Shown piece after piece: positions 1 to 64,000 of a DNA stretch of 64,000 nucleotides. A program made the translations under genes and the position numbers. The stretch comes from Roseivirga ehrenbergii (GTDB lineage: Bacteria > Bacteroidota > Bacteroidia > Cytophagales > Cyclobacteriaceae), in contig NZ_LQZQ01000001.1 of assembly GCF_001593005.1 (NCBI RefSeq), positions 62,001 to 126,000 on the forward strand, written 5' to 3'. The notes below the pieces were generated by a model. The model was given only the letters and a program-made list of their open reading frames with translations. It ran no database searches and was not told where the DNA came from. The stretch's first letter is position 1. The number at the start of each line of letters is the position of its first letter.

Positions 1-295
1 GTTTTTTTAGCCATCTTCATATCCCAAGCAGCTTGTAAATCCGTCCCTGTTTGATTGGCCAAGCAAACCACCACAAACATTACATCAGCCAGTTCTTCGC
101 CCAAGTCTTTATTCTTATCCGACTCTTTCTCAGACTGTTCACCATACCTACGCGCGATAATACGAGCAACCTCCCCCACTTCTTCTGTCAACTGAGCCAT
201 ATTGGTAAGCTCATTGAAATAGCGAACACCAAACTCCTTAATCCAATTATCAACTTCCTCTTGAACGGCAGTAATTCCTTTCGATTGCTCAGTCA

Positions 296-296
<1 letters not shown>
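1..296 (-). CDS. MazG-like nucleotide pyrophosphohydrolase (3' end beyond window)
   Basis: Translating the minus strand from the ATG at 296 gives 98 residues with no stop before the window edge, so the C-terminus is missing. The segment has the all-alpha NTP pyrophosphohydrolase pattern: an early glutamate-rich helix (LTEEVGEVARI) and a later GEELADVMF stretch, which match the E-x-x-E and E-x-x-D magnesium-binding motifs of the family. Such enzymes hydrolyse (d)NTPs to the monophosphate and clean the nucleotide pool. The start codon overlaps the dtd stop by one base (TAATG), so the two genes are probably translationally coupled. Both act in quality control (damaged nucleotides, D-aminoacyl-tRNAs). 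The substrate cannot be told from sequence. Confidence 0.85.
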
Positions 297-748
<452 letters not shown>

Positions 749-809
749 ATCAATGCAAAAAACCCCATTAATAAAATAGGATTCAAGTAATTTAGCTAAA
801 TTTCAAACT

Positions 810-1997
810 ATGCGAATTAGGTTATTTTGGCTGGCCATTTTTTTAAGCATTACTGTGGCTGCCTTCCTTTTCTATAAAAACACACAAGCACCCATCACCT
901 ATGGTCTAGCCCCTGCTTTTGACGGAAACGACTACACGCATATTTACCACTATTTTGTGGGTTTAGAAGAAAATTATCAAGTTCCTTTTCCTTTTAACGG
1001 ACGAATTTTAGTGCCTTGGCTGGCCGCCCAAATTGACTCTGGGGATATGACTCAGGATTTTCAATGGGTGAACCTGTTTTTCACCTTAGCCTCTATAATC
1101 GCATTATTTGTATTGTGGCGGCAAATGGGTTTTGAGCTAAAATGGTTTATCGCTGGCTTTTTCTGGCTGCTCTTTCATTGGACGGGCATCATTCGCCTGA
1201 ATGCCTTTGATCCGGTAACGGTTGATCTTCCACTCTACCTTTTTCAGGCTTTGTTATTACTCATTATTCTGAAAAGGAAATTCGTTTGGTTACTGATTCT
1301 GGTTCCGTTGGCCACCGCTCAAAAAGAGTCGTTTTTGGCCTTAGTCATCATTCTTACTGTTTACGGCATTTGGCACAACCAAAGAACAGAAGAAGGCTAT
1401 TATCCAATCTTAATTTTGATTTCAGCCGTTGCGCTTTCACTCATTACTAAATTCTCAATAACCCACTATTTTGCTCCCATTGAAGAAGGAAAGGGCGCAA
1501 TCATCACCTTGCTCTACCACGCCAAAGAAACCATCCTCCACCCTTTTGACATTGTGCGCTGGTTGGTGGCCATGTTCGTGGCTTTTGGGCCTGCTTTGTT
1601 TTTGGCTGGAAGAAAATACATATTGACCAATCGTTATGATAATACCCGAAATGTGCTTCTGATTTTTACGCTTACCTATCTGGCATTCGGTATTTTAGCG
1701 GGTGGCGATATGACGCGCATTATCTACCTCGGTTTTCCTTTCATTGCCACTTGGATTATGTATGAGCTGCGCGAAATGAGAACCAAGCCCTTATTTATTC
1801 TTGGGCTTTTGTCACTTCCGCTTATGATGCTTCATCAGCACATCCCCGACCCTGCTTTTCAAATGGAATTATGGGAAAGTTGGTATCCTGAGTTTGCTAA
1901 TACGAGTATTGTGTTGATGTATTTGTGTTATGGGGTTATTGCCACATTCATTGGCTACCGTGTTAATCAGGCCGCTCCTACGGAGCTCAAAAACTAA
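810..1997 (+). CDS. Polytopic membrane protein, function unknown
   Basis: 395 residues with about nine to ten hydrophobic segments, beginning with an N-terminal membrane helix (residues 5-22). A soluble loop follows with AFDGNDYTHIYHYF and then NGRILVPWLA. An acidic first loop after helix 1 is typical of GT-C glycosyltransferases that use lipid-linked sugars, so such a role is possible but unproven. The closest -7-like element is TAAATTTC just upstream of the ATG (one mismatch to TAnnTTTG). Oddly, the last eight codons (AAPTELKN) lie inside a REP-like palindrome (1974-1986), so the natural C-terminus may have been replaced by repeat sequence. It is divergent from dtd. No specific family recognised. 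Confidence 0.7.
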   Translation: MRIRLFWLAIFLSITVAAFLFYKNTQAPITYGLAPAFDGNDYTHIYHYFVGLEENYQVPFPFNGRILVPWLAAQIDSGDMTQDFQWVNLFFTLASIIALFVLWRQMGFELKWFIAGFFWLLFHWTGIIRLNAFDPVTVDLPLYLFQALLLLIILKRKFVWLLILVPLATAQKESFLALVIILTVYGIWHNQRTEEGYYPILILISAVALSLITKFSITHYFAPIEEGKGAIITLLYHAKETILHPFDIVRWLVAMFVAFGPALFLAGRKYILTNRYDNTRNVLLIFTLTYLAFGILAGGDMTRIIYLGFPFIATWIMYELREMRTKPLFILGLLSLPLMMLHQHIPDPAFQMELWESWYPEFANTSIVLMYLCYGVIATFIGYRVNQAAPTELKN

Positions 1998-2180
1998 TAT
2001 TCAACCTATTTTTCTACAAGCAGGTCGTCCCGATGGGACTCTTGAAAATGCAGCTAAACTCAAGACGGCTTTCAAACCCACAATCAAAATGAAGTTTAAT
2101 GCGAAAAACCCCAGAGGGGTGACCTCCTTGTAGACTCAAAAGTAGAGTGATACGATAAGCCCCAGCGGGGCGACCTGTAG
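1974..2180. repeat. Cluster of four REP-like palindromic units
   Basis: Four short palindromes lie in about 200 bp: GCTCCTACGGAGC (1974-1986), GTCCCGATGGGAC (2027-2039), ACCCCAGAGGGGT (2108-2120) and GCCCCAGCGGGGC (2159-2171). Three are joined to a shared tail: GACCTGTAG at 2172, GACCTCCTTGTAG at 2121, and CTACAAGCAGGTC (inverse complement) at 2014. The units therefore form an inverted arrangement. This architecture, a GC-rich palindrome plus a GACCTGTTTGTAGA-like tail, resembles dispersed REP-like elements I know from Bacteroidota genomes. The first palindrome is inside the coding sequence ending at 1997. The region otherwise holds no gene. Confidence 0.7.
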
Positions 2181-2240
2181 AGACGAGAGTAAAGGAGGGT
2201 AATATTAATCGATTGAATTCAATATCAGTGGTAAGGATCG

Positions 2241-2648
2241 TTATCGGTGGTAAGGAATTCTTCCCGAATTCAAAACATCTTTCGCTCTAATAACAGCAAA
2301 AACAAGCACTCCTAAAACAGCTATAGGGAAGAGGTATGCACCAAAAACTACCATGATCACCTTATTGTCCATCAACACATCTCCTCTCCAATATGTCCTG
2401 TAGGCATACGATCCTAAAAAGTAAGAGCTCACCCCAAAAGTGAGATAAATCGGTAGAACTAGGAATCGCTCTTTTACATAAATCCGATTTACATGATAGG
2501 CCTCTTCTTTCCCGCAGGCTTTACAACGCAACACAGGCTCCATCCCCATCCTTTTACGCAACCGATACCGATCAGTAGCCCAACCCTTAATTCGGTTTTC
2601 CTTTTCGCAGTTTTTGCAAGTGAAGTTTAGCCCTAGTAACAGTCTCAT
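2241..2648 (-). CDS. Small zinc-ribbon membrane protein, function unknown
   Basis: 135 residues. The N-terminal half has two Cys pairs, CKNC at about residues 11-14 and CKAC at about 42-45, spaced as in a zinc ribbon and separated by a basic stretch. The C-terminal half has two membrane helices (about residues 64-85 and 94-118). No known function is recognised. The gene lies 4 bp downstream of an SDR-type gene on the same strand and may be co-transcribed with it. The stop codon sits within a short tandem duplication (14 bp, 13 matching, repeated at 2224 and 2243), so the extreme C-terminus has probably drifted recently. The product should be membrane-anchored with a cytoplasmic metal-binding head. 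Confidence 0.65.
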   Translation of the reverse strand: MRLLLGLNFTCKNCEKENRIKGWATDRYRLRKRMGMEPVLRCKACGKEEAYHVNRIYVKERFLVLPIYLTFGVSSYFLGSYAYRTYWRGDVLMDNKVIMVVFGAYLFPIAVLGVLVFAVIRAKDVLNSGRIPYHR

Positions 2649-2652
2649 AACT

Positions 2653-3303
2653 TCACATCTTCTGCATAATTTCCGACTGGTAATAATAGCAACCTTTATC
2701 GTCTTGCTTGGCTACTTTCATCATGGCATCCGCTACTTTATCGGCATGGATAGGACGGTACTTTTTCAATGGACCAATAAACGGAATAATACGGGTAACG
2801 ATTTGCGCAATCTTTTCACCTGGTCGACTTTCACTACGGTTTCCACGCAACAAACTCGGTTTGAAAATATAAATGGTTCGATAAGCCAGAAAAGAGATTT
2901 TATCTTCCAGCTCCCCTTTCACCCTGTTATAAAAATACCTTGAGTTTTTATCTGAGCCCATGGCAGACACTAAGAAATACCTTTCGGCACCAGATTTCAA
3001 TGCCCTTTCTGCCAAATTGTAGCAGTAGGTAAAATCCACCTTATAAAATGCTTCTTTCGATCCTGCCTTTTTAATAGTTGTTCCCAAACAGCAGAAAATG
3101 TCATCTGCTTTTGGGAAGTCTTCCATACTTTCTAGCTGATCGAAATCAATATTGAGTTCGGCATATTTCTGATGCGAAATACCCAAGGGCTTTCTTACCA
3201 GCGCTATGACCTTAGCGTACTGGTTGCTGTTCAATAAATTCTGAGTGAGTGACCGGCCAATCAGTCCGCTTGCACCGGCAACGATTGCTGTTTTTTGTTC
3301 CAT
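2653..3303 (-). CDS. Atypical SDR, NAD(P)H-binding oxidoreductase (HTATIP2-like)
   Basis: 216 residues. The N-terminus has the Rossmann nucleotide-binding motif GASGLIG (residues 10-16). The segment IFCCLGTTIKKAGS followed by FYKVDF is characteristic of the TIP30/HTATIP2-like branch of NAD(P)-binding proteins, and YFLVSAMGSD continues the pattern. The classical SDR Tyr-x-x-x-Lys is represented by YNRVKGELE. The substrate is unknown; bacterial members are usually annotated only as NAD-dependent epimerase/dehydratase-like. Its start lies 43 bp inside the preceding thioredoxin-like gene, so the pair is likely translationally coupled. Confidence 0.8.
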   Translation of the reverse strand: MEQKTAIVAGASGLIGRSLTQNLLNSNQYAKVIALVRKPLGISHQKYAELNIDFDQLESMEDFPKADDIFCCLGTTIKKAGSKEAFYKVDFTYCYNLAERALKSGAERYFLVSAMGSDKNSRYFYNRVKGELEDKISFLAYRTIYIFKPSLLRGNRSESRPGEKIAQIVTRIIPFIGPLKKYRPIHADKVADAMMKVAKQDDKGCYYYQSEIMQKM

Positions 3304-3899
3304 AACTCTAATTTAGCCAAAAATTCATTCTGTAGAGTTATGCCTTTATCTTGAGCGTACCACAAGTGCAAATACACTGCAAACTCAGTCGCACTACGCT
3401 CTTGCGTCTTTTTATTTTCTAAAAACTCGTTTTGAATTTCGGTAGGCCTTGGCCCCCAATCGCCTAAAACAGTTAAACTTTCAGGATCTAGGCCAATAAT
3501 TTTTGGAATAGAGCGTCCACCATTGGTTAGAAATTGATCGATCACTTCTGGGTGTTCATCGCGCAAAATCACTTTCATTTGTAAAAGCGGATTCAGCTGC
3601 GTCATTTTATAAATGAAGGGCAGGTTTTGAGCGGCATCGCCACACCAGCCTTCGGTTATTACTAATAATGTGAGCGGAGATGTAATGTTGAGCAAACGCT
3701 CTTGAGTTCCGGGACTTAGCTTTCCGATTTTCGTCCATTTCTTCATGCGCTTGTCGTTCATTCGCGCATAATTAAGCATGGCCTCCGACTGGTTTTCTCC
3801 TGTCGTCTTTTCTTCCATTAACAAGCCACTGAGCAAGCTTAAATATTGCTCGTAGCTCATAGCGTTTTCAAGTAGTTTTGGAGTAATCACAGCTTCCAT
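3261..3899 (-). CDS. Thioredoxin-family protein with a single active-site cysteine
   Basis: 212 residues. The core (about residues 75-170) has a thioredoxin-like beta-alpha-beta pattern with EGWCGDAAQNLP at residues 84-95. The active site reads Cys86-Gly-Asp-Ala, so the resolving cysteine of CxxC is missing. The later RSIPKII matches the thioredoxin cis-proline loop. A helical N-terminal extension of about 70 residues precedes the domain. Proteins of this type are widespread in Bacteroidota and Firmicutes without assigned function. A one-cysteine site suits a monothiol or peroxidase-type role rather than disulfide reduction, which is inference. The 3' end overlaps the SDR gene by 43 bp. Confidence 0.8.
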   Translation of the reverse strand: MEAVITPKLLENAMSYEQYLSLLSGLLMEEKTTGENQSEAMLNYARMNDKRMKKWTKIGKLSPGTQERLLNITSPLTLLVITEGWCGDAAQNLPFIYKMTQLNPLLQMKVILRDEHPEVIDQFLTNGGRSIPKIIGLDPESLTVLGDWGPRPTEIQNEFLENKKTQERSATEFAVYLHLWYAQDKGITLQNEFLAKLELWNKKQQSLPVQAD

Positions 3900-3937
3900 A
3901 AGTCATAAGTTTTGGATGACAATATGGAAACCAAAGG

Positions 3938-4360
3938 CTATTCAGAATCGTTCGATTCCTCCCACTTTTTGAAGCGAGAAACGTCATTTCTAAAACTTTT
4001 CCCTAACCAAACTAGAACAGTAGCATCATCTATAAGTCCGGCAACGGGAATAAAGTCAGGAATAGCATCGATTGGGGTAACAAAATAGATTAAACCTGCC
4101 ACAAACATTAAAATGGTTTGCCATGGGGTTTCGGTATAAACGCCCTTTACATAGCTAGAAATCATACGCATAATCAAGGATAGAAACTCAACGATTTTCG
4201 CTTTAAGTGAATCATCACTACTACTGGCTTCCATCTTCTTTTGAGTATCGGCCAATAACTCTTTCAGCTTTACGCGGTCATTCACAATCTTGCCAGCTTT
4301 GGCTTTCATTTTGTCAAAGAACCGTTCTTCTCTTTCGTTTAAATCCTTCTCCTTACTCAT
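3938..4360 (-). CDS. YkvA/DUF1232 family membrane protein
   Basis: 140 residues. The DUF1232 signature is clear: a hydrophobic helix (LMFVAGLIYFVTPIDAIPDF) followed by IPVAGLIDDATVLVWL, at about residues 84-120. The N-terminal 60 residues are charged and probably coiled-coil. The family consists of small bacterial membrane proteins without a defined function. The gene lies 6 bp downstream of another small membrane-anchored protein on the same strand, so they probably form a transcription unit. The start ATG at 4360 follows immediately after the upstream stop. Confidence 0.85.
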   Translation of the reverse strand: MSKEKDLNEREERFFDKMKAKAGKIVNDRVKLKELLADTQKKMEASSSDDSLKAKIVEFLSLIMRMISSYVKGVYTETPWQTILMFVAGLIYFVTPIDAIPDFIPVAGLIDDATVLVWLGKSFRNDVSRFKKWEESNDSE

Positions 4361-4366
4361 ACACGA

Positions 4367-4894
4367 TTAAAAAACTTGTCTAATTTCATTTTTTACAAAA
4401 GAGAGTGTATCACCAACGGGGTCACTCTCTAGTTTCATCATCTTATCAAAAATAACCTGTGATAAATCAATGGCATTGTTCTCGGCCTTCATTTCTTGAG
4501 AAGCGTCTTGAATAACAGCAATAATCATGTTTACCGTATTTCGCACACGCTGCCATGCCTCATCGCTCATATAAACCTGCTGCGAAAGGTTATGGTTTAG
4601 CTCTTCACCAATTTCATTCAATAACAAATGCTGGAACTCGAAAGCATTAATCTCCGGGTTGCTCAATCGGAGTAGCATATTATTGGGTGAAATGCGCTCC
4701 AGCAACAAACAGGTGCGCTCATAGGCTTGAAGTCGAATGGGCAAAACTGTGTCAGTAGTCTTCATTTTGAGTCCAATCAATTGAGCATCGAACTGTTTTT
4801 GCAAAAAATTTCTAACGATTAAATACACAGCATAAAGCACTAGCCCCGCTGGAACTAAAATTTGAATTAAATCGGTGAGGTATTCCATATTCAT
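4367..4894 (-). CDS. Membrane-anchored protein of unknown function
   Basis: 175 residues with one N-terminal membrane helix (about residues 6-28) and a soluble, mostly helical remainder containing IRLQAYERTCLLLERISP and HLLLNEIGEELNHNLSQQVYMS. I recognise it as a type of hypothetical protein common in Bacteroidota (DUF7935-like, from memory) but cannot assign a function. The N-in, C-cytoplasmic topology is predicted from the charge distribution. It is the upstream partner of the DUF1232 gene (6 bp gap). The 123 bp upstream hold nothing I recognise. Confidence 0.7.
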   Translation of the reverse strand: MNMEYLTDLIQILVPAGLVLYAVYLIVRNFLQKQFDAQLIGLKMKTTDTVLPIRLQAYERTCLLLERISPNNMLLRLSNPEINAFEFQHLLLNEIGEELNHNLSQQVYMSDEAWQRVRNTVNMIIAVIQDASQEMKAENNAIDLSQVIFDKMMKLESDPVGDTLSFVKNEIRQVF

Positions 4895-5017
4895 TTTTAA
4901 AGCGACATTCTATTAGGCTGTCGGAAATTGTGAGTGAAAATAATGAGATTATTGGCCAAAGCCATTGATCTAACTAGATTTTCATTTTTTCATTGTTTGA
5001 AAAGAAGAACAATCCTG

Positions 5018-6055
5018 TCATAGAAAAAACCAGAAGTCAATCACTGGCTGCTTTTTATAGTCTGCTAATCGCTTTCTGATCTGCTCTTTTCCCTTTGGCG
5101 ATGCCACAACGACCATAATTTGTGGGTTTTCCAATTCTTGTATAAAGCTTACAAGCCTCATTAGCACATCGTACACTTCTAAACCAATTTTCTTTTGATT
5201 GTTGCATACCCAGTAAAACGACTGACTTCTTTCCTGAAGAAGTTTGGCCATTTCCTTTCCGTTTGTACCAGCCCCCCAAAGCACTAAAGGCCTGGATTCA
5301 TCACGATCGAGTTCGAAAAAATAGCGCAACTTTAAATCGAAGTAGCGATTATCTTCATACACTTTAAGCGTTCTTGAAATCCTGTCTGGCCTGTCTCGCC
5401 AATGGTTAAGCACTTTATTTAAGCCCACGATTTTTAACCCATGTTTGTAAAACCGAAAGCAGAGATCGTAATCTTCTGGATAAACCTCTGGATTGAAAGC
5501 CCCAACGGCATCAAAATCGTCTTTGTGCATTAACCAGCACTGAGAAGGAATAGAGCACTCTTTGTAAATCTCCTGGTAATGATTGTCATCTGTCGCGATT
5601 TCATTTAGCCAGCGGTCGTAACGTAAAAAACCTTCACCCACTTCACCTTCATCTACAAAATGGGCTGTACCTCCTGCTACTACCGTTCCTTTTCCATACT
5701 TCTGCCATTCCTCCACCAGCACTTCTAGTTTATCTGGCGGCATAATATCATCCGAATCCATCCGATTTATTAATTCGCCTTGGGCAAAAGCATAACCATG
5801 CTTTAAAGTAGGAATCAGAAAATTGCGTTCGCTATGATACAGCTTAATGCGTTTATCTTGTTGAGCATAGGCCTTCAAAATATCAGGCGTTTCATCTGTA
5901 GAATGGTCATTCACGGCAATCAATTCCCAGTGCGGATAAGACTGAGCAATAATAGAATCTATGCATTCGTGCAAATAAGGTGCAGTATCTTTTGCGGCCA
6001 TAATAATGGACACCAATGGCGATGCGCCAGAGCTATTTGAGTTCATAGAATGCAT
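5018..6055 (-). CDS. Family 2 glycosyltransferase with C-terminal Rossmann-like domain
   Basis: 345 residues. Residues 15-240 form a GT-A domain: VSIIMAAKDTAPYLHECI, then VNDHSTDETPDI, then the nucleotide-sugar/metal motif NRMDSDDIM (Asp-x-Asp), and later PEDYDLCFRF as the acceptor-side ED motif. The last 95 residues start with LVLWGAGTNGKEMAKLL, a glycine-rich Rossmann-type loop, and end with PVIDFWFFL. Such appended domains occur in some Bacteroidota glycosyltransferases. The enzyme should transfer a sugar to a polysaccharide or lipid on the cytoplasmic face; the acceptor is unknown. Two ATGs (6055 and 6046) are equally plausible starts. No other glycan genes are nearby. Confidence 0.85.
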   Translation of the reverse strand: MHSMNSNSSGASPLVSIIMAAKDTAPYLHECIDSIIAQSYPHWELIAVNDHSTDETPDILKAYAQQDKRIKLYHSERNFLIPTLKHGYAFAQGELINRMDSDDIMPPDKLEVLVEEWQKYGKGTVVAGGTAHFVDEGEVGEGFLRYDRWLNEIATDDNHYQEIYKECSIPSQCWLMHKDDFDAVGAFNPEVYPEDYDLCFRFYKHGLKIVGLNKVLNHWRDRPDRISRTLKVYEDNRYFDLKLRYFFELDRDESRPLVLWGAGTNGKEMAKLLQERSQSFYWVCNNQKKIGLEVYDVLMRLVSFIQELENPQIMVVVASPKGKEQIRKRLADYKKQPVIDFWFFL

Positions 6056-6259
6056 GTTAATTTTCAGCGGGTTTTATGGGTGCCGAATTCAAGAAATTTG
6101 AAATTACCGAAATAAAGGGGCAAAAGCACTGATATTCACATATTCCGAACTCAATCAAATGAGAAGCTCCTCCAGTTTAAAAGATATTCAACAACTTAGG
6201 CGGAAGGAATGGAACATTCTCAATTCTGACTAAGTTTACAACTCAAACAAAGTAGTGAT

Positions 6260-6574
6260 ATGTCGCAAGTGTTAGAACCAGTAACCATTACACCAAAAGC
6301 CTTGGAAGAAGTGAAAAGCATTATGTCTAACAAAAGTATTCCAGAAGGATATGGATTGAGAATTGGCGTAAAAGGTGGTTCTGGCTGCGGTGGAATGGGC
6401 TATTTACTAGGCTTCGACAAACCCAAAGAAGGCGACATTACTTATCAAGTAGACGGAGTAAATGTACATGTTGAAAAGCGACAAACCATGTATTTACTAG
6501 GCTTAGAAGTCGATTTTTATGAAGGAGCAGATGCAAGAGGTTTTACTTTCGTAAATCCAGACAAGGAAGAATAA
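6260..6574 (+). CDS. HesB/IscA-like protein lacking the C-terminal CxC motif
   Basis: 104 residues matching the A-type Fe-S scaffold fold: TPKALEEVKSIM, then LRIGVKGGSGCGGMGYLLGF, then GLEVDFYEGADARGFTFVNP. Classic IscA/ErpA/SufA use three cysteines, one in the SGCGG-like loop and two in a C-terminal CGCG. Here only Cys43 is present, and the protein ends NPDKEE exactly where the CGCG would follow. It is therefore either a specialised Bacteroidota variant or not a cluster carrier. It stands alone, 61 bp upstream of the HExxH-protein gene, with no isc or suf genes nearby. Confidence 0.8.
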   Translation: MSQVLEPVTITPKALEEVKSIMSNKSIPEGYGLRIGVKGGSGCGGMGYLLGFDKPKEGDITYQVDGVNVHVEKRQTMYLLGLEVDFYEGADARGFTFVNPDKEE

Positions 6575-6634
6575 GCTTTAAAAGCCTCAACAAAACTCCT
6601 ATAATTCTTATATTTTGCCAAGCAAATAAACATT

Positions 6635-7111
6635 ATGCTTGACAATACTCATCTAATTAACACGATTACCAAATTTTTAGAACAAATTGGTATTGCTATT
6701 CAGTACACACCAATTCAAGAATCAACTTTTTTACCTGGTATTAAGATAGATAAAGGGGTACTTTTTATAGACCAAGACCAACTCAAATACCCAGGAGACC
6801 TGCTTCATGAAGCTGGCCACATAGCAGTAATGACACCTGAGGAACGTACTGAGATTTCTGGTAATATTATGGAGCATAAACCCGATAACGAAAGCGATGA
6901 AATGGCGGCTATTTTATGGTCGTATGCTGCACTAAAGCATTTAAATCTAGTCCCACAAATTGTGTTTCATCCTGAAGGCTACAAAAACGATTCAGAATGG
7001 TTGATCAAAAACTTTGAAAACGGTCAATACATAGGCCTTCCCCTATTGGAATGGATGGGGCTTACCGATTCTGATAGCTTCCCAAAAATGAAATACTGGC
7101 TAAGACAATAA
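6635..7111 (+). CDS. Small HExxH-motif putative metalloprotease-like protein
   Basis: 158 residues without a signal peptide. LLHEAGHIAVM places a zincin-type HExxH at residues 58-62, and a downstream Glu/Asp-rich helix (DNESDEMAAILWSYAALKHL) could supply the third ligand. The N-terminal 50 residues (FLEQIGIAIQYTP, GVLFIDQDQLKYPGDL) resemble the fold preceding HExxH in small M78-like domains, but I do not recognise the family. The stop codon at 7109-7111 is 6 bp before the ATG of the carbamoyltransferase, so the two are very likely co-transcribed and functionally linked. Confidence 0.7.
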   Translation: MLDNTHLINTITKFLEQIGIAIQYTPIQESTFLPGIKIDKGVLFIDQDQLKYPGDLLHEAGHIAVMTPEERTEISGNIMEHKPDNESDEMAAILWSYAALKHLNLVPQIVFHPEGYKNDSEWLIKNFENGQYIGLPLLEWMGLTDSDSFPKMKYWLRQ

Positions 7112-7117
7112 TTGACT

Positions 7118-8812
7118 ATGCTTAAAGACATTTACGTTTTGGGTACAGGCTTATCACATGATGGTTCTGCTGTAATTCTAAAAAATGGTGAGGTAGCCAT
7201 TGCCATAGAAAAGGAAAGGCTAAGCCGAATCAAACATGATGGAGGCAATGATAGCCTCGCTATTCAATATTGCTTAGATGCACTCGGAATTACGATGAGC
7301 GATATAGCATTGGCTGTTCAGTGCGAGAATTTTGTAATTCCAGAACGAAACCGATTTCAGGGAGAAAGGATATTCAAAAGTTATCCCAAAACACCTCTTC
7401 ACTCTATTTCTCACCATTTAGCACATGCGTACAGCACCATAGGTACTAGCCCTTTTTCGGCATTTAATATCTTGGTGATTGATGGTTGTGGCAGCCCTTA
7501 TCAACAATGTACCGAAGATTTATATCCTCTGCTGGAAGACTTAGGGTTTTCTGAAAACGGACTCCATGGTCTTATTTGTGAAAAAGATAGCTTCTACCAC
7601 TATGATGGTGAAAATCTCAAAGTTCTGTTCAAGGACTTTAGCGAAATGGACATTCCAAAAGGGAATGCAGTTCAGATGCCCACTACCAAACATTCAATTG
7701 GTGGATTTTATGCTTACATAAGCCAATATTGCTTCGGAAACATGAGCGATGCTGGTAAGTTGATGGGCTTGGCTCCTTTCGGAAATAAGAACGTGTATAC
7801 GCAGGAAGCTTTTAGTTTTGAAAATGGAAGAGTGTTTTTGCGCGAAGAGTGGAAAACAAGTCTAAAAAACCCAGCCTTAGATTACCCTACTTTTCAGAAG
7901 AGTTTTCAATACTATGCAGATATCGCTTTTTGGGCTCAGAAGGAAGTGGAAAAAGCCATCAACTACATCGTTGAAAGTAGAACTTCATTAAACAGTGATC
8001 AGCCTTTATGTTACTCTGGAGGCGTAGCTTTAAATGCTGTAGCAAATGCCAAAATGATTCAAAATGGACTCGTTAACCAACTTTACATTGAACCTGCAGC
8101 AGCAGATAATGGACTGGCTTTGGGCTGTGCTTACTATGGTTGGTTAGAATTATTAAAAGGAAAAAGAAAGCAGCACAACGGAAACACTTGCTTTGGTATT
8201 TCTTATTCCGATGAAGATGTAGCCAAAACCCTAAAGAGCTCATTCCCAAACTTAAACGTAACGCATTTCAAAAACCGTAGTGAGTTTCTAAGCACTACTG
8301 CAAAACTTATTTCTGAAGGAAAAACAATTGGTTGGTTTCAGGATAGATGTGAGTTTGGTCCTAGGGCATTAGGAAGTAGATCAATATTGGCCAGTCCGTT
8401 TGATGAAAGAATGCAACTCCATATCAATCAAAACATCAAATTTCGTGAAGACTTTAGACCTTTTGCCCCAGCTGTACTTGCAAAAGATGTTCACCTATAT
8501 TTCAAACATGGTTTTGAAAGCCCATATATGATTTTAGTTGATGAAGTTAAAGAAGAGTGGAGCAACAAATTAAAGGCAGTTTCACATATTAATGGTTCGG
8601 CTAGAGTACAAACCGTAGATGGTAGTTGGAACAAACCTTTTTTCGATCTACTGGTAGCATTAAAAAACATTAGTGGTCATGGAATGGTACTTAACACCTC
8701 TTTTAATAAAAAGGGTCAGCCCATTGTTGAAACGCCTCAGCAGGCTATCGAGCTTTTCAACGAATCCGCATTAGATGTTTTAGCCATTGAAAACTACATT
8801 ATTCAGAAATAG
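7118..8812 (+). CDS. NodU/CmcH/TobZ-family carbamoyltransferase
   Basis: 564 residues, the usual length for O-carbamoyltransferases that use carbamoyl phosphate and ATP to carbamoylate hydroxyl groups. The N-terminal Kae1-like domain opens GTGLSHDGSAVILKNG. SISHHLAHAYS (His99, His100, His103) is the metal-binding motif, and LVIDGCGSP provides the next acidic site. The C-terminal YrdC-like half has CEFGPRALGSRSILASP and NTSFNKKGQPIVETP, both family signatures. I chose the ATG at 7118; a TTG at 7112 directly follows the upstream stop. The 3' end overlaps the convergent hydroxylase gene by 14 bp. The acceptor is unknown; the neighbours suggest a small tailoring set. Confidence 0.9.
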   Translation: MLKDIYVLGTGLSHDGSAVILKNGEVAIAIEKERLSRIKHDGGNDSLAIQYCLDALGITMSDIALAVQCENFVIPERNRFQGERIFKSYPKTPLHSISHHLAHAYSTIGTSPFSAFNILVIDGCGSPYQQCTEDLYPLLEDLGFSENGLHGLICEKDSFYHYDGENLKVLFKDFSEMDIPKGNAVQMPTTKHSIGGFYAYISQYCFGNMSDAGKLMGLAPFGNKNVYTQEAFSFENGRVFLREEWKTSLKNPALDYPTFQKSFQYYADIAFWAQKEVEKAINYIVESRTSLNSDQPLCYSGGVALNAVANAKMIQNGLVNQLYIEPAAADNGLALGCAYYGWLELLKGKRKQHNGNTCFGISYSDEDVAKTLKSSFPNLNVTHFKNRSEFLSTTAKLISEGKTIGWFQDRCEFGPRALGSRSILASPFDERMQLHINQNIKFREDFRPFAPAVLAKDVHLYFKHGFESPYMILVDEVKEEWSNKLKAVSHINGSARVQTVDGSWNKPFFDLLVALKNISGHGMVLNTSFNKKGQPIVETPQQAIELFNESALDVLAIENYIIQK

Positions 8813-9374
8813 CTTCTGCCAATAACAGGTTTTTAAGCCAGTCATTTAGCTCCATATCCAACACCATATGAACGCGATCTTCTGTGCCACAATTATGAAC
8901 TGAATGAGGATCAGAAAGTCGGCAATACCAACATTCACCTGCCTTCATAACCACTCTTTTTTTGTTTAGGTAGAACTCCACTTTGTCATTCGTCACTACA
9001 GGAACATGGAGTCTTACGATTCCATTTTCTTCATCTAAATCATAATCCCGATGCTCCTTGATTTCAGAACCTGCGCCAAGCTTCATCAGTCTAACACTTG
9101 TTATTTTAGTCTGAAAAGCATTGATCACTTCCTTAAAATAATCGCAGTTCTTTAAGAAGGGAGTATCCTCAAAATCGACAACACCAGGAGCAGAAAAAAT
9201 CATTTGAATAGGGTGTACAGCTCCTTTTGGCCCTCTGAGCGGAATCACACTCCAATCTCCCGAATAATTATCTTTGACAAAATGCTCGGTCCAATCTCCA
9301 TAAATTTTATCCAAATCATCTATTAATAACTTCTTATCAAACTTGAAAGGCAGTAAAGTTTTTTCGGGCAACAT
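8799..9374 (-). CDS. Aspartyl/asparaginyl beta-hydroxylase-like dioxygenase
   Basis: 191 residues in a double-stranded beta-helix pattern. SEIKEHRDYDLDEE gives His108 and Asp110, and DPHSVHNCGTEDRVHMVLDM gives the distal histidine (157 or 160) plus Arg167, the expected 2-oxoglutarate-binding arginine. The N-terminal WSVIPLRGPKG is also typical of the Asp_Arg_Hydrox family. Members hydroxylate Asp/Asn residues in peptides or free amino acids using Fe(II), 2-oxoglutarate and O2. The gene is convergent with the carbamoyltransferase (14-bp overlap) and divergent from the ATP-grasp gene, so it has its own promoter. The substrate is unknown. Confidence 0.85.
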   Translation of the reverse strand: MLPEKTLLPFKFDKKLLIDDLDKIYGDWTEHFVKDNYSGDWSVIPLRGPKGAVHPIQMIFSAPGVVDFEDTPFLKNCDYFKEVINAFQTKITSVRLMKLGAGSEIKEHRDYDLDEENGIVRLHVPVVTNDKVEFYLNKKRVVMKAGECWYCRLSDPHSVHNCGTEDRVHMVLDMELNDWLKNLLLAEAISE

Positions 9375-9402
9375 AGATCACAATTTACACTAGAAAAAAC
9401 TT

Positions 9403-9430
9403 TTGTGTGTAAGGAATGAAATTATATTTG
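9403..9430 (+). promoter_or_regulatory. Bacteroidota-type promoter (TTG-N17-TATATTTG)
   Basis: TTG at 9403-9405 and TATATTTG at 9423-9430 match the Bacteroidota sigma-A consensus (-33 TTG, -7 TAnnTTTG) with a 17-bp spacer. Transcription would start near 9435. The element covers the in-frame ATG at 9416, which therefore cannot be the translation start. The ATG at 9446 can be. Confidence 0.65.
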
Positions 9431-9445
9431 CCTCAAATAGTCACT

Positions 9446-10327
9446 ATGGTTCAATTCGATATTGTTATTGCTACCTGCGATAAGTATGTAGCTCCAGAGA
9501 AGATCACTCCTTATGTGCAGAATGTACTTACTGAAGATCAAATCATACTTTCTGCTTTGGAAAAGAAAGGGCTTAAGGCAGTCCGTAAATCATGGGCTGA
9601 CCCTGATTTTGATTGGAGTAGCACAGATAAAGTATTGATCAGAACTACATGGGATTACTTTGAGCGCTTTGAAGAATGGCAGCAGTGGCTGGACATGGTT
9701 TCAGAGAAAAGCACCCTGATTAACCCCGTAGACTTGGTGCGCTGGAATATGGATAAGCATTATTTGGGCGATCTTCAAAAACGAGGCATCAACATTCCAG
9801 AAACGTATTACATAGAAAAGGGTACTACCACTTCTTTGAAAGAATTACATGCATTAACAGGTTGGGAAGAAACCATTTTAAAACCTTGTGTATCGGGTGC
9901 ATCGCGCCACACTTATAAGTTGAATGCAGATAACCTTGAAGCACACGAGGACATTTTTCAAAAATTAATTCAAAATGAAGCCTTTATGCTTCAGCCATTT
10001 CAGAAAAATATTTTTAAAGGCGAAATATCTTTAATGGTAATGGGAGGCCAATTTACCCATGCGGTGCTGAAAGTGGCCAAACCGGGTGATTTCCGTGTGC
10101 AGGATGATTTTGGTGGCAGCGTCTACGACTATCAACCCACTCAAGCAGAAATGGATTTCGCTGAAAAAGCAGTTTCCGTTTGCAGCCCAAGTCCTTCTTT
10201 AGCCCGAGTAGATATTATTCGCGATAACAATGATGAACTGGCCATAATCGAATTAGAAATGATTGAGCCAGAGCTATGGTTTAGGTTGAATCCGAAGGCT
10301 GCTGATGTTTTAGCCAATTGTATTTAG
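9446..10327 (+). CDS. ATP-grasp superfamily protein (RimK/GSHase-like fold)
   Basis: 293 residues. FDIVIATCDKY starts the N-terminal domain. LINPVDLVRWNMDKHYLGDL is the pre-ATP-grasp segment, and TILKPCVSGASRHTYKL is the ATP-lysine and glycine-rich loop. FKGEISLMVMGGQFTHAVLK and RVDIIRDNNDELAIIELEMIEPELWF supply the metal-binding Glu/Asn-type face. ATP-grasp ligases join a carboxylate to an amine or thiol by acyl phosphate. The substrate is unknown; prokaryotic glutathione-synthetase-like proteins of this type are common in Bacteroidota. The start was moved from 9416 to 9446 because a strong promoter overlaps the upstream ATG. It lies beside a carbamoyltransferase and a hydroxylase, suggesting a shared pathway. 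Confidence 0.8.
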   Translation: MVQFDIVIATCDKYVAPEKITPYVQNVLTEDQIILSALEKKGLKAVRKSWADPDFDWSSTDKVLIRTTWDYFERFEEWQQWLDMVSEKSTLINPVDLVRWNMDKHYLGDLQKRGINIPETYYIEKGTTTSLKELHALTGWEETILKPCVSGASRHTYKLNADNLEAHEDIFQKLIQNEAFMLQPFQKNIFKGEISLMVMGGQFTHAVLKVAKPGDFRVQDDFGGSVYDYQPTQAEMDFAEKAVSVCSPSPSLARVDIIRDNNDELAIIELEMIEPELWFRLNPKAADVLANCI

Positions 10328-10346
10328 ATTTTCTTCGCCATTCAAA

Positions 10347-10368
10347 TGGCCAACTGAGTACTTGGCCA
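10347..10368. terminator. Possible hairpin between ATP-grasp and cyclophilin genes
   Basis: TGGCCAA (10347-10353) and TTGGCCA (10362-10368) form a perfect 7-bp stem with an 8-base loop, 20 bp after the ATP-grasp stop. No T-run follows on the plus strand, so termination is uncertain. Confidence 0.3.
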
Positions 10369-10428
10369 AATTCATAAGTTGATTATTTATTAAAAAACAT
10401 ACCTTTCATACTATCAAACGATAGCGCT

Positions 10429-11007
10429 ATGAAAAGAACATTCCTCTTCGCATTTCTACTGCTGACTTCATTTTTCAGTATAAAGGCCCAAATGGTGAAT
10501 ATTGAAATCAAAACCGAGTTGGGTTCTATTATAGCAGAGCTTTACCCCAACAAGGCGCCTATTACTGTAGCGAATTTCATTAAATACATTGAGAGCCATA
10601 AGTTTGATAGCGCCAGTTTTTACCGTACAGTAAGAATGGACAATCAACCGAACAATGATGTGAAGATTGAAGTGATTCAAGGTGGTATTTCATACAATCG
10701 TTCGGTGACTTCTTATCCGCCTATTGAACATGAAACCACTGAGAAAACTGGAATTTTGCACAAGGACGGAGTTTTATCTATGGCGCGCGTTGGGCCTGGC
10801 ACGGCTACTGCCGAGTTTTTCATCTGTATTGGAGATCAGCCCTCTTTAGATTTCGGAGGAAAAAGAAACCCTGATGGGCAAGGTTTCGCCACCTTCGGTA
10901 AAGTGGCCAAAGGCATGGATATCGTAAAAAAAATTCAGCAGCGAGAAGACAAAAATCAATACCTAGTAGAGAAGGTTAAGATTTACTCGATTAGTGTTTT
11001 GAAATAA
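10429..11007 (+). CDS. Secreted/periplasmic cyclophilin-type peptidyl-prolyl isomerase
   Basis: 192 residues. A Sec signal peptide (residues 1-20, ending SIKAQ) is followed by a cyclophilin domain: VNIEIKTELGSIIAELYP, APITVANFIKYI, then SMARVGPGTATAEFFICI and FATFGKVAKGMDIVKKI. The catalytic Arg of F-x-R is present in SFYRTV, and the phenylalanine of ATAEFFICI lines the proline pocket. The enzyme should catalyse cis-trans isomerisation of prolyl bonds in the periplasm. TACCTTTC about 30 bp upstream of the ATG is a one-mismatch -7 element. The role is standard and no partner is evident. Confidence 0.9.
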   Translation: MKRTFLFAFLLLTSFFSIKAQMVNIEIKTELGSIIAELYPNKAPITVANFIKYIESHKFDSASFYRTVRMDNQPNNDVKIEVIQGGISYNRSVTSYPPIEHETTEKTGILHKDGVLSMARVGPGTATAEFFICIGDQPSLDFGGKRNPDGQGFATFGKVAKGMDIVKKIQQREDKNQYLVEKVKIYSISVLK

Positions 11008-11045
11008 AAACTTAAGTCACTTAGTTGATTACTATTTAAGATATC

Positions 11046-11645
11046 ATGGAAAACTCATTCTCTCATAAAATGGCAACCAAGTCCACCGAAGAACTTGAAA
11101 CCATATTAAAAAACAAAAGAGACTATCAAGAAGATGCCATTCTAGCAGCAATTTGGGAACTCGAAAATAGAGGAGCAGAAACTTCCCAAAAAATAGGTGA
11201 AGAAATTACCACCGAAATAACCAAGAAGAAGGAGCAGAAGAAAAGAGTATCTAATTATACCACTGACCCAAATGCTCCAGAACTTTACCCATGGTGGTCT
11301 ATCGGAGTTATCTCAGTCCTCTTCACCCCTTTAATTGGAGGTATCATGATGGCTATGAATTTCAAGAAAGCCAACATCAAAAAGCAAATCCCGATAGTAT
11401 TAGCATTCTCCATATTGTTTACCGTCATGGTCGCTTTCATAGTAAACTATGTGAGGACTGAATATAACTCTACGGCCAACTGGGCTAACATTTTAAACTT
11501 AATAGGGGCTGCTATTTTAAGTGAATATTTCTGGAAGCAGAAAATTGGAAATGACTTTGAATATCGAAAGAGATCGCCAATGATTCCATTTATAATCTCC
11601 ATTGCGATAACAGCATTCTTCATTTGGGTATCAACTCTAGGTTAG
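11046..11645 (+). CDS. Multi-pass membrane protein, function unknown
   Basis: 199 residues. The N-terminal 75 residues are soluble and charged (KSTEELETILKNKRDYQEDA, then a Lys/Glu-rich linker). Four to five membrane helices follow (about residues 79-98, 112-135, 142-160 and 175-196). The first part resembles the short helical motif found at the start of many Bacteroidota membrane proteins (EELxxIL...YxxxxixAAxxEL). No enzymatic signature is seen. It lies 38 bp after the cyclophilin gene on the same strand and is followed by a hairpin terminator shared with the convergent RND operon. Confidence 0.65.
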   Translation: MENSFSHKMATKSTEELETILKNKRDYQEDAILAAIWELENRGAETSQKIGEEITTEITKKKEQKKRVSNYTTDPNAPELYPWWSIGVISVLFTPLIGGIMMAMNFKKANIKKQIPIVLAFSILFTVMVAFIVNYVRTEYNSTANWANILNLIGAAILSEYFWKQKIGNDFEYRKRSPMIPFIISIAITAFFIWVSTLG

Positions 11646-11673
11646 AGCTTTAGCTTTATATACTTTCCATAAA

Positions 11674-11705
11674 AAAACCGACTTGAAATTAATCAAGCCG
11701 GTTTC
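11674..11705. terminator. Bidirectional terminator hairpin
   Basis: AAACCGACTTGA (from 11675) pairs with TCAAGCCGGTTT (ending 11704), a 12-bp stem with one weak pair and an AATTAA loop. An A-run precedes it on the plus strand, which reads as a U-run for minus-strand transcripts. It sits between convergent genes and probably ends the RND efflux operon. Confidence 0.75.
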
Positions 11706-11733
11706 CATACATCAACAACCAACAACTATCTTT

Positions 11734-14700
11734 CTATTCCTCTTCGGGAACATAACTAGCTTCTAATGCCGCTAATTCTTTTTTACCGTAAGCAATTCTT
11801 GTGATCACTACATACAATACAGGCACAAAGAAAATGGCCAAGAATGTAGCGGCAAGCATACCTCCAATCACTGTCCAGCCAATGGTTTGACGTGCTACAG
11901 CTCCTGCACCATGCGCCATAGCCAAAGGCACAACGCCCAAAATAAAGGCTAGCGATGTCATGATAATCGGACGTAATCTCAGTTTCACAGCATCTAAAGT
12001 GGCCGCTATTAATGGTACCCCTCTATCCACACGCTCTTTGGCAAACTCCACAATTAGAATGGCGTTTTTGGCGGCCAAACCAATCAGCGTAATCAAACCA
12101 ATTTGAGCATAAACGTTATTGTCTAGTTTTGGCAAGAAAGTAAGCGCTACAATGGCTCCAAAAGCACCCAATGGCAAAGCCAAAAGCACAGAAAAAGGCA
12201 CCGACCAGCTTTCGTAAAGAGCAGCCAATAACAAGGACACCAAGACAATCGCCAAAGCGAAAATCATAATGGTGCTATTGCCAGACGACAATTCTTCCTT
12301 ACTCAAGCCAGAGAAATCATAACCATAGCCTGCAGGAAGTACTTCCGCAGCCACTTCTTCTAAAGCCGCTAAAGCTTGACCTGAACTATAGCCTGGTGCA
12401 GCATTACCGTTAATTTCTAAAGAGCGGAAAAGGTTGTAGTGAGAAATCACTGGTGCGTTTTCTACCACTTTATAACTGATTAAAGCACTCAACGGTACCG
12501 CTCCACCTTGTCGGCTTTGCACATAAAACTGATTTAAATCCTCAATTCTAGTTCGATACGAAGTATCTGCTTGGGCTACTACCCTAAAGTTTCTTCCATA
12601 GCGGGTGAAATCGTTGATATAGCTACTTCCCATGTAATTCGACATGGTGGCAAATACATCCGAAATATTCACCCCAAGTTTCTTCGCTTTTTCACGGTCT
12701 ACTTCAACATTATAGCCTGGAGTTTTTGCGGTAAAGAAGCTATAGGCCATAGCAATTTCAGGCCTCTGATTGGCCGCCATTAAGAACTGTCCCATCACTT
12801 GTTCCAATTCTTTGATGTCGCCACCAGCTTTTTGTTCTAGCATAAAACTAAATCCACCGGTTTGGCCTAAACCAGGAATGGCTGGTGGTGGAATTACCAC
12901 AATATTGGCTTCTTTAATCACTCCAAATTTCTGAGTCAACTGACCGATAAGGCCAAATAACTGCTGAGAAGGTTCTTTTCTTTCTTCCCAAGGATCCATT
13001 TGAAGGAAGAAAGTACCTGAGTTTGGTTTAAATGAGAAGTTAATCGCATTCAAGCCACCAATACCTGTGGCATTGTTGATGCCTTCAGTATCACTTATGA
13101 TTTGCGCCATTTCATCCATTACCGCTCTTGTTCTGGCGCTAGACGCACCTTCTGGCAACTCTAATGAAATGAACAAACGTCCTTCGTCTTCAGTAGGAAT
13201 AAAACCTGTTGGTTTTGACTGGAATAAACCAATGGTTCCTGCGAAAATACAGGCCAATAAAATCAATACCAGTGGAGCTCCTTTAATACTTCTTTTCACT
13301 CCATTTGAGTAAGAAGAAGTTACTCTTTCGAACCAATTATTGAATTTGAAGAAGAACTTATTAATGCCTTTTCCATTTTCATTCACTTTAGACGGACGCA
13401 ACAATAAACTACACAATGCCGGAGTAAGTGTTAAAGCCACAAAGGCTGAAATCAATACTGAAATAGCAATAGTGATGGCAAATTGCTGGTACATTCTACC
13501 TACAATACCCGGAATAAAACCTACTGGTATAAAAACCGCAGCCAAAATTAGAGCAATGGCAATTACTGGAGCTGTAATGTCTTTCATGGCGCGCATGGTC
13601 GCCTCTTTGGCCGAAAGCTTATAACGGTCGATGTAATGCTGAGCTGCTTCCACCACCACAATGGCATCATCTACCACAATACCAATGGCCAATACGAAAC
13701 CAAACATAGTCAATGTGTTGATGGTAAAACCTAGCGGCACAAAGAAAATGAAGGTTCCAATAATAGAAACTGGAATCGCCAAGATTGGCACTAAAGTAGC
13801 CCTCCAGCTTTGCAGGAAGAGGAACACAACGATAATTACCAAAAGCAATGCTTCAGCAAAAGTGGTCAGTACTTCATTGATGGAAACCTGAACCACAGAA
13901 ACCGCCTCGAATGGCACGATATAATCCATATCGGCAGGGAAAGCCGCTTTGAGCTCATCCATCGCCTCATAAATTCCTTCAGCAGTATCTATAGCGTTAC
14001 TGCCCGGTGCTTGGTACACCAACAAAATAGTAGCGTCTTTCTGATTAATAATCGACTGACGACCATAACTGAACTGACCTAGTTCTACCCTTGCTACATC
14101 TTTCAAATACACTAAAGAACCATCAACATCAGTTCTCAGAACAATATCTTCGAATTCAGCCTCATTTTCCAATCTACCATTCACGGTAATTGGGTATTCA
14201 AAAGCCTGCGATTGATACTGAGGCATTCCGCCCACGGTTCCGGCAGCTACTTGTAAGTTTTGCTCTCGAATGGCAGCCGTTACTTCTGCAGAAGAAATTC
14301 CATACTGAGCAAGTTTGTCTGGTTTCAACCAAACCCTCATACTGAAATCTTGACCTATAGAAACAATGTCTCCTACCCCTTTTACTCTCAAAAGAGCATC
14401 GCGCACATAGATGTTGGCGTAATTAGAAAGAAACTTAGTATCGTGAGAACCTTCTGGTGAATACAAGCCAATTACCATCATGATACTTGGGTTACGTTTT
14501 CTTACCGTAACGCCCAAACGCTGAACAGCCTCTGGCAAAGTAGGCTCAGCAATACTCACACGGTTTTGAACATCCAAAGTGGCAATATCAATGTCGGTAC
14601 CTACTTCAAAGGTTACGTTCATTTGCATCTGGCCAGTACTCGTGTTGTTCGAGCTAATATAAGCCATGCCCGGAGTACCGTTAATCTGCGTTTCGATAGG

Positions 14701-14892
14701 TGTGGCTACCGTTTGCTCCACCGTTTTAGCATCTGCTCCAGTATAATTGGCCGAAACAGAAACCACTGGTGGTGTAATATCTGGGTATTGCGTAACCGGC
14801 AAGTTGAGTGCCGCCAATGCCCCTACCAGCACAATCACAATGGAAATTACCATTGCCATGACTGGTCGTTTTATAAAAGTTTGTGATATCAT
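11734..14892 (-). CDS. RND multidrug efflux pump, HAE1/AcrB-type inner-membrane subunit
   Basis: 1052 residues, full AcrB length. It begins MISQTFIKRPVMAMVISIVI (first membrane helix). GIVVDDAIVVVEAA near residue 405 carries the two adjacent proton-relay aspartates of helix 4. Two large periplasmic loops and a second bundle with LIGLAAKNAILIVEFAKE follow, and the C-terminus is GGMLAATFLAIFFVPVLYVV. The pump exports hydrophobic or amphiphilic compounds by proton antiport through a tripartite complex with the adaptor and TolC-like protein encoded upstream (gaps 30 and 25 bp). A TetR gene heads the operon. The substrate is unknown. Confidence 0.95.
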   Translation of the reverse strand: MISQTFIKRPVMAMVISIVIVLVGALAALNLPVTQYPDITPPVVSVSANYTGADAKTVEQTVATPIETQINGTPGMAYISSNNTSTGQMQMNVTFEVGTDIDIATLDVQNRVSIAEPTLPEAVQRLGVTVRKRNPSIMMVIGLYSPEGSHDTKFLSNYANIYVRDALLRVKGVGDIVSIGQDFSMRVWLKPDKLAQYGISSAEVTAAIREQNLQVAAGTVGGMPQYQSQAFEYPITVNGRLENEAEFEDIVLRTDVDGSLVYLKDVARVELGQFSYGRQSIINQKDATILLVYQAPGSNAIDTAEGIYEAMDELKAAFPADMDYIVPFEAVSVVQVSINEVLTTFAEALLLVIIVVFLFLQSWRATLVPILAIPVSIIGTFIFFVPLGFTINTLTMFGFVLAIGIVVDDAIVVVEAAQHYIDRYKLSAKEATMRAMKDITAPVIAIALILAAVFIPVGFIPGIVGRMYQQFAITIAISVLISAFVALTLTPALCSLLLRPSKVNENGKGINKFFFKFNNWFERVTSSYSNGVKRSIKGAPLVLILLACIFAGTIGLFQSKPTGFIPTEDEGRLFISLELPEGASSARTRAVMDEMAQIISDTEGINNATGIGGLNAINFSFKPNSGTFFLQMDPWEERKEPSQQLFGLIGQLTQKFGVIKEANIVVIPPPAIPGLGQTGGFSFMLEQKAGGDIKELEQVMGQFLMAANQRPEIAMAYSFFTAKTPGYNVEVDREKAKKLGVNISDVFATMSNYMGSSYINDFTRYGRNFRVVAQADTSYRTRIEDLNQFYVQSRQGGAVPLSALISYKVVENAPVISHYNLFRSLEINGNAAPGYSSGQALAALEEVAAEVLPAGYGYDFSGLSKEELSSGNSTIMIFALAIVLVSLLLAALYESWSVPFSVLLALPLGAFGAIVALTFLPKLDNNVYAQIGLITLIGLAAKNAILIVEFAKERVDRGVPLIAATLDAVKLRLRPIIMTSLAFILGVVPLAMAHGAGAVARQTIGWTVIGGMLAATFLAIFFVPVLYVVITRIAYGKKELAALEASYVPEEE

Positions 14893-14922
14893 TCTTTTTA
14901 ATTTTTGAAGATGGAATTGATA

Positions 14923-16044
14923 TTACAATTGAGAAGGAAGCATTTCAGGTGCTACTTTGGCACCCTGTCTCAGTTTCTGAATTCCTTCAAAAACGATTTT
15001 CTCTCCTGGCTTTAAACCACTGCGCACCGCTATGTTTGCCCCTAGTAAACTTCCCAATTCTAGCTTGCGCTGACTCACCGTATTTTCATTGTCGATTACA
15101 TACACAAAGTATTCGCCCATTTGCTCGGTTACTGCTTTGTAAGGAATGATTACTTGCTGACCATAATCTTGGTTGATTACACGCATTGAAACCGTCATTC
15201 CAGAAATAAGGTCCCGATTCGGATTATCGAATTTCACTCTCAAATTGATCGTTCCTGACTGTCTCCCCACAGCGCGATCCATGGTTACTAATTCTCCAAT
15301 GAATGGGTAAACCGATCCATCGTGAAAAGAGATGGTAAAAAGTGAATCTGGATTATCATTTCCTTTCATCAAGCGATTGAATCTTGGAATTTCACGTTCA
15401 CTGATCGAGAAGTTCACCAAAATTGGGTTGTCTGACGACAGGGTGTTCAACAATGGCTGACCAGGTGAAACTTGAGCTCCCAAGCGCACTTGAGAAATAC
15501 CGATGGTGCCATCGAACGGAGCCGTAACTAAAGTGTAGCTCAAATCAGTTTTTGCGCTTTCTAATTGTGCTTTGGCCGCAGTAACCTGCGACTGTGCCGT
15601 AAGCAAATCCGCTTTAGCATAATCTACTTGCTGCTTTGCAATGGCATCTTTTTCAATCAATCGTTCATAACGCTCTACGTCTTTTGTGATTCGAGCCAAA
15701 TTAGATTCCGCAATAGCAACAGCCGCTTCCGCTTGCTGTTTGGCTGCTACATATTTACTTCGATCGATCTCATAGAGCTTCTGCCCCTTCTTAACAGTTT
15801 GCCCATCCTGAATAAAAATATTGGTAATTGTACCACTAATTTGAGGTCTTAATTCTACCTCGTTTTTAGGTACTACTGTGGAAGGATATTCATCTATCGC
15901 AGTTACCTGTTTTTGTTCTACCGTAATAGCTTTTACCGCCACAGCCGGAGGTGCAGCTTGTTGTACAGTGGCCTCTGATTTGCCGCATGATGAAATGCCA
16001 AATAGCATTACAGCCAAGGTCAATATTGTAGCTTGTGTTCTCAT
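14923..16044 (-). CDS. RND efflux periplasmic adaptor (HlyD/AcrA family) lipoprotein
   Basis: 373 residues. The lipobox LFGISSC places the acylated cysteine near residue 20, so the protein should be anchored to the inner membrane as in AcrA. VELRPQISGTITNIFIQDGQ and the matching FDGTIGISQVRLGAQV form the split lipoyl domain. The intervening residues (about 85-165, rich in Ala/Lys/Glu heptads) form the alpha-helical hairpin that contacts TolC. A beta-barrel domain follows (SISEREIPRFNRLMKG). It lies between the TolC-like and pump genes in one operon. Confidence 0.93.
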   Translation of the reverse strand: MRTQATILTLAVMLFGISSCGKSEATVQQAAPPAVAVKAITVEQKQVTAIDEYPSTVVPKNEVELRPQISGTITNIFIQDGQTVKKGQKLYEIDRSKYVAAKQQAEAAVAIAESNLARITKDVERYERLIEKDAIAKQQVDYAKADLLTAQSQVTAAKAQLESAKTDLSYTLVTAPFDGTIGISQVRLGAQVSPGQPLLNTLSSDNPILVNFSISEREIPRFNRLMKGNDNPDSLFTISFHDGSVYPFIGELVTMDRAVGRQSGTINLRVKFDNPNRDLISGMTVSMRVINQDYGQQVIIPYKAVTEQMGEYFVYVIDNENTVSQRKLELGSLLGANIAVRSGLKPGEKIVFEGIQKLRQGAKVAPEMLPSQL

Positions 16045-16069
16045 TATTTTGAAATAGTTATTTGCTTGA

Positions 16070-17395
16070 TCAATTGATTTCTATGTTTCCTAAAGCTTTT
16101 TTCAGGTCAAGCTTGCTGGCTAAAACCTTATAAAGCGCATTGTAGTGGTTGAGTTGTGAAGTTCTCAGTTCGGTTTCTGCCACAATAAGATCCACGTAGG
16201 CTTTGATACCTTCATCATATTGTAACTTGATAATGTTGTACACCTCTTCAGCCAATTCCATGTTTTCCTTTACCGACTCCCACTCATAGAGATTACTTTT
16301 GTAAGCAGCCAAAGCCGTTTCGTATTCGGTGTTGATTTGGCTCTCTAAATTGGTTTTGCTTAACTGAAGACGCTCTTCATTGAGTTCGGCAATCTTGATC
16401 TGTTGTGTTCTTTTTCCTCCTTGAAAAATTGGTACACCCACAGAAATACCCACCACAGAAGTAGGGTAATTTTTTCGGTACAGATCGGAAAATTCATTAT
16501 TAAAAAACAACATATTATAACTATAATAGGCCGAAACCTTAGGGATGTATGACCACTTTTGATACTTGGTTTGCAATCCAAATAAGGAGAGTTGCGTTTC
16601 CATTTGTTGATGCTCAATTCGATTTTGCACCATTAATTCCTCAGTAGTATCCATCACTGTTTCCTTTTCCATGGCTGCATAATCAAAATCTAAATTCAAA
16701 TCATTGGGTAATGGAAAACCCATTAGCTGTTTTAAATAAGCAAATTTGGCATCTAAAGAAGTAGCTACTCGATTTCTATCGCTTTTGAGGTTAGAGAGTG
16801 ATATCCCAGCCCTTTGATAGTCCGTTTTATCTACCAAGCCAGATTCGTAACGGCTTTTAGCATCCTGATACTGTTTTTGCAAACGATTCAGGTTTTCATC
16901 TAAAATTTCGAGTTGCTCGTAGGTCAACAGAATATCGTAGTATGCTTTGCTTACCATCACCACGGTATTCACCTTATTTCCTTCAGTATTCTGATCGAGT
17001 TGCGAACGTACCAAGCCTTTTGTTTGTGAAGCAAAAAATTGGTCGCGATTAAATAATGTCTGATTTACCTGAAAAAGCAGGTTCGAATTATAATTCTGTC
17101 CAAAAGTGATTAGCTGATCTCCAATGACCTGAGTTTGGCGCTTAATATTATGCGAAGCACCAAAATCGGCTGTCACTTGAGGTAACCAACCCGATAAACT
17201 TGATTTAATTTCATGTTCCCCAATTTCCTCATCCAGCAATGATTGCTGAATCATGGGGCTATTTTCTAAGGCGTAATCCAAAATCTGGTCTAAGCTGAGT
17301 TTGGTATTCATTGGTTGATTTCCTTGTCCAATTGTTAGTTTGGGTACTAGAAAAACCAATAGGCCATAAAGCAAGAATTGCTTAATTCCTCTCAT
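16070..17395 (-). CDS. TolC-family outer-membrane efflux protein
   Basis: 441 residues with a signal peptide (residues 1-23). The mature part shows the internal duplication of OEP proteins: two helical hairpin halves, each with amphipathic beta strands. Examples are LSLDQILDYALENSPMIQQS at the start, RYESGLVDKTDYQRAGISLS in the first half, and QYDEGIKAYVDLIVAETELR in the second. It should form the trimeric outer-membrane exit duct for the RND pump. It is the first structural gene after tetR (51-bp gap) and lies 25 bp upstream of the adaptor gene. Confidence 0.93.
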   Translation of the reverse strand: MRGIKQFLLYGLLVFLVPKLTIGQGNQPMNTKLSLDQILDYALENSPMIQQSLLDEEIGEHEIKSSLSGWLPQVTADFGASHNIKRQTQVIGDQLITFGQNYNSNLLFQVNQTLFNRDQFFASQTKGLVRSQLDQNTEGNKVNTVVMVSKAYYDILLTYEQLEILDENLNRLQKQYQDAKSRYESGLVDKTDYQRAGISLSNLKSDRNRVATSLDAKFAYLKQLMGFPLPNDLNLDFDYAAMEKETVMDTTEELMVQNRIEHQQMETQLSLFGLQTKYQKWSYIPKVSAYYSYNMLFFNNEFSDLYRKNYPTSVVGISVGVPIFQGGKRTQQIKIAELNEERLQLSKTNLESQINTEYETALAAYKSNLYEWESVKENMELAEEVYNIIKLQYDEGIKAYVDLIVAETELRTSQLNHYNALYKVLASKLDLKKALGNIEIN

Positions 17396-17446
17396 AATAA
17401 TCTATCTGTTTTAAAGGTTTATGTTTATTCTTTTGTGGGGAAAATC

Positions 17447-18025
17447 TTACTGTTTCCTAATCGCGTCCCAGGTCATTTCTGCGAGTTGATTAAGGTCGAT
17501 CCCTCTCTCTGCAATTTTTTCACTAAAGTTCTGCCTGACTTTCGACATGGAATTGACACTTCCGATCACCATAATCGACAGTATGTCTGGTGAAAGTTTT
17601 TTTAAGTAGCCCTTGTCAATTCCTTCTTGAAAGAAGTTACTATTCCAATCATGCCAAGGAGAATCTGTATTCTGAATTTCGCGGGTATTGAAAGGTGAAA
17701 TCATAAATTGTTCAAAGAAACTCTGTATTTCTGGGCGGTCTAAATACAGCGCACTTAAGTTATTCCAGTAGTTGAAAAATCGTGTTTTAAAATCCAACGA
17801 AGGGTCATCGCTTCCGCTTACATGGTTAAAAATTATATTCTTTGCGTAAAAGTATAGCTCACCAATCAAGTCATCTTTGCTATCGAAATACGTATAAATG
17901 GTACCTGCTGCCACTCCTGCATTTTTCGCCATCATACTCATTGGACAACCATGAAAACCATGATCTTTAATAAGCGATAAGGCACTTTCTAAAATGAGTT
18001 TTTTCTTTTCTGCTATGGGTTCCAT
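17447..18025 (-). CDS. TetR/AcrR-family transcriptional regulator of the efflux operon
   Basis: 192 residues. The N-terminal HTH (about residues 8-54) reads KLILESALSLIKDHGFHG, then MSMMAKNAGVAAGTIYTYFDSKDDLIGEL, the classic TetR pattern. The C-terminal helical domain should bind an inducer, probably a pump substrate. The gene is first in a minus-strand operon with the RND genes. A palindrome TGAACGTTCA lies 22 bp upstream of its start codon, so autoregulation and repression of the pump are likely. A ligand is not predictable. Confidence 0.9.
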   Translation of the reverse strand: MEPIAEKKKLILESALSLIKDHGFHGCPMSMMAKNAGVAAGTIYTYFDSKDDLIGELYFYAKNIIFNHVSGSDDPSLDFKTRFFNYWNNLSALYLDRPEIQSFFEQFMISPFNTREIQNTDSPWHDWNSNFFQEGIDKGYLKKLSPDILSIMVIGSVNSMSKVRQNFSEKIAERGIDLNQLAEMTWDAIRKQ

Positions 18026-18046
18026 AAAGGATTTACTTAAACTGAA

Positions 18047-18056
18047 TGAACGTTCA
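18047..18056. promoter_or_regulatory. Candidate TetR operator palindrome
   Basis: TGAACGTTCA is a perfect 10-bp palindrome, 22 bp upstream of the tetR start codon and in the divergent gap with the Crp-like gene. A weaker inverted pair (TCAATCA ... TTGATT, 18054-18074) follows directly. The position fits an autoregulatory TetR operator. That is inferred from position only. Confidence 0.45.
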
Positions 18057-18229
18057 ATCAGTATAACGATTGATTAGTTCCCGTGTTGCTAAAAAATTTC
18101 AACATTATTTTTCAGAACCAGAGTTAAGGAAGAGTTTTCATGCACGAATGGTTCCTCTGATTCAGTGTTTTTCTCTTGAAAAGAGTAAATTAGACCCTTG
18201 TCCTTCTTCTTAAATACCAGTATAAACCT

Positions 18230-18817
18230 ATGACCATAAATACGGCTACCGAAAAAGTAATCCAAAGTCCATGGTTTAGTGGAGTGCCATCTTCTGAAAC
18301 TCAGCGATTCTTAGCCTTAACAAAACTGGTTCAATTGAAGAAAGGCGATCGTTTTATTGAAGCCGGAGAAACACCCAAGATTTTTGGCTTTGTTACAAAA
18401 GGTCTGTTCCGTTTTCTTTATACCGACCAAGAGGGAAAAGAATACACCAAAGTTTTTATGCCCGAACATAGCTTTGTAAGTGCTTATTCGGCCATGGTAT
18501 TGAACCAAGCTTCGTACTTTTCTATCGAGGCACTGGAAGATTCGGAAGTACTGACCATCAGTTATGCAAGCTGGCTCCGATTGAAAGAAAGCCACCCCTG
18601 CTGGAATGAGTTATTGATTAAAGTATTGGAAAAGGCATTCATTATGAAAGAAGCTCGCGAACGGGAATTTTTGTTCTTGGATGCAGAAAGCCGTTACCAA
18701 ATTTTTCTAGAGCGTTTTCCAAACCTAGAACACAGATTGAAGCAGCATATGATTGCATCCTATTTAGGAATAGCCCCAGAATCTTTAAGCCGCGTAAGAA
18801 AAAAAGAGCAGTCTTAA
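18230..18817 (+). CDS. Crp-like cyclic-nucleotide-binding-fold regulator
   Basis: 195 residues. The cNMP-binding beta-roll spans about residues 15-120 (KGDRFIEAGETPKIFGFVTKG, with TKVFMPEHSFV). The C-terminal part ends in a short helix-turn-helix, MIASYLGIAPESLSRVRK, as in the many 190-200-residue Bacteroidota Crp-type proteins. The phosphate-binding GE..R of true CRP is not apparent, so cAMP binding is doubtful. It is divergent from tetR and 50 bp upstream of an SDR gene. The target is unknown; the adjacent SDR is the obvious candidate. Confidence 0.85.
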   Translation: MTINTATEKVIQSPWFSGVPSSETQRFLALTKLVQLKKGDRFIEAGETPKIFGFVTKGLFRFLYTDQEGKEYTKVFMPEHSFVSAYSAMVLNQASYFSIEALEDSEVLTISYASWLRLKESHPCWNELLIKVLEKAFIMKEAREREFLFLDAESRYQIFLERFPNLEHRLKQHMIASYLGIAPESLSRVRKKEQS

Positions 18818-18849
18818 CCTAGGTCAATGTTTTGAGTTTTCACGGAGTC

Positions 18850-18857
18850 TAGTTTTG
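18850..18857 (+). promoter_or_regulatory. Candidate -7 promoter element upstream of SDR gene
   Basis: TAGTTTTG matches TAnnTTTG exactly, 10 bp before the ATG at 18868. A TTG at 18832-18834 gives a shortish 15-bp spacer. If used, the SDR mRNA would be nearly leaderless and independent of the Crp-like gene. Confidence 0.4.
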
Positions 18858-18867
18858 TCAAAAAAAG

Positions 18868-19614
18868 ATGAAATTTGAAAACAACACCGTATTAATTACC
18901 GGAGGAAGTTCAGGCGTTGGTCTGGAACTTGCCCAAAGGCTAATCCAACTCAACAATAAAGTGTTGATCTGTGGCAGCTCACTAGAAAAGTTAGAGCGCA
19001 CAAAAGCTCAAATGCCTTCTATCGATTATTTGGCTTGCGACTTATCTGAAGAAGAAGGCCCTACAAAACTCTTTGATTGGATCAAGGAAAAACACCCTAC
19101 CTGTAATGTTTTGGTGAACAATGCAGCCATAACTCATACCCTCGATTTTCATGACACGCCCGATATTTTAGAAGTAGCGAAAAAGGAAATTCAGGTCAAT
19201 CTAATGGCTCCGATTGCACTCACAAAACTTTTCTCTCCGCTGTTAGAACAAAATCCAAATCCCGCAGTGATTAACATTACATCTGGTTTGGTCTATTCGC
19301 CCCGAGCTGTTTATCCGTTTTATAGTGCGACTAAAGCTGCTTTACATTCATTTACTCAAGTGCTCAGAATTCAGTCTTCGAAACGAAATCTTGAAATAAT
19401 TGAAATATTATTGCCAGTAGTAAATACGCCATGGCACAAGGGCAATCCGCCTAAAATTGCCATTACGGTAGAAAAAGCGGTAGAAGGAATGCTCAAAGGA
19501 TTGAGAAATGGCCAATCTGAAATTAAGGTGGCAGGAGTGAAAATTCTTTATGCGCTTTTCAGAATAGCCCCCAGTTTTGCGCTGAAGAAAATCAACAGTT
19601 TGGGTTCGAAATAA
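18868..19614 (+). CDS. Short-chain dehydrogenase/reductase (DltE-like)
   Basis: 248 residues of classical SDR. TGGSSGVGLELAQRL (residues 11-25) is the nucleotide-binding loop, VLVNNAAITH the structural NNAG-like motif, and ITSGLVYSP with YPFYSATKAALHSF supplies Ser and the catalytic Tyr-x-x-x-Lys. The protein should reduce or oxidise a carbonyl/hydroxyl substrate with NAD(P)H in the cytoplasm. The best family match is DltE-type oxidoreductases of undefined substrate. It follows the Crp-like regulator and converges on the hydrolase gene. Confidence 0.88.
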   Translation: MKFENNTVLITGGSSGVGLELAQRLIQLNNKVLICGSSLEKLERTKAQMPSIDYLACDLSEEEGPTKLFDWIKEKHPTCNVLVNNAAITHTLDFHDTPDILEVAKKEIQVNLMAPIALTKLFSPLLEQNPNPAVINITSGLVYSPRAVYPFYSATKAALHSFTQVLRIQSSKRNLEIIEILLPVVNTPWHKGNPPKIAITVEKAVEGMLKGLRNGQSEIKVAGVKILYALFRIAPSFALKKINSLGSK

Positions 19615-19649
19615 AATAGAACTACCAACTTTTGGAGGGCCGCTTGATA

Positions 19650-20570
19650 TTATTTTTCTAAAAAGGATTGAATGGTTGCGAAAAACTGCTTTTCATTTTC
19701 TACAAAAGGAAAGTGACCAGATTTTTGAATGATGGACAGTTGACCATTAGGGAAGCTATCCGTCATTTGTTCGGCATGAAGGCTTGCGGCAGGTTCTTCA
19801 CTGCCATAGATAATCAACGTAGGGCAGGTGATTTTCTTCAAGTCAGAATAAAGATTGAAGTCAGTTAAATCTGACCCAAGTAAACCAAAAACCTGACTGC
19901 GCTGCATATAATCTTGTGGTACAAAGAGCTTGAGCTTACTCAAGTTCGTGGTATCGTACATTTGAGGTCGAAATGATATGCGCAAGAGTTTTTCAATCGC
20001 TTTAGAAGGATTTACAGTTTGCAATGCCCCAGACTCCATGATGGTTTGGCGGTCTTCACGATCTTTATTCGTAGCCCTTTCCGAAATACGACCACCTTCT
20101 AATTGCCAATCGGCCACGCTGGGCGCAATGGAGTTGGAGAGTATAAGGTGATTTAAATTTTCAGGGTATTTGATACCGTATTTCATAGCCAGCAATCCAC
20201 CCCAAGAATGGCCGAACAAATTGATTTTCTCTAGCTTCATCGCTTGTCTGATTTGCTCTAAATCCTCCACAAAACCATTCAGATTCATTGTTGCGACTTG
20301 TACCTCGACAGAAGACTGACCGCAAGCCCTTTGATCGTAAAAGATAAGTTGGTAGTCTTTCGCGAGCTCTTCAAAATGAGGGAGAAAATAAGAATGCTCC
20401 ATCACTGGGCCACCATGTACAATCACCAGTGGCTCGCCCTGCCCCATGGTTTTATAGTACACTTGAGAACCGTTGATTTCGAGAAATCCCGTAGTAGTGA
20501 GGATTTCCTTTTTACTGAACTGACAGCCAAGTAACACAGAAGAAATGGCGAGTAAAAGTAGGGTTCTCAT
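19650..20570 (-). CDS. Alpha/beta-hydrolase lipoprotein, proline-iminopeptidase-like
   Basis: 306 residues. The lipobox VLLGCQ gives a lipidated cysteine near residue 16, so the enzyme is exported. VHGGPVMEHSYF is the oxyanion-hole segment, FGHSWGG carries the nucleophile serine, FYDQRACGQSS is typical of the S33 (proline iminopeptidase) family, and the C-terminal SGHFPFVEN holds the catalytic histidine. The acid is probably in IIYGSEEPAASLH. It should cleave N-terminal residues from peptides or a small ester/amide. The gene stands alone. Confidence 0.87.
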   Translation of the reverse strand: MRTLLLLAISSVLLGCQFSKKEILTTTGFLEINGSQVYYKTMGQGEPLVIVHGGPVMEHSYFLPHFEELAKDYQLIFYDQRACGQSSVEVQVATMNLNGFVEDLEQIRQAMKLEKINLFGHSWGGLLAMKYGIKYPENLNHLILSNSIAPSVADWQLEGGRISERATNKDREDRQTIMESGALQTVNPSKAIEKLLRISFRPQMYDTTNLSKLKLFVPQDYMQRSQVFGLLGSDLTDFNLYSDLKKITCPTLIIYGSEEPAASLHAEQMTDSFPNGQLSIIQKSGHFPFVENEKQFFATIQSFLEK

Positions 20571-20604
20571 AAGTTCTAATGTTGATTAAAAACTTCCCGT
20601 TTCC

Positions 20605-20627
20605 AGATCCTTCGTTCCTCAGGATGA
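20605..20627. repeat. Dispersed-repeat remnant
   Basis: AGATCCTTCGTTCCTCAGG followed by ATGA resembles half of a repeat family widespread in Bacteroidota intergenic regions, which reads GTCATCCTGAGGAACG on the other strand. Only one half is present here. The remaining intergenic sequence (20571-20702) shows nothing else. Confidence 0.5.
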
Positions 20628-20702
20628 AAAGCGGTGTGCGCCAACTTCCTGAATCATATAAAGCCTTGGAGTTCCTTGATCTTTTTACGATTTCGTACTC
20701 TG

Positions 20703-21056
20703 CTAACCCCCTACCCTTTTGGCATTATAGCCTTCCGATTGGAGCAACTGGAGTATTTTATCTCTAAAGTCTCCTTGAATTAAAATCTCCCCATCTTTGG
20801 CCGACCCACCTACACCACATTTCTGCTTGAGTAGTTTACCCAATTCTTTCAAATCGTCATCGGTACCGACAAAACCTTCTACAAGGGTTACTTGCTTGCC
20901 TCCACGGCTTTTTTTGTCTAACATCACCTTCAACTTTTGAGCACTAGGCGCTAAGGTTTCTTGAGTGAAATCGTTTTCATATTCGTATTGGAAATCATCA
21001 CTGGTAGAATAAACCACACCAGAGCGTCCCTTATCTCGATTACTTTTCTTGGCCAT
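20703..21056 (-). CDS. SUI1/eIF1-like translation factor (YciH family)
   Basis: 117 residues. The C-terminal half is the SUI1 domain: [35 protein letters not shown], then [20 protein letters not shown]. The N-terminal 45 residues are basic and probably disordered. Bacterial YciH-type proteins resemble eukaryotic eIF1 and may act in start-codon fidelity. I start at the ATG at 21056 rather than the TTG six bases upstream. A terminator hairpin separates it from the USP gene upstream, so it has its own promoter. Confidence 0.9.
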
Positions 21057-21069
21057 TTTCAAAAATAAG

Positions 21070-21093
21070 AAAGCCCGAGCAATTTCGGGCTTT
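21070..21093 (-). terminator. Terminator of the USP gene
   Basis: AAAGCCCGA (21070-21078) and TCGGGCTTT (21085-21093) form a perfect 9-bp stem with a 6-base loop, 36 bp after the USP stop. Its 3' flank on the minus strand is T-rich (TTCTTATTTTTG). Confidence 0.8.
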
Positions 21094-21128
21094 AAGTATT
21101 GAAATTCTGATTTTGGATCTATCGCTCC

Positions 21129-21977
21129 CTATTTCTTCCTAGAGAGCGTCCAAACTGGAATTTGAGAATGATTCACCAAATCTTCAGCAATACTTCCGCT
21201 CAATAAATGTAGCAAGCCGGTTCGACCGTGTGTTCCAATGGCAATCATATCTGCATTAACATCTTCGGCATAAGCTAAAATCCCCTCTTCTTCAGAAGTC
21301 TCATTATAAATTGCGGTATGCACATTGGCCAATTGATGGTCGTTGATATACCTTACAAACTCATCTTGCATTTGACGCTGAGTATGGAAATCGTTGGTGG
21401 TATTAATTTTCACTAAATGCAATTTAGCTCCGGTTAATGCTTGTAGCTTTTTAAGCTCTACAAATAGTCTTGATTGCTCTTCGCGTAAATTGGTAGCCAA
21501 CACTATATTCCGAATGGTATTCAATTTTACTTCTGACTTGATAGTAATTACAGGACATTTGGCATGACGCACTACTTTTTCAGTATTCGAGCCAATTAAC
21601 ACTTCATCAATCCCACTTACACCTTTAGAACCCATCACAACCAAATCAGCCTGATGATCGGCAATGGCCTTTGAGATACTCTGATACGGGTTCCCTATCT
21701 CCACAGAACCTGTAATATCAATTCCTGCATAAGCCTTACTTTCCACAAGATTTCGCATGTTTTCCTTGGTTTTATCATGCAATTGCTTCAAGAAAAAATA
21801 GTCCTCCGATTCATTGGCAATACCATCACCCATAGTATTGAAAGTATGGTTTTGAGGCCCTTCAATAATATGAATGGCTTGAATTTGAAGTTTACCTTTT
21901 TTAGCCAATTGAGCAGCAAAATTCAAAGCATATTTAGACTGCTCAGAAAAATCTATGGGTACAAGGATGGTTTTCAT
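21129..21977 (-). CDS. Tandem-domain universal stress protein
   Basis: 282 residues made of two UspA domains. The first begins ILVPIDFSEQSKYALNFAA and has VVMGSKGVSGIDEVLIGSNT; the second contains IRNIVLATNLREEQSRLF and AIGTHGRTGLLHLLSGSIAE. Both keep the Gly-x2-Gly-x9-Gly-(Ser/Thr) ATP-binding signature. These cytoplasmic proteins help cells survive stress, often low oxygen. A palindrome TGATGTACGTCA lies 68 bp upstream of the start, the same type as those at the Fnr-linked ccoI operon, so Fnr control is plausible. A strong hairpin ends the gene. Confidence 0.92.
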   Translation of the reverse strand: MKTILVPIDFSEQSKYALNFAAQLAKKGKLQIQAIHIIEGPQNHTFNTMGDGIANESEDYFFLKQLHDKTKENMRNLVESKAYAGIDITGSVEIGNPYQSISKAIADHQADLVVMGSKGVSGIDEVLIGSNTEKVVRHAKCPVITIKSEVKLNTIRNIVLATNLREEQSRLFVELKKLQALTGAKLHLVKINTTNDFHTQRQMQDEFVRYINDHQLANVHTAIYNETSEEEGILAYAEDVNADMIAIGTHGRTGLLHLLSGSIAEDLVNHSQIPVWTLSRKK

Positions 21978-22044
21978 GGTTTTAGTTTTTTAGTGATTCC
22001 ATATTATCAACCATGAATTACCGAAAATGGTTAGATAATTTTAA

Positions 22045-22056
22045 TGATGTACGTCA
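22045..22056. promoter_or_regulatory. FNR-like palindrome upstream of USP gene
   Basis: TGATGTACGTCA fits TGAY-N4-RTCA, the motif found twice upstream of the ccoI operon. Its centre is 73.5 bp from the USP start codon. A weak -7-like TAATTCAT (minus strand, 22013-22020) would put it near -40 relative to the start of transcription, the usual class II activator spacing. Confidence 0.5.
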
Positions 22057-22253
22057 TGTTTTTAGAACTTCCAGTTTTAAAAAGAAAGTTTATTCCTCCA
22101 AATATAATGCCCAGAAAAGATACACATACAATCACCAACTCACAACATTTAATGATCTGAAGAAGAATATTTGGCGGCTAATAGCGATGATATACCTAAC
22201 TTTACGGCCGTTTACCCAATGGGGGTAAAGAATTGAAAAGCGGAATTACGAAT

Positions 22254-23477
22254 ATGAAAGAAGTATATAAAAAGTCAATCGACCTACATAACAACCTCAA
22301 AGGGAAAATTGAAATCACCAATAAAATGGATGTAAACAGTAAGGATGACCTTTCTTTGCTTTATTCGCCAGGAGTTGCTCAACCTTGTTTAGAAATAGAG
22401 AAAAATCCCGAGCTGGCCTACGACATGACCATTAAAGGCAATACTATTGCCGTGATTACAAATGGAACAGCCGTTTTAGGTTTAGGTAATATTGGAGCTT
22501 TAGCATCTCTACCCGTAATGGAAGGTAAAGCCATGCTCTTTAAAAAATTCGCGGGGGTAAATGCCTTTCCTATTTGCTTGGATTGCGATGATACTGATGA
22601 CATCATAGATACCATTAGAAGAATCGCCCCTGTTTTTGGAGGTATTAACCTTGAAGATATTAAAGCGCCTGAAAGCTTTATTATTGAAGAAAAACTACAA
22701 GACCTTGGTATTCCTGTTTTTCATGACGACCAACATGGAACGGCCATTGTAACCCTTGCGGCTTTGATTAATGCAGCCAAAGTAGTTGGCAAAAAAGTAG
22801 AAGACATGAAAGTGGTGATCAATGGGGCTGGTGCTGCGGGAATTGCCATCGCTAAGCTTTTGCGTTGCTACAATGTAGAATCTGAACTTTGTGTTTCAAT
22901 TAAACAATTGATCGTTGCCGATAGTCAGGGCGCTATTCACAGAAGAAGGTACGACTTAAACTCAGCTAAAACTGAGCTTTTAAAGTACTCAAACTTCCAA
23001 GATGTAGAAGGTGATATTCATGAGATTATTAAAGGTGCCGATGTTTTTATTGGAGTGAGCAAGGGAGATGTGCTTACCAAGGCAGATATTCAGAATATGG
23101 CCAAAGATCCTATCATTTTCGCTATGGCTAACCCTGAACCTGAAATTCACCCAGAAGAAGCTTTTGAAGGTGGAGCAGCCATTGTCGGTACGGGTAGAAG
23201 TGATTATCCTAATCAGATCAATAATGTTTTGGCCTTCCCTGGTATTTTCAAAGGTGCTTTGAAAGCCCGTGCAAAAACCATCAGTACTGAAATGAAACTA
23301 GCCGCTGCCTTTGCTATTGCAAAGAGTGTTGAGCACCCTACCAAAGATCAGGTGATTCCTTCTGCGCTAGATACTTCTTTGGCGGATGTTGTGGCCAACG
23401 CGGTTGAGCAAGCCGTATATCATGAAAGAGAATTAGAAGCCGAAATCGAAAGAGAAGAAACCAAATTAAAAGGCTAA
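22254..23477 (+). CDS. NAD(P)-dependent malic enzyme, short form
   Basis: 407 residues. LLYSPGVAQPCLEI near residue 37 contains the substrate tyrosine region, NGTAVLGLGNIGALASLPVMEG is the malate/Mn motif, FHDDQHGTAIVTLAAL the metal-binding Asp pair, and VVINGAGAAGIAIAKLL the Rossmann dinucleotide loop. The enzyme decarboxylates malate to pyruvate, producing NAD(P)H. It lacks the C-terminal phosphotransacetylase-like domain of long MaeB, so it resembles the short bacterial type. I start at the ATG at 22254, not the TTG at 22233. A strong hairpin follows. Confidence 0.92.
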   Translation: MKEVYKKSIDLHNNLKGKIEITNKMDVNSKDDLSLLYSPGVAQPCLEIEKNPELAYDMTIKGNTIAVITNGTAVLGLGNIGALASLPVMEGKAMLFKKFAGVNAFPICLDCDDTDDIIDTIRRIAPVFGGINLEDIKAPESFIIEEKLQDLGIPVFHDDQHGTAIVTLAALINAAKVVGKKVEDMKVVINGAGAAGIAIAKLLRCYNVESELCVSIKQLIVADSQGAIHRRRYDLNSAKTELLKYSNFQDVEGDIHEIIKGADVFIGVSKGDVLTKADIQNMAKDPIIFAMANPEPEIHPEEAFEGGAAIVGTGRSDYPNQINNVLAFPGIFKGALKARAKTISTEMKLAAAFAIAKSVEHPTKDQVIPSALDTSLADVVANAVEQAVYHERELEAEIEREETKLKG

Positions 23478-23559
23478 ATTCATGTAGTGAAATTATCCAA
23501 TTGTTCACTATGCGACATTTGATAAATAAACTTTGAACCAGCAGCCAGTATGCTCGGTT

Positions 23560-23605
23560 AAATTGAGGTAAGCTTCCTAAAACAGGAATAGCTTACCTCA
23601 ATTTT
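23560..23605 (+). terminator. Strong terminator after malic enzyme
   Basis: AAATTGAGGTAAGCT (23560-23574) and AGCTTACCTCAATTT (23590-23604) form a perfect 15-bp stem, extended inside by TCCT/AGGA. A T-rich stretch follows. It lies 82 bp after the malic enzyme stop. Confidence 0.85.
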
Positions 23606-23617
23606 AATTTTAAGCCT

Positions 23618-23899
23618 ATGAAAGCCATTTGGAACGAAGAAGTAATTGCAGAAAGTAACGACACCATTGTGATTGAAGGAAACCACTATTTCCCACACGA
23701 TTCAATCAAAAAAGAATACTTCACAAAAACAGACACGCATACCACCTGCCCATGGAAAGGAGTAGCCAGTTATTATACTATTGAAGTAAACGGTAGCGAA
23801 AACCCAGATGCAGCTTGGTTCTACCCAGAAACCAAAGAAATGGCCAAAGGCATCAAAAACTATGTAGCTTTTTGGAGAGGGGTGAAAGTTGAAGAGTAA
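23618..23899 (+). CDS. DUF427 domain protein
   Basis: 93 residues, a single DUF427 domain. It shows MKAIWNEEVIAESNDTIVIEG, YFPHDSIKKEYF, TDTHTTCPWKGVASYYTI and NPDAAWFYPETKEMAK, all conserved in this family. The TxCPWKG motif is the hallmark. The fold is a small beta-barrel and no enzymatic activity is established. It starts right after the malic-enzyme terminator, so it has an independent promoter. The protein is probably cytoplasmic. Confidence 0.9.
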   Translation: MKAIWNEEVIAESNDTIVIEGNHYFPHDSIKKEYFTKTDTHTTCPWKGVASYYTIEVNGSENPDAAWFYPETKEMAKGIKNYVAFWRGVKVEE

Positions 23900-23949
23900 A
23901 CTTTAGTACTTTAAGGGCTACTTTTTAATCTTAGAACTTCAAACATTAA

Positions 23950-24642
23950 ATGGAGACCTTTCTGAACGTAGCTCTGATATGCTTGCTTGTTATTGGTATA
24001 GTAGTTTTCTTAAAGAGTCCATTAGAGATTATCCGTAATTTCTTTAAAGCACTTGTAAGGTTCTTAGATCCTTTAGATATTTTCACTGAACGACTATTTA
24101 AGAGTAAAGATGAAGCACCTAAGTCCAAACACTTTAAGAAGATTATAAAGGGAAATAATAGTCAAAACAAACTCAAAATAGACTCTAGCGAGCTTTCTAA
24201 CTTCATTATAATCAAAGGTGATTTTGCGCACTCAGTAATTAAAACAGACCTAGAAGAAGCCCTTCTTCATCTCGAAAATGGGGCTTCGATTGAGTTCGCA
24301 ATTCACAATAAGGGAAAAACTATTATTGCTCACTTAACGCAAGTGGATAGCATTGCCGATTTAATGTTTATTGTTCAATTTATGGCAAACAGTTATGGAG
24401 CTGACAACACTTTTGGATTCCAACGAAGTCAAAACCTCAGTTTATTCTTTATGTCATATACCGAGCAAGATCTAGTCAATATTATAGGAGGAATGACTAG
24501 TACAAATGAGCGATTCTTTTTCTCCTTTGAAAACTCTAAAATGGACATGAACACTGTCTATATAGACCAATCGGTGGATTTACCAAAAAGCTTAAATACC
24601 GATTTTTTTGAACACCTTACTGAAGACATAGAAACTTCTTAA
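23950..24642 (+). CDS. Membrane-anchored protein of unknown function
   Basis: 230 residues. One N-terminal membrane helix (about residues 5-22, VALICLLVIGIVVFL) is followed by a basic amphipathic region (IRNFFKALVRFLDPLDIFT) and a soluble domain of about 150 residues with mixed alpha/beta character. No motif or family was recognised. It lies 50 bp after the DUF427 gene on the same strand and ends 11 bp before the convergent LytTR gene. The weak promoter context gives no clue to regulation. Confidence 0.6.
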   Translation: METFLNVALICLLVIGIVVFLKSPLEIIRNFFKALVRFLDPLDIFTERLFKSKDEAPKSKHFKKIIKGNNSQNKLKIDSSELSNFIIIKGDFAHSVIKTDLEEALLHLENGASIEFAIHNKGKTIIAHLTQVDSIADLMFIVQFMANSYGADNTFGFQRSQNLSLFFMSYTEQDLVNIIGGMTSTNERFFFSFENSKMDMNTVYIDQSVDLPKSLNTDFFEHLTEDIETS

Positions 24643-24653
24643 TAACACAATTT

Positions 24654-25403
24654 TCAACTCATCCTTTCTAAGGCCTCTTTCTTGTATTTCCTTCCAATAG
24701 GAAGTTGTTGGGTTTGAACTTTAACATAATCGTGGCCGAAGGCTTCGACTTTATTTTTGTTTACCAAAAATGAACGGTGAATCCGAATAAACCATTCTGG
24801 AAGCTTTTTCTCTAAACCACTTATTTTTTCTTTGGTAATCACGACCCCAGTAAGCGTGTTGATTTTAACATAATCGGCAAGGCTTTCTATATAAAGAATA
24901 TCATCAACTGAAATTGAAACGGCTTCGCGGTTTGACCTTACTGTGATGGTTTGTAATAGGTTTTTCTGATTTGCTTCCTCCAAAGCTGCAATTCTGGCAT
25001 CTCGTTTAAGGTTCGCTCGGTATACTCGAATAAAAGAGAATAAAATAGCTATAAAATAGATAATGACTCCTAACTGCAATACATCGCCAGCCACAGGGCT
25101 CATCCGATTCCAATTGAAATCGGTGAGAAACACAAAGGCTGACATGGCAATAAGGCCCGATAAAAAAACAGACACCACCACGGTGTAAAAAGTATAAAGC
25201 ACAAACCAGAAGTGTCTTTTCGTTTCTAAATATCGCGGCACCAAAAAAAGGTTGAAAAAATATGATGTGGCAATTGCCACAGGCATAAGCATAGAAGTGA
25301 AGTAAAAAGAATCGAGATAATTACTCCATTTCAAACCAAACAAAAGGTTTAAAAAAAGGAAGACTAATGCCCAAAATATGACTTGACGAGAATGCTTGAT
25401 CAT
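24654..25403 (-). CDS. Membrane-bound LytTR DNA-binding regulator
   Basis: 249 residues. Four membrane helices occupy about residues 5-130 (IFWALVFLFLNLLFGLKW, with further hydrophobic segments up to VIIYFIAILFSFIRVY). A short coiled coil (about 133-148) leads to a LytTR domain at about 150-249: VDDILYIESLADYVKINTLTG, then KLPEWFIRIHRSFLVN, which are the usual beta-strand recognition segments. There is no receiver domain, so signals would be sensed by the membrane part directly. It is divergent from the small MotA/TolQ/ExbB-like gene, a likely target. Confidence 0.87.
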   Translation of the reverse strand: MIKHSRQVIFWALVFLFLNLLFGLKWSNYLDSFYFTSMLMPVAIATSYFFNLFLVPRYLETKRHFWFVLYTFYTVVVSVFLSGLIAMSAFVFLTDFNWNRMSPVAGDVLQLGVIIYFIAILFSFIRVYRANLKRDARIAALEEANQKNLLQTITVRSNREAVSISVDDILYIESLADYVKINTLTGVVITKEKISGLEKKLPEWFIRIHRSFLVNKNKVEAFGHDYVKVQTQQLPIGRKYKKEALERMS

Positions 25404-25562
25404 TATTCAAGATTAAGTAAAACGTTAACTAATTCCGCTCCTTTCTTACTATTTTAACCCAAATATCGACTAACGACAAGTATACGGATGGATATGACTT
25501 ACACTTTGAGAAGCTTCCTTAATAGCTTTGAAAGCAAGTATTAACCCTTAAATATTCAAATT

Positions 25563-25940
25563 ATGCTAGAGTTATTTTTTTCAGGAAGTAAGTTGTTCAT
25601 GGGCATTCAAACTATCGTTGCCGTAATCATGATCGTTTTGTCGGTTCTTAGTGCTAAAGCTGTTTTAGCCAATCAGGTGAATGAGAATTCACAACGAAAG
25701 ATAAGCCTTATAAAAGAGGTAGGCCTGTTTGCCTTTATCATCGGGTTATTGGCCAGTGCCATGGACTTGATGGGGGCACTTCAGGCCATTGAAATGGCTG
25801 GGGATATATCTCCTAGTTTATTGGCCGCTGGTTTGAAAATCTCTTTTATCACGCCTACCTACGGATTGATGATCTATACTTTGTCTTTGCTTATTTATTT
25901 TGCTCTGAGGGCACTGACCAATAAAGCAACAACTGAATAA
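25563..25940 (+). CDS. Small MotA/TolQ/ExbB-like membrane protein
   Basis: 125 residues with three membrane helices (about 12-35, 48-70 and 92-115). The order, with FAFIIGLLASAMDLMGALQAI and ITPTYGLMIYTLSLLIYFAL, resembles the C-terminal two-helix hairpin of the MotA/TolQ/ExbB proton channel family (Gly-rich helix, then a Thr-Pro helix). It is shorter than true ExbB, and no ExbD or TonB partner is adjacent. The divergent membrane LytTR gene (159-bp gap) is its probable regulator. A role in ion flow is only an inference from the family. Confidence 0.7.
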   Translation: MLELFFSGSKLFMGIQTIVAVIMIVLSVLSAKAVLANQVNENSQRKISLIKEVGLFAFIIGLLASAMDLMGALQAIEMAGDISPSLLAAGLKISFITPTYGLMIYTLSLLIYFALRALTNKATTE

Positions 25941-25958
25941 TCACCGTTTCTCATTCGC

Positions 25959-25987
25959 ACAAAAAATCCCCAGCCTATTGCTAGACT
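25959..25987 (+). repeat. 29-bp direct repeat, copy 1 (terminator-like)
   Basis: This 29-bp stretch, running from ACAAAAAATCCCCAGCC through TATTGCTAGACT, is identical to 29325-29353. Here it continues CGGGGTTT, giving a hairpin (CCCC ... GGGG) with an imperfect stem and a downstream T-run, so it probably ends transcription of the small membrane-protein gene. With copy 2 it brackets the 26017-29115 gene. Confidence 0.7.
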
Positions 25988-26016
25988 CGGGGTTTACTTT
26001 TTGATTTCTATAGAAC

Positions 26017-29000
26017 TTATCGTTGGATCAGGATTTTCTTGCGGGCAAGTTTGGCTCCATCCTGAACAACGATGGTATGCATACCTTCTGGCATTTTTCG
26101 CACATCAATGGTTAGTTTATTTGTAGCTTCTGTGAGCACTTTCATCACCAGTTGTTTTCCGGAATTATCTACCATTTGAACTTTTGTTCCTTTTCTCAAG
26201 GTTTCGTCAAACTCTAAATAGACGTAGTCTGAACTTGGTATTGGATAAACATTCACCGCCAAAGTATACAATACGTCTTCAATGCCTGTAATAATCACCT
26301 CTTCTGCTACTGAGGTGGCTGAACAGTTGTTCGTATTGCTTATGACAACGCTATAGTTACCCGATTCTGTCGGGCTAAAGCTATTACCAGTTGCTTCGTC
26401 AATATTCACCCCATCTTTCATCCATTGGTAACTTAGTCCAGTAATAGCGGTTACAGAAAGTACATTGTCTGTGTTTGTAATTACTGGTACAGCCAAGGCA
26501 TCAAATACCGTTGCACTGACTGGCACTCTGAGTTTCGATTCTGTTCCGCTGACCACTCCTGCTACATAAAATGTTGATGATGTTTGAAGATCAACTGTAT
26601 AAGTTGCTTCGCTAGAAAGTGAACTTCCACCCAGCGGTGCAGCATACCATTTATAACTATCGGCTCCTGCTGCTGATAAACTCACAGAACCTGACCCACA
26701 ATTACTTCCATTAGTGACAGTAACATTTGGCGCCAACACCTTGATTGGTATGTCAATCGTTTTGGTATCTACTCCTCCATTGGCTGTGCCACCATCATCT
26801 TGAACGGTTACCTGAATTGTTCCCGTGCCCTCTTGATCTGTCTCTGTTTCAAAAGTCAATAAGGCTGTGGTTTTGTCGGCACTTAAAGTCACGCTATTTG
26901 ACTTAATTACACCAGACTTTGTCGAAGTAATGGTGATTGTTTGATTTGCGTCCTCCCCTGCGCTCAAGTCTGTGAGGGTAATACTCAGGCTTCCCAAGTT
27001 TTTCACCACCTGTATTTCAGCATAAGCATCAATTGTTGGCGCTTCGTTTACATCTGTTACAGTAACCATAAACTCCTTTTGATAGGTCGCATTATGGTTA
27101 TCAGTAACAAGTACAGTAACCGTATAGCTGGCCTTTTCCTCAAAGTTGAAGCTACTGCTGGCATATAGTTTAGCATCTGTAATGGTAAACGAACCATTGT
27201 CTGTAGTGCCAGTAGGCAAACTATACCGATGTGTATCAGTCGGGTTTTGGTCAGTTACTGAAAGCTCACCAATCAAAGTAGCTTCGGCTGAATTTTCAAA
27301 AATAGTATTGGCGGAAAGCGCCATTGCCTCTGGAGCAATATTTATAATGGCCAGTTCAGCAGTAGCCACTTTGGCGTAGTTACGCTCATCGATAACAGCC
27401 TCTAAAGCATAAGTTCCTACGGCAGATGGCGCACTTGTTTGTCCCGCATATGTAAGCGTGAAATTAAGCCCTGATGGCACAGTAGTGACCGTGACAGGTT
27501 TTGCTTCTCCGGTGTTAATGAAACTCAATGCGCCAAACTCGATGGATGCTTCTGCCTTGGCGATATTCACCTCGAAACTTGTAGTAATCATCCCTCCTCT
27601 TGTATCCGTTGCTTTTAAGGTTAAGGTGGTAGTTCCTGCATTAACTACTGACAGCTTAAGAAGCCCATCTGCTGAATTGATAACAGAAGTAACTACAACA
27701 GAATTATCCGAGTTGGTAACCACTTCATAAGTCAACTCTGAATCTGAATTTTCTGCATCAGAGAAGTAATCGAACAAAGCAATATCCATGGTTTTATCTA
27801 CCGCAAAGATTTCTTCAACATTTGGTATGGTAGTTACTGTAGGTAGTGTGTTTGGTTGACTCATACCCAGTGGTATTTGATAAGTAACCTCATCTCCAAT
27901 TCCATCATTCAGCCTAAAAGTCAACTCTGTTATGCCTTCAATATCCTCAGGAGGAGTTCCCATTAGAGTATATTCATAGGAATATTTAATCAATCTAACT
28001 GCACTTGAGGTCTGATCAGCAAGTAGAAATGATCCATAGTTAAGAGAAGAAATATCCATAGCAGTACGCCATCCCATATTGGATAAATCACCATCGACAT
28101 GATCCCTCACCACCATTCTGCTCAGGGTTAGTTTCCCATACTCATCATAACCCTCCAAAAACTGATCCTTTAAACTTATAAAGCCCCCTAAGCCATCCAG
28201 ATGAAAGTGTATTAGGGATCCCCGAAGCACGGGACTTTGTGCTGTTGGAAAAATAGTTTCAACTACTCCATTTCTTAACCTTCTTAATTTAGCTTCAAAC
28301 CCTTCATAAACTATCAAATCTCCTTTACTGTTAAGTCTTATTTTCTTCAACAACTGAAACCCTGAACTCAAATATGGACCATCTACTGATGTAGATAATC
28401 CACCAGCATAAGTTGTTACGAGCCCAGAAGAGCTAACATGCTTAATTTTACGGGAGTCAACATCAGCCACAAAAAGACCATCCTTGCCATCAGAAATAAA
28501 ATCAGCTATCACCTTAAACCTCGCTTGATCTCCTTGACCATCAACATCACCTGGAGCTTTGTCAACTGCTCCAACGAATAAAGTAAGCTCACCATCCTTA
28601 AACTCAAATATTCTGCTGTAATCTGAAACAAATAATCTACTCCCCGAAAACCTAATCCATGCAAATTCAATTATGTTAAGGGCATTCTTATTTTGAATTG
28701 TATATAGAGTCTTTATTTCTTCTCCATCAAATACTCTGAGATACCTCCCATCTATGAAATAGTAATTATCTTCATTGTCTATAGCTACACTTCGCAAAAA
28801 ATAGGTGCCAGTTGCATTTTGTAAGTTACCGTCTTTACCAGTCCCATAAGACCTTGAGTCATCATCGAGGTTTAACTTAAAGATGGTGGTTGCTTCCATC
28901 TTAACTGTCTTATTCAAACTAAGCCAATCTGGTAGGTTGTCAACCTGAAGACTTACCGGATCACCATCATCGTCTTTAATGGACAAATTCAACTCTATGA

Positions 29001-29115
29001 GAGTGGCTTCCTTTACTTGAATCTCATCAAGGTCTAGCTTTGGTAAACTATTGGTTTGAGATTGACTAAAAGTACAAATTAAAATTCCGATTAGACTGAT
29101 TAATAAAACCCTCAT
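26017..29115 (-). CDS. Large secreted multi-domain protein with type IX secretion signal
   Basis: 1032 residues from the ATG at 29115; the longer frame to 29151 begins with TTG and spoils the signal peptide. A signal peptide (MRVLLISLIGILICTFSQSQ) is followed by an Ig/cadherin-like start (LDEIQVKEATLIELNL). An NHL/beta-propeller-like region (ADVDSRKIKHVSSSGLVTTY), cadherin-like repeats, an MBG-type domain (VTTVPSGLNFTLTYAGQ) and Ig-like domains come next. The last 75 residues (VYPIPSSDYVYLEF ... KILIQR) form a type A sorting domain for the T9SS. The protein should be exported and possibly bound to the cell surface, perhaps in adhesion or glycan binding. Direct repeats flank the gene. Confidence 0.87.
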   Translation of the reverse strand: MRVLLISLIGILICTFSQSQTNSLPKLDLDEIQVKEATLIELNLSIKDDDGDPVSLQVDNLPDWLSLNKTVKMEATTIFKLNLDDDSRSYGTGKDGNLQNATGTYFLRSVAIDNEDNYYFIDGRYLRVFDGEEIKTLYTIQNKNALNIIEFAWIRFSGSRLFVSDYSRIFEFKDGELTLFVGAVDKAPGDVDGQGDQARFKVIADFISDGKDGLFVADVDSRKIKHVSSSGLVTTYAGGLSTSVDGPYLSSGFQLLKKIRLNSKGDLIVYEGFEAKLRRLRNGVVETIFPTAQSPVLRGSLIHFHLDGLGGFISLKDQFLEGYDEYGKLTLSRMVVRDHVDGDLSNMGWRTAMDISSLNYGSFLLADQTSSAVRLIKYSYEYTLMGTPPEDIEGITELTFRLNDGIGDEVTYQIPLGMSQPNTLPTVTTIPNVEEIFAVDKTMDIALFDYFSDAENSDSELTYEVVTNSDNSVVVTSVINSADGLLKLSVVNAGTTTLTLKATDTRGGMITTSFEVNIAKAEASIEFGALSFINTGEAKPVTVTTVPSGLNFTLTYAGQTSAPSAVGTYALEAVIDERNYAKVATAELAIINIAPEAMALSANTIFENSAEATLIGELSVTDQNPTDTHRYSLPTGTTDNGSFTITDAKLYASSSFNFEEKASYTVTVLVTDNHNATYQKEFMVTVTDVNEAPTIDAYAEIQVVKNLGSLSITLTDLSAGEDANQTITITSTKSGVIKSNSVTLSADKTTALLTFETETDQEGTGTIQVTVQDDGGTANGGVDTKTIDIPIKVLAPNVTVTNGSNCGSGSVSLSAAGADSYKWYAAPLGGSSLSSEATYTVDLQTSSTFYVAGVVSGTESKLRVPVSATVFDALAVPVITNTDNVLSVTAITGLSYQWMKDGVNIDEATGNSFSPTESGNYSVVISNTNNCSATSVAEEVIITGIEDVLYTLAVNVYPIPSSDYVYLEFDETLRKGTKVQMVDNSGKQLVMKVLTEATNKLTIDVRKMPEGMHTIVVQDGAKLARKKILIQR

Positions 29116-29330
29116 TAGTTGAAATAAATATTTAAGAGCAAAATAAACCAATTCCTTATTTACTCAATAGATAACAATTAAAAAAAACACATTTATATAA
29201 AAAAAATTTGGGCAAACTATCTTCCCTGCTTGAAAATTGACACGAATTTTGGATGATCATTGATAGAAACACAACTGTTGGAAGTTAGTTAACACTATTG
29301 TAGGACGGACCTCATGAGGATACAACAAAA

Positions 29331-29360
29331 AATCCCCAGCCTATTGCTAGACTGGGGATT
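29331..29360 (-). terminator. Terminator of the sdhCAB operon (29-bp repeat, copy 2)
   Basis: AATCCCCAG (29331-29339) pairs perfectly with CTGGGGATT (29352-29360), and inner CTA/TAG pairs extend the stem. Read from the minus strand, the hairpin follows the sdhB stop by 22 bp and is followed by a T-run (TTTTTTGTTG). The core is shared with 25959-25987. Confidence 0.85.
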
Positions 29361-29381
29361 AATTATTAAGTCAAATTATCT

Positions 29382-30155
29382 TTACTTCTTATCCGCTGTA
29401 AAACTAGCGCTCATGTATTCACGGTTCATACGTGCTATATTATCTAAGCTAATGCCTTTAGGGCATTCCACTTCGCAAGCTCCCGTATTAGAGCAGTTAC
29501 CAAAACCTTCATCATCCATTTGTTGTACCATATTGAGTACACGCTCTTTAGCTTCTACTTTACCTTGAGGAAGTAGTGCAAACTGTGATACTTTGGCAGA
29601 AACAAATAGCATGGCCGAAGAGTTTTTGCAAGAAGCTACGCAAGCTCCACAGCCAATACAAGTAGCCGCATCAAAAGCCTTATCTGCATCTGCTTTTGGA
29701 ATTGGAATAGCGTTAGCATCTTGAGTGTTTCCTGAAGTGTTCACACTCACAAAACCACCAGCCGCCATAATGCGATCAAAAGCGCCTCTGTCTACTACTA
29801 AATCCTTAATTACAGGGAATGCTTTAGCTCTCCATGGCTCGATGTAAATCGTTTCACCATTTTTAAACTCACGCATATGTAGTTGGCAAGTAGTAATCTC
29901 TCTACCTGGCCCATGAGCTTCTCCATTAATATACATTGAGCAACTACCGCAAATACCCTCTCTACAATCATGATCAAAGGCAACTGGGTCTCCCCCATCG
30001 TTGATCAATTTTTCATTGAGAATATCCATCATTTCAAGGAAAGAGCTATCTGGCGAAATATCAGATACCTGATAGGTTTCCATTTGGCCTTTCACTTTAT
30101 CGTTCTTTTGTCTCCAAACTTTCAGTGTAAGATTCAATCCGTTTGCTGTTGACAT
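29382..30155 (-). CDS. sdhB: Succinate dehydrogenase/fumarate reductase iron-sulfur subunit
   Basis: 257 residues with all three cluster sets. [20 protein letters not shown] holds the [2Fe-2S] ligands, with the fourth Cys in [24 protein letters not shown] contributes to the [4Fe-4S] and [3Fe-4S] clusters; [16 protein letters not shown] completes them. The subunit passes electrons between the flavoprotein and the membrane cytochrome b. It is the last gene of the sdhC-sdhA-sdhB operon. The neighbouring menA fits a menaquinone-linked enzyme. The ATG at 30155 and the order are standard for Bacteroidota. Confidence 0.97.
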
Positions 30156-30183
30156 ATTTTCTGATTCTTAAATTCTCAATTAA

Positions 30184-32193
30184 TTATTTGTATGAACGGG
30201 TCTTGAGCTCGATGTTCTCGTAGTTTAAAGGCTCTTTATGCAACACAGCATCTGCTGGTTCTCCTTTATACTCCCAAGCTGAAACATGCGTAAAGTGTTC
30301 ATCATCACGCATGGCTTCACCTTCTTCAGTGCTATACTCTTCACGATAATGACCTCCGCAAGACTCTTCTCTCAAAAGGGCATCTCTAGCAAATAGCTCA
30401 CCCAATTCAAGGAAATCGGCCACACGACCTGCTTTCTCTAATTCAGGATTCATACTATCAGCACTACCCGGCACTTTCACTTCTTTCCAGAACTCCTCAC
30501 GGATTTCTTTAATCTCAGCAATTGCTTCGGTTAAGCCTTTGGCGTTTCTAGCCATACCTACTTTATTCCACATTACTTTACCCAAGCGCTTGTGGAAATA
30601 GTCTACCGATTTTGTTCCTTTATTATTGATAAAGAAATCAATTCTGTCGGTTACTTCTTTTTCTGCCGCTACAAACTCTGGTAAGTCAGTAGAAATCTCA
30701 CCTGTTCTAATATCGTTGGCCAAGTAATCACCAATGGTATACGGTAATACAAAGTAACCATCGGCCAAACCTTGCATTAGAGCAGAAGCACCAAGACGGT
30801 TGGCACCGTGATCTGAGAAGTTTGCTTCACCAATGGCATAGCAACCTTCAATCGTGGTCATTAAGTTATAATCAACCCAAACACCGCCCATGGTATAGTG
30901 CACTGCTGGGTAAATTTTCATTGGCGTTTTGTATGGATCATCGGCAGTAATCTTCTCATACATTTGGAAAAGGTTACCATATTTTTTCTCAATTACATCA
31001 ACCCCCAACTCTCTGATTTTGGTCTCAGAAGCATTGTGGATATGTTGAATATTCGCTTGTTCTTTTCCGTAACGCATGATTGCGGAAGAGAAATCCAAGT
31101 AAACTGCCTCACCCGTTTCGTTTGTTCCTACACCATAACCCGCATCACAACGTTCTTTCGCTGCTCTTGAGGCTACGTCTCTTGGTACTAGGTTGCCGAA
31201 TGAAGGATACCTTCTTTCTAGGTAGTAATCTCTATCTTCTTCAGCAATCTGAGTTGGTTTCAATTTACCAGCTCGAATAGCCTCAGCATCTTCTTTCTTT
31301 TTCGGAACCCAAATTCTTCCATCATTTCTCAATGACTCTGACATCAATGTCAGTTTAGACTGCTGATCTCCGTGCTGAGGAATACAAGTTGGGTGGATTT
31401 GAGTATAACAAGGGTTAGCGAAGAACGCTCCTTTTTTGTGTACTTTCCAACCTGCCGAAACGTTTGAACCCATTGCATTGGTAGAAAGGAAGAATACGTT
31501 TCCGTACCCTCCAGACGCAATTACTACAGCATGAGCAGAATGTCTTTCGATTTCTCCGGTCACTAAGTTTCTAGCAATAATACCTCTGGCTTTTCCGTCT
31601 ACTTTCACAATGTCCAACATCTCATGACGGTTGTACATTTTGATTTTTCCTTTGCCAATTTGGCGTGACATGGCTGAATAGCAACCCAAAAGCAACTGCT
31701 GACCTGTTTGCCCTTTAGCATAGAATGTTCTTGAAACTTGAACGCCACCAAAAGATCGGTTATCAAGCAACCCTCCATAATCTCTTGCAAAAGGAACGCC
31801 TTGGGCCACACACTGGTCAATAATATTGGCAGAAACTTCTGCTAAACGGTAAACGTTGGCTTCTCTCGATCTGTAATCGCCCCCTTTAACGGTGTCGTAA
31901 AACAATCTGTAAGTAGAGTCACCATCGCCTTGATAGTTTTTAGCTGCATTAATACCACCCTGAGCTGCAATAGAGTGCGCTCTTCTAGGTGAATCTTGGT
32001 AGCAGAATGCTTTAACGTTATAACCCAACTCGGCCAAACTTGCAGCAGCAGAACCACCTGCAAGTCCAGTCCCCACTACGATTACATCAATAGCACGTTT
32101 GTTAGCTGGGTTTACAAGCTTAATATGATTTTTATAGTTAGTCCATTTGTCTTGAATAGGACCTTCTGGAATCTTAGAATCTAATTTCGTCAT
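30184..32193 (-). CDS. sdhA: Succinate dehydrogenase/fumarate reductase flavoprotein subunit
   Basis: 669 residues, the length of the Bacteroidota/Bacillus-type enzyme with an extended C-terminus. [20 protein letters not shown] is the FAD-binding loop. [16 protein letters not shown] includes the histidine that covalently binds [17 protein letters not shown] and [19 protein letters not shown] line the dicarboxylate and FAD sites. The subunit oxidises succinate to fumarate, or the reverse under low oxygen. It sits between the cytochrome b and iron-sulfur genes with gaps of 13 and 28 bp. Confidence 0.97.
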
Positions 32194-32206
32194 GGCTACT
32201 TATGAA

Positions 32207-32881
32207 TTAAAGAGCAGTTAGATGATGATACAGCGCAATGAAAATAAAACCCGCAGGAATTATGATGGCGTATAGCGTACCCAATTTTTTAATAGCAGGC
32301 GTATATTTGCTATGCCTTGCCCCTACAGACTGAAATGCCGATTGGAAACCGTGCATCAAATGAAGTGACAAAAACACGAAACTTAAAGCGTATAATCCTA
32401 CCCTCAATGGGTCATGAAATTTCTCTACCATTTCGCCAAAGTACCTCGTAGAGTCTTCTGGCAACACCTCGATATACTTATGCGATATTTCTGGAATCCA
32501 GAAATCGTAGAAGTGGAGACACAAAAAGAGAAAAATTACAAAACCTGAGTAAATCATGTTTCTCGAAAACCACGTAGAGTTTTCGCTTCCTTTATTCATC
32601 GCATACTTAATAGCACGTGCATTTCTGTTTTTAATCTCCAAAACAAACCCCATTACGAAGTGATAAATCACACCGAAAATAAGTACGGGCTGAAGAGCGA
32701 ACTGCACCAACACGTTAGTTCCCATGAAATGAGAAATTTCATTAAAAGTTTTTTCACTCAGTACTGAGGTGAAATTGATAATGAAGTGTTGAAGTAAGAA
32801 GATAACTAGAAAAAGGGCTGAGAGTGCCATGGCAAACTTTCTGCCAATAGAACTCGTAAAGGTTTGTTTTAACCAGCTCAT
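32207..32881 (-). CDS. sdhC: Succinate dehydrogenase cytochrome b subunit (five-helix, type B)
   Basis: 224 residues with five membrane helices. Histidines that could bind two hemes lie in the helices: FLLQHFIINF, GVIYHFVMGF, LFLCLHFYDFW and LHLMHGFQSAF. This is the single-anchor diheme cytochrome b of Bacteroidota and Bacillus enzymes, which reduces menaquinone. It is the first gene of the operon and has a well-formed promoter (32910-32940). No separate SdhD is expected or present. Confidence 0.93.
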   Translation of the reverse strand: MSWLKQTFTSSIGRKFAMALSALFLVIFLLQHFIINFTSVLSEKTFNEISHFMGTNVLVQFALQPVLIFGVIYHFVMGFVLEIKNRNARAIKYAMNKGSENSTWFSRNMIYSGFVIFLFLCLHFYDFWIPEISHKYIEVLPEDSTRYFGEMVEKFHDPLRVGLYALSFVFLSLHLMHGFQSAFQSVGARHSKYTPAIKKLGTLYAIIIPAGFIFIALYHHLTAL

Positions 32882-32909
32882 TAATTTATTAAAGATTAAA
32901 TTTGGTAGC

Positions 32910-32940
32910 CAAAGTTAAGTTTGCAATCGTTAGTAATCAA
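32910..32940 (-). promoter_or_regulatory. Promoter of the sdhCAB operon
   Basis: On the minus strand, TTG (32940-32938) and TAACTTTG (32917-32910) match the Bacteroidota -33/-7 consensus with a 20-bp spacer. Transcription would begin near 32905, about 25 bases before the sdhC ATG. Confidence 0.65.
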
Positions 32941-33064
32941 ATGGCTCTTTTATTTGAATACATTCTAAATTAGAAACTCGCGGGGTAAACAGATTGTAAA
33001 GTTTTTTTGTTCAGAAGTATAAGTTATTAATGATATTGCGTTAAAGCAGAAACCAAGGTATTGC

Positions 33065-35917
33065 ATGGGGTTACAGAGAAAAACATTCTTTATCATTTCA
33101 TTTTTATTATTAGCCTGTGTACAAGCTTGGGCTACCCACATAAGAGCTGGTGAAATCACAGCCGTTAGGATTTCACAAACAAGCCTAAAATTTAGGTTCA
33201 CTATTGTTATTTATTCTGATACAGGCTCTCCAATACAAGTTGCCGATGGTGGTATTATTAATTTTGGTCAAGGCAGAACCATTGGTTCTTTGCAAGGAGG
33301 AAACCGCCAAACAATCGAAGACGCTTCAGTCAATTTTGAAGAAAGGTCTATTGGCAATGAAACGGCCATGACCGTAATAGAAATCGAACACACTTTTGAT
33401 GGCCCTGGAGTCTATGTAGTTAGTTATACAGAACAAAACCGTAATGATGGTATTCTGAATATCAATGGAGGAAGCTCTAAACAAGTACCTTTTCACATTG
33501 AAACGGTACTGAGAATTGACCCAGGACTAGATGTTAATGCCACACCTCAATTAACTATTCCCCCTATTGATCGCGGATGTATTGGGGCTAGGTTTACACA
33601 TAACCCAGGGGCATACGACCCTGATGGAGATAGCTTGGCTTACAGAATGGTAAATCTCTTGCAAGACAGAGGCGTGGAAGTAAGTGGTTATGTGCCATTG
33701 AATGATCCTTCGATAACAACATTAAGAGAGGATGGGGGAAGCCCTGCCAAATTTGAGATTGATCCGATTACAGGCACTTTTACCTGGGACGCTCCTATGG
33801 TTGCAGGAGAATACAATGCAGCCTTTATAGTTGAAGAATGGCGCTATTCTGAAATCACTGGAGGATATGAGCTACTCGGTTATGTAACACGTGACATGCA
33901 GATTCTCATAGAAGACTGTGACAATGAAAGACCTGAATTAGAAATACCTGCGGACACTTGTATTGAAGCAGGCGCGATATTAGAAGCAGTAATCAGAGGT
34001 ACCGATCCTGACAATAATAAAGTGTTAGTCGAAGCTTTTGGCGGTGTTTTCGATTTAAACCCAAATGCCGCACAATTCACCCCTGAACCATCATTCAGAC
34101 AACAGCCAGCCGACCATGCATTTAGCTGGCAAACCGACATTTCTCATGTAAGAAGAAGACCTTACGAAATTCAATTTAAAGTGTCAGACAAACCAACAGA
34201 CCCTGATGCTCCTTCGCTAACAGAGTTTGCCACTTGGTATGTAACCGTTGTGGCGCCAGCGCCTACAGGCTTAAATTCCGCAATTGCCAATGCCCGCTCT
34301 ATTCAGCTAACATGGGATAATTATGTTGGAAGAAACTTTAACCCGGTAATGAAAATTTACCGAAGAGTAGACAGTTTCGACTTCGATCCTGAAAACTGTA
34401 ACCTCGGAATTCCTGATGGTTCGGGCTATGAATTAATAGACCAAGTACCTATCAATCAAACCAATTATGTCGACACAAATGATGTAAGGCCTGGTGTGAA
34501 TTATTGTTATAGAATTGTAGCAGAATTTCCGCTGCCGAAGGGTGGAACAAGCTATGCCTCTATAGAAACGTGTGCACTTATTCCACTTGATGTTCCTGCA
34601 ATCACAAATATTTCCGTAGAAGAAACGGACATTACAAATGGAGAAATGTTTGTAAAATGGACATCTCCTCTCGAAATAGACCAAGTGCTTTTCCCTCCTC
34701 CATTTAGGTATGAATTAATTAGATATCAAGGATTTACGGGAACTGCTGGACGTACACTAGTAACATCTACAACCGATACTACTTATACTGACACAGGACT
34801 GAACACGCAAGAAATTCCGTATCACTATCAAGTTCGTTTTTACGATTCTGGTGATAATTTAATCGATAGCTCTTCTGTCGCATCTTCAGTTTGGCTTAGT
34901 GCTTTAGGTCTTGTTCAAGCCGTTGAGTTGAAATGGGAAGCCAATGTACCTTGGACGAACAAAGTACAGGAGTACCCTTATCACTATATCATGCGAAACC
35001 GTACGGATGCTGCGGCCACTGATGAAAATAATTTCGTATTAATTGACAGTGTTAAAGTAACCAATAGTGGCTTTATCTATTTTGACGATGGCAGTTTTAA
35101 TAATACTCCTTTATTTGACGACCGAGAGTATTGCTACATTGTAACCACACAAGGAAGCTATGGCAATGACCTAATTCCTTCACCTTTGATTAACGATTCT
35201 CAAAAACTATGCATTCAACCCAATGATAATGTGGCCCCAGAAGAACCAGAAATTGAGATTCCAGATGGTGCGGAAGAAATAGATGGCTTAATCGTATTAG
35301 ATAGTCCGAACTGTGGCGACTTAGAAAACCTTGGTTGTGCTTTTAGCAATTTTTCAAACACGCTTACTTGGAATGCTAATGACGTTGACGGAGACATTGC
35401 CAGTTATAATATTTACTTCTCACCTTCAGGTGCTGAAGGAACATTCACTTTGGTAGGAAATTCAAGAGACGCTAGCTTTACCCACACGGGCCTTAGTTCT
35501 TATAAAGGCTGTTATAGAGTCAGTTCTGTAGATCGTTCTAACAACGAAAGCAGCCTAAGCGCACCTGTGTGCTTTGACAACTGCCCTAATTATGAATTGC
35601 CAAACACCTTTACTCCAAATGGTGACGGCCTTAACGATACCTTCAGGGCTTTTGACAGACCAAATGGAAAATGTCCTCGTTTTGTGAAAAACATTGAATT
35701 TAAAGTTTTCAGCCGTTGGGGCGGACAAGAGATTTATAGTTACAGTACTCAAAGCGCAGTTGAACCTAATTACTTTATTGATTGGGACGGAAGAGACAAT
35801 AGTGGTAAAGAGTTACCAGAAGGTACTTATTACTATCAAGCGATAGTAACATTCGATGTCTTCAACCCTAAAAAAGAGACAATGGAGTTTAAGAACTGGG
35901 TGAAAATTGTACGGTAG
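33065..35917 (+). CDS. Secreted FN3-type protein with CHU_C (T9SS type B) sorting domain
   Basis: 950 residues. A signal peptide (residues 1-23) is followed by THIRAGEITAVRI, a start typical of secreted Bacteroidota proteins with polycystin-like repeats. Cadherin/PKD-like segments (CIGARFTHNPGAYDPDGDS) and fibronectin type III-like domains (SARSIQLTW-type strands, CYRVSSVDRSNNESSLSAPV) come next. The last 95 residues (YELPNTFTPNGDGLNDTF ... KNWVKIVR) are the gliding-motility-associated CHU_C domain, a type B secretion signal that often relies on PorP/SprF. The protein should be surface-exposed, possibly an adhesin. No adjacent PorP/SprF gene is present. Confidence 0.92.
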   Translation: MGLQRKTFFIISFLLLACVQAWATHIRAGEITAVRISQTSLKFRFTIVIYSDTGSPIQVADGGIINFGQGRTIGSLQGGNRQTIEDASVNFEERSIGNETAMTVIEIEHTFDGPGVYVVSYTEQNRNDGILNINGGSSKQVPFHIETVLRIDPGLDVNATPQLTIPPIDRGCIGARFTHNPGAYDPDGDSLAYRMVNLLQDRGVEVSGYVPLNDPSITTLREDGGSPAKFEIDPITGTFTWDAPMVAGEYNAAFIVEEWRYSEITGGYELLGYVTRDMQILIEDCDNERPELEIPADTCIEAGAILEAVIRGTDPDNNKVLVEAFGGVFDLNPNAAQFTPEPSFRQQPADHAFSWQTDISHVRRRPYEIQFKVSDKPTDPDAPSLTEFATWYVTVVAPAPTGLNSAIANARSIQLTWDNYVGRNFNPVMKIYRRVDSFDFDPENCNLGIPDGSGYELIDQVPINQTNYVDTNDVRPGVNYCYRIVAEFPLPKGGTSYASIETCALIPLDVPAITNISVEETDITNGEMFVKWTSPLEIDQVLFPPPFRYELIRYQGFTGTAGRTLVTSTTDTTYTDTGLNTQEIPYHYQVRFYDSGDNLIDSSSVASSVWLSALGLVQAVELKWEANVPWTNKVQEYPYHYIMRNRTDAAATDENNFVLIDSVKVTNSGFIYFDDGSFNNTPLFDDREYCYIVTTQGSYGNDLIPSPLINDSQKLCIQPNDNVAPEEPEIEIPDGAEEIDGLIVLDSPNCGDLENLGCAFSNFSNTLTWNANDVDGDIASYNIYFSPSGAEGTFTLVGNSRDASFTHTGLSSYKGCYRVSSVDRSNNESSLSAPVCFDNCPNYELPNTFTPNGDGLNDTFRAFDRPNGKCPRFVKNIEFKVFSRWGGQEIYSYSTQSAVEPNYFIDWDGRDNSGKELPEGTYYYQAIVTFDVFNPKKETMEFKNWVKIVR

Positions 35918-35956
35918 TCGTTGAAACTTTAATGAACCTCAAACTGTCTCAATGGT

Positions 35957-36373
35957 ATGCAAACAACTATAAACAATCAAGAACACGATATTTTGCTTTT
36001 TGATGGTGTTTGTAACCTCTGTAATAGCTCTGTCAATTTTATTATTGACAGAGACCCTAAAAAGCATTTTAAGTTTGCTGCACTTCAATCCGATTTTGGC
36101 CAATCAAAACTGAAAGAATTGGGCTTTAATCAAGAAGAATTCGACAGTTTGGTATTGCTCAGTAACGGTAAGGTTTATCGAAAAAGTTCAGCCGCACTGC
36201 GCATTGCCAAAAAGCTGAACGGACTCTGGCCGTTGCTCTATATTTTCATTCTTATTCCTCCTTTTATCCGACATGGCATTTATGACATTATCGGAAAAAA
36301 TCGCTATAAATGGTTCGGAAAGCAGGATTCTTGCCGAATGCCTACTCCTGAATTAAAGCAAAGGTTTATTTAA
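35957..36373 (+). CDS. DCC-family thiol-disulfide oxidoreductase (DUF393)
   Basis: 138 residues. ILLFDGVCNLCNSSVNFI holds the signature DxxCxxC motif (Cys near residues 21 and 24). FKFAALQSDFGQ and SSAALRIAKKLNGLWP are the other family-conserved segments, ending in a hydrophobic patch (LLYIFILIPPFIR). The domain resembles thioredoxin, with a redox-active CxxC. Function is undefined in bacteria; a role in membrane-associated thiol redox is inferred. It stands between the CHU_C protein and fabD. Confidence 0.9.
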   Translation: MQTTINNQEHDILLFDGVCNLCNSSVNFIIDRDPKKHFKFAALQSDFGQSKLKELGFNQEEFDSLVLLSNGKVYRKSSAALRIAKKLNGLWPLLYIFILIPPFIRHGIYDIIGKNRYKWFGKQDSCRMPTPELKQRFI

Positions 36374-36454
36374 ACCTAGCTGCTTAATTCCTTCAACTTT
36401 TGGTTGACAAGCAAAGTAGAATTAGTTTTGCCTTCTCAAAAAATCAGATCATTC

Positions 36455-37327
36455 ATGAATGCATATGTTTTTCCTGGTCAAGGAGCCCAATTCCCTGGAA
36501 TGGCCAAAGACCTTTATACCTCTTCAGAAAAAGCCAAAGCGCTGTTGGAATCTGCTAACGAAATACTTGGTTTTAGAATCACCGACATTATGTTTGACGG
36601 TACGGCTGAAGAGCTGAAAGAGACCAAAGTAACGCAACCAGCTGTTTTTTTACATTCTGTTGTATTGGCGCTTATTTCGGAAGATTTTAAGCCAGATATG
36701 GTAGCAGGACACTCTTTAGGTGAATTTTCTGCCTTAGTTGCCAATGGCGTCTTATCGTTCGAAGATGGACTAAAGCTTGTTTCGCAAAGGGCCTTAGCAA
36801 TGCAAAAGGCTTGCGAAATCAATCCTTCCACTATGGCCGCTATTCTTGGTTTAGAAGACGAAAAAGTAGAAGAAATATGTGCGTCAATAGACGAAATAGT
36901 GGTAGCCGCCAATTACAACTGCCCTGGTCAATTGGTGATTTCAGGTTCACATAAAGGAATTGAACTTGCATGTATTGCTGCCCTTGAAGCGGGTGCAAAA
37001 AGAGCACTCCCACTTCCAGTTGGAGGAGCATTCCACTCGCCATTAATGGAGCCCGCCCGTGAAGAGTTAGAGAAAGCGATAGATGCAACGCAGTTTAACC
37101 CAGCTAAATGCCCTATCTATCAAAATGTAACTGCAAAAGCTTCTTCTGACCTCAGCGAAATCAAAGAGAATCTAAAAATTCAATTGACTGCTCCAGTACG
37201 TTGGACCCAATCTGTGCAAGCTATGGTAGCCGATGGAGCTACTCACTTTACAGAGTCTGGTCCAGGAAAAGTGCTTCAAGGTTTGGTGAAAAAAATTCAC
37301 AGAGAAGCTGAAGTGTCAAGCATATAG
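36455..37327 (+). CDS. fabD: ACP S-malonyltransferase
   Basis: 290 residues from the ATG at 36455; a TTG at 36404 would add 17 unconserved residues. VFPGQGAQFPGMAKDLY is the N-terminal motif, AGHSLGEFSALVANG contains the nucleophile serine, the arginine of SQRALAMQ positions the malonyl carboxylate, and GGAFHSPLM carries the catalytic histidine. The enzyme moves malonyl from CoA to acyl-carrier protein for fatty-acid synthesis. It is monocistronic here: a strong hairpin follows, and acpP and fabF are not adjacent. Confidence 0.96.
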   Translation: MNAYVFPGQGAQFPGMAKDLYTSSEKAKALLESANEILGFRITDIMFDGTAEELKETKVTQPAVFLHSVVLALISEDFKPDMVAGHSLGEFSALVANGVLSFEDGLKLVSQRALAMQKACEINPSTMAAILGLEDEKVEEICASIDEIVVAANYNCPGQLVISGSHKGIELACIAALEAGAKRALPLPVGGAFHSPLMEPAREELEKAIDATQFNPAKCPIYQNVTAKASSDLSEIKENLKIQLTAPVRWTQSVQAMVADGATHFTESGPGKVLQGLVKKIHREAEVSSI

Positions 37328-37359
37328 TAAAACACATCAAAAAAGCTTTAGAGCCATTT

Positions 37360-37391
37360 AAAAGCCTTCATTATACTGATGAAGGCTTTTA
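37360..37391 (+). terminator. Terminator of fabD
   Basis: AAAAGCCTTCAT (from 37360) and ATGAAGGCTTTT (ending 37390) form a perfect 12-bp stem with a 7-base loop, 33 bp after the fabD stop. The 3' side ends in TTTTATCG. Confidence 0.85.
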
Positions 37392-37481
37392 TCGTTTAAA
37401 CACCTGTGCGCCAAATACTTTCCAAAGCCAATGCTTTTGTTTAGATTAGATAAGAAATCACAGTATCTAAATATTACGGCC

Positions 37482-38207
37482 ATGTCAAAGTATTTACTAA
37501 CACTCTCAATTATATGTTTATCCTTTGGCGCTTATGCGCAATACACATCAGAAGTTAAGGCAGTACAGATTCAAAACACGCTGATTTCACAACAAAATGC
37601 CGCACTAAAAGGTCAGAAACTAATTGGAATGACACTCTATGATTTAGACTTTGAAAGAAGTCCACTAGTCTACCCAGATTGGCAACTAGGTGCAATTAAT
37701 TTTAAAACAGATCAGCGAGCTGATTCAATGCTGTTAAATATTGATGCCAGCATTAATGCCCTCGTATTTAAAATCAGTGCCGAATACAATCCTTTTAGAG
37801 TTGACAGTGATAAAATTTCTGGTTTTATACTCTATGGCACAGAAAACAAAACCTTTGTTCAGAAGTATACGAGTGATTTTAAAGAGTTAAAAAACGAGCT
37901 CCTATTTTTTGAGATACTATTTGAAAGTGAGAACTTTTCAATACTTAAGCAAGAAACAAAGCGTATCGTCCCTGCAGACAGTCAACTAAGATACACCTCA
38001 GCTACAGAGGATAAATACAGGGTAGATGTTAACTACTTCTTTAGAATGGGCACAGATCTATACGAAGATGTTTCCTTAAACAAGAAAGGTTTTAAAACGA
38101 TGGCCTCCGACAGTCAATACGATCAAATTCAAGACTTCGTCAAAAAGAACAAACTCAAATGGGGCGATGAGGCCGATATGATTAAAGTGTTTAAGGAGTT
38201 CTTTTAA
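37482..38207 (+). CDS. Secreted protein of unknown function
   Basis: 241 residues from the ATG at 37482, chosen because the signal peptide (MSKYLLTLSIICLSFGAYAQ) begins there; an ATG at 37431 would add 17 residues ahead of it. The mature part is a mixed beta-rich domain with many Tyr, Phe and Asp residues and no obvious repeats or metal motif. No family was recognised. No lipobox is present, so it is probably periplasmic or exported. It converges on folK 34 bp away. The surrounding genes give no functional lead. Confidence 0.65.
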   Translation: MSKYLLTLSIICLSFGAYAQYTSEVKAVQIQNTLISQQNAALKGQKLIGMTLYDLDFERSPLVYPDWQLGAINFKTDQRADSMLLNIDASINALVFKISAEYNPFRVDSDKISGFILYGTENKTFVQKYTSDFKELKNELLFFEILFESENFSILKQETKRIVPADSQLRYTSATEDKYRVDVNYFFRMGTDLYEDVSLNKKGFKTMASDSQYDQIQDFVKKNKLKWGDEADMIKVFKEFF

Positions 38208-38241
38208 AGACGTTACCTATTTTGCAAATCAGGTTTGTGTA

Positions 38242-38733
38242 TTAAACCTCAGCCTGAAAAACTTCGGCCCTTAAACTATCTGGGCACTCCCTCAACATTT
38301 CCAATTGTGTTTTTCCATTAACCGGATGCCTAAAATCAGCTGCCAATTCAACCAATGGGGCTAAAGTAAATCTTCTATTCTGAATTTCAGGATGAGGAAT
38401 TTTCAACCTTGGTTTATCCAACACCATATCCCTAAAATAAAGTATATCAATATCAATTAAGCGCTGTGCCCACTTTTCATTCCGCACCCGCCCCATTAAA
38501 CCTTCAATAATATTGATAATGATTAAGATTCGCTCAGGGTTTTTATCACTGTCTATGATCACCACTTGATTTAAAAAACTAGGTTGATCTTCAATGCCCC
38601 AAGCAGCCGTCTCATAAATAGACGATTCCTTCTTAATCGTTAATTGATGAACAGTCAGTTGCTCTTTCGCTATTTGTAAGTTATTTTCTCTATCGCCCAA
38701 ATTGGTACCCAACAATAAGTAGATGTCGCCCAT
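38242..38733 (-). CDS. folK: 2-amino-4-hydroxy-6-hydroxymethyldihydropteridine pyrophosphokinase
   Basis: 163 residues from the ATG at 38733; the TTG at 38742 would add only three residues. GTNLGDRENNLQIAKE is the HPPK start, QRLIDIDILYF the motif holding the two magnesium-binding aspartates, and IPHPEIQNRRFTLAPLVEL the substrate-binding segment. The enzyme transfers pyrophosphate from ATP to the pterin in folate synthesis. It is divergent from bioB with a shared 11-bp inverted repeat between them. TATATTTG lies 7 bp upstream of the ATG on the minus strand. Confidence 0.95.
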   Translation of the reverse strand: MGDIYLLLGTNLGDRENNLQIAKEQLTVHQLTIKKESSIYETAAWGIEDQPSFLNQVVIIDSDKNPERILIIINIIEGLMGRVRNEKWAQRLIDIDILYFRDMVLDKPRLKIPHPEIQNRRFTLAPLVELAADFRHPVNGKTQLEMLRECPDSLRAEVFQAEV

Positions 38734-38804
38734 AGCTGGCAAATATACTATTTGCTTATTGGAGTTGATAGTGAACCTCCTTAATTTGCCAGCTCATAAA
38801 TTTG
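38734..38804. promoter_or_regulatory. folK-bioB divergent promoter region with 11-bp inverted repeat
   Basis: AGCTGGCAAAT (38734-38744) and ATTTGCCAGCT (38784-38794) are exact inverted copies 39 bp apart. The left copy overlaps a minus-strand TATATTTG (38740-38747, -7 consensus) facing folK. TAAATTTG (38797-38804) is a plus-strand -7 element only 5 bp before the bioB ATG, so a near-leaderless mRNA is possible. No good -33 was seen for either. A regulator site is possible but unproven. Confidence 0.45.
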
Positions 38805-38808
38805 CAGA

Positions 38809-39912
38809 ATGAGCGAAATCAGAAACGACTGGACGAAAGAGGAGATTATTGAAATATACAACAAGCCTTTGCTTGAATTGGTATATGAGGCCGCAACAGT
38901 TCATAGAAAATACCATAACCCAAGGGAAGTACAGATCAGTACTTTACTTTCTATCAAAACAGGTGGTTGCCCAGAGGATTGCGCTTATTGCCCACAGGCA
39001 GCGCGTTACCACACAGACATTGAAACCAATGATTTGATGACCGTAAGTCAAGTAAAAGCTCAAGCTTTGAGAGCTAAAGCCACGGGATCGTCAAGGGTAT
39101 GTATGGGTGCAGCTTGGAGAAATGTGGAAGACGGGCCAGAGTTTGAGCAAGTGCTCGATATGGTACGCACCATCAATACATTAGACATGGAGGTGTGTTG
39201 CACCTTAGGAATGCTTACCGAAAACCAAGCACAACGCTTGGCCGAAGCTGGTCTATATGCTTACAACCACAACCTGGATTCTTCAGAAGAATATTATAAA
39301 GAAATTATTTCGTCTAGAGGCTTTGACGACCGTTTGCAAACATTAAAAAATGTGCGTAAAACCAATGTTACCGTTTGCTCTGGCGGAATTATCGGAATGG
39401 GCGAATCTATTGAAGATAGAGCAGGAATGTTGATCGCTTTGGCTTCTTTGAGCCCACAGCCAGAGTCAGTTCCAATTAATGCATTGGTTGCAGTAGAAGG
39501 AACGCCATTAGAAGAACAGGAAGTAATTCCTATTTGGGATATGATTAGAATGGTAGCTACTACCCGAATTGTATTGCCATCAACTACAGTTCGTCTTTCT
39601 GCTGGAAGAACGGAAATGAGTAAAGAAGGTCAGGCTTTCTGCTTCTTGGCTGGAGCTGGTTCTATTTTCGCTGGTGACAAATTGTTAACTACTCCTAACC
39701 CTGATGTAAATGAGGACATGGAACTGTTTAATATTTTAGGATTAACTCCAATGAAGCCTTATGCCAAAGGGGCTAAACCAACCCCTGTAAACCCTGATGA
39801 AATGACGCCATCGGAAGCTGAAAAGGCTAAATGGTCGCGCCCAGGACACAGAATTGAAAAAAACGTTGAGGCGACTAAAAAAGCCAACAAAAAAAGGAAG
39901 GAAGCTCTATAG
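38809..39912 (+). CDS. bioB: Biotin synthase
   Basis: 367 residues. CPEDCAYCPQAARYHT carries the radical-SAM CxxxCxxC cluster. VCMGAAWRNV, VCCTLGMLTENQ, YNHNLDSSEEYY and TVCSGGIIGMGES follow the BioB pattern, including residues near the [2Fe-2S] site. The enzyme inserts sulfur into dethiobiotin. The C-terminal 45 residues (PVNPDEMTPSEAEKAKWSRP onward) are longer than in E. coli but usual in Bacteroidota. No other bio genes are near. A hairpin terminator overlaps the stop codon. Confidence 0.96.
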   Translation: MSEIRNDWTKEEIIEIYNKPLLELVYEAATVHRKYHNPREVQISTLLSIKTGGCPEDCAYCPQAARYHTDIETNDLMTVSQVKAQALRAKATGSSRVCMGAAWRNVEDGPEFEQVLDMVRTINTLDMEVCCTLGMLTENQAQRLAEAGLYAYNHNLDSSEEYYKEIISSRGFDDRLQTLKNVRKTNVTVCSGGIIGMGESIEDRAGMLIALASLSPQPESVPINALVAVEGTPLEEQEVIPIWDMIRMVATTRIVLPSTTVRLSAGRTEMSKEGQAFCFLAGAGSIFAGDKLLTTPNPDVNEDMELFNILGLTPMKPYAKGAKPTPVNPDEMTPSEAEKAKWSRPGHRIEKNVEATKKANKKRKEAL

Positions 39913-39926
39913 CCTCCTTCCTTTTC
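39891..39926 (+). terminator. Terminator overlapping the bioB stop codon
   Basis: AAAAGGAAGGAAGCT (from 39892) pairs with AGCCTCCTTCCTTTT (39911-39925) with one bulge, a stem of about 14 bp. The stop codon TAG (39910-39912) sits at the loop side of the right arm. A T-rich stretch follows. Confidence 0.75.
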
Positions 39927-39975
39927 ACTTTTATTCCGTAAGTCAAGTTAGGGTTTATTTCAAACCAATACTCGC

Positions 39976-40560
39976 TTAGAACAACTTGAATCCAACAGCG
40001 AATACCCACTGGTTCATACGCTGGTCAACATTGAAGCCTTGACCTTCTTCTGCAAAGCTATCTAAGCTGCCCTCATATTTAAGGTCAAATACGAATTTCA
40101 ATAAATCAATACCTAAACCTGCTTGGTAGCCTACTGTAGAATCTTTGTAATTGTTTTTCACATCGGTGGTTACACCAGCTAAATCAGATTCGGCACTGGT
40201 TAAAAATCTAAAAGCAGGGCCAGCATTGATTCTAAGGGGGCCAATTTTACCTCCTACCATTACGGGTACATCAATTCTATTGAATGAAAAATCAACATCA
40301 TCAGTACCATTATTCAAAGTTGCGCTTGAATTGCTGAAGAGTAATTCTGGCTGAACATAAATACCCACCACAGGCACCTTTACTCTTAAAAAAGCTCCGA
40401 ATTGGTAGCCAAATTCACCATCACCTTCTTTAATGGCAGTAGCGTTATCTTTAAGCGATATTTTTGTAGAGGTAAGTGCCACTCTAGGGCCAAAATTTAC
40501 CTGTGCGGAAACGCTGTATACCATAGTCAGCATTAACCCCATTATTAAGAACTTTTTCAT
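39976..40560 (-). CDS. Outer-membrane beta-barrel protein (PorT/OmpA-like fold)
   Basis: 194 residues. A signal peptide (residues 1-19, ending VYSVSAQ) is followed by alternating amphipathic strands typical of an eight-stranded barrel: VNFGPRVALTSTKISL, FGYQFGAFLRVKVPVVGIYV, IDVPVMVGGKIGPLRINAG and a terminal WVFAVGFKLF with aromatic end. This matches the 'porin family/outer membrane beta-barrel' proteins of Bacteroidota. Substrate or partner is unknown. It lies 31 bp downstream of the flavin-reductase gene on the same strand, so it may share that transcript. Confidence 0.8.
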   Translation of the reverse strand: MKKFLIMGLMLTMVYSVSAQVNFGPRVALTSTKISLKDNATAIKEGDGEFGYQFGAFLRVKVPVVGIYVQPELLFSNSSATLNNGTDDVDFSFNRIDVPVMVGGKIGPLRINAGPAFRFLTSAESDLAGVTTDVKNNYKDSTVGYQAGLGIDLLKFVFDLKYEGSLDSFAEEGQGFNVDQRMNQWVFAVGFKLF

Positions 40561-40591
40561 TTTCAGTTATTTATAGTTTTAGATTATAGAT

Positions 40592-41482
40592 TCAATTGGT
40601 TTGTAAAAGTGTCAGCCATGCATTTTCCAATTCGTTTTTCCTCAAAAAGTCTTGTGCCATGGTGTGCAAATGATACTCCATAGACTCTGGGTCATTCTTG
40701 AAACGTAATTTCATTTCTTCTATTTCAGATCGAGTACCAAAAGCCGAAACGGCATCAGCGTCAGGAAGTTTTTCAATATTCCCTAAACGTCCCAAATTAT
40801 TACCCGAAAGTACTACACTATTTCGGATTACCGCAGGAATTTGATCGTATCCAATCCCTAAATTTTTATTTGGTTTTGGCAATTCGAAAAGAGCTTCTCC
40901 ATTGGCGCGGCAATACCAGTCTCCCCCCATTCTACCTACCAAATCAGTTTTCACAGGGTCGGGCATTCCATTTTCGTTCAAAATTTCTTCTTTCAAATGC
41001 ATTAAAACTACCTCGCAAATGATGAGGTTGCCAGCTCCGCCCTCTTCACCTAATGAAATCACTTCGTTTACTTTACACTCATAGGCAGCAATCGACTCGG
41101 CTACTCTAGGCGGTTTTACCATTTCAGAATCTAAAGCAGTAAGTCCCGATTTAATAAATTCATTCACCCCTTGTGCATACTCCGTGCTCGCCAACGACAT
41201 TTGCTCTACAATATCATAGCTCACAATATTGATCACTACTTCCTTTGTTTCAAGCGCATTTTCAAGCGTATGCTTTGTAGTATTGTCTCGTACCCTTCTT
41301 GCCGGAGAAAAAACCAAAATTGGCGGATTAGCACTGAACACATTAAAAAAACTGAAGGGACTTAAATTCACATTTCCAGCTTGATCCACCGTGCTCGCAA
41401 AAGCAATAGGTCGCGGACCAATGGTGCCCAACATCAAACCATGTAGTTTTCCTGTTGGAATTTCTTTAGGGTCGATTCTCAT
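40592..41482 (-). CDS. Flavin reductase-like FMN-binding protein
   Basis: 296 residues. IGPRPIAFASTVDQAGNVNL at the N-terminus and SPFSFFNVFSANPPILVFSP form the FMN-binding split barrel of the flavin reductase family. KEVVINIVSYDIVEQMSLAS and CKVNEVISLGEEGGAGNLII complete it. About 100 C-terminal residues form an extra helical region. It probably binds FMN; whether it reduces flavin for an oxygenase is unknown. Its position 64 bp after a DoxX-like gene and downstream of the tyrosine-catabolic genes hints at a link to aromatic metabolism. Confidence 0.85.
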   Translation of the reverse strand: MRIDPKEIPTGKLHGLMLGTIGPRPIAFASTVDQAGNVNLSPFSFFNVFSANPPILVFSPARRVRDNTTKHTLENALETKEVVINIVSYDIVEQMSLASTEYAQGVNEFIKSGLTALDSEMVKPPRVAESIAAYECKVNEVISLGEEGGAGNLIICEVVLMHLKEEILNENGMPDPVKTDLVGRMGGDWYCRANGEALFELPKPNKNLGIGYDQIPAVIRNSVVLSGNNLGRLGNIEKLPDADAVSAFGTRSEIEEMKLRFKNDPESMEYHLHTMAQDFLRKNELENAWLTLLQTN

Positions 41483-41546
41483 TCGTATTGAATTCTAAAA
41501 GTTTGATTCGTTCTTTAGAAGGACAACTTACTAACAGATGTCGCCT

Positions 41547-41945
41547 CTATTTGTTTGGTAAATACTTGGCCTTGATTTCTGAAAAATTAACCAAAAGTAT
41601 AGCAGTGCAACTTACAAAAACAACAATAGCTAGTATAAATAAGTAACCACCATCTCCTTGCACTTCGACACCTAGCTTGGTTAAATGAAAAAAGATAGCG
41701 CCTGAAATAGTGCCTAATCCTAAAAGCGCTCCTAACTCGTAGCGGTTTGTCAGTAAAAAGACACCTGCGATTAATTCCACAACTCCTGTGAGGTATCTAC
41801 CCCAAGGTTCCATGCCTACTTGTTTGAAAATATAAATGGATTCTTCCGCCCCAGAAAATTTAAAAAATAAGGTCTGAAGCATAATTAAAGCCGCCAAAAG
41901 CCTAAGGATCCACGATACAATCTTCTTTGATTTCTTATTTCTCAT
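41547..41945 (-). CDS. DoxX/MauE-like four-helix membrane protein
   Basis: 132 residues with four membrane helices. WILRLLAALIMLQTLFFKFS, the following GVELIAG-type segment (RYLTGVVELIAGVFLLTN) and GALLGLGTISGAIFFHLT match the DoxX pattern. Members are small membrane proteins linked to quinone or thiol redox, without a uniform function. It lies between fahA and the flavin-reductase gene on the same strand with 63-64 bp gaps. Such a protein could serve electron transfer, but this is inference. Confidence 0.8.
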   Translation of the reverse strand: MRNKKSKKIVSWILRLLAALIMLQTLFFKFSGAEESIYIFKQVGMEPWGRYLTGVVELIAGVFLLTNRYELGALLGLGTISGAIFFHLTKLGVEVQGDGGYLFILAIVVFVSCTAILLVNFSEIKAKYLPNK

Positions 41946-42008
41946 GTTGTCTAATTTCGTTAAAAATAACCGAATTCGACTTCCTTACGCTTATGGCGGC
42001 TGATGGTT

Positions 42009-43280
42009 CTATTTAGCTGGCAACACCAAGGCACTCACTTCGCCAAAACCAACACGAACTCCATCCTTTTCAGCATGACCGCGCATGATTACCGTATCGC
42101 CATCATTGATGAATTTGCGTTGTGTTCCATCCTTCAGGGTAACTGGTTTTTCACCTCGCCAAGTAATCTCAAGCATTGATCCGAACTCTTCTGGTTTTGG
42201 GCCAGAAATAGTACCCGAACCGTACATATCTCCTACTTGAAGGTTACAGCCATTACCGGTATGGTGCGCTACTTGCTGACTCACATTCCAATACATGTAT
42301 TTATAATTGGAGTTACTCACCACAGTTTCTTCTGCACCTTCTGGCTTTAAGGCTACTTGCAATTTCACATCGTAATGTAAATTACCTTCGGTTTTAAGAT
42401 ATGGCAAAACTTCAGGATCCTGTTTTGGACCAGCTACTCTGAATGGTTCTAGTGCATCCATCGTAACGATCCATGGTGAAACGTGCGATGCAAAATTCTT
42501 AGCCAAGAAAGGCCCTAATGGCACGTATTCCCATTTCTGTATATCTCTTGCCGACCAATCATTCAACAACACGAAACCAAAAATATGGTCTGGCGCAGCT
42601 TTGGTTGAAACTGGATCGCCAAGTGCATTTTCTTTACAAGTAATAAAGGCCATTTCCAATTCGAAATCGAGCAAACGACAAGGACCAAAAGATGGCATTT
42701 CAGCATCATCGGCTTTGGTTTGCCCTTTAGGTCTATGGAATTCGGTACCTGAAACCACGATACTTGAAGCCCTACCATGATAAGCCACTGGCAAGTGCTT
42801 CCAATTGGGCATCAAGGCATTATCTGCTCCTCTGAACATAGTACCCACATTGCGGGCATGGTCTTCAGAAGAATAAAAATCGGTGTAATTCGGCACCCTT
42901 ACAGGCATCAGCATTTCTACTTCTTCTTTTGGAATTAATGCCAATTCGCGAGCGGCAACGTTATCTCGAAGTTCTTCATTGCTTTGCTCCAAAAGCTCAG
43001 AAATTCGGTTGCGCACCTCGCTCGTTTTCTTCTTTCCTAAAGCAATAAAAGCGTTTAAAAAAGTTTGATTGAAAACGCCAGCAGGAAGGCCAAGCCCATC
43101 GAAATAGCCGTTTTCGTGTAAATAGGTTAAATCCAAAACGTAATCGCCAATGGCTACCCCAGCGCCTGGCTGTAAGTATTCTGTTTTGAAAATACCGAAT
43201 GGTAAATTTTGTATGGGAAAGTCTGAATCTTTGGCCACTTCTACCCAAGATTGAAGTGACGGATTATTAGCTTTAATCAT
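42009..43280 (-). CDS. fahA: Fumarylacetoacetase
   Basis: 423 residues. FPIQNLPFGIFKT opens the family-specific N-terminal domain. The catalytic C-terminal domain has YTDFYSSEDHARNVGTMF, LPVAYHGRASSIVVSGT, LDFELEMAFI (metal-binding Glu) and LLNDWSARDIQKWEY with the Asp ligand. The enzyme splits fumarylacetoacetate into fumarate and acetoacetate, the last step of tyrosine degradation. It follows hppD by 13 bp and hmgA is further upstream. Maleylacetoacetate isomerase is not in the window. Confidence 0.95.
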   Translation of the reverse strand: MIKANNPSLQSWVEVAKDSDFPIQNLPFGIFKTEYLQPGAGVAIGDYVLDLTYLHENGYFDGLGLPAGVFNQTFLNAFIALGKKKTSEVRNRISELLEQSNEELRDNVAARELALIPKEEVEMLMPVRVPNYTDFYSSEDHARNVGTMFRGADNALMPNWKHLPVAYHGRASSIVVSGTEFHRPKGQTKADDAEMPSFGPCRLLDFELEMAFITCKENALGDPVSTKAAPDHIFGFVLLNDWSARDIQKWEYVPLGPFLAKNFASHVSPWIVTMDALEPFRVAGPKQDPEVLPYLKTEGNLHYDVKLQVALKPEGAEETVVSNSNYKYMYWNVSQQVAHHTGNGCNLQVGDMYGSGTISGPKPEEFGSMLEITWRGEKPVTLKDGTQRKFINDGDTVIMRGHAEKDGVRVGFGEVSALVLPAK

Positions 43281-43293
43281 ATTTTCTCAAAAA

Positions 43294-44433
43294 TTATAGC
43301 GTTCCTCTTAATGCTTGCTCGTGCTCAATAGATTCGAATAAGGCTTTAAAATTACCTTTACCGAAAGACTGTGCTCCTTTTCTCTGGATAATCTCGAAGA
43401 ACATAGTTGGTCTGTCCAACACAGGTTTTGTGAAAATCTGAAGCAGATAACCTTCATCATCCTTGTCAATCAGGATGTTCATTTCCTTTAGTGGCTCTAA
43501 ATCCTCGTCAATTTCTCCCACACGCTCTAAAATATTATCGTAATATACTTCAGGCACATAGAGGAACTCAACACCACGGCTTCTCAAATCGCGAACTGTT
43601 TCGATAATGTTGTTTGTCGCCACAGCGATGTGCTGTACTCCTGCTCCATTATAAAAGTCGATGTATTCTTCGATCTGAGATTTTTTCCTTCCTTCGGCTG
43701 GCTCGTTAATTGGGAATTTGATTCTACCCGTACCATTGCTCATCACCTTACTCATTAAGGCGGTGTATTCGGTAGAAATATCTTTGTCATCGAAAGAAAC
43801 CAATTGTGCAAAGCCCATTACTTTGGCGTAGAACTCACACCATTTGTTCATTTCGCCCCAACCTACATTGCCCACCATGTGGTCGATGTATTTAAGGCCA
43901 GTTGGTGCTGGGTTATAATCGGTTTTCCATGCCTTAAAGCCCGGCAAAAACACTCCGTTATAGTTACTTCTTTCTACAAAAATATGAATGGTTTCACCGT
44001 AAGTATGAATTCCAGAACGAACTACATAACCGTGCTCATCTTCTGTTTTTTCAGGCTTCATAAAAGATTCAGCACCTCGAGAGGTTGTTTCTTCCCAAGC
44101 TTTAGTAGCATCTTCCACCCAAAGGGCAATTACTTTTACACCATCGCCATGTTTGTTGATGTGCTCGTTAATTGGGCCGTCTTTCTTTAAAGGCGAAGTA
44201 AGCACCAACCTAATTTTATCTTGCTGAAGGACATATGAAACCGTGTCTTTATTACCAGTTTCCAAACCAGAATAAGCCACCGACTGAAACCCAAATGCTG
44301 TTTTATAATAGTGGGCCGACTGTTTTGCGTTGCCTACGTAAAGTTCAACATAATCGGTTCCGTTGATCGGAAGGAAGTCTTTTGCTTCTTTAAATATTTT
44401 TTCGCCAGGATAATTTGCGTTCTCTGTTGCCAT
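43294..44433 (-). CDS. hppD: 4-hydroxyphenylpyruvate dioxygenase
   Basis: 379 residues with two vicinal-oxygen-chelate halves. LKYIDHMVGNVGWGEMNKWC provides the first iron-binding His, VQHIAVATNNIIETV the second, and the C-terminal MFFEIIQRKGAQSFGKGNFK the glutamate ligand and the conserved C-terminal helix. It converts 4-hydroxyphenylpyruvate to homogentisate using O2. The start ATG follows hmgA by only 7 bp, so translation is probably coupled. Length and motif order fit the Bacteroidota type. Confidence 0.96.
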   Translation of the reverse strand: MATENANYPGEKIFKEAKDFLPINGTDYVELYVGNAKQSAHYYKTAFGFQSVAYSGLETGNKDTVSYVLQQDKIRLVLTSPLKKDGPINEHINKHGDGVKVIALWVEDATKAWEETTSRGAESFMKPEKTEDEHGYVVRSGIHTYGETIHIFVERSNYNGVFLPGFKAWKTDYNPAPTGLKYIDHMVGNVGWGEMNKWCEFYAKVMGFAQLVSFDDKDISTEYTALMSKVMSNGTGRIKFPINEPAEGRKKSQIEEYIDFYNGAGVQHIAVATNNIIETVRDLRSRGVEFLYVPEVYYDNILERVGEIDEDLEPLKEMNILIDKDDEGYLLQIFTKPVLDRPTMFFEIIQRKGAQSFGKGNFKALFESIEHEQALRGTL

Positions 44434-44440
44434 GATTTTG

Positions 44441-45601
44441 TTATTCTTCTAACCAGGATTTATGATAATCTTTAACTAATAATTTCATTGCGGCTTCGGT
44501 TACTTTTAAAGGTTTAAAAGTATCGACCATTACCGCCAATTCTTGAGTTTCTGTTTTTCCCAAGCTGCGCTCCATCGCCCCAGGATGCGGCCCATGAGGA
44601 ATTCCCGCAGGGTGCAATGTAATCTGTCCTTTCTCAATATTATTACGGCTCATAAAGTCACCATCAACGTAATAAAGCACTTCGTCTGAGTCGATATTGC
44701 TATGGTTATAAGGCGCTGGTACCGATTCTGGATGGTAATCGTAAAGCCTTGGCACAAACGAGCACACCACAAAAGCATCGGTTTCGAAAGTCTGGTGTAC
44801 TGGCGGTGGCTGATGTACGCGACCAGTAATTGGCTCGAAATCGTGAATTGAAAAAGCATATGGGAAATTATAGCCATCCCAGCCTACTACATCAAAAGGG
44901 TGCGTGGCGTACACATACTCGTGAATCATGCCTTGCTTTTTCACCTTAATGATAAAGTCGCCTTTTTCATCGTGGGTCTCTAAATTTTGCGGTCTTCTAA
45001 TGTCCCTTTCGCAATAAGGCGAATGTTCTAAAAGTTGGCCAAACCAGTTACGGTAGCGCTTTGGTGTATAAATTGGCCGATGCGATTCTACAATGAACAG
45101 ACGGTTTTTCTCGTTATCAAACTCAATTTGATAGATCATTCCGCGCGGCACCATCAGGTAATCGCCATAACTGAATTCCAAAGTTCCCAGCAATGTGCGT
45201 AACCTTCCTGTTCCCTGATGGATGAAAATCAATTCATCGCAATCAGAGTTTTTATAGAAATAGTCCTTCTGCGATTTTGTAGGCGAAGCCAGAATAATCT
45301 CGCAATCGCTGTTTACCAAAACTGGCGTGCGGCTTTCCAAATAATCAGCTTTTGGTTCTACCGAAAAGCCCTTCAAACCAAGTGAAAGCATATTCTTCTC
45401 CACCGCAATTTTAGGCGAAACATCGTAAGAACGAAGTACCTCTTTGACCTGTGTTGGCCTATGGACATGATAGAGCAATGACGACATTCCGTCAAAGCCT
45501 ACGGTTCCGAAAAGCTGCTCGTAATAATAACCACCATCTTCCTTTTTGAAAGTAGTGTGGCGTTTATGCGGGATTTTTCCCAATTGATGATAAAACGGCA
45601 T
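44441..45601 (-). CDS. hmgA: Homogentisate 1,2-dioxygenase
   Basis: 386 residues, shorter than the roughly 430-445-residue enzymes of Proteobacteria but typical of this phylum. The cupin core shows ELIFIHQGTGRLRTLLG, then CSFVPRLYDYHPESVPAPYN with the iron-site His and Glu nearby. HSNIDSDEVLYYVDGDF and LHPAGIPHGPHPGAMERSLG supply the second His set. It opens the aromatic ring of homogentisate. It is first of the hmgA-hppD-fahA set, downstream of the dehydrogenase gene with a hairpin in the gap. Confidence 0.94.
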   Translation of the reverse strand: MPFYHQLGKIPHKRHTTFKKEDGGYYYEQLFGTVGFDGMSSLLYHVHRPTQVKEVLRSYDVSPKIAVEKNMLSLGLKGFSVEPKADYLESRTPVLVNSDCEIILASPTKSQKDYFYKNSDCDELIFIHQGTGRLRTLLGTLEFSYGDYLMVPRGMIYQIEFDNEKNRLFIVESHRPIYTPKRYRNWFGQLLEHSPYCERDIRRPQNLETHDEKGDFIIKVKKQGMIHEYVYATHPFDVVGWDGYNFPYAFSIHDFEPITGRVHQPPPVHQTFETDAFVVCSFVPRLYDYHPESVPAPYNHSNIDSDEVLYYVDGDFMSRNNIEKGQITLHPAGIPHGPHPGAMERSLGKTETQELAVMVDTFKPLKVTEAAMKLLVKDYHKSWLEE

Positions 45602-45618
45602 ATCGCTTTGTTTTTATT

Positions 45619-45643
45619 TAATGCCTCAACGCATCGAGGCTTA
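45619..45643. other. Hairpin between dehydrogenase gene and hmgA
   Basis: GCCTC (45623-45627) and GAGGC (45636-45640) pair around an 8-base loop, flanked by TAA/TTA. It lies between the stop at 45650 and the hmgA start at 45601, read on the minus strand. It could be a weak terminator or processing site; no U-run follows. Confidence 0.3.
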
Positions 45644-45649
45644 ATCACA

Positions 45650-46876
45650 TTAAACTAATTGCTTAAGAGAATTCTCCAAGGCTCTTTTCGAGATGCCAGT
45701 TTTTGCTGGAGAAAGATCATGTACTTTCTGCAATGCATTTCGAATAATATTGGAAGTATCCTCAAAAATTGCCTCATCTGTTAAGGCAACTCCGCCCTGC
45801 ATAAGATACGCAAAAACACGCGCCATTCCACAGTTGGCAATAAAATCTGGTAGTACCGATAGATTCTCGTCTGCAAACAAGCCAGTAGGGCCAAAGAAAA
45901 TTTCAGGGTCGTTGAACGGTACATTTGCACCGCAAGAAATTACTTCAAGCTTTGATTCGATCATTCGATCTACCTGTGGCTTGGTAATTAATCGAGAAGC
46001 AGCAGCAGGAACAAACACCTCGAAATCTAAGCCCCAAATTTCTTCATTGATTTGATCGAACGGAATCATCTCTTTTGCAACAAGCTGGTTGCCCTTTCTG
46101 TTTAAGAAAAAGGCTTTGACCTCTTCTAAAGAAAAACCTTCTTGTTTCATTACTCCACCTTCACGATCAATAATACCGACCACTTTCACTCCCATTTGAG
46201 CCAAGTAATACCCCGCAGCAGCACCAACATTTCCCCAGCCTTGAATTACAGCTCTCTTCTCTTTGTAGTCACCACCCCAAATTTGGTAGTAACTACGAAT
46301 GGCTTCTGCTACCCCATAGCCCGTAATCATATCGGCTACTTTGTATTTTCTGCTCAAATCAGGCGTGTACTCTGGGTTTTCAATCACCTTGATTACTCCA
46401 TTTCTAAGCTGACCTATGCGATTGATTTTTTGTGCTTCCGTTGGTTTAAAGTGGCCGTTGAAAACACCTTCTTGTGGATGCCAGATGCCTGCTTCTTCCG
46501 TCATGGCAATTACTTCGTGAATTTCATCCACGTTTAAATCACCCCCAGTTCCATAATAGAATTTCAAAAGTGGGCTTACCGCAGCAAACCATCTTTTCAG
46601 AACACCTTCTTTCCTTGGGTCTTGTGGGTCGAAGTTGATGCCTGATTTAGCACCACCAATGGCTGGACCAGAAATGGTGAATTTCACTTCCATAGTTTTA
46701 GCAAGCGATTCTACCTCTCTTTTATTCAAACCCACACGCATACGAGTTCCGCCACCTGCAGCTCCTCCACGCAATGAATTGATCACTACCCAACCTTCGG
46801 CTTCTGTTTCAGAGTCTTTCCACTCAAAAACGATTTCCGGTCTCTTATTTTCAAATTTCGCTAATAGCGCTTCCAT
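45650..46876 (-). CDS. Glu/Leu/Phe/Val-family amino-acid dehydrogenase
   Basis: 408 residues. FEWKDSETEAEGWVVIN and SLRGGAAGGGTRMRVGL begin the dimerisation/substrate domain. SGPAIGGAKSGINFDPQDPR carries the substrate lysine, and VIQGWGNVGAAAGYYLAQMG is the NAD-binding Rossmann loop. YGTGGDLNVDEIHEVI holds the catalytic aspartate. It oxidatively deaminates an amino acid with NAD(P). The exact substrate cannot be read from sequence (Glu and branched-chain types share the fold). The gene is divergent from an Lrp-type regulator and upstream of the tyrosine genes. Confidence 0.9.
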   Translation of the reverse strand: MEALLAKFENKRPEIVFEWKDSETEAEGWVVINSLRGGAAGGGTRMRVGLNKREVESLAKTMEVKFTISGPAIGGAKSGINFDPQDPRKEGVLKRWFAAVSPLLKFYYGTGGDLNVDEIHEVIAMTEEAGIWHPQEGVFNGHFKPTEAQKINRIGQLRNGVIKVIENPEYTPDLSRKYKVADMITGYGVAEAIRSYYQIWGGDYKEKRAVIQGWGNVGAAAGYYLAQMGVKVVGIIDREGGVMKQEGFSLEEVKAFFLNRKGNQLVAKEMIPFDQINEEIWGLDFEVFVPAAASRLITKPQVDRMIESKLEVISCGANVPFNDPEIFFGPTGLFADENLSVLPDFIANCGMARVFAYLMQGGVALTDEAIFEDTSNIIRNALQKVHDLSPAKTGISKRALENSLKQLV

Positions 46877-46905
46877 ATCTCTGTTTTACTAAAGTCAAAT
46901 ACTAC

Positions 46906-46932
46906 CAAATATAGATCACCTTAAACTATCAA
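46906..46932 (-). promoter_or_regulatory. Promoter of the amino-acid dehydrogenase gene
   Basis: On the minus strand TATATTTG (46913-46906) matches the -7 consensus exactly, and TTG (46932-46930) sits 16 bp upstream. The start point would be near 46900, about 25 bases before the ATG at 46876. Confidence 0.55.
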
Positions 46933-47052
46933 AATACCTTTCACCCAAAATGATTTTAATATTCAGACAATTCGAATTTATTTTAATCACTCAATAGAGG
47001 ATTCCACTTTAAAACCACCTAAAAACGAGTATATTTAGAAAATTCCACTTTG

Positions 47053-47511
47053 ATGAAATTAGACGCTACCGACATTCGCATCTTAGAGATTCTACAAGAA
47101 GATGCTCGTATCACTACAAAAGCCCTTGCCGATCAGCTCAACCTTTCTACTACACCAGTCTTCGAGCGAATTAAACGTTTGGAAAGAGAAGGGGTTATTC
47201 GAAAATATGCGGCCTTACTCGATGGTAAAAAACTTGACTTAATGCTCACCGCATTTATTTCTATTTCGCTTACGAAACACAGCCGTATGTACTTAGAAAA
47301 ATTCGTGAATGAAATAAAGGCTTACCCCGAAGTAATGGAATGTTACCACATTGCTGGCAACTTCGATTTTCTTTTAAAAGTGGTGGTAAAAAGCATGGAA
47401 TCATACGAAACCTTTATTCTCACCAAACTCTCTACCACAGCAAATTTAGGTCAAGTACAAAGCTCATTTGTGCTCTCCAAAAACATTCATACTACGGCAT
47501 TTAGTTTTTAG
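47053..47511 (+). CDS. Lrp/AsnC-family transcriptional regulator
   Basis: 152 residues from the ATG at 47053 (the TTG at 47050 adds one residue). The N-terminal HTH reads LDATDIRILEILQEDARITTKALADQ, LSTTPVFERIKRLEREGVI, the standard Lrp pattern. The C-terminal RAM domain (CYHIAGNFDFLLKVVVKSME) binds an amino acid. It is divergent from the amino-acid dehydrogenase gene (176 bp), so it most likely regulates that gene and itself. The repeat ATTCCACTTT at 47001-47010 and 47042-47051 could be an operator. Confidence 0.92.
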   Translation: MKLDATDIRILEILQEDARITTKALADQLNLSTTPVFERIKRLEREGVIRKYAALLDGKKLDLMLTAFISISLTKHSRMYLEKFVNEIKAYPEVMECYHIAGNFDFLLKVVVKSMESYETFILTKLSTTANLGQVQSSFVLSKNIHTTAFSF

Positions 47512-47648
47512 TCCATAATTTACATTCGTCCATATAAGACAAGCACTTCTCCATTTCGTATTCTTTTCTTTCAAATGATTTATCTCAAGTATTTCATTGA
47601 AAACCTATATCTTCAAAACAAAGAACTGTGTTATCAAAAATACTAATC

Positions 47649-48746
47649 ATGAAAAAATTTATTCTATCTCTTTTTGCATTATGCCTTGCCCTAAGTTCTA
47701 CTGCCCAAACATGGACAACAAGTGCTCCCAATATTTATTATACTGGAGGCAATGTTGGGATCGGAACAAACAATCCCGTAAGGGACTTAAGCATTTTAGG
47801 TGCTTCAATCACGCCTTGGGTCAATTTAAGGATAGAAGGAGGCCGTACAGATTACTTTGGAAATACGGGAATTGAGCTTATCTCTCCTAATGCTACTGGA
47901 AATCTTGATATATCATACTATAATGACAAAAGTCTAAACCGAAATTATTACGGACAACCCATAGTTACTGGGGAGGGGTTCGCTCAGATTAGATCTATTG
48001 GGAATTTAGGGATCGGTACATCAGGTAATTATGGTTTATACTTTGGAACTAACAACACTAATGTCATGAGTATATTACCAAATGGCAATATAGGTATTGG
48101 TACAACCACGCCTTCAACAAAACTTGATGTACAAGGAAGTATATTTACCAATGGTATTTTAAAATCATCTAGAAGTGGTGCTGGTGGGGCTCAACTAATA
48201 TTAGAGAACACTTATGGGGTTTCTGAAGACTGGAGGATTCAAGCGGGTATTCCATCCATTGCTGATAACACATTCGCCATTCAAACAATAAGTAATTCCA
48301 CAACCAGACTGGCAATAAAAAACAATGGCTATGTAGGAATAGGCACTACCTCACCTACAGAAAAACTCTCGGTAGACGGCACAGTACTCGCTAAAAAAGT
48401 ACGTGTTTCCACTGCAGGTGCGGATTGGCCAGACTTCGTTTTCGCGCCCAACTTTAAACTAAGAACCCTAAACGAGCTGGAAGCTTATATAAAAGCCAAC
48501 CAACATTTACCCGAAGTACCTTCCGCAAAAGAAGTTGAAGAAAACGGGCTTGATTTGGGTAAGATGGATGCCACCCTGCTGCAAAAAGTGGAGGAGTTGA
48601 CGCTTTACACCATTGAGCAGGAGAAGAAAATTGAGATTTACATTAAAGAGAACTCTGATCTCAAAAAAGAAACCCAACAACTGAAAGCGATGTTCTTAGC
48701 GCTGAAAAAGGAGGTTGAAGCACTAAAAGAAAAGAACAAAGAATAG
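47649..48746 (+). CDS. Secreted fibre-like protein, array member 1
   Basis: 365 residues from the ATG at 47649; the TTG at 47628 precedes the signal peptide. Signal peptide [20 protein letters not shown], then repeated NVGIGTxxP-type motifs ([37 protein letters not shown]) as in beta-helical fibres. The C-terminal module has [20 protein letters not shown] and [18 protein letters not shown], then a coiled-coil tail (KKEVEALKEKNKE) that suggests trimerisation. Bacteroidota proteins with this module are often called tail-fibre-like, but no phage genes are near. Three paralogues follow. Function unknown. Confidence 0.8.
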   Translation: MKKFILSLFALCLALSSTAQTWTTSAPNIYYTGGNVGIGTNNPVRDLSILGASITPWVNLRIEGGRTDYFGNTGIELISPNATGNLDISYYNDKSLNRNYYGQPIVTGEGFAQIRSIGNLGIGTSGNYGLYFGTNNTNVMSILPNGNIGIGTTTPSTKLDVQGSIFTNGILKSSRSGAGGAQLILENTYGVSEDWRIQAGIPSIADNTFAIQTISNSTTRLAIKNNGYVGIGTTSPTEKLSVDGTVLAKKVRVSTAGADWPDFVFAPNFKLRTLNELEAYIKANQHLPEVPSAKEVEENGLDLGKMDATLLQKVEELTLYTIEQEKKIEIYIKENSDLKKETQQLKAMFLALKKEVEALKEKNKE

Positions 48747-48790
48747 CGCTAACACACATCTCACATACCACTTTATTCTTAACGACAAAC

Positions 48791-48838
48791 AGAAGGCCTT
48801 GAATTGATATAAACAATTCAAGACCTTCTTATTTTTTA
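48791..48838 (+). terminator. Terminator after fibre-like gene 1
   Basis: AGAAGGCCTTGAATTG (48791-48806) pairs with CAATTCAAGACCTTCT (48814-48829) apart from one mismatch, followed by TATTTTTTAAT. It separates fibre genes 1 and 2, so gene 2 has its own promoter. Confidence 0.85.
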
Positions 48839-48919
48839 ATGATTCAATAACTATCTTTCTTCTCCAATTTTTCTATAAAGTAAAGTACCTTGACTTTTTT
48901 AATTCAAAACCCCATCACC

Positions 48920-49975
48920 ATGAAAAAATTTATTCTATCTCTTTTTGCATTATGCCTTGCCCTAAGTTCTACTGCCCAAACATGGACGACCAGCGGCTCC
49001 AATATTTATTACAATGGAGGGAACGTGGGAATTGGAATTACATCCCCATGGGCAAAACTACATTTAGGAAGCTCTGGCATATTTGACACTCAAATGACCA
49101 CCACCGGACAGGATTTCCTCATCTTTAGACCAAATTCGATGCCTGGTAACGGAGGTTATTTTGGCGCAATGACTTGGCAAAGTGAAGGCAGAAGGAGAGC
49201 ATCTATAGCTGCAACTCAAGAAAACTCAGATTCCGACTATGTAGGATTGGCTTTTTTTACTCGAGGAACTGACGGACCAGGCCCTTTTTATGAAAGTATG
49301 AGATTAACTCATTCAGGAAACTTGGGTATTGGTACTTCAAATCCTTCAGGTAAGTTTCAAAGCTATATAAGTTCAAGTAGATATTTTGGCCATAATGTGA
49401 ATGGAGCTGATTTATCGGTTTTAAGTGATAACAATTCAGCACCAGTATTTAAAGTAGTCGGGACAGGAAATGCCGATTTGGTGAACATTTTTGACAACTC
49501 ATCAGAAGTATTTACAATCCTTGACGAAGGCAATTTAGGCATCGGTATAACCTCCCCCACTGAAAAATTAGAAGTTAACGGCACCATCCGCTCCAAAAAA
49601 GTAAAGGTTGAAGCTACAAACTGGCCAGATTACGTTTTTGCACCCAACTATAAACTAAGAACCCTAAACGAACTGGAGACCTACATCAAAGCCAACCAAC
49701 ACTTACCTGAAGTACCTTCAGCTAAAGAGGTAGAAAAAAACGGACTTGATCTGGGCAAAATGGATGCTACGCTGCTCCAGAAAGTAGAGGAATTGACGCT
49801 TTACTTGATTGAAGAGAATAAAAGATCTCAGACGCTAGAAGTTAGATATAAGATTTTAGAGAATGAAAATTCAAATCTCAAAACACAAATTTCAAAAGTT
49901 GAAAAGGAGAACCAAGAACTCAGAACCCTATTCATAGAACTGAAAAAGGAAATAGAGTCTCTGAAAAAGCAATAA
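48920..49975 (+). CDS. Secreted fibre-like protein, array member 2
   Basis: 351 residues from the ATG at 48920; the TTG at 48890 is spurious. The first 68 bp are identical to fibre gene 1, including the signal peptide. The middle differs ([34 protein letters not shown]) with [14 protein letters not shown] spacing repeats. The conserved end follows: [18 protein letters not shown], then [20 protein letters not shown] and a heptad coiled coil of about 70 residues to the C-terminus. The C-terminal module is close to genes 3 and 4 at the DNA level, so parts have been exchanged. Role unknown, probably exported and trimeric. Confidence 0.8.
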
Positions 49976-49985
49976 TATCAACCTC

Positions 49986-50106
49986 AACCGTCATTCCGAA
50001 CCTGACAACAGGAAGGTGAAGAAATCTGTCCGTTCTGGACTTCAACAGTTTTGAACCTACAGACTCTTTCGGTCTTCCCAAAAAGGAAGACACTCTGAGT
50101 GACGGT
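49986..50106. repeat. Imperfect palindromic intergenic repeat
   Basis: AACCGTCATTC (49986-49996) is complementary, at 9 of 11 positions, to GAGTGACGGTC (50096-50106 region), so the whole gap can fold back. Inside, GTCTTCC/GGAAGAC (50072-50078/50085-50091) makes a perfect 7-bp hairpin. The GTCATTCCGAAC start resembles a dispersed repeat seen in many Bacteroidota. It may also act as a transcription stop between fibre genes 2 and 3. Confidence 0.6.
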
Positions 50107-50154
50107 CATCAACGCTATTAATAATGACAGTCTAAACTCTAAATAAACTCAATT

Positions 50155-51351
50155 ATGAAAAAGATAATCTTCTCACTTCTGGCGCTTTGTGTCGCCAATC
50201 TTGCTCTTGCACAAGGTATTCAGGTTTCTGGCAGCCCTATTTACTACAATGGAGGTACCGTTAATATTGGTGGGTTGAATAACTCAAGCCTTGTTGTTAG
50301 ACATTTAGAAGGAAAAGAAGCTAATACAACTTCCCCAGATCACCTTTACTTAAATTATAATAATGCGAAGGACGTATTTGTTGGCTTTGGAGGGTTAAGC
50401 TCCAATCTTCTTGTAAGTGGATACTTGGGTGTTGGCACTTCTTCGCCAACCTACACTTTGAGTGTTAAAGGTGGACCTCCCAATGCGCAAGGTCTAAATA
50501 TTATGGATGCCAATTCGAGAATTTACTTTGATGGTAGAAGAGCAATGGAGGGGCATAATAATTTAAGTAGACTCGATATTGGAGAGGGTTTCGATAATAT
50601 TCAGCTTATGGGGAATATTGGTATTGGCACCACTGCTCCAAGTGAAAAGTTAGAAATCTTTGATTCGAACACCAGCCCTGGCGTTATTTCGTTGATGAGC
50701 GAACGCAATGACAATTCGTATGTAGATGTAGGTCGAATTAGCGCTAAGCAAAACACTGTTGAAATAGCCAGAATAGGCTTACCAAGGGCTGGCTACACGA
50801 ATAGTGGTTTTTTAACATTTTGGACAAAATCTGATAACAATGCTAATCTGTCTGAAAAAGTACGCATCGATGAAAACGGAAATGTAGGCATCGGCACCAC
50901 CTCCCCCACTGAAAAATTAGAAGTTAACGGCACAATCCGCTCCAAAAAAGTAAAGGTTGAAGCTACGGGTTGGCCAGACTTCGTTTTCGAACCAAACTAT
51001 AAACTAAGAACCCTAAACGAGCTGGAAGCTTATATAAAAACCAACCAACACTTACCCGAAGTACCTTCCGCAAAAGAAGTTGAAGAAAACGGCCTTGATT
51101 TAGGTAAAATGGATGCTACATTGTTACAGAAAGTGGAAGAGTTGACGCTTTACATCATTGAGCAAGACAAGAGTCAGAAGACATTAGATATTAGACAAGA
51201 GAAGTTAGACGCTAAGAACCTACAACTCGAGAAAGAAAACCGAGAACTCAAAACTACACTCCAAAAAGTATTAAAAAGAATCGAAAAACTTGAATCTGCT
51301 GACATCTCCCCTGTGGGGAGGACGAGTGGGACTAAAACCAACAACCATTAA
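50155..51351 (+). CDS. Secreted fibre-like protein, array member 3
   Basis: 398 residues. Signal peptide [20 protein letters not shown], close to that of gene 4 but not to genes 1-2. [14 protein letters not shown], then [17 protein letters not shown] lead to the common C-terminal module [38 protein letters not shown], then a coiled coil. The last residues ([17 protein letters not shown]) are unlike the other members and are encoded by a CTCCCC-TGT-GGGGAG palindrome (51306-51320), so the C-terminus looks repeat-derived. Ends 12 bp before gene 4, so genes 3 and 4 are probably co-transcribed. Confidence 0.8.
51306..51320. repeat. REP-like palindrome inside fibre gene 3
   Basis: CTCCCC and GGGGAG flank TGT, a perfect 6-bp-arm hairpin. 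It is in frame and encodes part of the C-terminal tail of the fibre-like protein. Its style resembles the REP-like units at 1974-2180 only in general form. Confidence 0.55.
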
Positions 51352-51363
51352 ATAACCTCAATT

Positions 51364-52542
51364 ATGAAAAAAATAATCTTATCATTTCTGGCGCTTTGTG
51401 TCGCCAATTTTGCTTTTGCACAATGGACTACCAGTGTACCCAATATTTATTATACGGGAGGGAATGTTGGGATTGGTACCGCAAGTCCAACTGCCTTACT
51501 GGAGCTACAGAACGGACAACAACAGATGAGATTTTTGACAGGCATTAACACAAGTGGTTATATGCTCGATATTGGCGTTAACGATAATGGCGTGAATTTC
51601 CATAACAACTCTGTAGGTAGAGGATATAATTTTACAAATGCAGCAAGCGATCACCTACTCACAATTAAAAGTAATGGTAACATTGGAATGGGCACAACTT
51701 CACCCTCGGCAAAATTACATCTAACCAACGGATCACAAGATATCAGACTCCTCACTGGCACCAATACAAGTGGTTATATGCTCGATATTGGCGTTAACGA
51801 TAATGGCGTGAATTTCCATAACAACTCTGTAGGTAGAGGATATAATTTTACAAATGCAGCAAGCGATCACCTACTCACGATTAAAAGTAATGGTGACATT
51901 GGAATTGGTACAACATCTCCAACATATGGAAAACTAGATGTCAATGGAATAATTGCATCTTCTAAACTTGGGCAAGGCGACCCTAGCACAAATTATGATG
52001 TAGGCACCAGAATTGCACTCAATGGTGCAAATGTAAACCCTTATGCCATTGGACTTGGTGCTAATGATGATGACAGGTACCCAATGTGGTTTCAAACAGG
52101 AACGATTAATGGTGGTGGATTTGAATGGTTTATCGGAACATCTGAAAAGATGAGAATTGATAAACAGGGCAACCTAGGCATCGGCACCACCTCTCCCAAC
52201 GAAAAACTAGAAGTTAACGGCACCATCCGTTCCAAAAAAGTAAAAGTTGAAGCTTCTCCTTGGCCAGACTTCGTTTTCGCGCCCAACTTTAAACTAAGAA
52301 CTTTAAACGAGCTGGAAGCTTACATCAAAGCCAACCAACATTTACCTGAAGTACCTTCTGCCAAAGAAGTAGAAGAAAACGGTCTTGATTTGGGCAAAAT
52401 GGATGCTGCCCTGCTGCAAAAAGTAGAGGAGTTAACTTTGTATTTGATTGAAATGAACAAAACTCAAATACAGCTTATCGAAGAAATGGAGATGCTAAAG
52501 AAAGAAAATACAGCGCTGAAAAAAAGCATGAAGAATAATTAG
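51364..52542 (+). CDS. Secreted fibre-like protein, array member 4, with internal duplication
   Basis: 392 residues. Signal peptide [35 protein letters not shown] opens the fibre region. Two 72-residue repeats follow, each with [17 protein letters not shown] and [15 protein letters not shown], starting near residues 63 and 135. A variable segment ([14 protein letters not shown]) precedes the shared end [40 protein letters not shown] and a shorter coiled coil. A 216-bp duplication explains the repeats. A bidirectional terminator follows. Function is unknown; probably an exported trimeric fibre. Confidence 0.8.
51550..51981 (+). repeat. 216-bp tandem duplication within fibre gene 4
   Basis: Copies start at 51550 and 51766, exactly 216 bp (72 codons) apart. 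The first about 110 bp of each are identical, with only a few substitutions in the next 50 bp. The second half of the downstream unit diverges, so the similarity fades toward about 51925. The duplication is in frame and recent. Confidence 0.8.
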
Positions 52543-52557
52543 ATAGGTATAGTCATT

Positions 52558-52602
52558 AGCAAAGCATACTATTACCAAATCTAATTAGAACTATGCTTTG
52601 CT
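52558..52602. terminator. Bidirectional terminator between fibre array and hemN
   Basis: AGCAAAGCATA (52558-52568) and TATGCTTTGCT (52592-52602) form a perfect 11-bp stem with a 23-base loop. It lies between the stops of convergent genes, 16 bp after fibre gene 4 and 20 bp before the hemN end. Confidence 0.7.
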
Positions 52603-52621
52603 CCACCCTATTTAATGAAAA

Positions 52622-53965
52622 TTACACCGCTTGACTGAATAGTTTGTTCCCACTTTGTGGTTCGTAATATTCATCAAAAAGCGCACAGATATTTCTGAGG
52701 AACATCATACCCTTTTTGGTCACTTGGTAGTTGAGGCAGAAGCGCTCAATTAAACCTTCATCTACCATTTGATTGAAAGCGGTATATTTTTCAGAATTAA
52801 GTTCGAGCACATTGCGCATTTGAATACGGGCACTGCAAGCAATATCGAGAATCAATTTCTTAGCTTCCATTTCAGGGACGGTCATCAAATGACCTTTGAA
52901 CATTGGAAATTCTCCAGCCTCAACTTTTGCTCTATAGCCTTCTACAGACTTCACATTTTGCGCATATGCCACGCCAATATCAGATATTGAAGATACTCCC
53001 AAACCAATCATAAAATTAGTTCTAGATTCGGTATAACCCATAAAATTACGATGCAGCCTTCCTTTACTTCTGGCTTGGCAAAGAGGATCTTCAGGCAAAG
53101 CAAAATGATCCATCCCAATGGCTTGATATCCCATATCTAGCAACAAGGCCTGACCAAGCATATTCAGTTTGTGCTTTTCTTCTCCCTGAGGAATATTTTC
53201 TTCAGAATAAGCCCTTTGGCCTGGCTTTGCCCAAGGCACATGCGCATAACTGTAAAAAGCAATGCGGTCGGGCATAAAGGTTTTTACTACATCCATGGTC
53301 TGCTTGATGCCATAAATGGTTTGAAAAGGAAGGCCGTAAATCAGGTCAAAATTCACGGAAGTATATCCAATTTCTCTGGCTGCTTTGGTTACCTTTTCAA
53401 TATTTTCTAAAGGCTGTAGTCGATTAATGGCTTTTTGTACTTTAAAATCTACATCCTGCACACCATAACTTACACGGGTAAAACCGACTTCGTAAAGTGC
53501 TACCAAATGTTCGTAAGTGGTATTGTTTGGGTGACCTTCAAAACTGAATTGATAATCGGGGTGAACATCTACCGTATCGAGGATGGACTCCATTAAGTAC
53601 CGTAAGTTTTCAGGAGAGAAAAACGTTGGAGTTCCTCCGCCTAAATGTATTTCTCTTACCAGCGGTTTTTCACCAAAAAGGTCTAAGTATAACTTCCACT
53701 CTTTGAGTAAAGATTCGATATAAGGTAATTCTACCTTATGATTGATCGTAATACGCGTATTGCAACCACAATAAGTACAGAGGGATTCACAATAAGGTAA
53801 GTGAAGATATAAGCTTATTCCTTCTTCTTTTGTTTGCTGAAAAGAAGCTTTCAACCGCCCTTTATATTCCTCAAGTTGAAAAGCGTTTACATCCCAAGCC
53901 GGCACTGTTGGGTAACTGGTGTATCTTGGAACTGGCACATCGTATTTCTTCACTAAATCAATCAT
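52622..53965 (-). CDS. hemN: Oxygen-independent coproporphyrinogen III oxidase
   Basis: 447 residues, full HemN length. LPYCESLCTYCGCNTRI holds the radical-SAM CxxxCxxC cluster. IHLGGGTPTFFSPENLRYLM, FEGHPNNTTYEHL, YGVQDVDFKVQKAINRLQ and the C-terminal QSGNKLFSQAV region follow the HemN order. The enzyme decarboxylates coproporphyrinogen III to protoporphyrinogen IX without oxygen. Its start overlaps ccoS by 8 bp, making it the last gene of the Fnr-linked transcript. Heme production under low oxygen fits the cbb3-assembly neighbours. Confidence 0.96.
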   Translation of the reverse strand: MIDLVKKYDVPVPRYTSYPTVPAWDVNAFQLEEYKGRLKASFQQTKEEGISLYLHLPYCESLCTYCGCNTRITINHKVELPYIESLLKEWKLYLDLFGEKPLVREIHLGGGTPTFFSPENLRYLMESILDTVDVHPDYQFSFEGHPNNTTYEHLVALYEVGFTRVSYGVQDVDFKVQKAINRLQPLENIEKVTKAAREIGYTSVNFDLIYGLPFQTIYGIKQTMDVVKTFMPDRIAFYSYAHVPWAKPGQRAYSEENIPQGEEKHKLNMLGQALLLDMGYQAIGMDHFALPEDPLCQARSKGRLHRNFMGYTESRTNFMIGLGVSSISDIGVAYAQNVKSVEGYRAKVEAGEFPMFKGHLMTVPEMEAKKLILDIACSARIQMRNVLELNSEKYTAFNQMVDEGLIERFCLNYQVTKKGMMFLRNICALFDEYYEPQSGNKLFSQAV

Positions 53966-54128
53966 TTTTGGCCTCCTTTTCTTTTTTCACGCGGTCTTCA
54001 AACAGCATTCTCACAGAAGGCGAATAAGTGTCATCGAACTGCCCAGATTTAACTGCCCAGAAAAAGGCGGTTAAAAACGCAATAGCGACAACCAAACTGA
54101 CCAATATGAGCACGAGAATGACCGACAT
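53958..54128 (-). CDS. ccoS: cbb3-type cytochrome oxidase assembly protein CcoS
   Basis: 56 residues, too short for a length-filtered gene search. Translating the minus strand from the ATG at 54128 gives MSVILVLILVSLVVAIAF (membrane helix), FFWAVKSGQFDD and then YSPSVRMLFED, with a charged tail. The W-A-x-K-x-G-Q-F/Y-D-D motif is the CcoS signature. CcoS helps insert heme and copper into the cbb3 catalytic subunit. The start is 2 bp after the ccoI stop and the end overlaps hemN by 8 bp. No ccoNOP structural genes are in the window. Confidence 0.9.
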   Translation of the reverse strand: MSVILVLILVSLVVAIAFLTAFFWAVKSGQFDDTYSPSVRMLFEDRVKKEKEAKND

Positions 54129-54130
54129 AT

Positions 54131-56542
54131 TTATTTGAGTTTTATTTTTTTAGAAATCAGATTTACGGAAACAGTGGTGAAAACCACTACCGAAATACTA
54201 CTTAAAGGCATAAGAATGGCAGCAAAAAGAGGGGTTAGCTCTCCGGCTACTGCTAAACTAATTCCAACACAGTTATAAAGTAAAGACAAGATGAAACTGG
54301 CCACTACCACTTTTCGGCCTTCGTGCGCCAGCTTAATGAATTTATTCAAGTCCATTAAGTTTGATGCCTTTAAAATGGCATCACTGGCAGGTGAAAAGAG
54401 CGATACATCTTCAGTTATAGCTATGCCTACCTTGCTTTGCTGCAGAGCACCCGCATCGTTAAGACCATCACCCAACATAATTACAGCATTACCTTTGGTT
54501 TGAATTTCTTTAATGGCCTTTAGCTTATCTTCTGGGCTTTGATTGAAACGTAAAACAGAACCTTCTGGGAACATCGACTCAAGGCGTTCGGCTTCTTTAT
54601 CATTGTCGCCAGAGAGCACCTGAAACTTGAACTTACTCTTCAAAGCATCAAGCAAGTTGGTTAGGCCTTTTCTATAAGTAGCCTCAAAACTGAAGTAGCC
54701 CTTATAATCGCCTCCAATGCTTACATGCACTTGGGTAGCATTATTTATATTACTTTTTTCTACACCTAAAAACTTTGCAGAACCCACTTTTATGCTTAAG
54801 CCACTAACGATAGCGATAAAACCTTTGCCTTCTTTCTCGTCAAACGACTCTATGGTATAATCAAAGCCTTTAACTTCAGTAAACTGCTTTATCCATCTGC
54901 TCAAGGGATGAGTACTACTGGCCACCGCAGTATTAATTAGGGCCTTTTCAGCTTCGGAAAGTACTGGACCACAGAATTTCAAAGCCTCTCCTTGCGTTTC
55001 GGTAATCGTTCCCGTTTTATCGAATACAATTGTATTTGTAGCGTTCAATTTTTCAATGACGTCTGCATTTTTTAGGTAGAAATGATTTCTTCCAAAAACA
55101 CGCATAACGCTGCCCACAGTAAAAGGGGTAGAAAGTGCTAATGCACAAGGGCAGGCAATAATAAGTACCGCAGCAAATACCAACCAAGTTTGACTTGGAT
55201 CTGTAAACTGCCAATAAACCGCTGAAAAAAGTGCGATTAAAAGCACCACCACAGTAAAGTATCGACTCACTTTGTCAATAAGCTTAGTATGGTGTTCCTT
55301 TTCTCCAAAAGCATCATTATTCCACAGTTGAGTAAGGTAACTCTGCGAAACTTCTTTTTGAATAACAAAGCGAACCTGCTTACCTACCTGCCTTCCGCCA
55401 GCATATACATAGTCTCCTTTTTTACGCGCCACAGGTACAGATTCACCCGTTACAAAGCTGTAATCTATTGAAGCGTGATCATCAATTAAAATAGCATCGG
55501 CAGGAAGCACTTCACCATTTCGAAGCAGTACTTCATCGCCCTTTTTCAATTCCTTAACAGGTACTGGCTCGAAATCGTCATTAATCCTTTTTTGAACCGC
55601 CAAAGGAAAATAGGATTGATAATCGCGATCGAAGGAAAGGGCTGCATAAGTTTTGCTTTGGAACCATTTCCCTATCAAAAGGAAAAACACCAAACCTACG
55701 AGTGAATCGAAATAGCCTGGGCCTACATCGGCAATTACTTCATAGGTACTTCGAACAAAAAGTGCCAACAGACCTATCGCTATGGGCACATCAATATTCG
55801 CGAATTTTTGCTTCGCACTCTTTAAGGCAGATGTAAAATATTCACTCCCCGAGTAAAAAACTACAGGTAAGGAAAGCGCCAAGCTTAAATACCTAAAAAA
55901 ACTGCTATACTCTTCTTCAACCCCAGCAATACCCAAGTAATCGGGAAAGCTAAGTAGCATTACATTACCGAAACAGAAACCCGCAATTCCCATTTTAATA
56001 AGCAACTGCTTATCGAAAGCCTTCTGTGGCTTTTTAGAATCATCGGCATCTTTGAGATTAATCTGCGGGCCATAGCCAATTGAATCGAGCATTTCGGCCA
56101 ATTGGCGCAAGCTCATTTCATCTGACTTATAATTGACTGTAAGTTTTTTCGAAGAGAAATTAATGACAGAATCTAAAACAGCAGGATTCAGCCGATCCAA
56201 ATTTTCTAACAACCAAATACATGAACTGCAATGTACATTTGGTATGTACAAAGTGACTCTTTGAAAGCCTTCACCTTCAAAATCAAGCACTTCTCTTTTG
56301 ATTGATTCATTATCTAAATAATCGAAGATGGAATGCTCTGCTTTATCCTTTACCGTAAAGCCTGGAGTGTTTTCCATACTGTAATAATCACACAGATCAT
56401 TACTACTTAGAATTTCATAAACCGTTTTACAGCCATTACAACAAAAGTTATGTTCATCATAGGTCAGTTTGCCCTCTAGGCAATCTTCTCCACAGTGATA
56501 GCACTTGGTTTCATTTTTCACTATAGTCCTTACGGAATTCAC
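54131..56542 (-). CDS. ccoI: Copper-translocating P1B-type ATPase for cbb3 oxidase
   Basis: 803 residues. An N-terminal cysteine-rich metal-binding domain (CYHCGEDC, FCCNGCKTVYEIL) is followed by an HMA domain (CSSCIWLLENL). IIACPCALALSTPFTV is the transmembrane copper motif, FDKTGTITETQGEA contains the phosphorylated Asp, TGES the actuator, STHPLSRW the P1B His-Pro, and GDGLNDAGALQQS the hinge. The ATPase supplies copper for the CuB centre of cbb3 oxidase (FixI/CcoI family). It overlaps the upstream USP-like gene by 4 bp and the ccoS start is 2 bp downstream, giving a tight operon. Confidence 0.95.
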   Translation of the reverse strand: MNSVRTIVKNETKCYHCGEDCLEGKLTYDEHNFCCNGCKTVYEILSSNDLCDYYSMENTPGFTVKDKAEHSIFDYLDNESIKREVLDFEGEGFQRVTLYIPNVHCSSCIWLLENLDRLNPAVLDSVINFSSKKLTVNYKSDEMSLRQLAEMLDSIGYGPQINLKDADDSKKPQKAFDKQLLIKMGIAGFCFGNVMLLSFPDYLGIAGVEEEYSSFFRYLSLALSLPVVFYSGSEYFTSALKSAKQKFANIDVPIAIGLLALFVRSTYEVIADVGPGYFDSLVGLVFFLLIGKWFQSKTYAALSFDRDYQSYFPLAVQKRINDDFEPVPVKELKKGDEVLLRNGEVLPADAILIDDHASIDYSFVTGESVPVARKKGDYVYAGGRQVGKQVRFVIQKEVSQSYLTQLWNNDAFGEKEHHTKLIDKVSRYFTVVVLLIALFSAVYWQFTDPSQTWLVFAAVLIIACPCALALSTPFTVGSVMRVFGRNHFYLKNADVIEKLNATNTIVFDKTGTITETQGEALKFCGPVLSEAEKALINTAVASSTHPLSRWIKQFTEVKGFDYTIESFDEKEGKGFIAIVSGLSIKVGSAKFLGVEKSNINNATQVHVSIGGDYKGYFSFEATYRKGLTNLLDALKSKFKFQVLSGDNDKEAERLESMFPEGSVLRFNQSPEDKLKAIKEIQTKGNAVIMLGDGLNDAGALQQSKVGIAITEDVSLFSPASDAILKASNLMDLNKFIKLAHEGRKVVVASFILSLLYNCVGISLAVAGELTPLFAAILMPLSSISVVVFTTVSVNLISKKIKLK

Positions 56543-57330
56543 TTCTTATAGATGAATAAAGGCGAACTTTTCGCTGTACAATCAGCAATTGTTTTTGGAC
56601 AGGCCAATATTTCTTCTCCCAAATTAGCACCTGTCAGAATAAGAGCTCTGTCGGTGTCTGCATTAAGCTCATTAAAAAATTCATTAATCGGTTCATCAAC
56701 CATCAGCTGCATTCCAATATTAGGAAAAGCCATTTTCAGATAATCGACAAAAAACTTTTCGTTTTCAGTTTGACCTTCGTCTTCAGGAAAGTTGAATAAT
56801 ACCGAAAGGGGAAGTTCAGTCAAATCTGGTTTAAAGATTTTCAGGAAATCTTTTACAATGTGTAGAGAATGGTGCTCTGGTTCGTGCACCATGATTAAAC
56901 GATTTACTGTGGCATTTCTTGGCAGCACCAATACGGGACAATTCACTTTATGCACCAGGGCAATTAATTCGTGCCAATCACTTTGATTCATATAGCTAGA
57001 AGAATCAATGATAAATAAATCGGCTACACCAGAAAGTCCAGCTAAACTACTGTCATTAAGTTCAGACTTAAACGCTTCTACATTTACATTGCCCGAAACT
57101 GTCAGGCCCTCAACTTTTAGTTCAAATTCTACCTTCTTCAGTAAATTCAAAGAATGCGCAGATTTATTTCCGTATGCAACCGCTTCTAACAACTCATTAC
57201 CTACCCCCTCATCTACACATAAGAAAGTAAAAAAATATTCATTCTGAGGATTCAGAAAAGCGCTTATCCTATGATAAAGTGCTTCTAAATCACTGTGAAT
57301 TCCCGCCCCGATTAAAATCTTCTGTTTCAA
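56539..57330 (-). CDS. USP-like protein of the ccoI operon, TTG start
   Basis: 263 residues. ILIGAGIHSDLEALYHRISA, LFIIDSSSYMNQSDWHELIA and CPVLVLPRNATVNRLIMVHE resemble two degenerate universal-stress-protein halves, but the ATP-binding Gly-x2-Gly-x9 motif is not clear. Identity as a USP is therefore moderate. No in-frame ATG precedes it before a stop, so TTG at 57330 is the best start. The stop overlaps ccoI by 4 bp. It is the first gene of the operon, directly downstream of two FNR-like boxes, so it is probably part of the low-oxygen response. Confidence 0.7.
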   Translation of the reverse strand: MKQKILIGAGIHSDLEALYHRISAFLNPQNEYFFTFLCVDEGVGNELLEAVAYGNKSAHSLNLLKKVEFELKVEGLTVSGNVNVEAFKSELNDSSLAGLSGVADLFIIDSSSYMNQSDWHELIALVHKVNCPVLVLPRNATVNRLIMVHEPEHHSLHIVKDFLKIFKPDLTELPLSVLFNFPEDEGQTENEKFFVDYLKMAFPNIGMQLMVDEPINEFFNELNADTDRALILTGANLGEEILACPKTIADCTAKSSPLFIYKK

Positions 57331-57357
57331 AACCTTTAATTCAGATTACCACTGAAA

Positions 57358-57365
57358 CAAAGGTA
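57358..57365 (-). promoter_or_regulatory. -7 promoter element of the USP-ccoI-ccoS-hemN operon
   Basis: On the minus strand TACCTTTG (57365-57358) matches TAnnTTTG exactly. No -33 TTG lies at the normal distance, as in activator-dependent promoters. The start point would be near 57354, about 24 bases before the TTG start codon. Confidence 0.6.
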
Positions 57366-57388
57366 GATTTAAGGAGCTGAGATTGTGT

Positions 57389-57422
57389 TGATGCGCATCA
57401 GCGAAAACCATGACAAATGTCA
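57389..57422. promoter_or_regulatory. Two FNR-like palindromic operators
   Basis: TGATGCGCATCA (57389-57400) and TGACAAATGTCA (57411-57422) are symmetric TGAY-N4-RTCA sites. Their centres are 22 bp apart, about two helical turns. The first centre lies about 40-43 bp upstream of the inferred transcription start, the class II FNR spacing. The boxes lie just beyond the fnr-type gene's stop. Confidence 0.65.
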
Positions 57423-57428
57423 TGTTTT

Positions 57429-58148
57429 CTAGCCATAGAAATCGGCCTCATGAATTAGTTTATCGGCATCAAGCACCTTGATTTTCTTTCCTTCCAACGC
57501 AATCATTTTATCTGATTTGAACTCGGAAAGTAAACGAATTACGGTTTCTGTAGCAGTACCTACAATATTAGCCAAATCCTCTCGACTCAATACAATATCG
57601 ATAACCTCGCTGCCCTCTCCTTCCATGCCGTAAGTTTCCTTGAGCATAAGTATGGTAGCTGCCAGCCTTTCTCTCACCGATTTTTGCGAAAGCTGTGCAA
57701 GCTTGGTTTCCATTACTCCCAATTCGTGACAAACAGCTTTCATAAGTTTGCCAAAAAATTCTGGGTTAGAATGGAGTACTTTTAAAAAATCACTTTTAGG
57801 AATAAAGCATATTGCTGCGGGTTCCAACACTGTTGCAGATGCGCCATAAAACTCCTCACTCAGTAAAGACCTATAACCTAAAAAATCACCCTTCTGAGCA
57901 ATAAAAAGAATTTGCTCCTTGCCGTTAGACCCCATTTTAAACACCTTCACCTTTCCGCTATTGATACAGAAAATCCCCATTGGCCGGGTTCCCTCATAAA
58001 ATAAGGTTTGGTTTTTCTTATAGGTAACACACGATTTATGTTCACTCAGAATCTCTAAATCTTCATCCTTTAGATCAGAGAAATGAGATTCTCCTCTAGA
58101 CTTACATGCTATACACTGAAGCTGAATTTTCGAGTTTTTTACCGACAT
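57429..58148 (-). CDS. Crp/Fnr-family transcriptional activator of the ccoI operon
   Basis: 239 residues from the ATG at 58148 (the upstream TTG at 58157 adds three). The N-terminus has CIACKSRGE (Cys12, Cys15), reminiscent of the FNR Fe-S ligand pair. Other cysteines (40, 61, 114, 140) are available for further ligands. The cNMP-like fold spans about residues 30-140, and the HTH is LSREDLANIVGTATETVIRLLSEF, with E-x-x-x-R as in FNR/CRP recognition helices. Whether it binds a cluster is inferred. It is 98 bp upstream of the operon it probably controls, on the same strand. Confidence 0.88.
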   Translation of the reverse strand: MSVKNSKIQLQCIACKSRGESHFSDLKDEDLEILSEHKSCVTYKKNQTLFYEGTRPMGIFCINSGKVKVFKMGSNGKEQILFIAQKGDFLGYRSLLSEEFYGASATVLEPAAICFIPKSDFLKVLHSNPEFFGKLMKAVCHELGVMETKLAQLSQKSVRERLAATILMLKETYGMEGEGSEVIDIVLSREDLANIVGTATETVIRLLSEFKSDKMIALEGKKIKVLDADKLIHEADFYG

Positions 58149-58215
58149 AAAGGACAACTATTACACTTAAAGATATAGAAGTATTAAAAGATAAACAAAC
58201 ACCATTTTTAACATT

Positions 58216-59109
58216 CTAGCCCACCAATTGCCCCACTCCAAAAAGAATGACATAGAGCAGAGTAGTTAAGGCCATTTGTTTTAGAAATGGGTCGATTTTG
58301 GATGATTCGGTGTGCATTTTAACCGCTCTGGCATTCTTAATTAAGCCCGGCAAAGCCAAGACAATAATCAATTGCCAATAGCTAGTATAGTTCATTAAGA
58401 CATAAGTAAGTCCTAATGCAAAGCCAGTAACCAATAAAAACCAATGATAAATCACGGCTTTTTTTCTACCTATTCGAACGGGAATGGAAATCTTACCCGC
58501 TTCCTTGTCGGATTCAATGTCGCGGATGTTATTTACATTCAACACAGCTACTGAGAATAACCCTGTAGAAATAGCTGGAAGCAAATACTCCCACTTCAAT
58601 TCTTGCTCATACAAATAGGCCGACCCCATTACACCAACAAGCCCAAAGAAAATTAAGACACTGATATCACCCAAGCCCATATAACCATAAGGTTTATAGC
58701 CAGCAGTGTAAGTAATGGCAGCAAGAATGGCCAAAACTCCTAATCCCAAAAAGAAGCCAAACACTTGAGGCGACCAGCCAAAAGCCAAATAAATCAAACC
58801 AATGCCCGAAAGAAGCGATAAGGCAGAAAATAGAATAATCGCATTTCGCATGGCTTTCAATGAAATAACACCCGACTGAACCGCTCTTGATGGCCCTGTT
58901 CTTTTAGCTCCATCAGCTCCGTGAACTGAATCGCCATAGTCGTTGGCCAAATTTGACAATACCTGAAGTAGAATGGTGGTTAATGCACAAAGCGTAAAAA
59001 CTCCTCCGTTAAACTGACCAGAAGAAGCAGCTAAAAAAGCGCCCATTCCTATACTGGCCAAGGCCAAAGGGAGCGTACGTAGCCTAAAAGCTTTAACCCA
59101 ATGCTTCAT
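58216..59109 (-). CDS. menA: 1,4-dihydroxy-2-naphthoate octaprenyltransferase (MenA)
   Basis: 297 residues with about eight to nine membrane helices. The first aspartate-rich motif is NLANDYGDSVHGAD and the second RDIESDKEAGKISIPVRIG, the two UbiA prenyl-binding sites. SRAVQSGVISLKAM and YKPYGYMGLGDISVLIFFG support the MenA branch. It attaches the polyprenyl chain to DHNA in the membrane. This agrees with menaquinone as the quinone used by the type B Sdh complex. It lies 6 bp from the gpx gene on the same strand. Confidence 0.93.
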   Translation of the reverse strand: MKHWVKAFRLRTLPLALASIGMGAFLAASSGQFNGGVFTLCALTTILLQVLSNLANDYGDSVHGADGAKRTGPSRAVQSGVISLKAMRNAIILFSALSLLSGIGLIYLAFGWSPQVFGFFLGLGVLAILAAITYTAGYKPYGYMGLGDISVLIFFGLVGVMGSAYLYEQELKWEYLLPAISTGLFSVAVLNVNNIRDIESDKEAGKISIPVRIGRKKAVIYHWFLLVTGFALGLTYVLMNYTSYWQLIIVLALPGLIKNARAVKMHTESSKIDPFLKQMALTTLLYVILFGVGQLVG

Positions 59110-59115
59110 TTTTGA

Positions 59116-59628
59116 TTATAAAGTTCCTGTAATAGCCTCGTCCAATGGATTTACTGATGAGGGGAAGAAAGCAATCACTTTCCCTTTTTCATCAATTAAG
59201 TATTTACAGAAATTCCAATTGGGTGCTTTGCCTGATTCTTTCTCTAACCACGCATAAAGTGGTGCTCTGTCCTTCCCCAACACTGAAATTTTCTCGAACA
59301 TTTGAAAAGTAACACCAAATTTAGCCGTGCAGAATTGCTGAATCGCTAGGTTTGAACCCGGCTCTTGACCGCCAAAGTTGTTAGCAGGAAAGCCCAAAAC
59401 CACAATTTTATCTCCGTATGCTTCGTGTAAATTCTGGAGGTCTTCGTATTGAGGAGTAAAGCCACATTCAGAAGCTACATTCACCACCAACACCTTTTTA
59501 CCTTTAAATTCGCTCAAGGAAATTTCTTTTCCCTCAATGGTTTTCATTTTAAAGTCGTAGAAACTCATTTCTTCTGGTTTTGGGTTGAAAATATTGATGA
59601 ATAAAATTAGGCTTAAGCAGAAACTCAT
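59116..59628 (-). CDS. Glutathione peroxidase-like thiol peroxidase
   Basis: 170 residues. VNVASECGFTPQYEDL contains the peroxidatic Cys55 in place of selenocysteine, NFGGQEPGSN the conserved Gln, and APNWNFCKYLIDEKG the Trp of the catalytic triad. A hydrophobic N-terminus (residues 1-15) may be a signal or membrane anchor; an internal Met (residue 21) is a possible cytoplasmic start. The enzyme reduces hydrogen peroxide or lipid hydroperoxides, usually with thioredoxin. It starts 1 bp after the argS stop and ends 6 bp from menA. Confidence 0.92.
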   Translation of the reverse strand: MSFCLSLILFINIFNPKPEEMSFYDFKMKTIEGKEISLSEFKGKKVLVVNVASECGFTPQYEDLQNLHEAYGDKIVVLGFPANNFGGQEPGSNLAIQQFCTAKFGVTFQMFEKISVLGKDRAPLYAWLEKESGKAPNWNFCKYLIDEKGKVIAFFPSSVNPLDEAITGTL

Positions 59629-59629
59629 A

Positions 59630-61435
59630 TTACATGCGGTTTGGGACGTTTATTCCCAATAAGTTCATGTTTACTTTTATTGTTTCAGCCGCCAAAGCAG
59701 AAAGTCCGACACGGAATTTACGCTTTTCTACATCGTCTTCACTGAAGATAGACACTTCGGCATAAAAGCGATTATATTCTTTAGCAATATCGTAAACGTA
59801 CTGAGCAACCACGGCTGGAGAGTATTCATTTGCTGCCAAAGCCAACTTTTCTGGGTATTGGCTAATAGCATAAATTAAATCCTTTTCAGTTTCGTGCAAA
59901 TCGGTAATCTGGCTGTAATCAATGGCCGCAATATCAATATCGAGCTGAACAGCTTTGCGGACAATAGCACTGATTCTAGCATATGTATACTGAATAAATG
60001 GACCAGTATTGCCTTGAAATTCAATAGACTCTTCTGGGTTGAAAAGCATTCTTTTCTTAGGATCTACCTTTAGCAAGAAGTACTTGATCGCCCCCAAACC
60101 TAAAGTCTCGTATAAGGCATTTGCTTGTTCTTCCGTAAAACCTTCAATCTTACCTAATTCTTCGGTTCGGCTTTTGGCGGTATCCGCCATTTGCTGAATC
60201 AAGTCATCAGCATCTACTACGGTTCCTTCTCTCGATTTCATTTTTCCTGAAGGAAGGTCTACCATGCCGTAAGACAGGTGATAACAGGCTTCTGCCCATT
60301 TATAACCCAATTTTTTCAGAATCAAGAAAAGTACCTTGAAGTGGTATTCTTGTTCGTTTCCTACGGTGTAAATGAGTTGAGAAAGGTCCGGGTAATCTTC
60401 ATAGCGCATAATGGCTGTACCAATATCTTGCGTCATGTATACCGAAGTACCATCACTTCTGAGCAATAGTTTTTGGTCTAAACCTTCGTCCGTTAGGTCA
60501 ACCCAAATAGAGCCATCTTCTTTCTTATAGAAAACTCCTTTTTCCAGGCCTTCCATTACGCGATCTCGGCCTATCAGGTAAGTTTCGCTTTCGTAATAAA
60601 GTTTATCGAAATCAACGCCCATGCGCTGATAAGTATCTTCGAAGCCAGCATACACCCAACCGTTCATTTTTTCCCAAAGGGCATAAACTTCAGGGTCTTT
60701 GGCCTCCCATTTCAATAGCATTTCTTGGGCCTCTACAAAAATAGGAGCCTGCTTTTCAGCAGCTTCTCTTTCCATTCCATCGGCAACAAATGCAGCAATT
60801 TCTTCTTTATAGGCTTTATCAAAAGCCACATAGTATTTACCTACCAAGTGGTCGCCTTTAATGCCTGCTGCTTCTGGTGTTTCGCCTTCACCAAATTTGA
60901 GCCAAGCCACCATCGACTTGCAAATATGTATTCCGCGATCATTGATAATCTGCACTTTCACTACTTTGTTTCCATCAGCCTTTAAAATTCGTGCTACCGA
61001 ATTACCCAAGAAGTTATTTCTGAGATGACCTAAGTGAAGTGGTTTATTGGTGTTTGGTGATGAATATTCCACCACCACAGTTTTGTCTTTATCTTCAATT
61101 TTAAAAACTGGAGAATCGGCAACATTTGCTCCATTAAAAATTTTGCCAAACAAATCTACCTGCGACCCTTCTGAAAGCTCTAGATTTAAAAATCCCTTCA
61201 CCACATTATAATCGGCCACTACATTAGAAAGATTTGCTTTTAAATACTCTCCAATAGCCTGCCCTGTTTGCTCAGGGTTCAGCTTAGAAATCCTTCCATA
61301 AGGAAAGGTGACCAAGGTATAAGTTCCGGCAAAATCTTTTCGTGTGGCTTGTAGAGCAATTTCTTCAGCAGAAATTGTATGATTGTATAGTGCTGCAAAC
61401 GCAGCCGAGATTCCTTCTTTAATTTGTAATTCCAT
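59630..61435 (-). CDS. argS: Arginyl-tRNA synthetase
   Basis: 601 residues, full ArgRS length. SPNTNKPLHLGHLRNNFLG carries the class I HLGH motif. The KMSKS-like loop is represented by KMKSREGTVVDADD. An N-terminal Add1-like domain (residues 1-110) and a C-terminal anticodon-binding domain (FIQYTYARISAIVRKA onward) flank the Rossmann core. It charges tRNA-Arg in the cytoplasm. It lies 2 bp downstream of the arginase gene and 1 bp upstream of gpx, so the whole stretch 63385-58216 is probably one transcript. Confidence 0.97.
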   Translation of the reverse strand: MELQIKEGISAAFAALYNHTISAEEIALQATRKDFAGTYTLVTFPYGRISKLNPEQTGQAIGEYLKANLSNVVADYNVVKGFLNLELSEGSQVDLFGKIFNGANVADSPVFKIEDKDKTVVVEYSSPNTNKPLHLGHLRNNFLGNSVARILKADGNKVVKVQIINDRGIHICKSMVAWLKFGEGETPEAAGIKGDHLVGKYYVAFDKAYKEEIAAFVADGMEREAAEKQAPIFVEAQEMLLKWEAKDPEVYALWEKMNGWVYAGFEDTYQRMGVDFDKLYYESETYLIGRDRVMEGLEKGVFYKKEDGSIWVDLTDEGLDQKLLLRSDGTSVYMTQDIGTAIMRYEDYPDLSQLIYTVGNEQEYHFKVLFLILKKLGYKWAEACYHLSYGMVDLPSGKMKSREGTVVDADDLIQQMADTAKSRTEELGKIEGFTEEQANALYETLGLGAIKYFLLKVDPKKRMLFNPEESIEFQGNTGPFIQYTYARISAIVRKAVQLDIDIAAIDYSQITDLHETEKDLIYAISQYPEKLALAANEYSPAVVAQYVYDIAKEYNRFYAEVSIFSEDDVEKRKFRVGLSALAAETIKVNMNLLGINVPNRM

Positions 61436-61437
61436 TC

Positions 61438-62388
61438 CTAGAAATTCTGGATCAATGACGCAGTTGTGGCTTCGAGTATTTCGAAGGCATTATTGGCCAT
61501 TCTGTTTTCGGTGTCCAAAGTTGGGTTAACCTCCACGATTTCCCAACAACAAACACGCTTATCTTTAATTAATTCGATATTCAATTCTAAGGCTTGTTCC
61601 TTTGAAAGCCCTTCTGGAACTGGAGTTCCTGTACCCATAGAAACGGAGGTGTCTAAACTATCTACATCAAATGAAATGTAGATTTGGTCGCAGTCTTTCA
61701 ATATCTCCAAAGCTTCTTTCGAAACCTGCTGAATACCTTTTTCGGTTACTTCGGCAGTGGTGAAATTCTTGATTCCATACTTTTCCATTAAGTAGTCTTC
61801 AGGAGATTCAGTATCGCGAACGCCAATAAAAACGACATCCTCAGGCTTCATTTTTGGACCACGCATTCCAATAGATTTAATGCGCTCCCAAAGGGCTTCT
61901 GTTTCTTCTTCAATGTCGTTTTGCTCGCACTCAATATTGTCAATAGCCGTAGCCATGGCCAAGGGCATGCCGTGCATATTGCCAGAAGGAGTAGTATAAG
62001 GCGAATGAAAATCGGCATGTGCGTCAATCCAAATGGCGCCTAAACGTTTATCAGGATCAGCCTTTTTTATGCCTGCAATTGTACCAGCAGCAGTAGAGTG
62101 GTCGCCAGCCAAAACTATAGGAAATAAACCTTCAGAACGAAGATCGCTTACCGCATCACAAACACGTTTGAGAACTGTATAAACACCTTCTCCGTATTTT
62201 GCATTCTTAAACTTAGGCTCTTGAAACAATAGCTCATTTTCGTTTTTCACCCTTATGGGCTGAAAACGTAAAAAGAAGTCGGAATGCTTGCTCAAGCTTG
62301 CCACTTTCATGGCATCAATTCCCAAACTCGCTCCTCGTGTACCAGCCGCTAACTCCGATCTTACCTCAACTAAGCGAATCTTTCTCAT
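61438..62388 (-). CDS. rocF: Arginase (ureohydrolase family)
   Basis: 316 residues. AGDHSTAAGTIAGI gives the first manganese ligands, WIDAHADFHSPYTTPSGN and HGMPLAMATAID the second set in the arginase-type order, and YISFDVDSLDTSVSMGTGTP the third. The SGNxHGMP signature favours arginase over agmatinase. The enzyme splits arginine into ornithine and urea. It lies between argS and a deoxyhypusine-synthase-like gene, near the start of an arginine decarboxylase, so it may affect polyamine supply. Substrate specificity should be tested. Confidence 0.88.
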   Translation of the reverse strand: MRKIRLVEVRSELAAGTRGASLGIDAMKVASLSKHSDFFLRFQPIRVKNENELLFQEPKFKNAKYGEGVYTVLKRVCDAVSDLRSEGLFPIVLAGDHSTAAGTIAGIKKADPDKRLGAIWIDAHADFHSPYTTPSGNMHGMPLAMATAIDNIECEQNDIEEETEALWERIKSIGMRGPKMKPEDVVFIGVRDTESPEDYLMEKYGIKNFTTAEVTEKGIQQVSKEALEILKDCDQIYISFDVDSLDTSVSMGTGTPVPEGLSKEQALELNIELIKDKRVCCWEIVEVNPTLDTENRMANNAFEILEATTASLIQNF

Positions 62389-62404
62389 GATCTTAATACT
62401 TTAA

Positions 62405-63385
62405 TTACCAACCTAATACGTATGCAAAAACCAATGGCGCTACAATTGTAGCATCCGATTCAATGATAAACTTTGGGGTATCCATATCTAGTTTACCCCA
62501 TGTGATTTTCTCATTTGGAACAGCGCCAGAATATGAACCATAGCTTGTTGTAGAGTCTGAAATTTGACAGAAGTAACTCCAGAAAGGAATTTTATCCATT
62601 TCCATATCTTGATAAAGCATTGGCACTACGCAGATAGGGAAATCACCAGCAATACCTCCACCAATTTGGAAGAAGCCCACTCCTTTTCCTTCTGAATTTT
62701 TCACGTACCAATCAGCTAAGAATGTCATGTACTCAATACCCGACTTCATGGTGGAAGGCTTCAACTCACCTTTAATACAATAGGAAGCAAAAATATTTCC
62801 CATAGTAGAATCTTCCCAGCCCGGAACAATGATTGGAATATTCTTTTGAGCCGCGGCTAGCATCCAGCTATTGGCTGGATCTATCTCATAGTATTGCTCT
62901 AAGTCACCAGAAAGCAACATTTTATACATGTACTCATGAGGTAAAAACCTCTCTCCTGCTTCTTCGGCACCTTTCCATTGCTTAAAAATTTTAGACTGTA
63001 AACGTCTGAATGCTTCCTCTTCTGGAATACAGGTGTCGGTCACTCTATTCAAGCCCTGCTCTAATAAATCCCACTCGTCTTGAGGGGTTAAATCTCTATA
63101 ATTCGGAACCCTTTTGTAATGCGAATGCGCTACAAGGTTCATAATATCTTCTTCTAGGTTAGCCCCTGTACATGAAATGATGGCTACCTTATCTTGACGA
63201 ATCATTTCAGCAAACGATTTCCCTAATTCAGCAGTACTCATAGCACCAGCAAGTGTCACCATCATTTTTCCGCCTTCGGCCAAGTGAGTATTGTAGCCTT
63301 TGGCGGCATCAACCAAACTGGCAGCGTTAAAATGTAGGTAATGCTTTTCAATAAAATCGGATATCGGTTTCTGAGACATATTCAT
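62405..63385 (-). CDS. Deoxyhypusine synthase-like protein
   Basis: 326 residues of the DHS fold. MMVTLAGAMSTAELGKSFAE is the NAD-binding start. ISCTGANLEEDIMNLVAHSH and GFFQIGGGIAGDFPICVVPM are family-conserved. EKITWGKLDMD keeps the W-G-K lysine (residue 298) that forms the covalent enzyme-imine intermediate in DHS. Bacteria lack eIF5A, so the protein must use another acceptor, and bacterial DHS-like proteins have been linked to polyamine metabolism. The neighbours (arginase 16 bp downstream, arginine decarboxylase divergent) support that. Confidence 0.87.
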   Translation of the reverse strand: MNMSQKPISDFIEKHYLHFNAASLVDAAKGYNTHLAEGGKMMVTLAGAMSTAELGKSFAEMIRQDKVAIISCTGANLEEDIMNLVAHSHYKRVPNYRDLTPQDEWDLLEQGLNRVTDTCIPEEEAFRRLQSKIFKQWKGAEEAGERFLPHEYMYKMLLSGDLEQYYEIDPANSWMLAAAQKNIPIIVPGWEDSTMGNIFASYCIKGELKPSTMKSGIEYMTFLADWYVKNSEGKGVGFFQIGGGIAGDFPICVVPMLYQDMEMDKIPFWSYFCQISDSTTSYGSYSGAVPNEKITWGKLDMDTPKFIIESDATIVAPLVFAYVLGW

Positions 63386-63740
63386 TTAATTTTTATACAC
63401 GTTCTAGTTCTATTCAGATTAAATTTTGTCACTGAACGGCCTGCAATTTGCTAAAATTCGCTGACTATTTCATATTCAAAAACCATTCTCTGAAAGCCCG
63501 TTAATCTATCTTTTTCATACAAGCTCAGAAAAAGAAGTGGGGAAAGCAAAACAGGCCTACAAGTAATTTATTATCAATTTATTAGCCTTAAACGTCAAAC
63601 AAAGATTTAAAAGAATATAGTCTCTCGTAAGCCCAAGCATATTTTTTTTGACTTAAGAATTAACATTTGATTGGCAAGCTTTCTTTTAAAAGTTTAGAAA
63701 TTTCTAATATTGCACCTTTCGAATTTTGTAAAAGCGGTAG
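63386..63740. other. 355-bp divergent intergenic region
   Basis: The region is AT-rich and separates the divergent DHS-like and arginine decarboxylase genes. It holds no gene, tRNA or strong hairpin. A TAATATTG just upstream of the plus-strand gene is one mismatch from TAnnTTTG; a clear -33 is missing. Nothing else is recognised. Confidence 0.6.
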
Positions 63741-64000
63741 ATGAAAAGTTATTTTGACCTTATTGACCAGACCTTTGATTTTCCAACAGAAGAATTTAAG
63801 GTGAATGGCAAATACTTAGAATTTCATGATGTTCCACTAAAGGACATTATTAAAGAACACGGAACGCCACTAAGGTTAACTTATCTACCCAAGATTTCAG
63901 AAAATATACAGAAAGCTAAAAAGTGGTTTGAAACTTCTATTAAGAAACACAAATACCAAGGGAGCTATACTTATTGCTATTGCACAAAGTCATCTCACTT
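63741..64000 (+). CDS. speA: Biosynthetic arginine decarboxylase, N-terminal fragment
   Basis: The ATG at 63741 opens a frame that runs off the window end (86 codons visible). The start MKSYFDLIDQTFDFPTEEF, then FKVNGKYLEFHDVPLKDI and TPLRLTYLPKISENIQKAKK match the N-terminal region of PLP-dependent, fold type III decarboxylases. The form seen in Bacteroidota for arginine decarboxylation is the best fit; a diaminopimelate-type relative is possible. The YCYCTKSSH end approaches the PLP-lysine segment. It is divergent from the DHS-like and arginase genes, consistent with agmatine-based polyamine synthesis. Confidence 0.65.
   Translation, partial: MKSYFDLIDQTFDFPTEEFKVNGKYLEFHDVPLKDIIKEHGTPLRLTYLPKISENIQKAKKWFETSIKKHKYQGSYTYCYCTKSSH

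Follow-up and report, generated by a model that had tools for sequence, protein, structure and literature searches.

The closest described counterparts of the proteins reported here are the MAT fibres of Bdellovibrio bacteriovorus and the S74/ICA domains of phage tailspikes and MyRF. As described in PMC10769870, MAT fibres carry a signal peptide and repeated capping loops, belong to a multigene family and are mosaic in make-up. The loops, whose motif is printed there as V-G-G/N-pi-X-X-P-X-X-X-L, cap trimeric beta-helices and limit a cleft that is compared with a glycan-binding cleft, and the same text refers to further strains, 'predatory and otherwise'. MATs are typically ~1,000 aa long in this account, with a conserved ~130-aa beta-rich domain after the signal peptide, a constant N-terminus and variable tips. 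The S74/ICA domain lies C-terminally behind a capping loop, after the stalk in MyRF, and its fold is one of collar helices around a C-terminal triple coiled coil.

We observed an array of four genes at positions 47649-52542 of a 64,000-nt stretch of DNA, hereafter the window, whose products resemble both systems in part. The genes lie head to tail on the plus strand and encode products of 351-398 aa: gene 1, a predicted exported fibre-like protein (47649..48746, 365 aa; ATG at 47649, with an upstream GTG also in frame), gene 2 (48920..49975, 351 aa; ATG at 48920, with an upstream TTG also in frame), gene 3 (50155..51351, 398 aa) and gene 4 (51364..52542, 392 aa). Each protein opens with a signal-peptide-like stretch that ends in AQ; the body follows, then a C module of ~87 residues, and a coiled-coil tail closes the chain. 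The ORFs and profile matches thus bear out the first-pass annotation of this DNA, which had described four same-strand paralogues with an export-type leader and a common C-terminal module. A hydrophobic leader ending in AQ was found in all four window proteins, by eye and by a crude rule, and the same kind of rule gave signal-peptide-like starts for 89 of the 91 family genes sampled across the genus. In their own genome (4.24 Mb, 99.99% complete), these four genes are the only copies of the family that we found.

Upstream of the array lies what we take to be an AsnC/Lrp-type regulator (47050-47511) and downstream, in convergent orientation, a presumed HemN-type gene (52622-53965); a dehydrogenase and a P-type ATPase, likewise presumed, complete the flanks. 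No phage or recombinase gene was recognised when the flanking ORFs were inspected by eye, in agreement with the earlier remark that no phage genes are nearby. A foreign composition of the array was considered and rejected, as its GC content of 39.5% matches the 39.8% of the window. Two stretches were also dropped as candidate dispersed repeats: the spacer between genes 2 and 3 (49976-50140, 165 nt), for which the genome holds just one further copy, weak and incomplete (80% over 49 nt), and the end of gene 3, where an extra C-terminal tail present in this gene only (51295-51351) overlies a short GC-rich palindrome, seen by eye, whose pattern has no second match in the genome. The interval between genes 1 and 2 contains, at 48791-48829, a stem that is terminator-like on both strands, with 16 pairs on the minus strand.

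The bodies are chains of blocks divided by capping loops, and the loops are encoded by 33-nt DNA repeats (repeat family D2), present in eleven plus-strand copies between 47748 and 52200 (first 47748-47780, last 52168-52200). The window loops align to VGINTAAPLQKL and VGIGATAPTAKL of Bd2133, both of which are one residue longer after V-G than the printed motif. When compared by phmmer with the Bd2133 structure 8ond, genes 1-4 gave E-values of 1.6e-5, 1e-5, 4.2e-12 and 1.5e-10, and some genes were also similar to the structures of Bd1334, Bd2439 and Bd3182. Gene 4 contains a 216-nt unit twice in tandem (51460..51891, plus strand; repeat families D2 and D3, offset profile), with a period equal to the capping-loop spacing; 113 nt are identical between the two units (51550-51662 and 51766-51878), whereas about the first 90 nt of each have diverged.

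The window proteins thus share with MATs a signal peptide, repeated capping loops, membership of a multigene family and, as set out below, a mosaic make-up. They differ in being far shorter, in their arrangement in tandem arrays and in reversing the MAT layout, with a constant C-terminal end and a variable shaft. They also lack the conserved ~130-aa beta-rich domain, as judged by the ~40 N-terminal residues that are common to the four proteins and beyond which they diverge, and we therefore do not classify them as MATs. None of the published MAT tip domains was seen to match the window proteins.

The C module follows a capping loop directly in all four genes, much as the ICA domain follows the stalk in MyRF. 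By profile match it covers aa 238-326 of gene 1 (48360..48626), aa 215-301 of gene 2 (49562..49822), aa 253-339 of gene 3 (50911..51171) and aa 280-366 of gene 4 (52201..52461), all on the plus strand. The gene 4 module, modelled with its flanks as 52159-52539, was predicted by AlphaFold2 with high confidence (pLDDT 94.8) to form two helices, both short, and a long coiled coil; the model of full-length gene 4, made with four rows, reached a pLDDT of 34 and was not used. The MyRF cleavage 'donut' is built of beta strands (PMC8326128), and the C-module model leaves little room for such strands.

Curated cut-offs of Pfam and NCBIfam gave no match for the four window proteins; PF13884 was not among the Pfam families listed for the four genes at E<=1 or for 30 C modules at E<=0.1, and no Pfam family matched the C module significantly. 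A search with PADLOC returned one weak match, on the coiled coil (E 0.014). No solved structure matched the C module significantly; 7dc3 was the sole S74-type structure listed among 40 chains compared by VIA-align. Foldseek against viral models listed at least 14 S74 or intramolecular chaperone names among its 50 best matches, none significant, the best being an uncharacterised Megaviridae protein (E 0.016). We scored the S74 dyad (SDxxxK) in alignment A2, which holds 126 sequences, namely 122 of 203 eligible relatives, with near-duplicates thinned by hand, and the four window genes. The Ser position is S in 26 sequences and the Lys position K in 8; three sequences (L068, L125 and L138) have both, where 1.7 rows are expected by chance. 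In each of the window's four genes the Ser position holds Pro, and the Lys is absent. An invariant Asp is preceded by Ser in 26 of the 126 sequences, where S74 has Ser-Asp, in a register that is itself inferred. Since the dyad and Pfam tests failed, we do not regard the window proteins as S74 peptidases, although the cap may descend from one. The predicted fold and alignment are suggestive of a C module that is homologous to the S74/ICA chaperone, reduced and without its protease, and the sequence evidence for this homology is weak once the coil is left out.

An S74 fibre is encoded in the same genome (G000:C1:436366-436527, in an 877-aa open frame). It likewise ends in a chaperone-type domain and a coiled-coil-like tail, but unlike the array proteins it has the SDxxLK motif and matches PF13884. 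In the S74 fibres of relatives (L171, L174, L176 and L186), what we take to be a T9SS sorting domain follows, suggesting a surface route.

The C module is widespread, occurring in 55 of 296 sampled Bacteroidota genomes, our own included, and in at least 574 places in the genome collection, mostly in Bacteroidota, yet it has neither a Pfam family nor a significant structure match. This distribution, on a constant C-terminal module shared by otherwise different secreted proteins, would also suit a signal for targeting or anchoring to the outer surface, comparable to a T9SS CTD, with the S74 likeness, weak outside the coil, arising by convergence around the coiled coil. We consider such an anchor improbable. 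No T9SS or other sorting domain was matched in Pfam or NCBIfam at E<=1, and the position directly behind a capping loop is that of ICA behind the MyRF stalk. In addition, the module stands at the end of proteins that, by eye, have no apparent signal peptide and are encoded on phage contigs next to a tail sheath or baseplate, a setting in which a bacterial surface anchor would make little sense. One phage-contig gene (L150:87-8324) has a product of 2745 aa that bears the C module and, when searched with a loose pattern, 17 capping-loop-like motifs.

The presence of the module in phage contigs, together with the PHROGs tail-fibre profiles phrog_18345 and phrog_9942, which match all four window proteins (best 5e-23) over stretches that include the capping loops, could instead indicate a prophage or tailocin remnant with the genes as tail fibres. 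We find this scarcely credible, given the signal-peptide-like starts of nearly all genus genes and flanks that look metabolic, as far as their presumed names go. Unlike phage tail fibres, the array is cellular, has export-type leaders and adjoins no recognised phage genes. Moreover, the gene 4 module matched nothing in 50,697 phage records at E 1e-5; of three phage-contig fibre proteins scanned against PHROGs, none matched at 1e-5.

We consider it fairly probable that the products of the array are MAT-like fibre adhesins, exported and trimeric, with shaft blocks between capping loops, a chaperone cap, diversity made by recombination and homogenised ends. Each chain would run from the signal peptide through a shaft of a few blocks between capping loops to a constant C-terminal cap, which would trimerise and aid folding of the shaft in the manner of the S74/ICA intramolecular chaperone. 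With no conserved Ser-Lys dyad and, it seems, no cleavage-site beta strands, the cap probably stays attached; specificity would be placed in the variable shaft. On the simplest account, diversity would arise through in-frame homologous recombination of whole blocks, for which the loop repeats and the nearly invariant 5' and 3' ends of the genes would offer matching DNA. Blocks would thereby be exchanged, duplicated and replaced between genes, loci and species, with joints at the loops keeping the frame and falling between folding units, and gene conversion inside the array would keep the ends alike.

A wider reading, to which we give somewhat less than an even chance, is that these genes belong to a large unrecognised Bacteroidota fibre family, exported and trimeric, where the loop is both structural and DNA joint, shafts are rebuilt blockwise and in frame, a protease-less S74 relic serves as a permanent cap and shaft specificity is combinatorial, the inverse of tip swapping in Bdellovibrio. 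Among the literature matches listed, we recognised nothing on this C module or on capping-loop block shuffling in Bacteroidota. If true, this would add a large MAT-like fibre group outside Bdellovibrio and provide a searchable handle on an adhesin class in a phylum with a major place in marine, soil and gut communities. It would also hint at how S74-type caps lose their protease, and recombination at a structural joint would become directly testable.

To assess mosaicism across the genus, we compared 91 family genes from 11 genomes, the window's four included. These were drawn from chosen regions among 114 genus matches (149 across all 19 positive genomes), with G007 (2 of 11) and G009 (6 of 15) under-sampled and G002 and G018 contributing none. 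Of the 91 genes, 62 are arrayed, in 21 groups of two to eight members. For 44 of these 62 the nearest C module lay in the same array, a count that reached at most 14 in 2000 label shuffles, and median C-module identity was 79% within a locus vs 57% between genomes. Bodies behave differently: of the 56 genes having a best body match, only 10 found it in the same array and 43 found it in another genome.

The bodies were cut at the capping loops into 204 blocks, with cores under 25 aa dropped. We found 43 cross-genome block pairs of at least 60% identity, and in 33 of 35 comparisons, which share genes and are hence non-independent, the neighbouring blocks were unrelated; the two homologous cases both came from one gene pair. 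On the remaining sides of the 43 pairs, one block (22 sides) or both (29 sides) stood at an end. Strong alignments ended no more than 8 residues from a loop in 23 of 43 cases, compared with 17% at random and a maximum of 33% in 200 randomisations, an excess for which the loop's own conservation could account in part. Members without loops are inherited whole, in keeping with the loop as joint; one 224-aa body, for example, recurs in three genomes at 76% identity.

Within the window, consecutive blocks of a single G016 gene are split between genes 1 and 2. The gene 1 block aa 146-226 (48084..48326; family 25) matches the G016 block aa 33-113 (74% over 80 aa), and the gene 2 block aa 133-203 (49316..49528; family 12) matches the next one, aa 114-184 (88% over 56 aa). 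Three blocks of gene 3 have three different partner sets: aa 21-88 (50215..50418; family 13) pairs with G016_L044_10859 (61% over 59 aa), aa 89-152 (50419..50610; family 0) with genes of G001, G003, G011 and G016 (76% over 49 aa to G011), and aa 153-241 (50611..50877) with G013_L049_5085 (76% over 75 aa). All of these blocks are on the plus strand. Since the window's shared blocks, at 61-88% identity to their partners, have diverged like an ordinary orthologue (81% for AsnC), shuffling appears to have been common over the lifetime of the genus rather than demonstrably fast.

The same pattern might be sought in fast-evolving bodies between slow ends, with no exchange at all, as the ends are probably under functional constraint and the bodies plausibly under diversifying selection. 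We give this almost no chance, since alike blocks adjoin unrelated ones across species, the G016 blocks recur in two window genes and, as described below, leaders and C modules group the genes differently. Together with the array-wise C modules, these observations strongly support the mosaic that the first-pass annotation had proposed, and relatives with uniform divergence and no sign of exchange did not turn up across the 11 genomes. Its picture of fibre bodies swapped on a fixed anchor holds as to swapping, but the unit is a loop-bounded block (64-89 residues in the window's shared blocks) instead of a whole body, and the C module looks more like a trimerising chaperone than an anchor. The array may also serve as a surface-diversification system, as was suggested there.

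Among the four genes themselves, the leader of gene 1 matches that of gene 2 exactly over 69 nt (47648..47716 and 48919-48987), or 68 nt counted from the ATG, as had been claimed. The separate leader claimed for genes 3 and 4 is likewise present, at 92% over 75 nt with 15 nt upstream included (50140..50214 vs 51349-51423; repeat family D7). The C-terminal DNA matches said to cross these leader groups were also recovered: genes 2 and 3 agree without a mismatch over 35 nt from 49550 and over 32 nt from 49586, and genes 1 and 3 do so over 40 nt from 48455 and over 41 nt from 48507. Leaders group the genes as 12|34, whereas no informative C-module site supports this grouping, seven support 13|24 and five 14|23. 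In a run-length permutation over 71 polymorphic C-module sites, four of six gene pairs gave p<0.05 (uncorrected), most strongly genes 2 and 3 (p=0.0006); limited to the inner 43 C-module sites, the same test gave p<0.05 for none of the six. Because the C modules of the window genes differ by a synonymous divergence of 0.5-1.2, exchange there is mostly old; only the leader shared by genes 1 and 2 and a part of gene 4 look recent.

Genes that keep their ends and vary in the middle resemble programmed switches, and an invertase shufflon, a DGR or a site-specific recombinase could in principle rearrange the array. This is highly improbable: the genes all lie on one strand, with a single inverted repeat of at least 25 nt (28 nt at 75%), and inspection by eye of the ORFs around the array and of the listed neighbours of eight relative loci revealed neither a recombinase nor a reverse transcriptase. 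In relative G011, the ORF after the array (L051:5921-6295) presumably resembles DUF559-type endonucleases.

Finally, we compared the locus between species. In sister species G005, whose hemN is 95% identical, 47511..52615 (plus strand) is missing and replaced by 18 nt; in a blastn comparison with the window, homology extends up to 47510 and starts again at 52616. Its asnC and hemN are 24 nt apart, an empty site, and its genome gave no family match. In G014, where asnC and valS are 136 nt apart, and in G006, no family copies were found. The array may have arrived recently and horizontally as a unit, its mosaic formed elsewhere, and the empty site and copy-free genomes favour this; we nevertheless consider it unlikely. 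GC content matches that of the window, and copies occur downstream of the same asnC gene and before valS in two distant relatives (two in G001, one in G013), so that an old site with losses fits equally well. Other common array sites, with neighbours recognised by eye, are argG (G016, G001) and an ABC transporter gene (G010, G013). At the three shared sites, with correspondence judged by eye from neighbouring genes and the guessed pairs L191/L193 and L187/L194 not relied on, the best body match lay outside the other species' matching locus for 21 of 24 genes, the three exceptions all being at the argG site.

Two arrays of G016 were also noted. One has eight family genes in a row, each spaced by exactly 5 nt (L044:9915-18187). 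The other, of five genes with ~430-nt spacers (L047:3950-10713), has four genes whose leaders are nearly identical and two with an identical 162-aa body.
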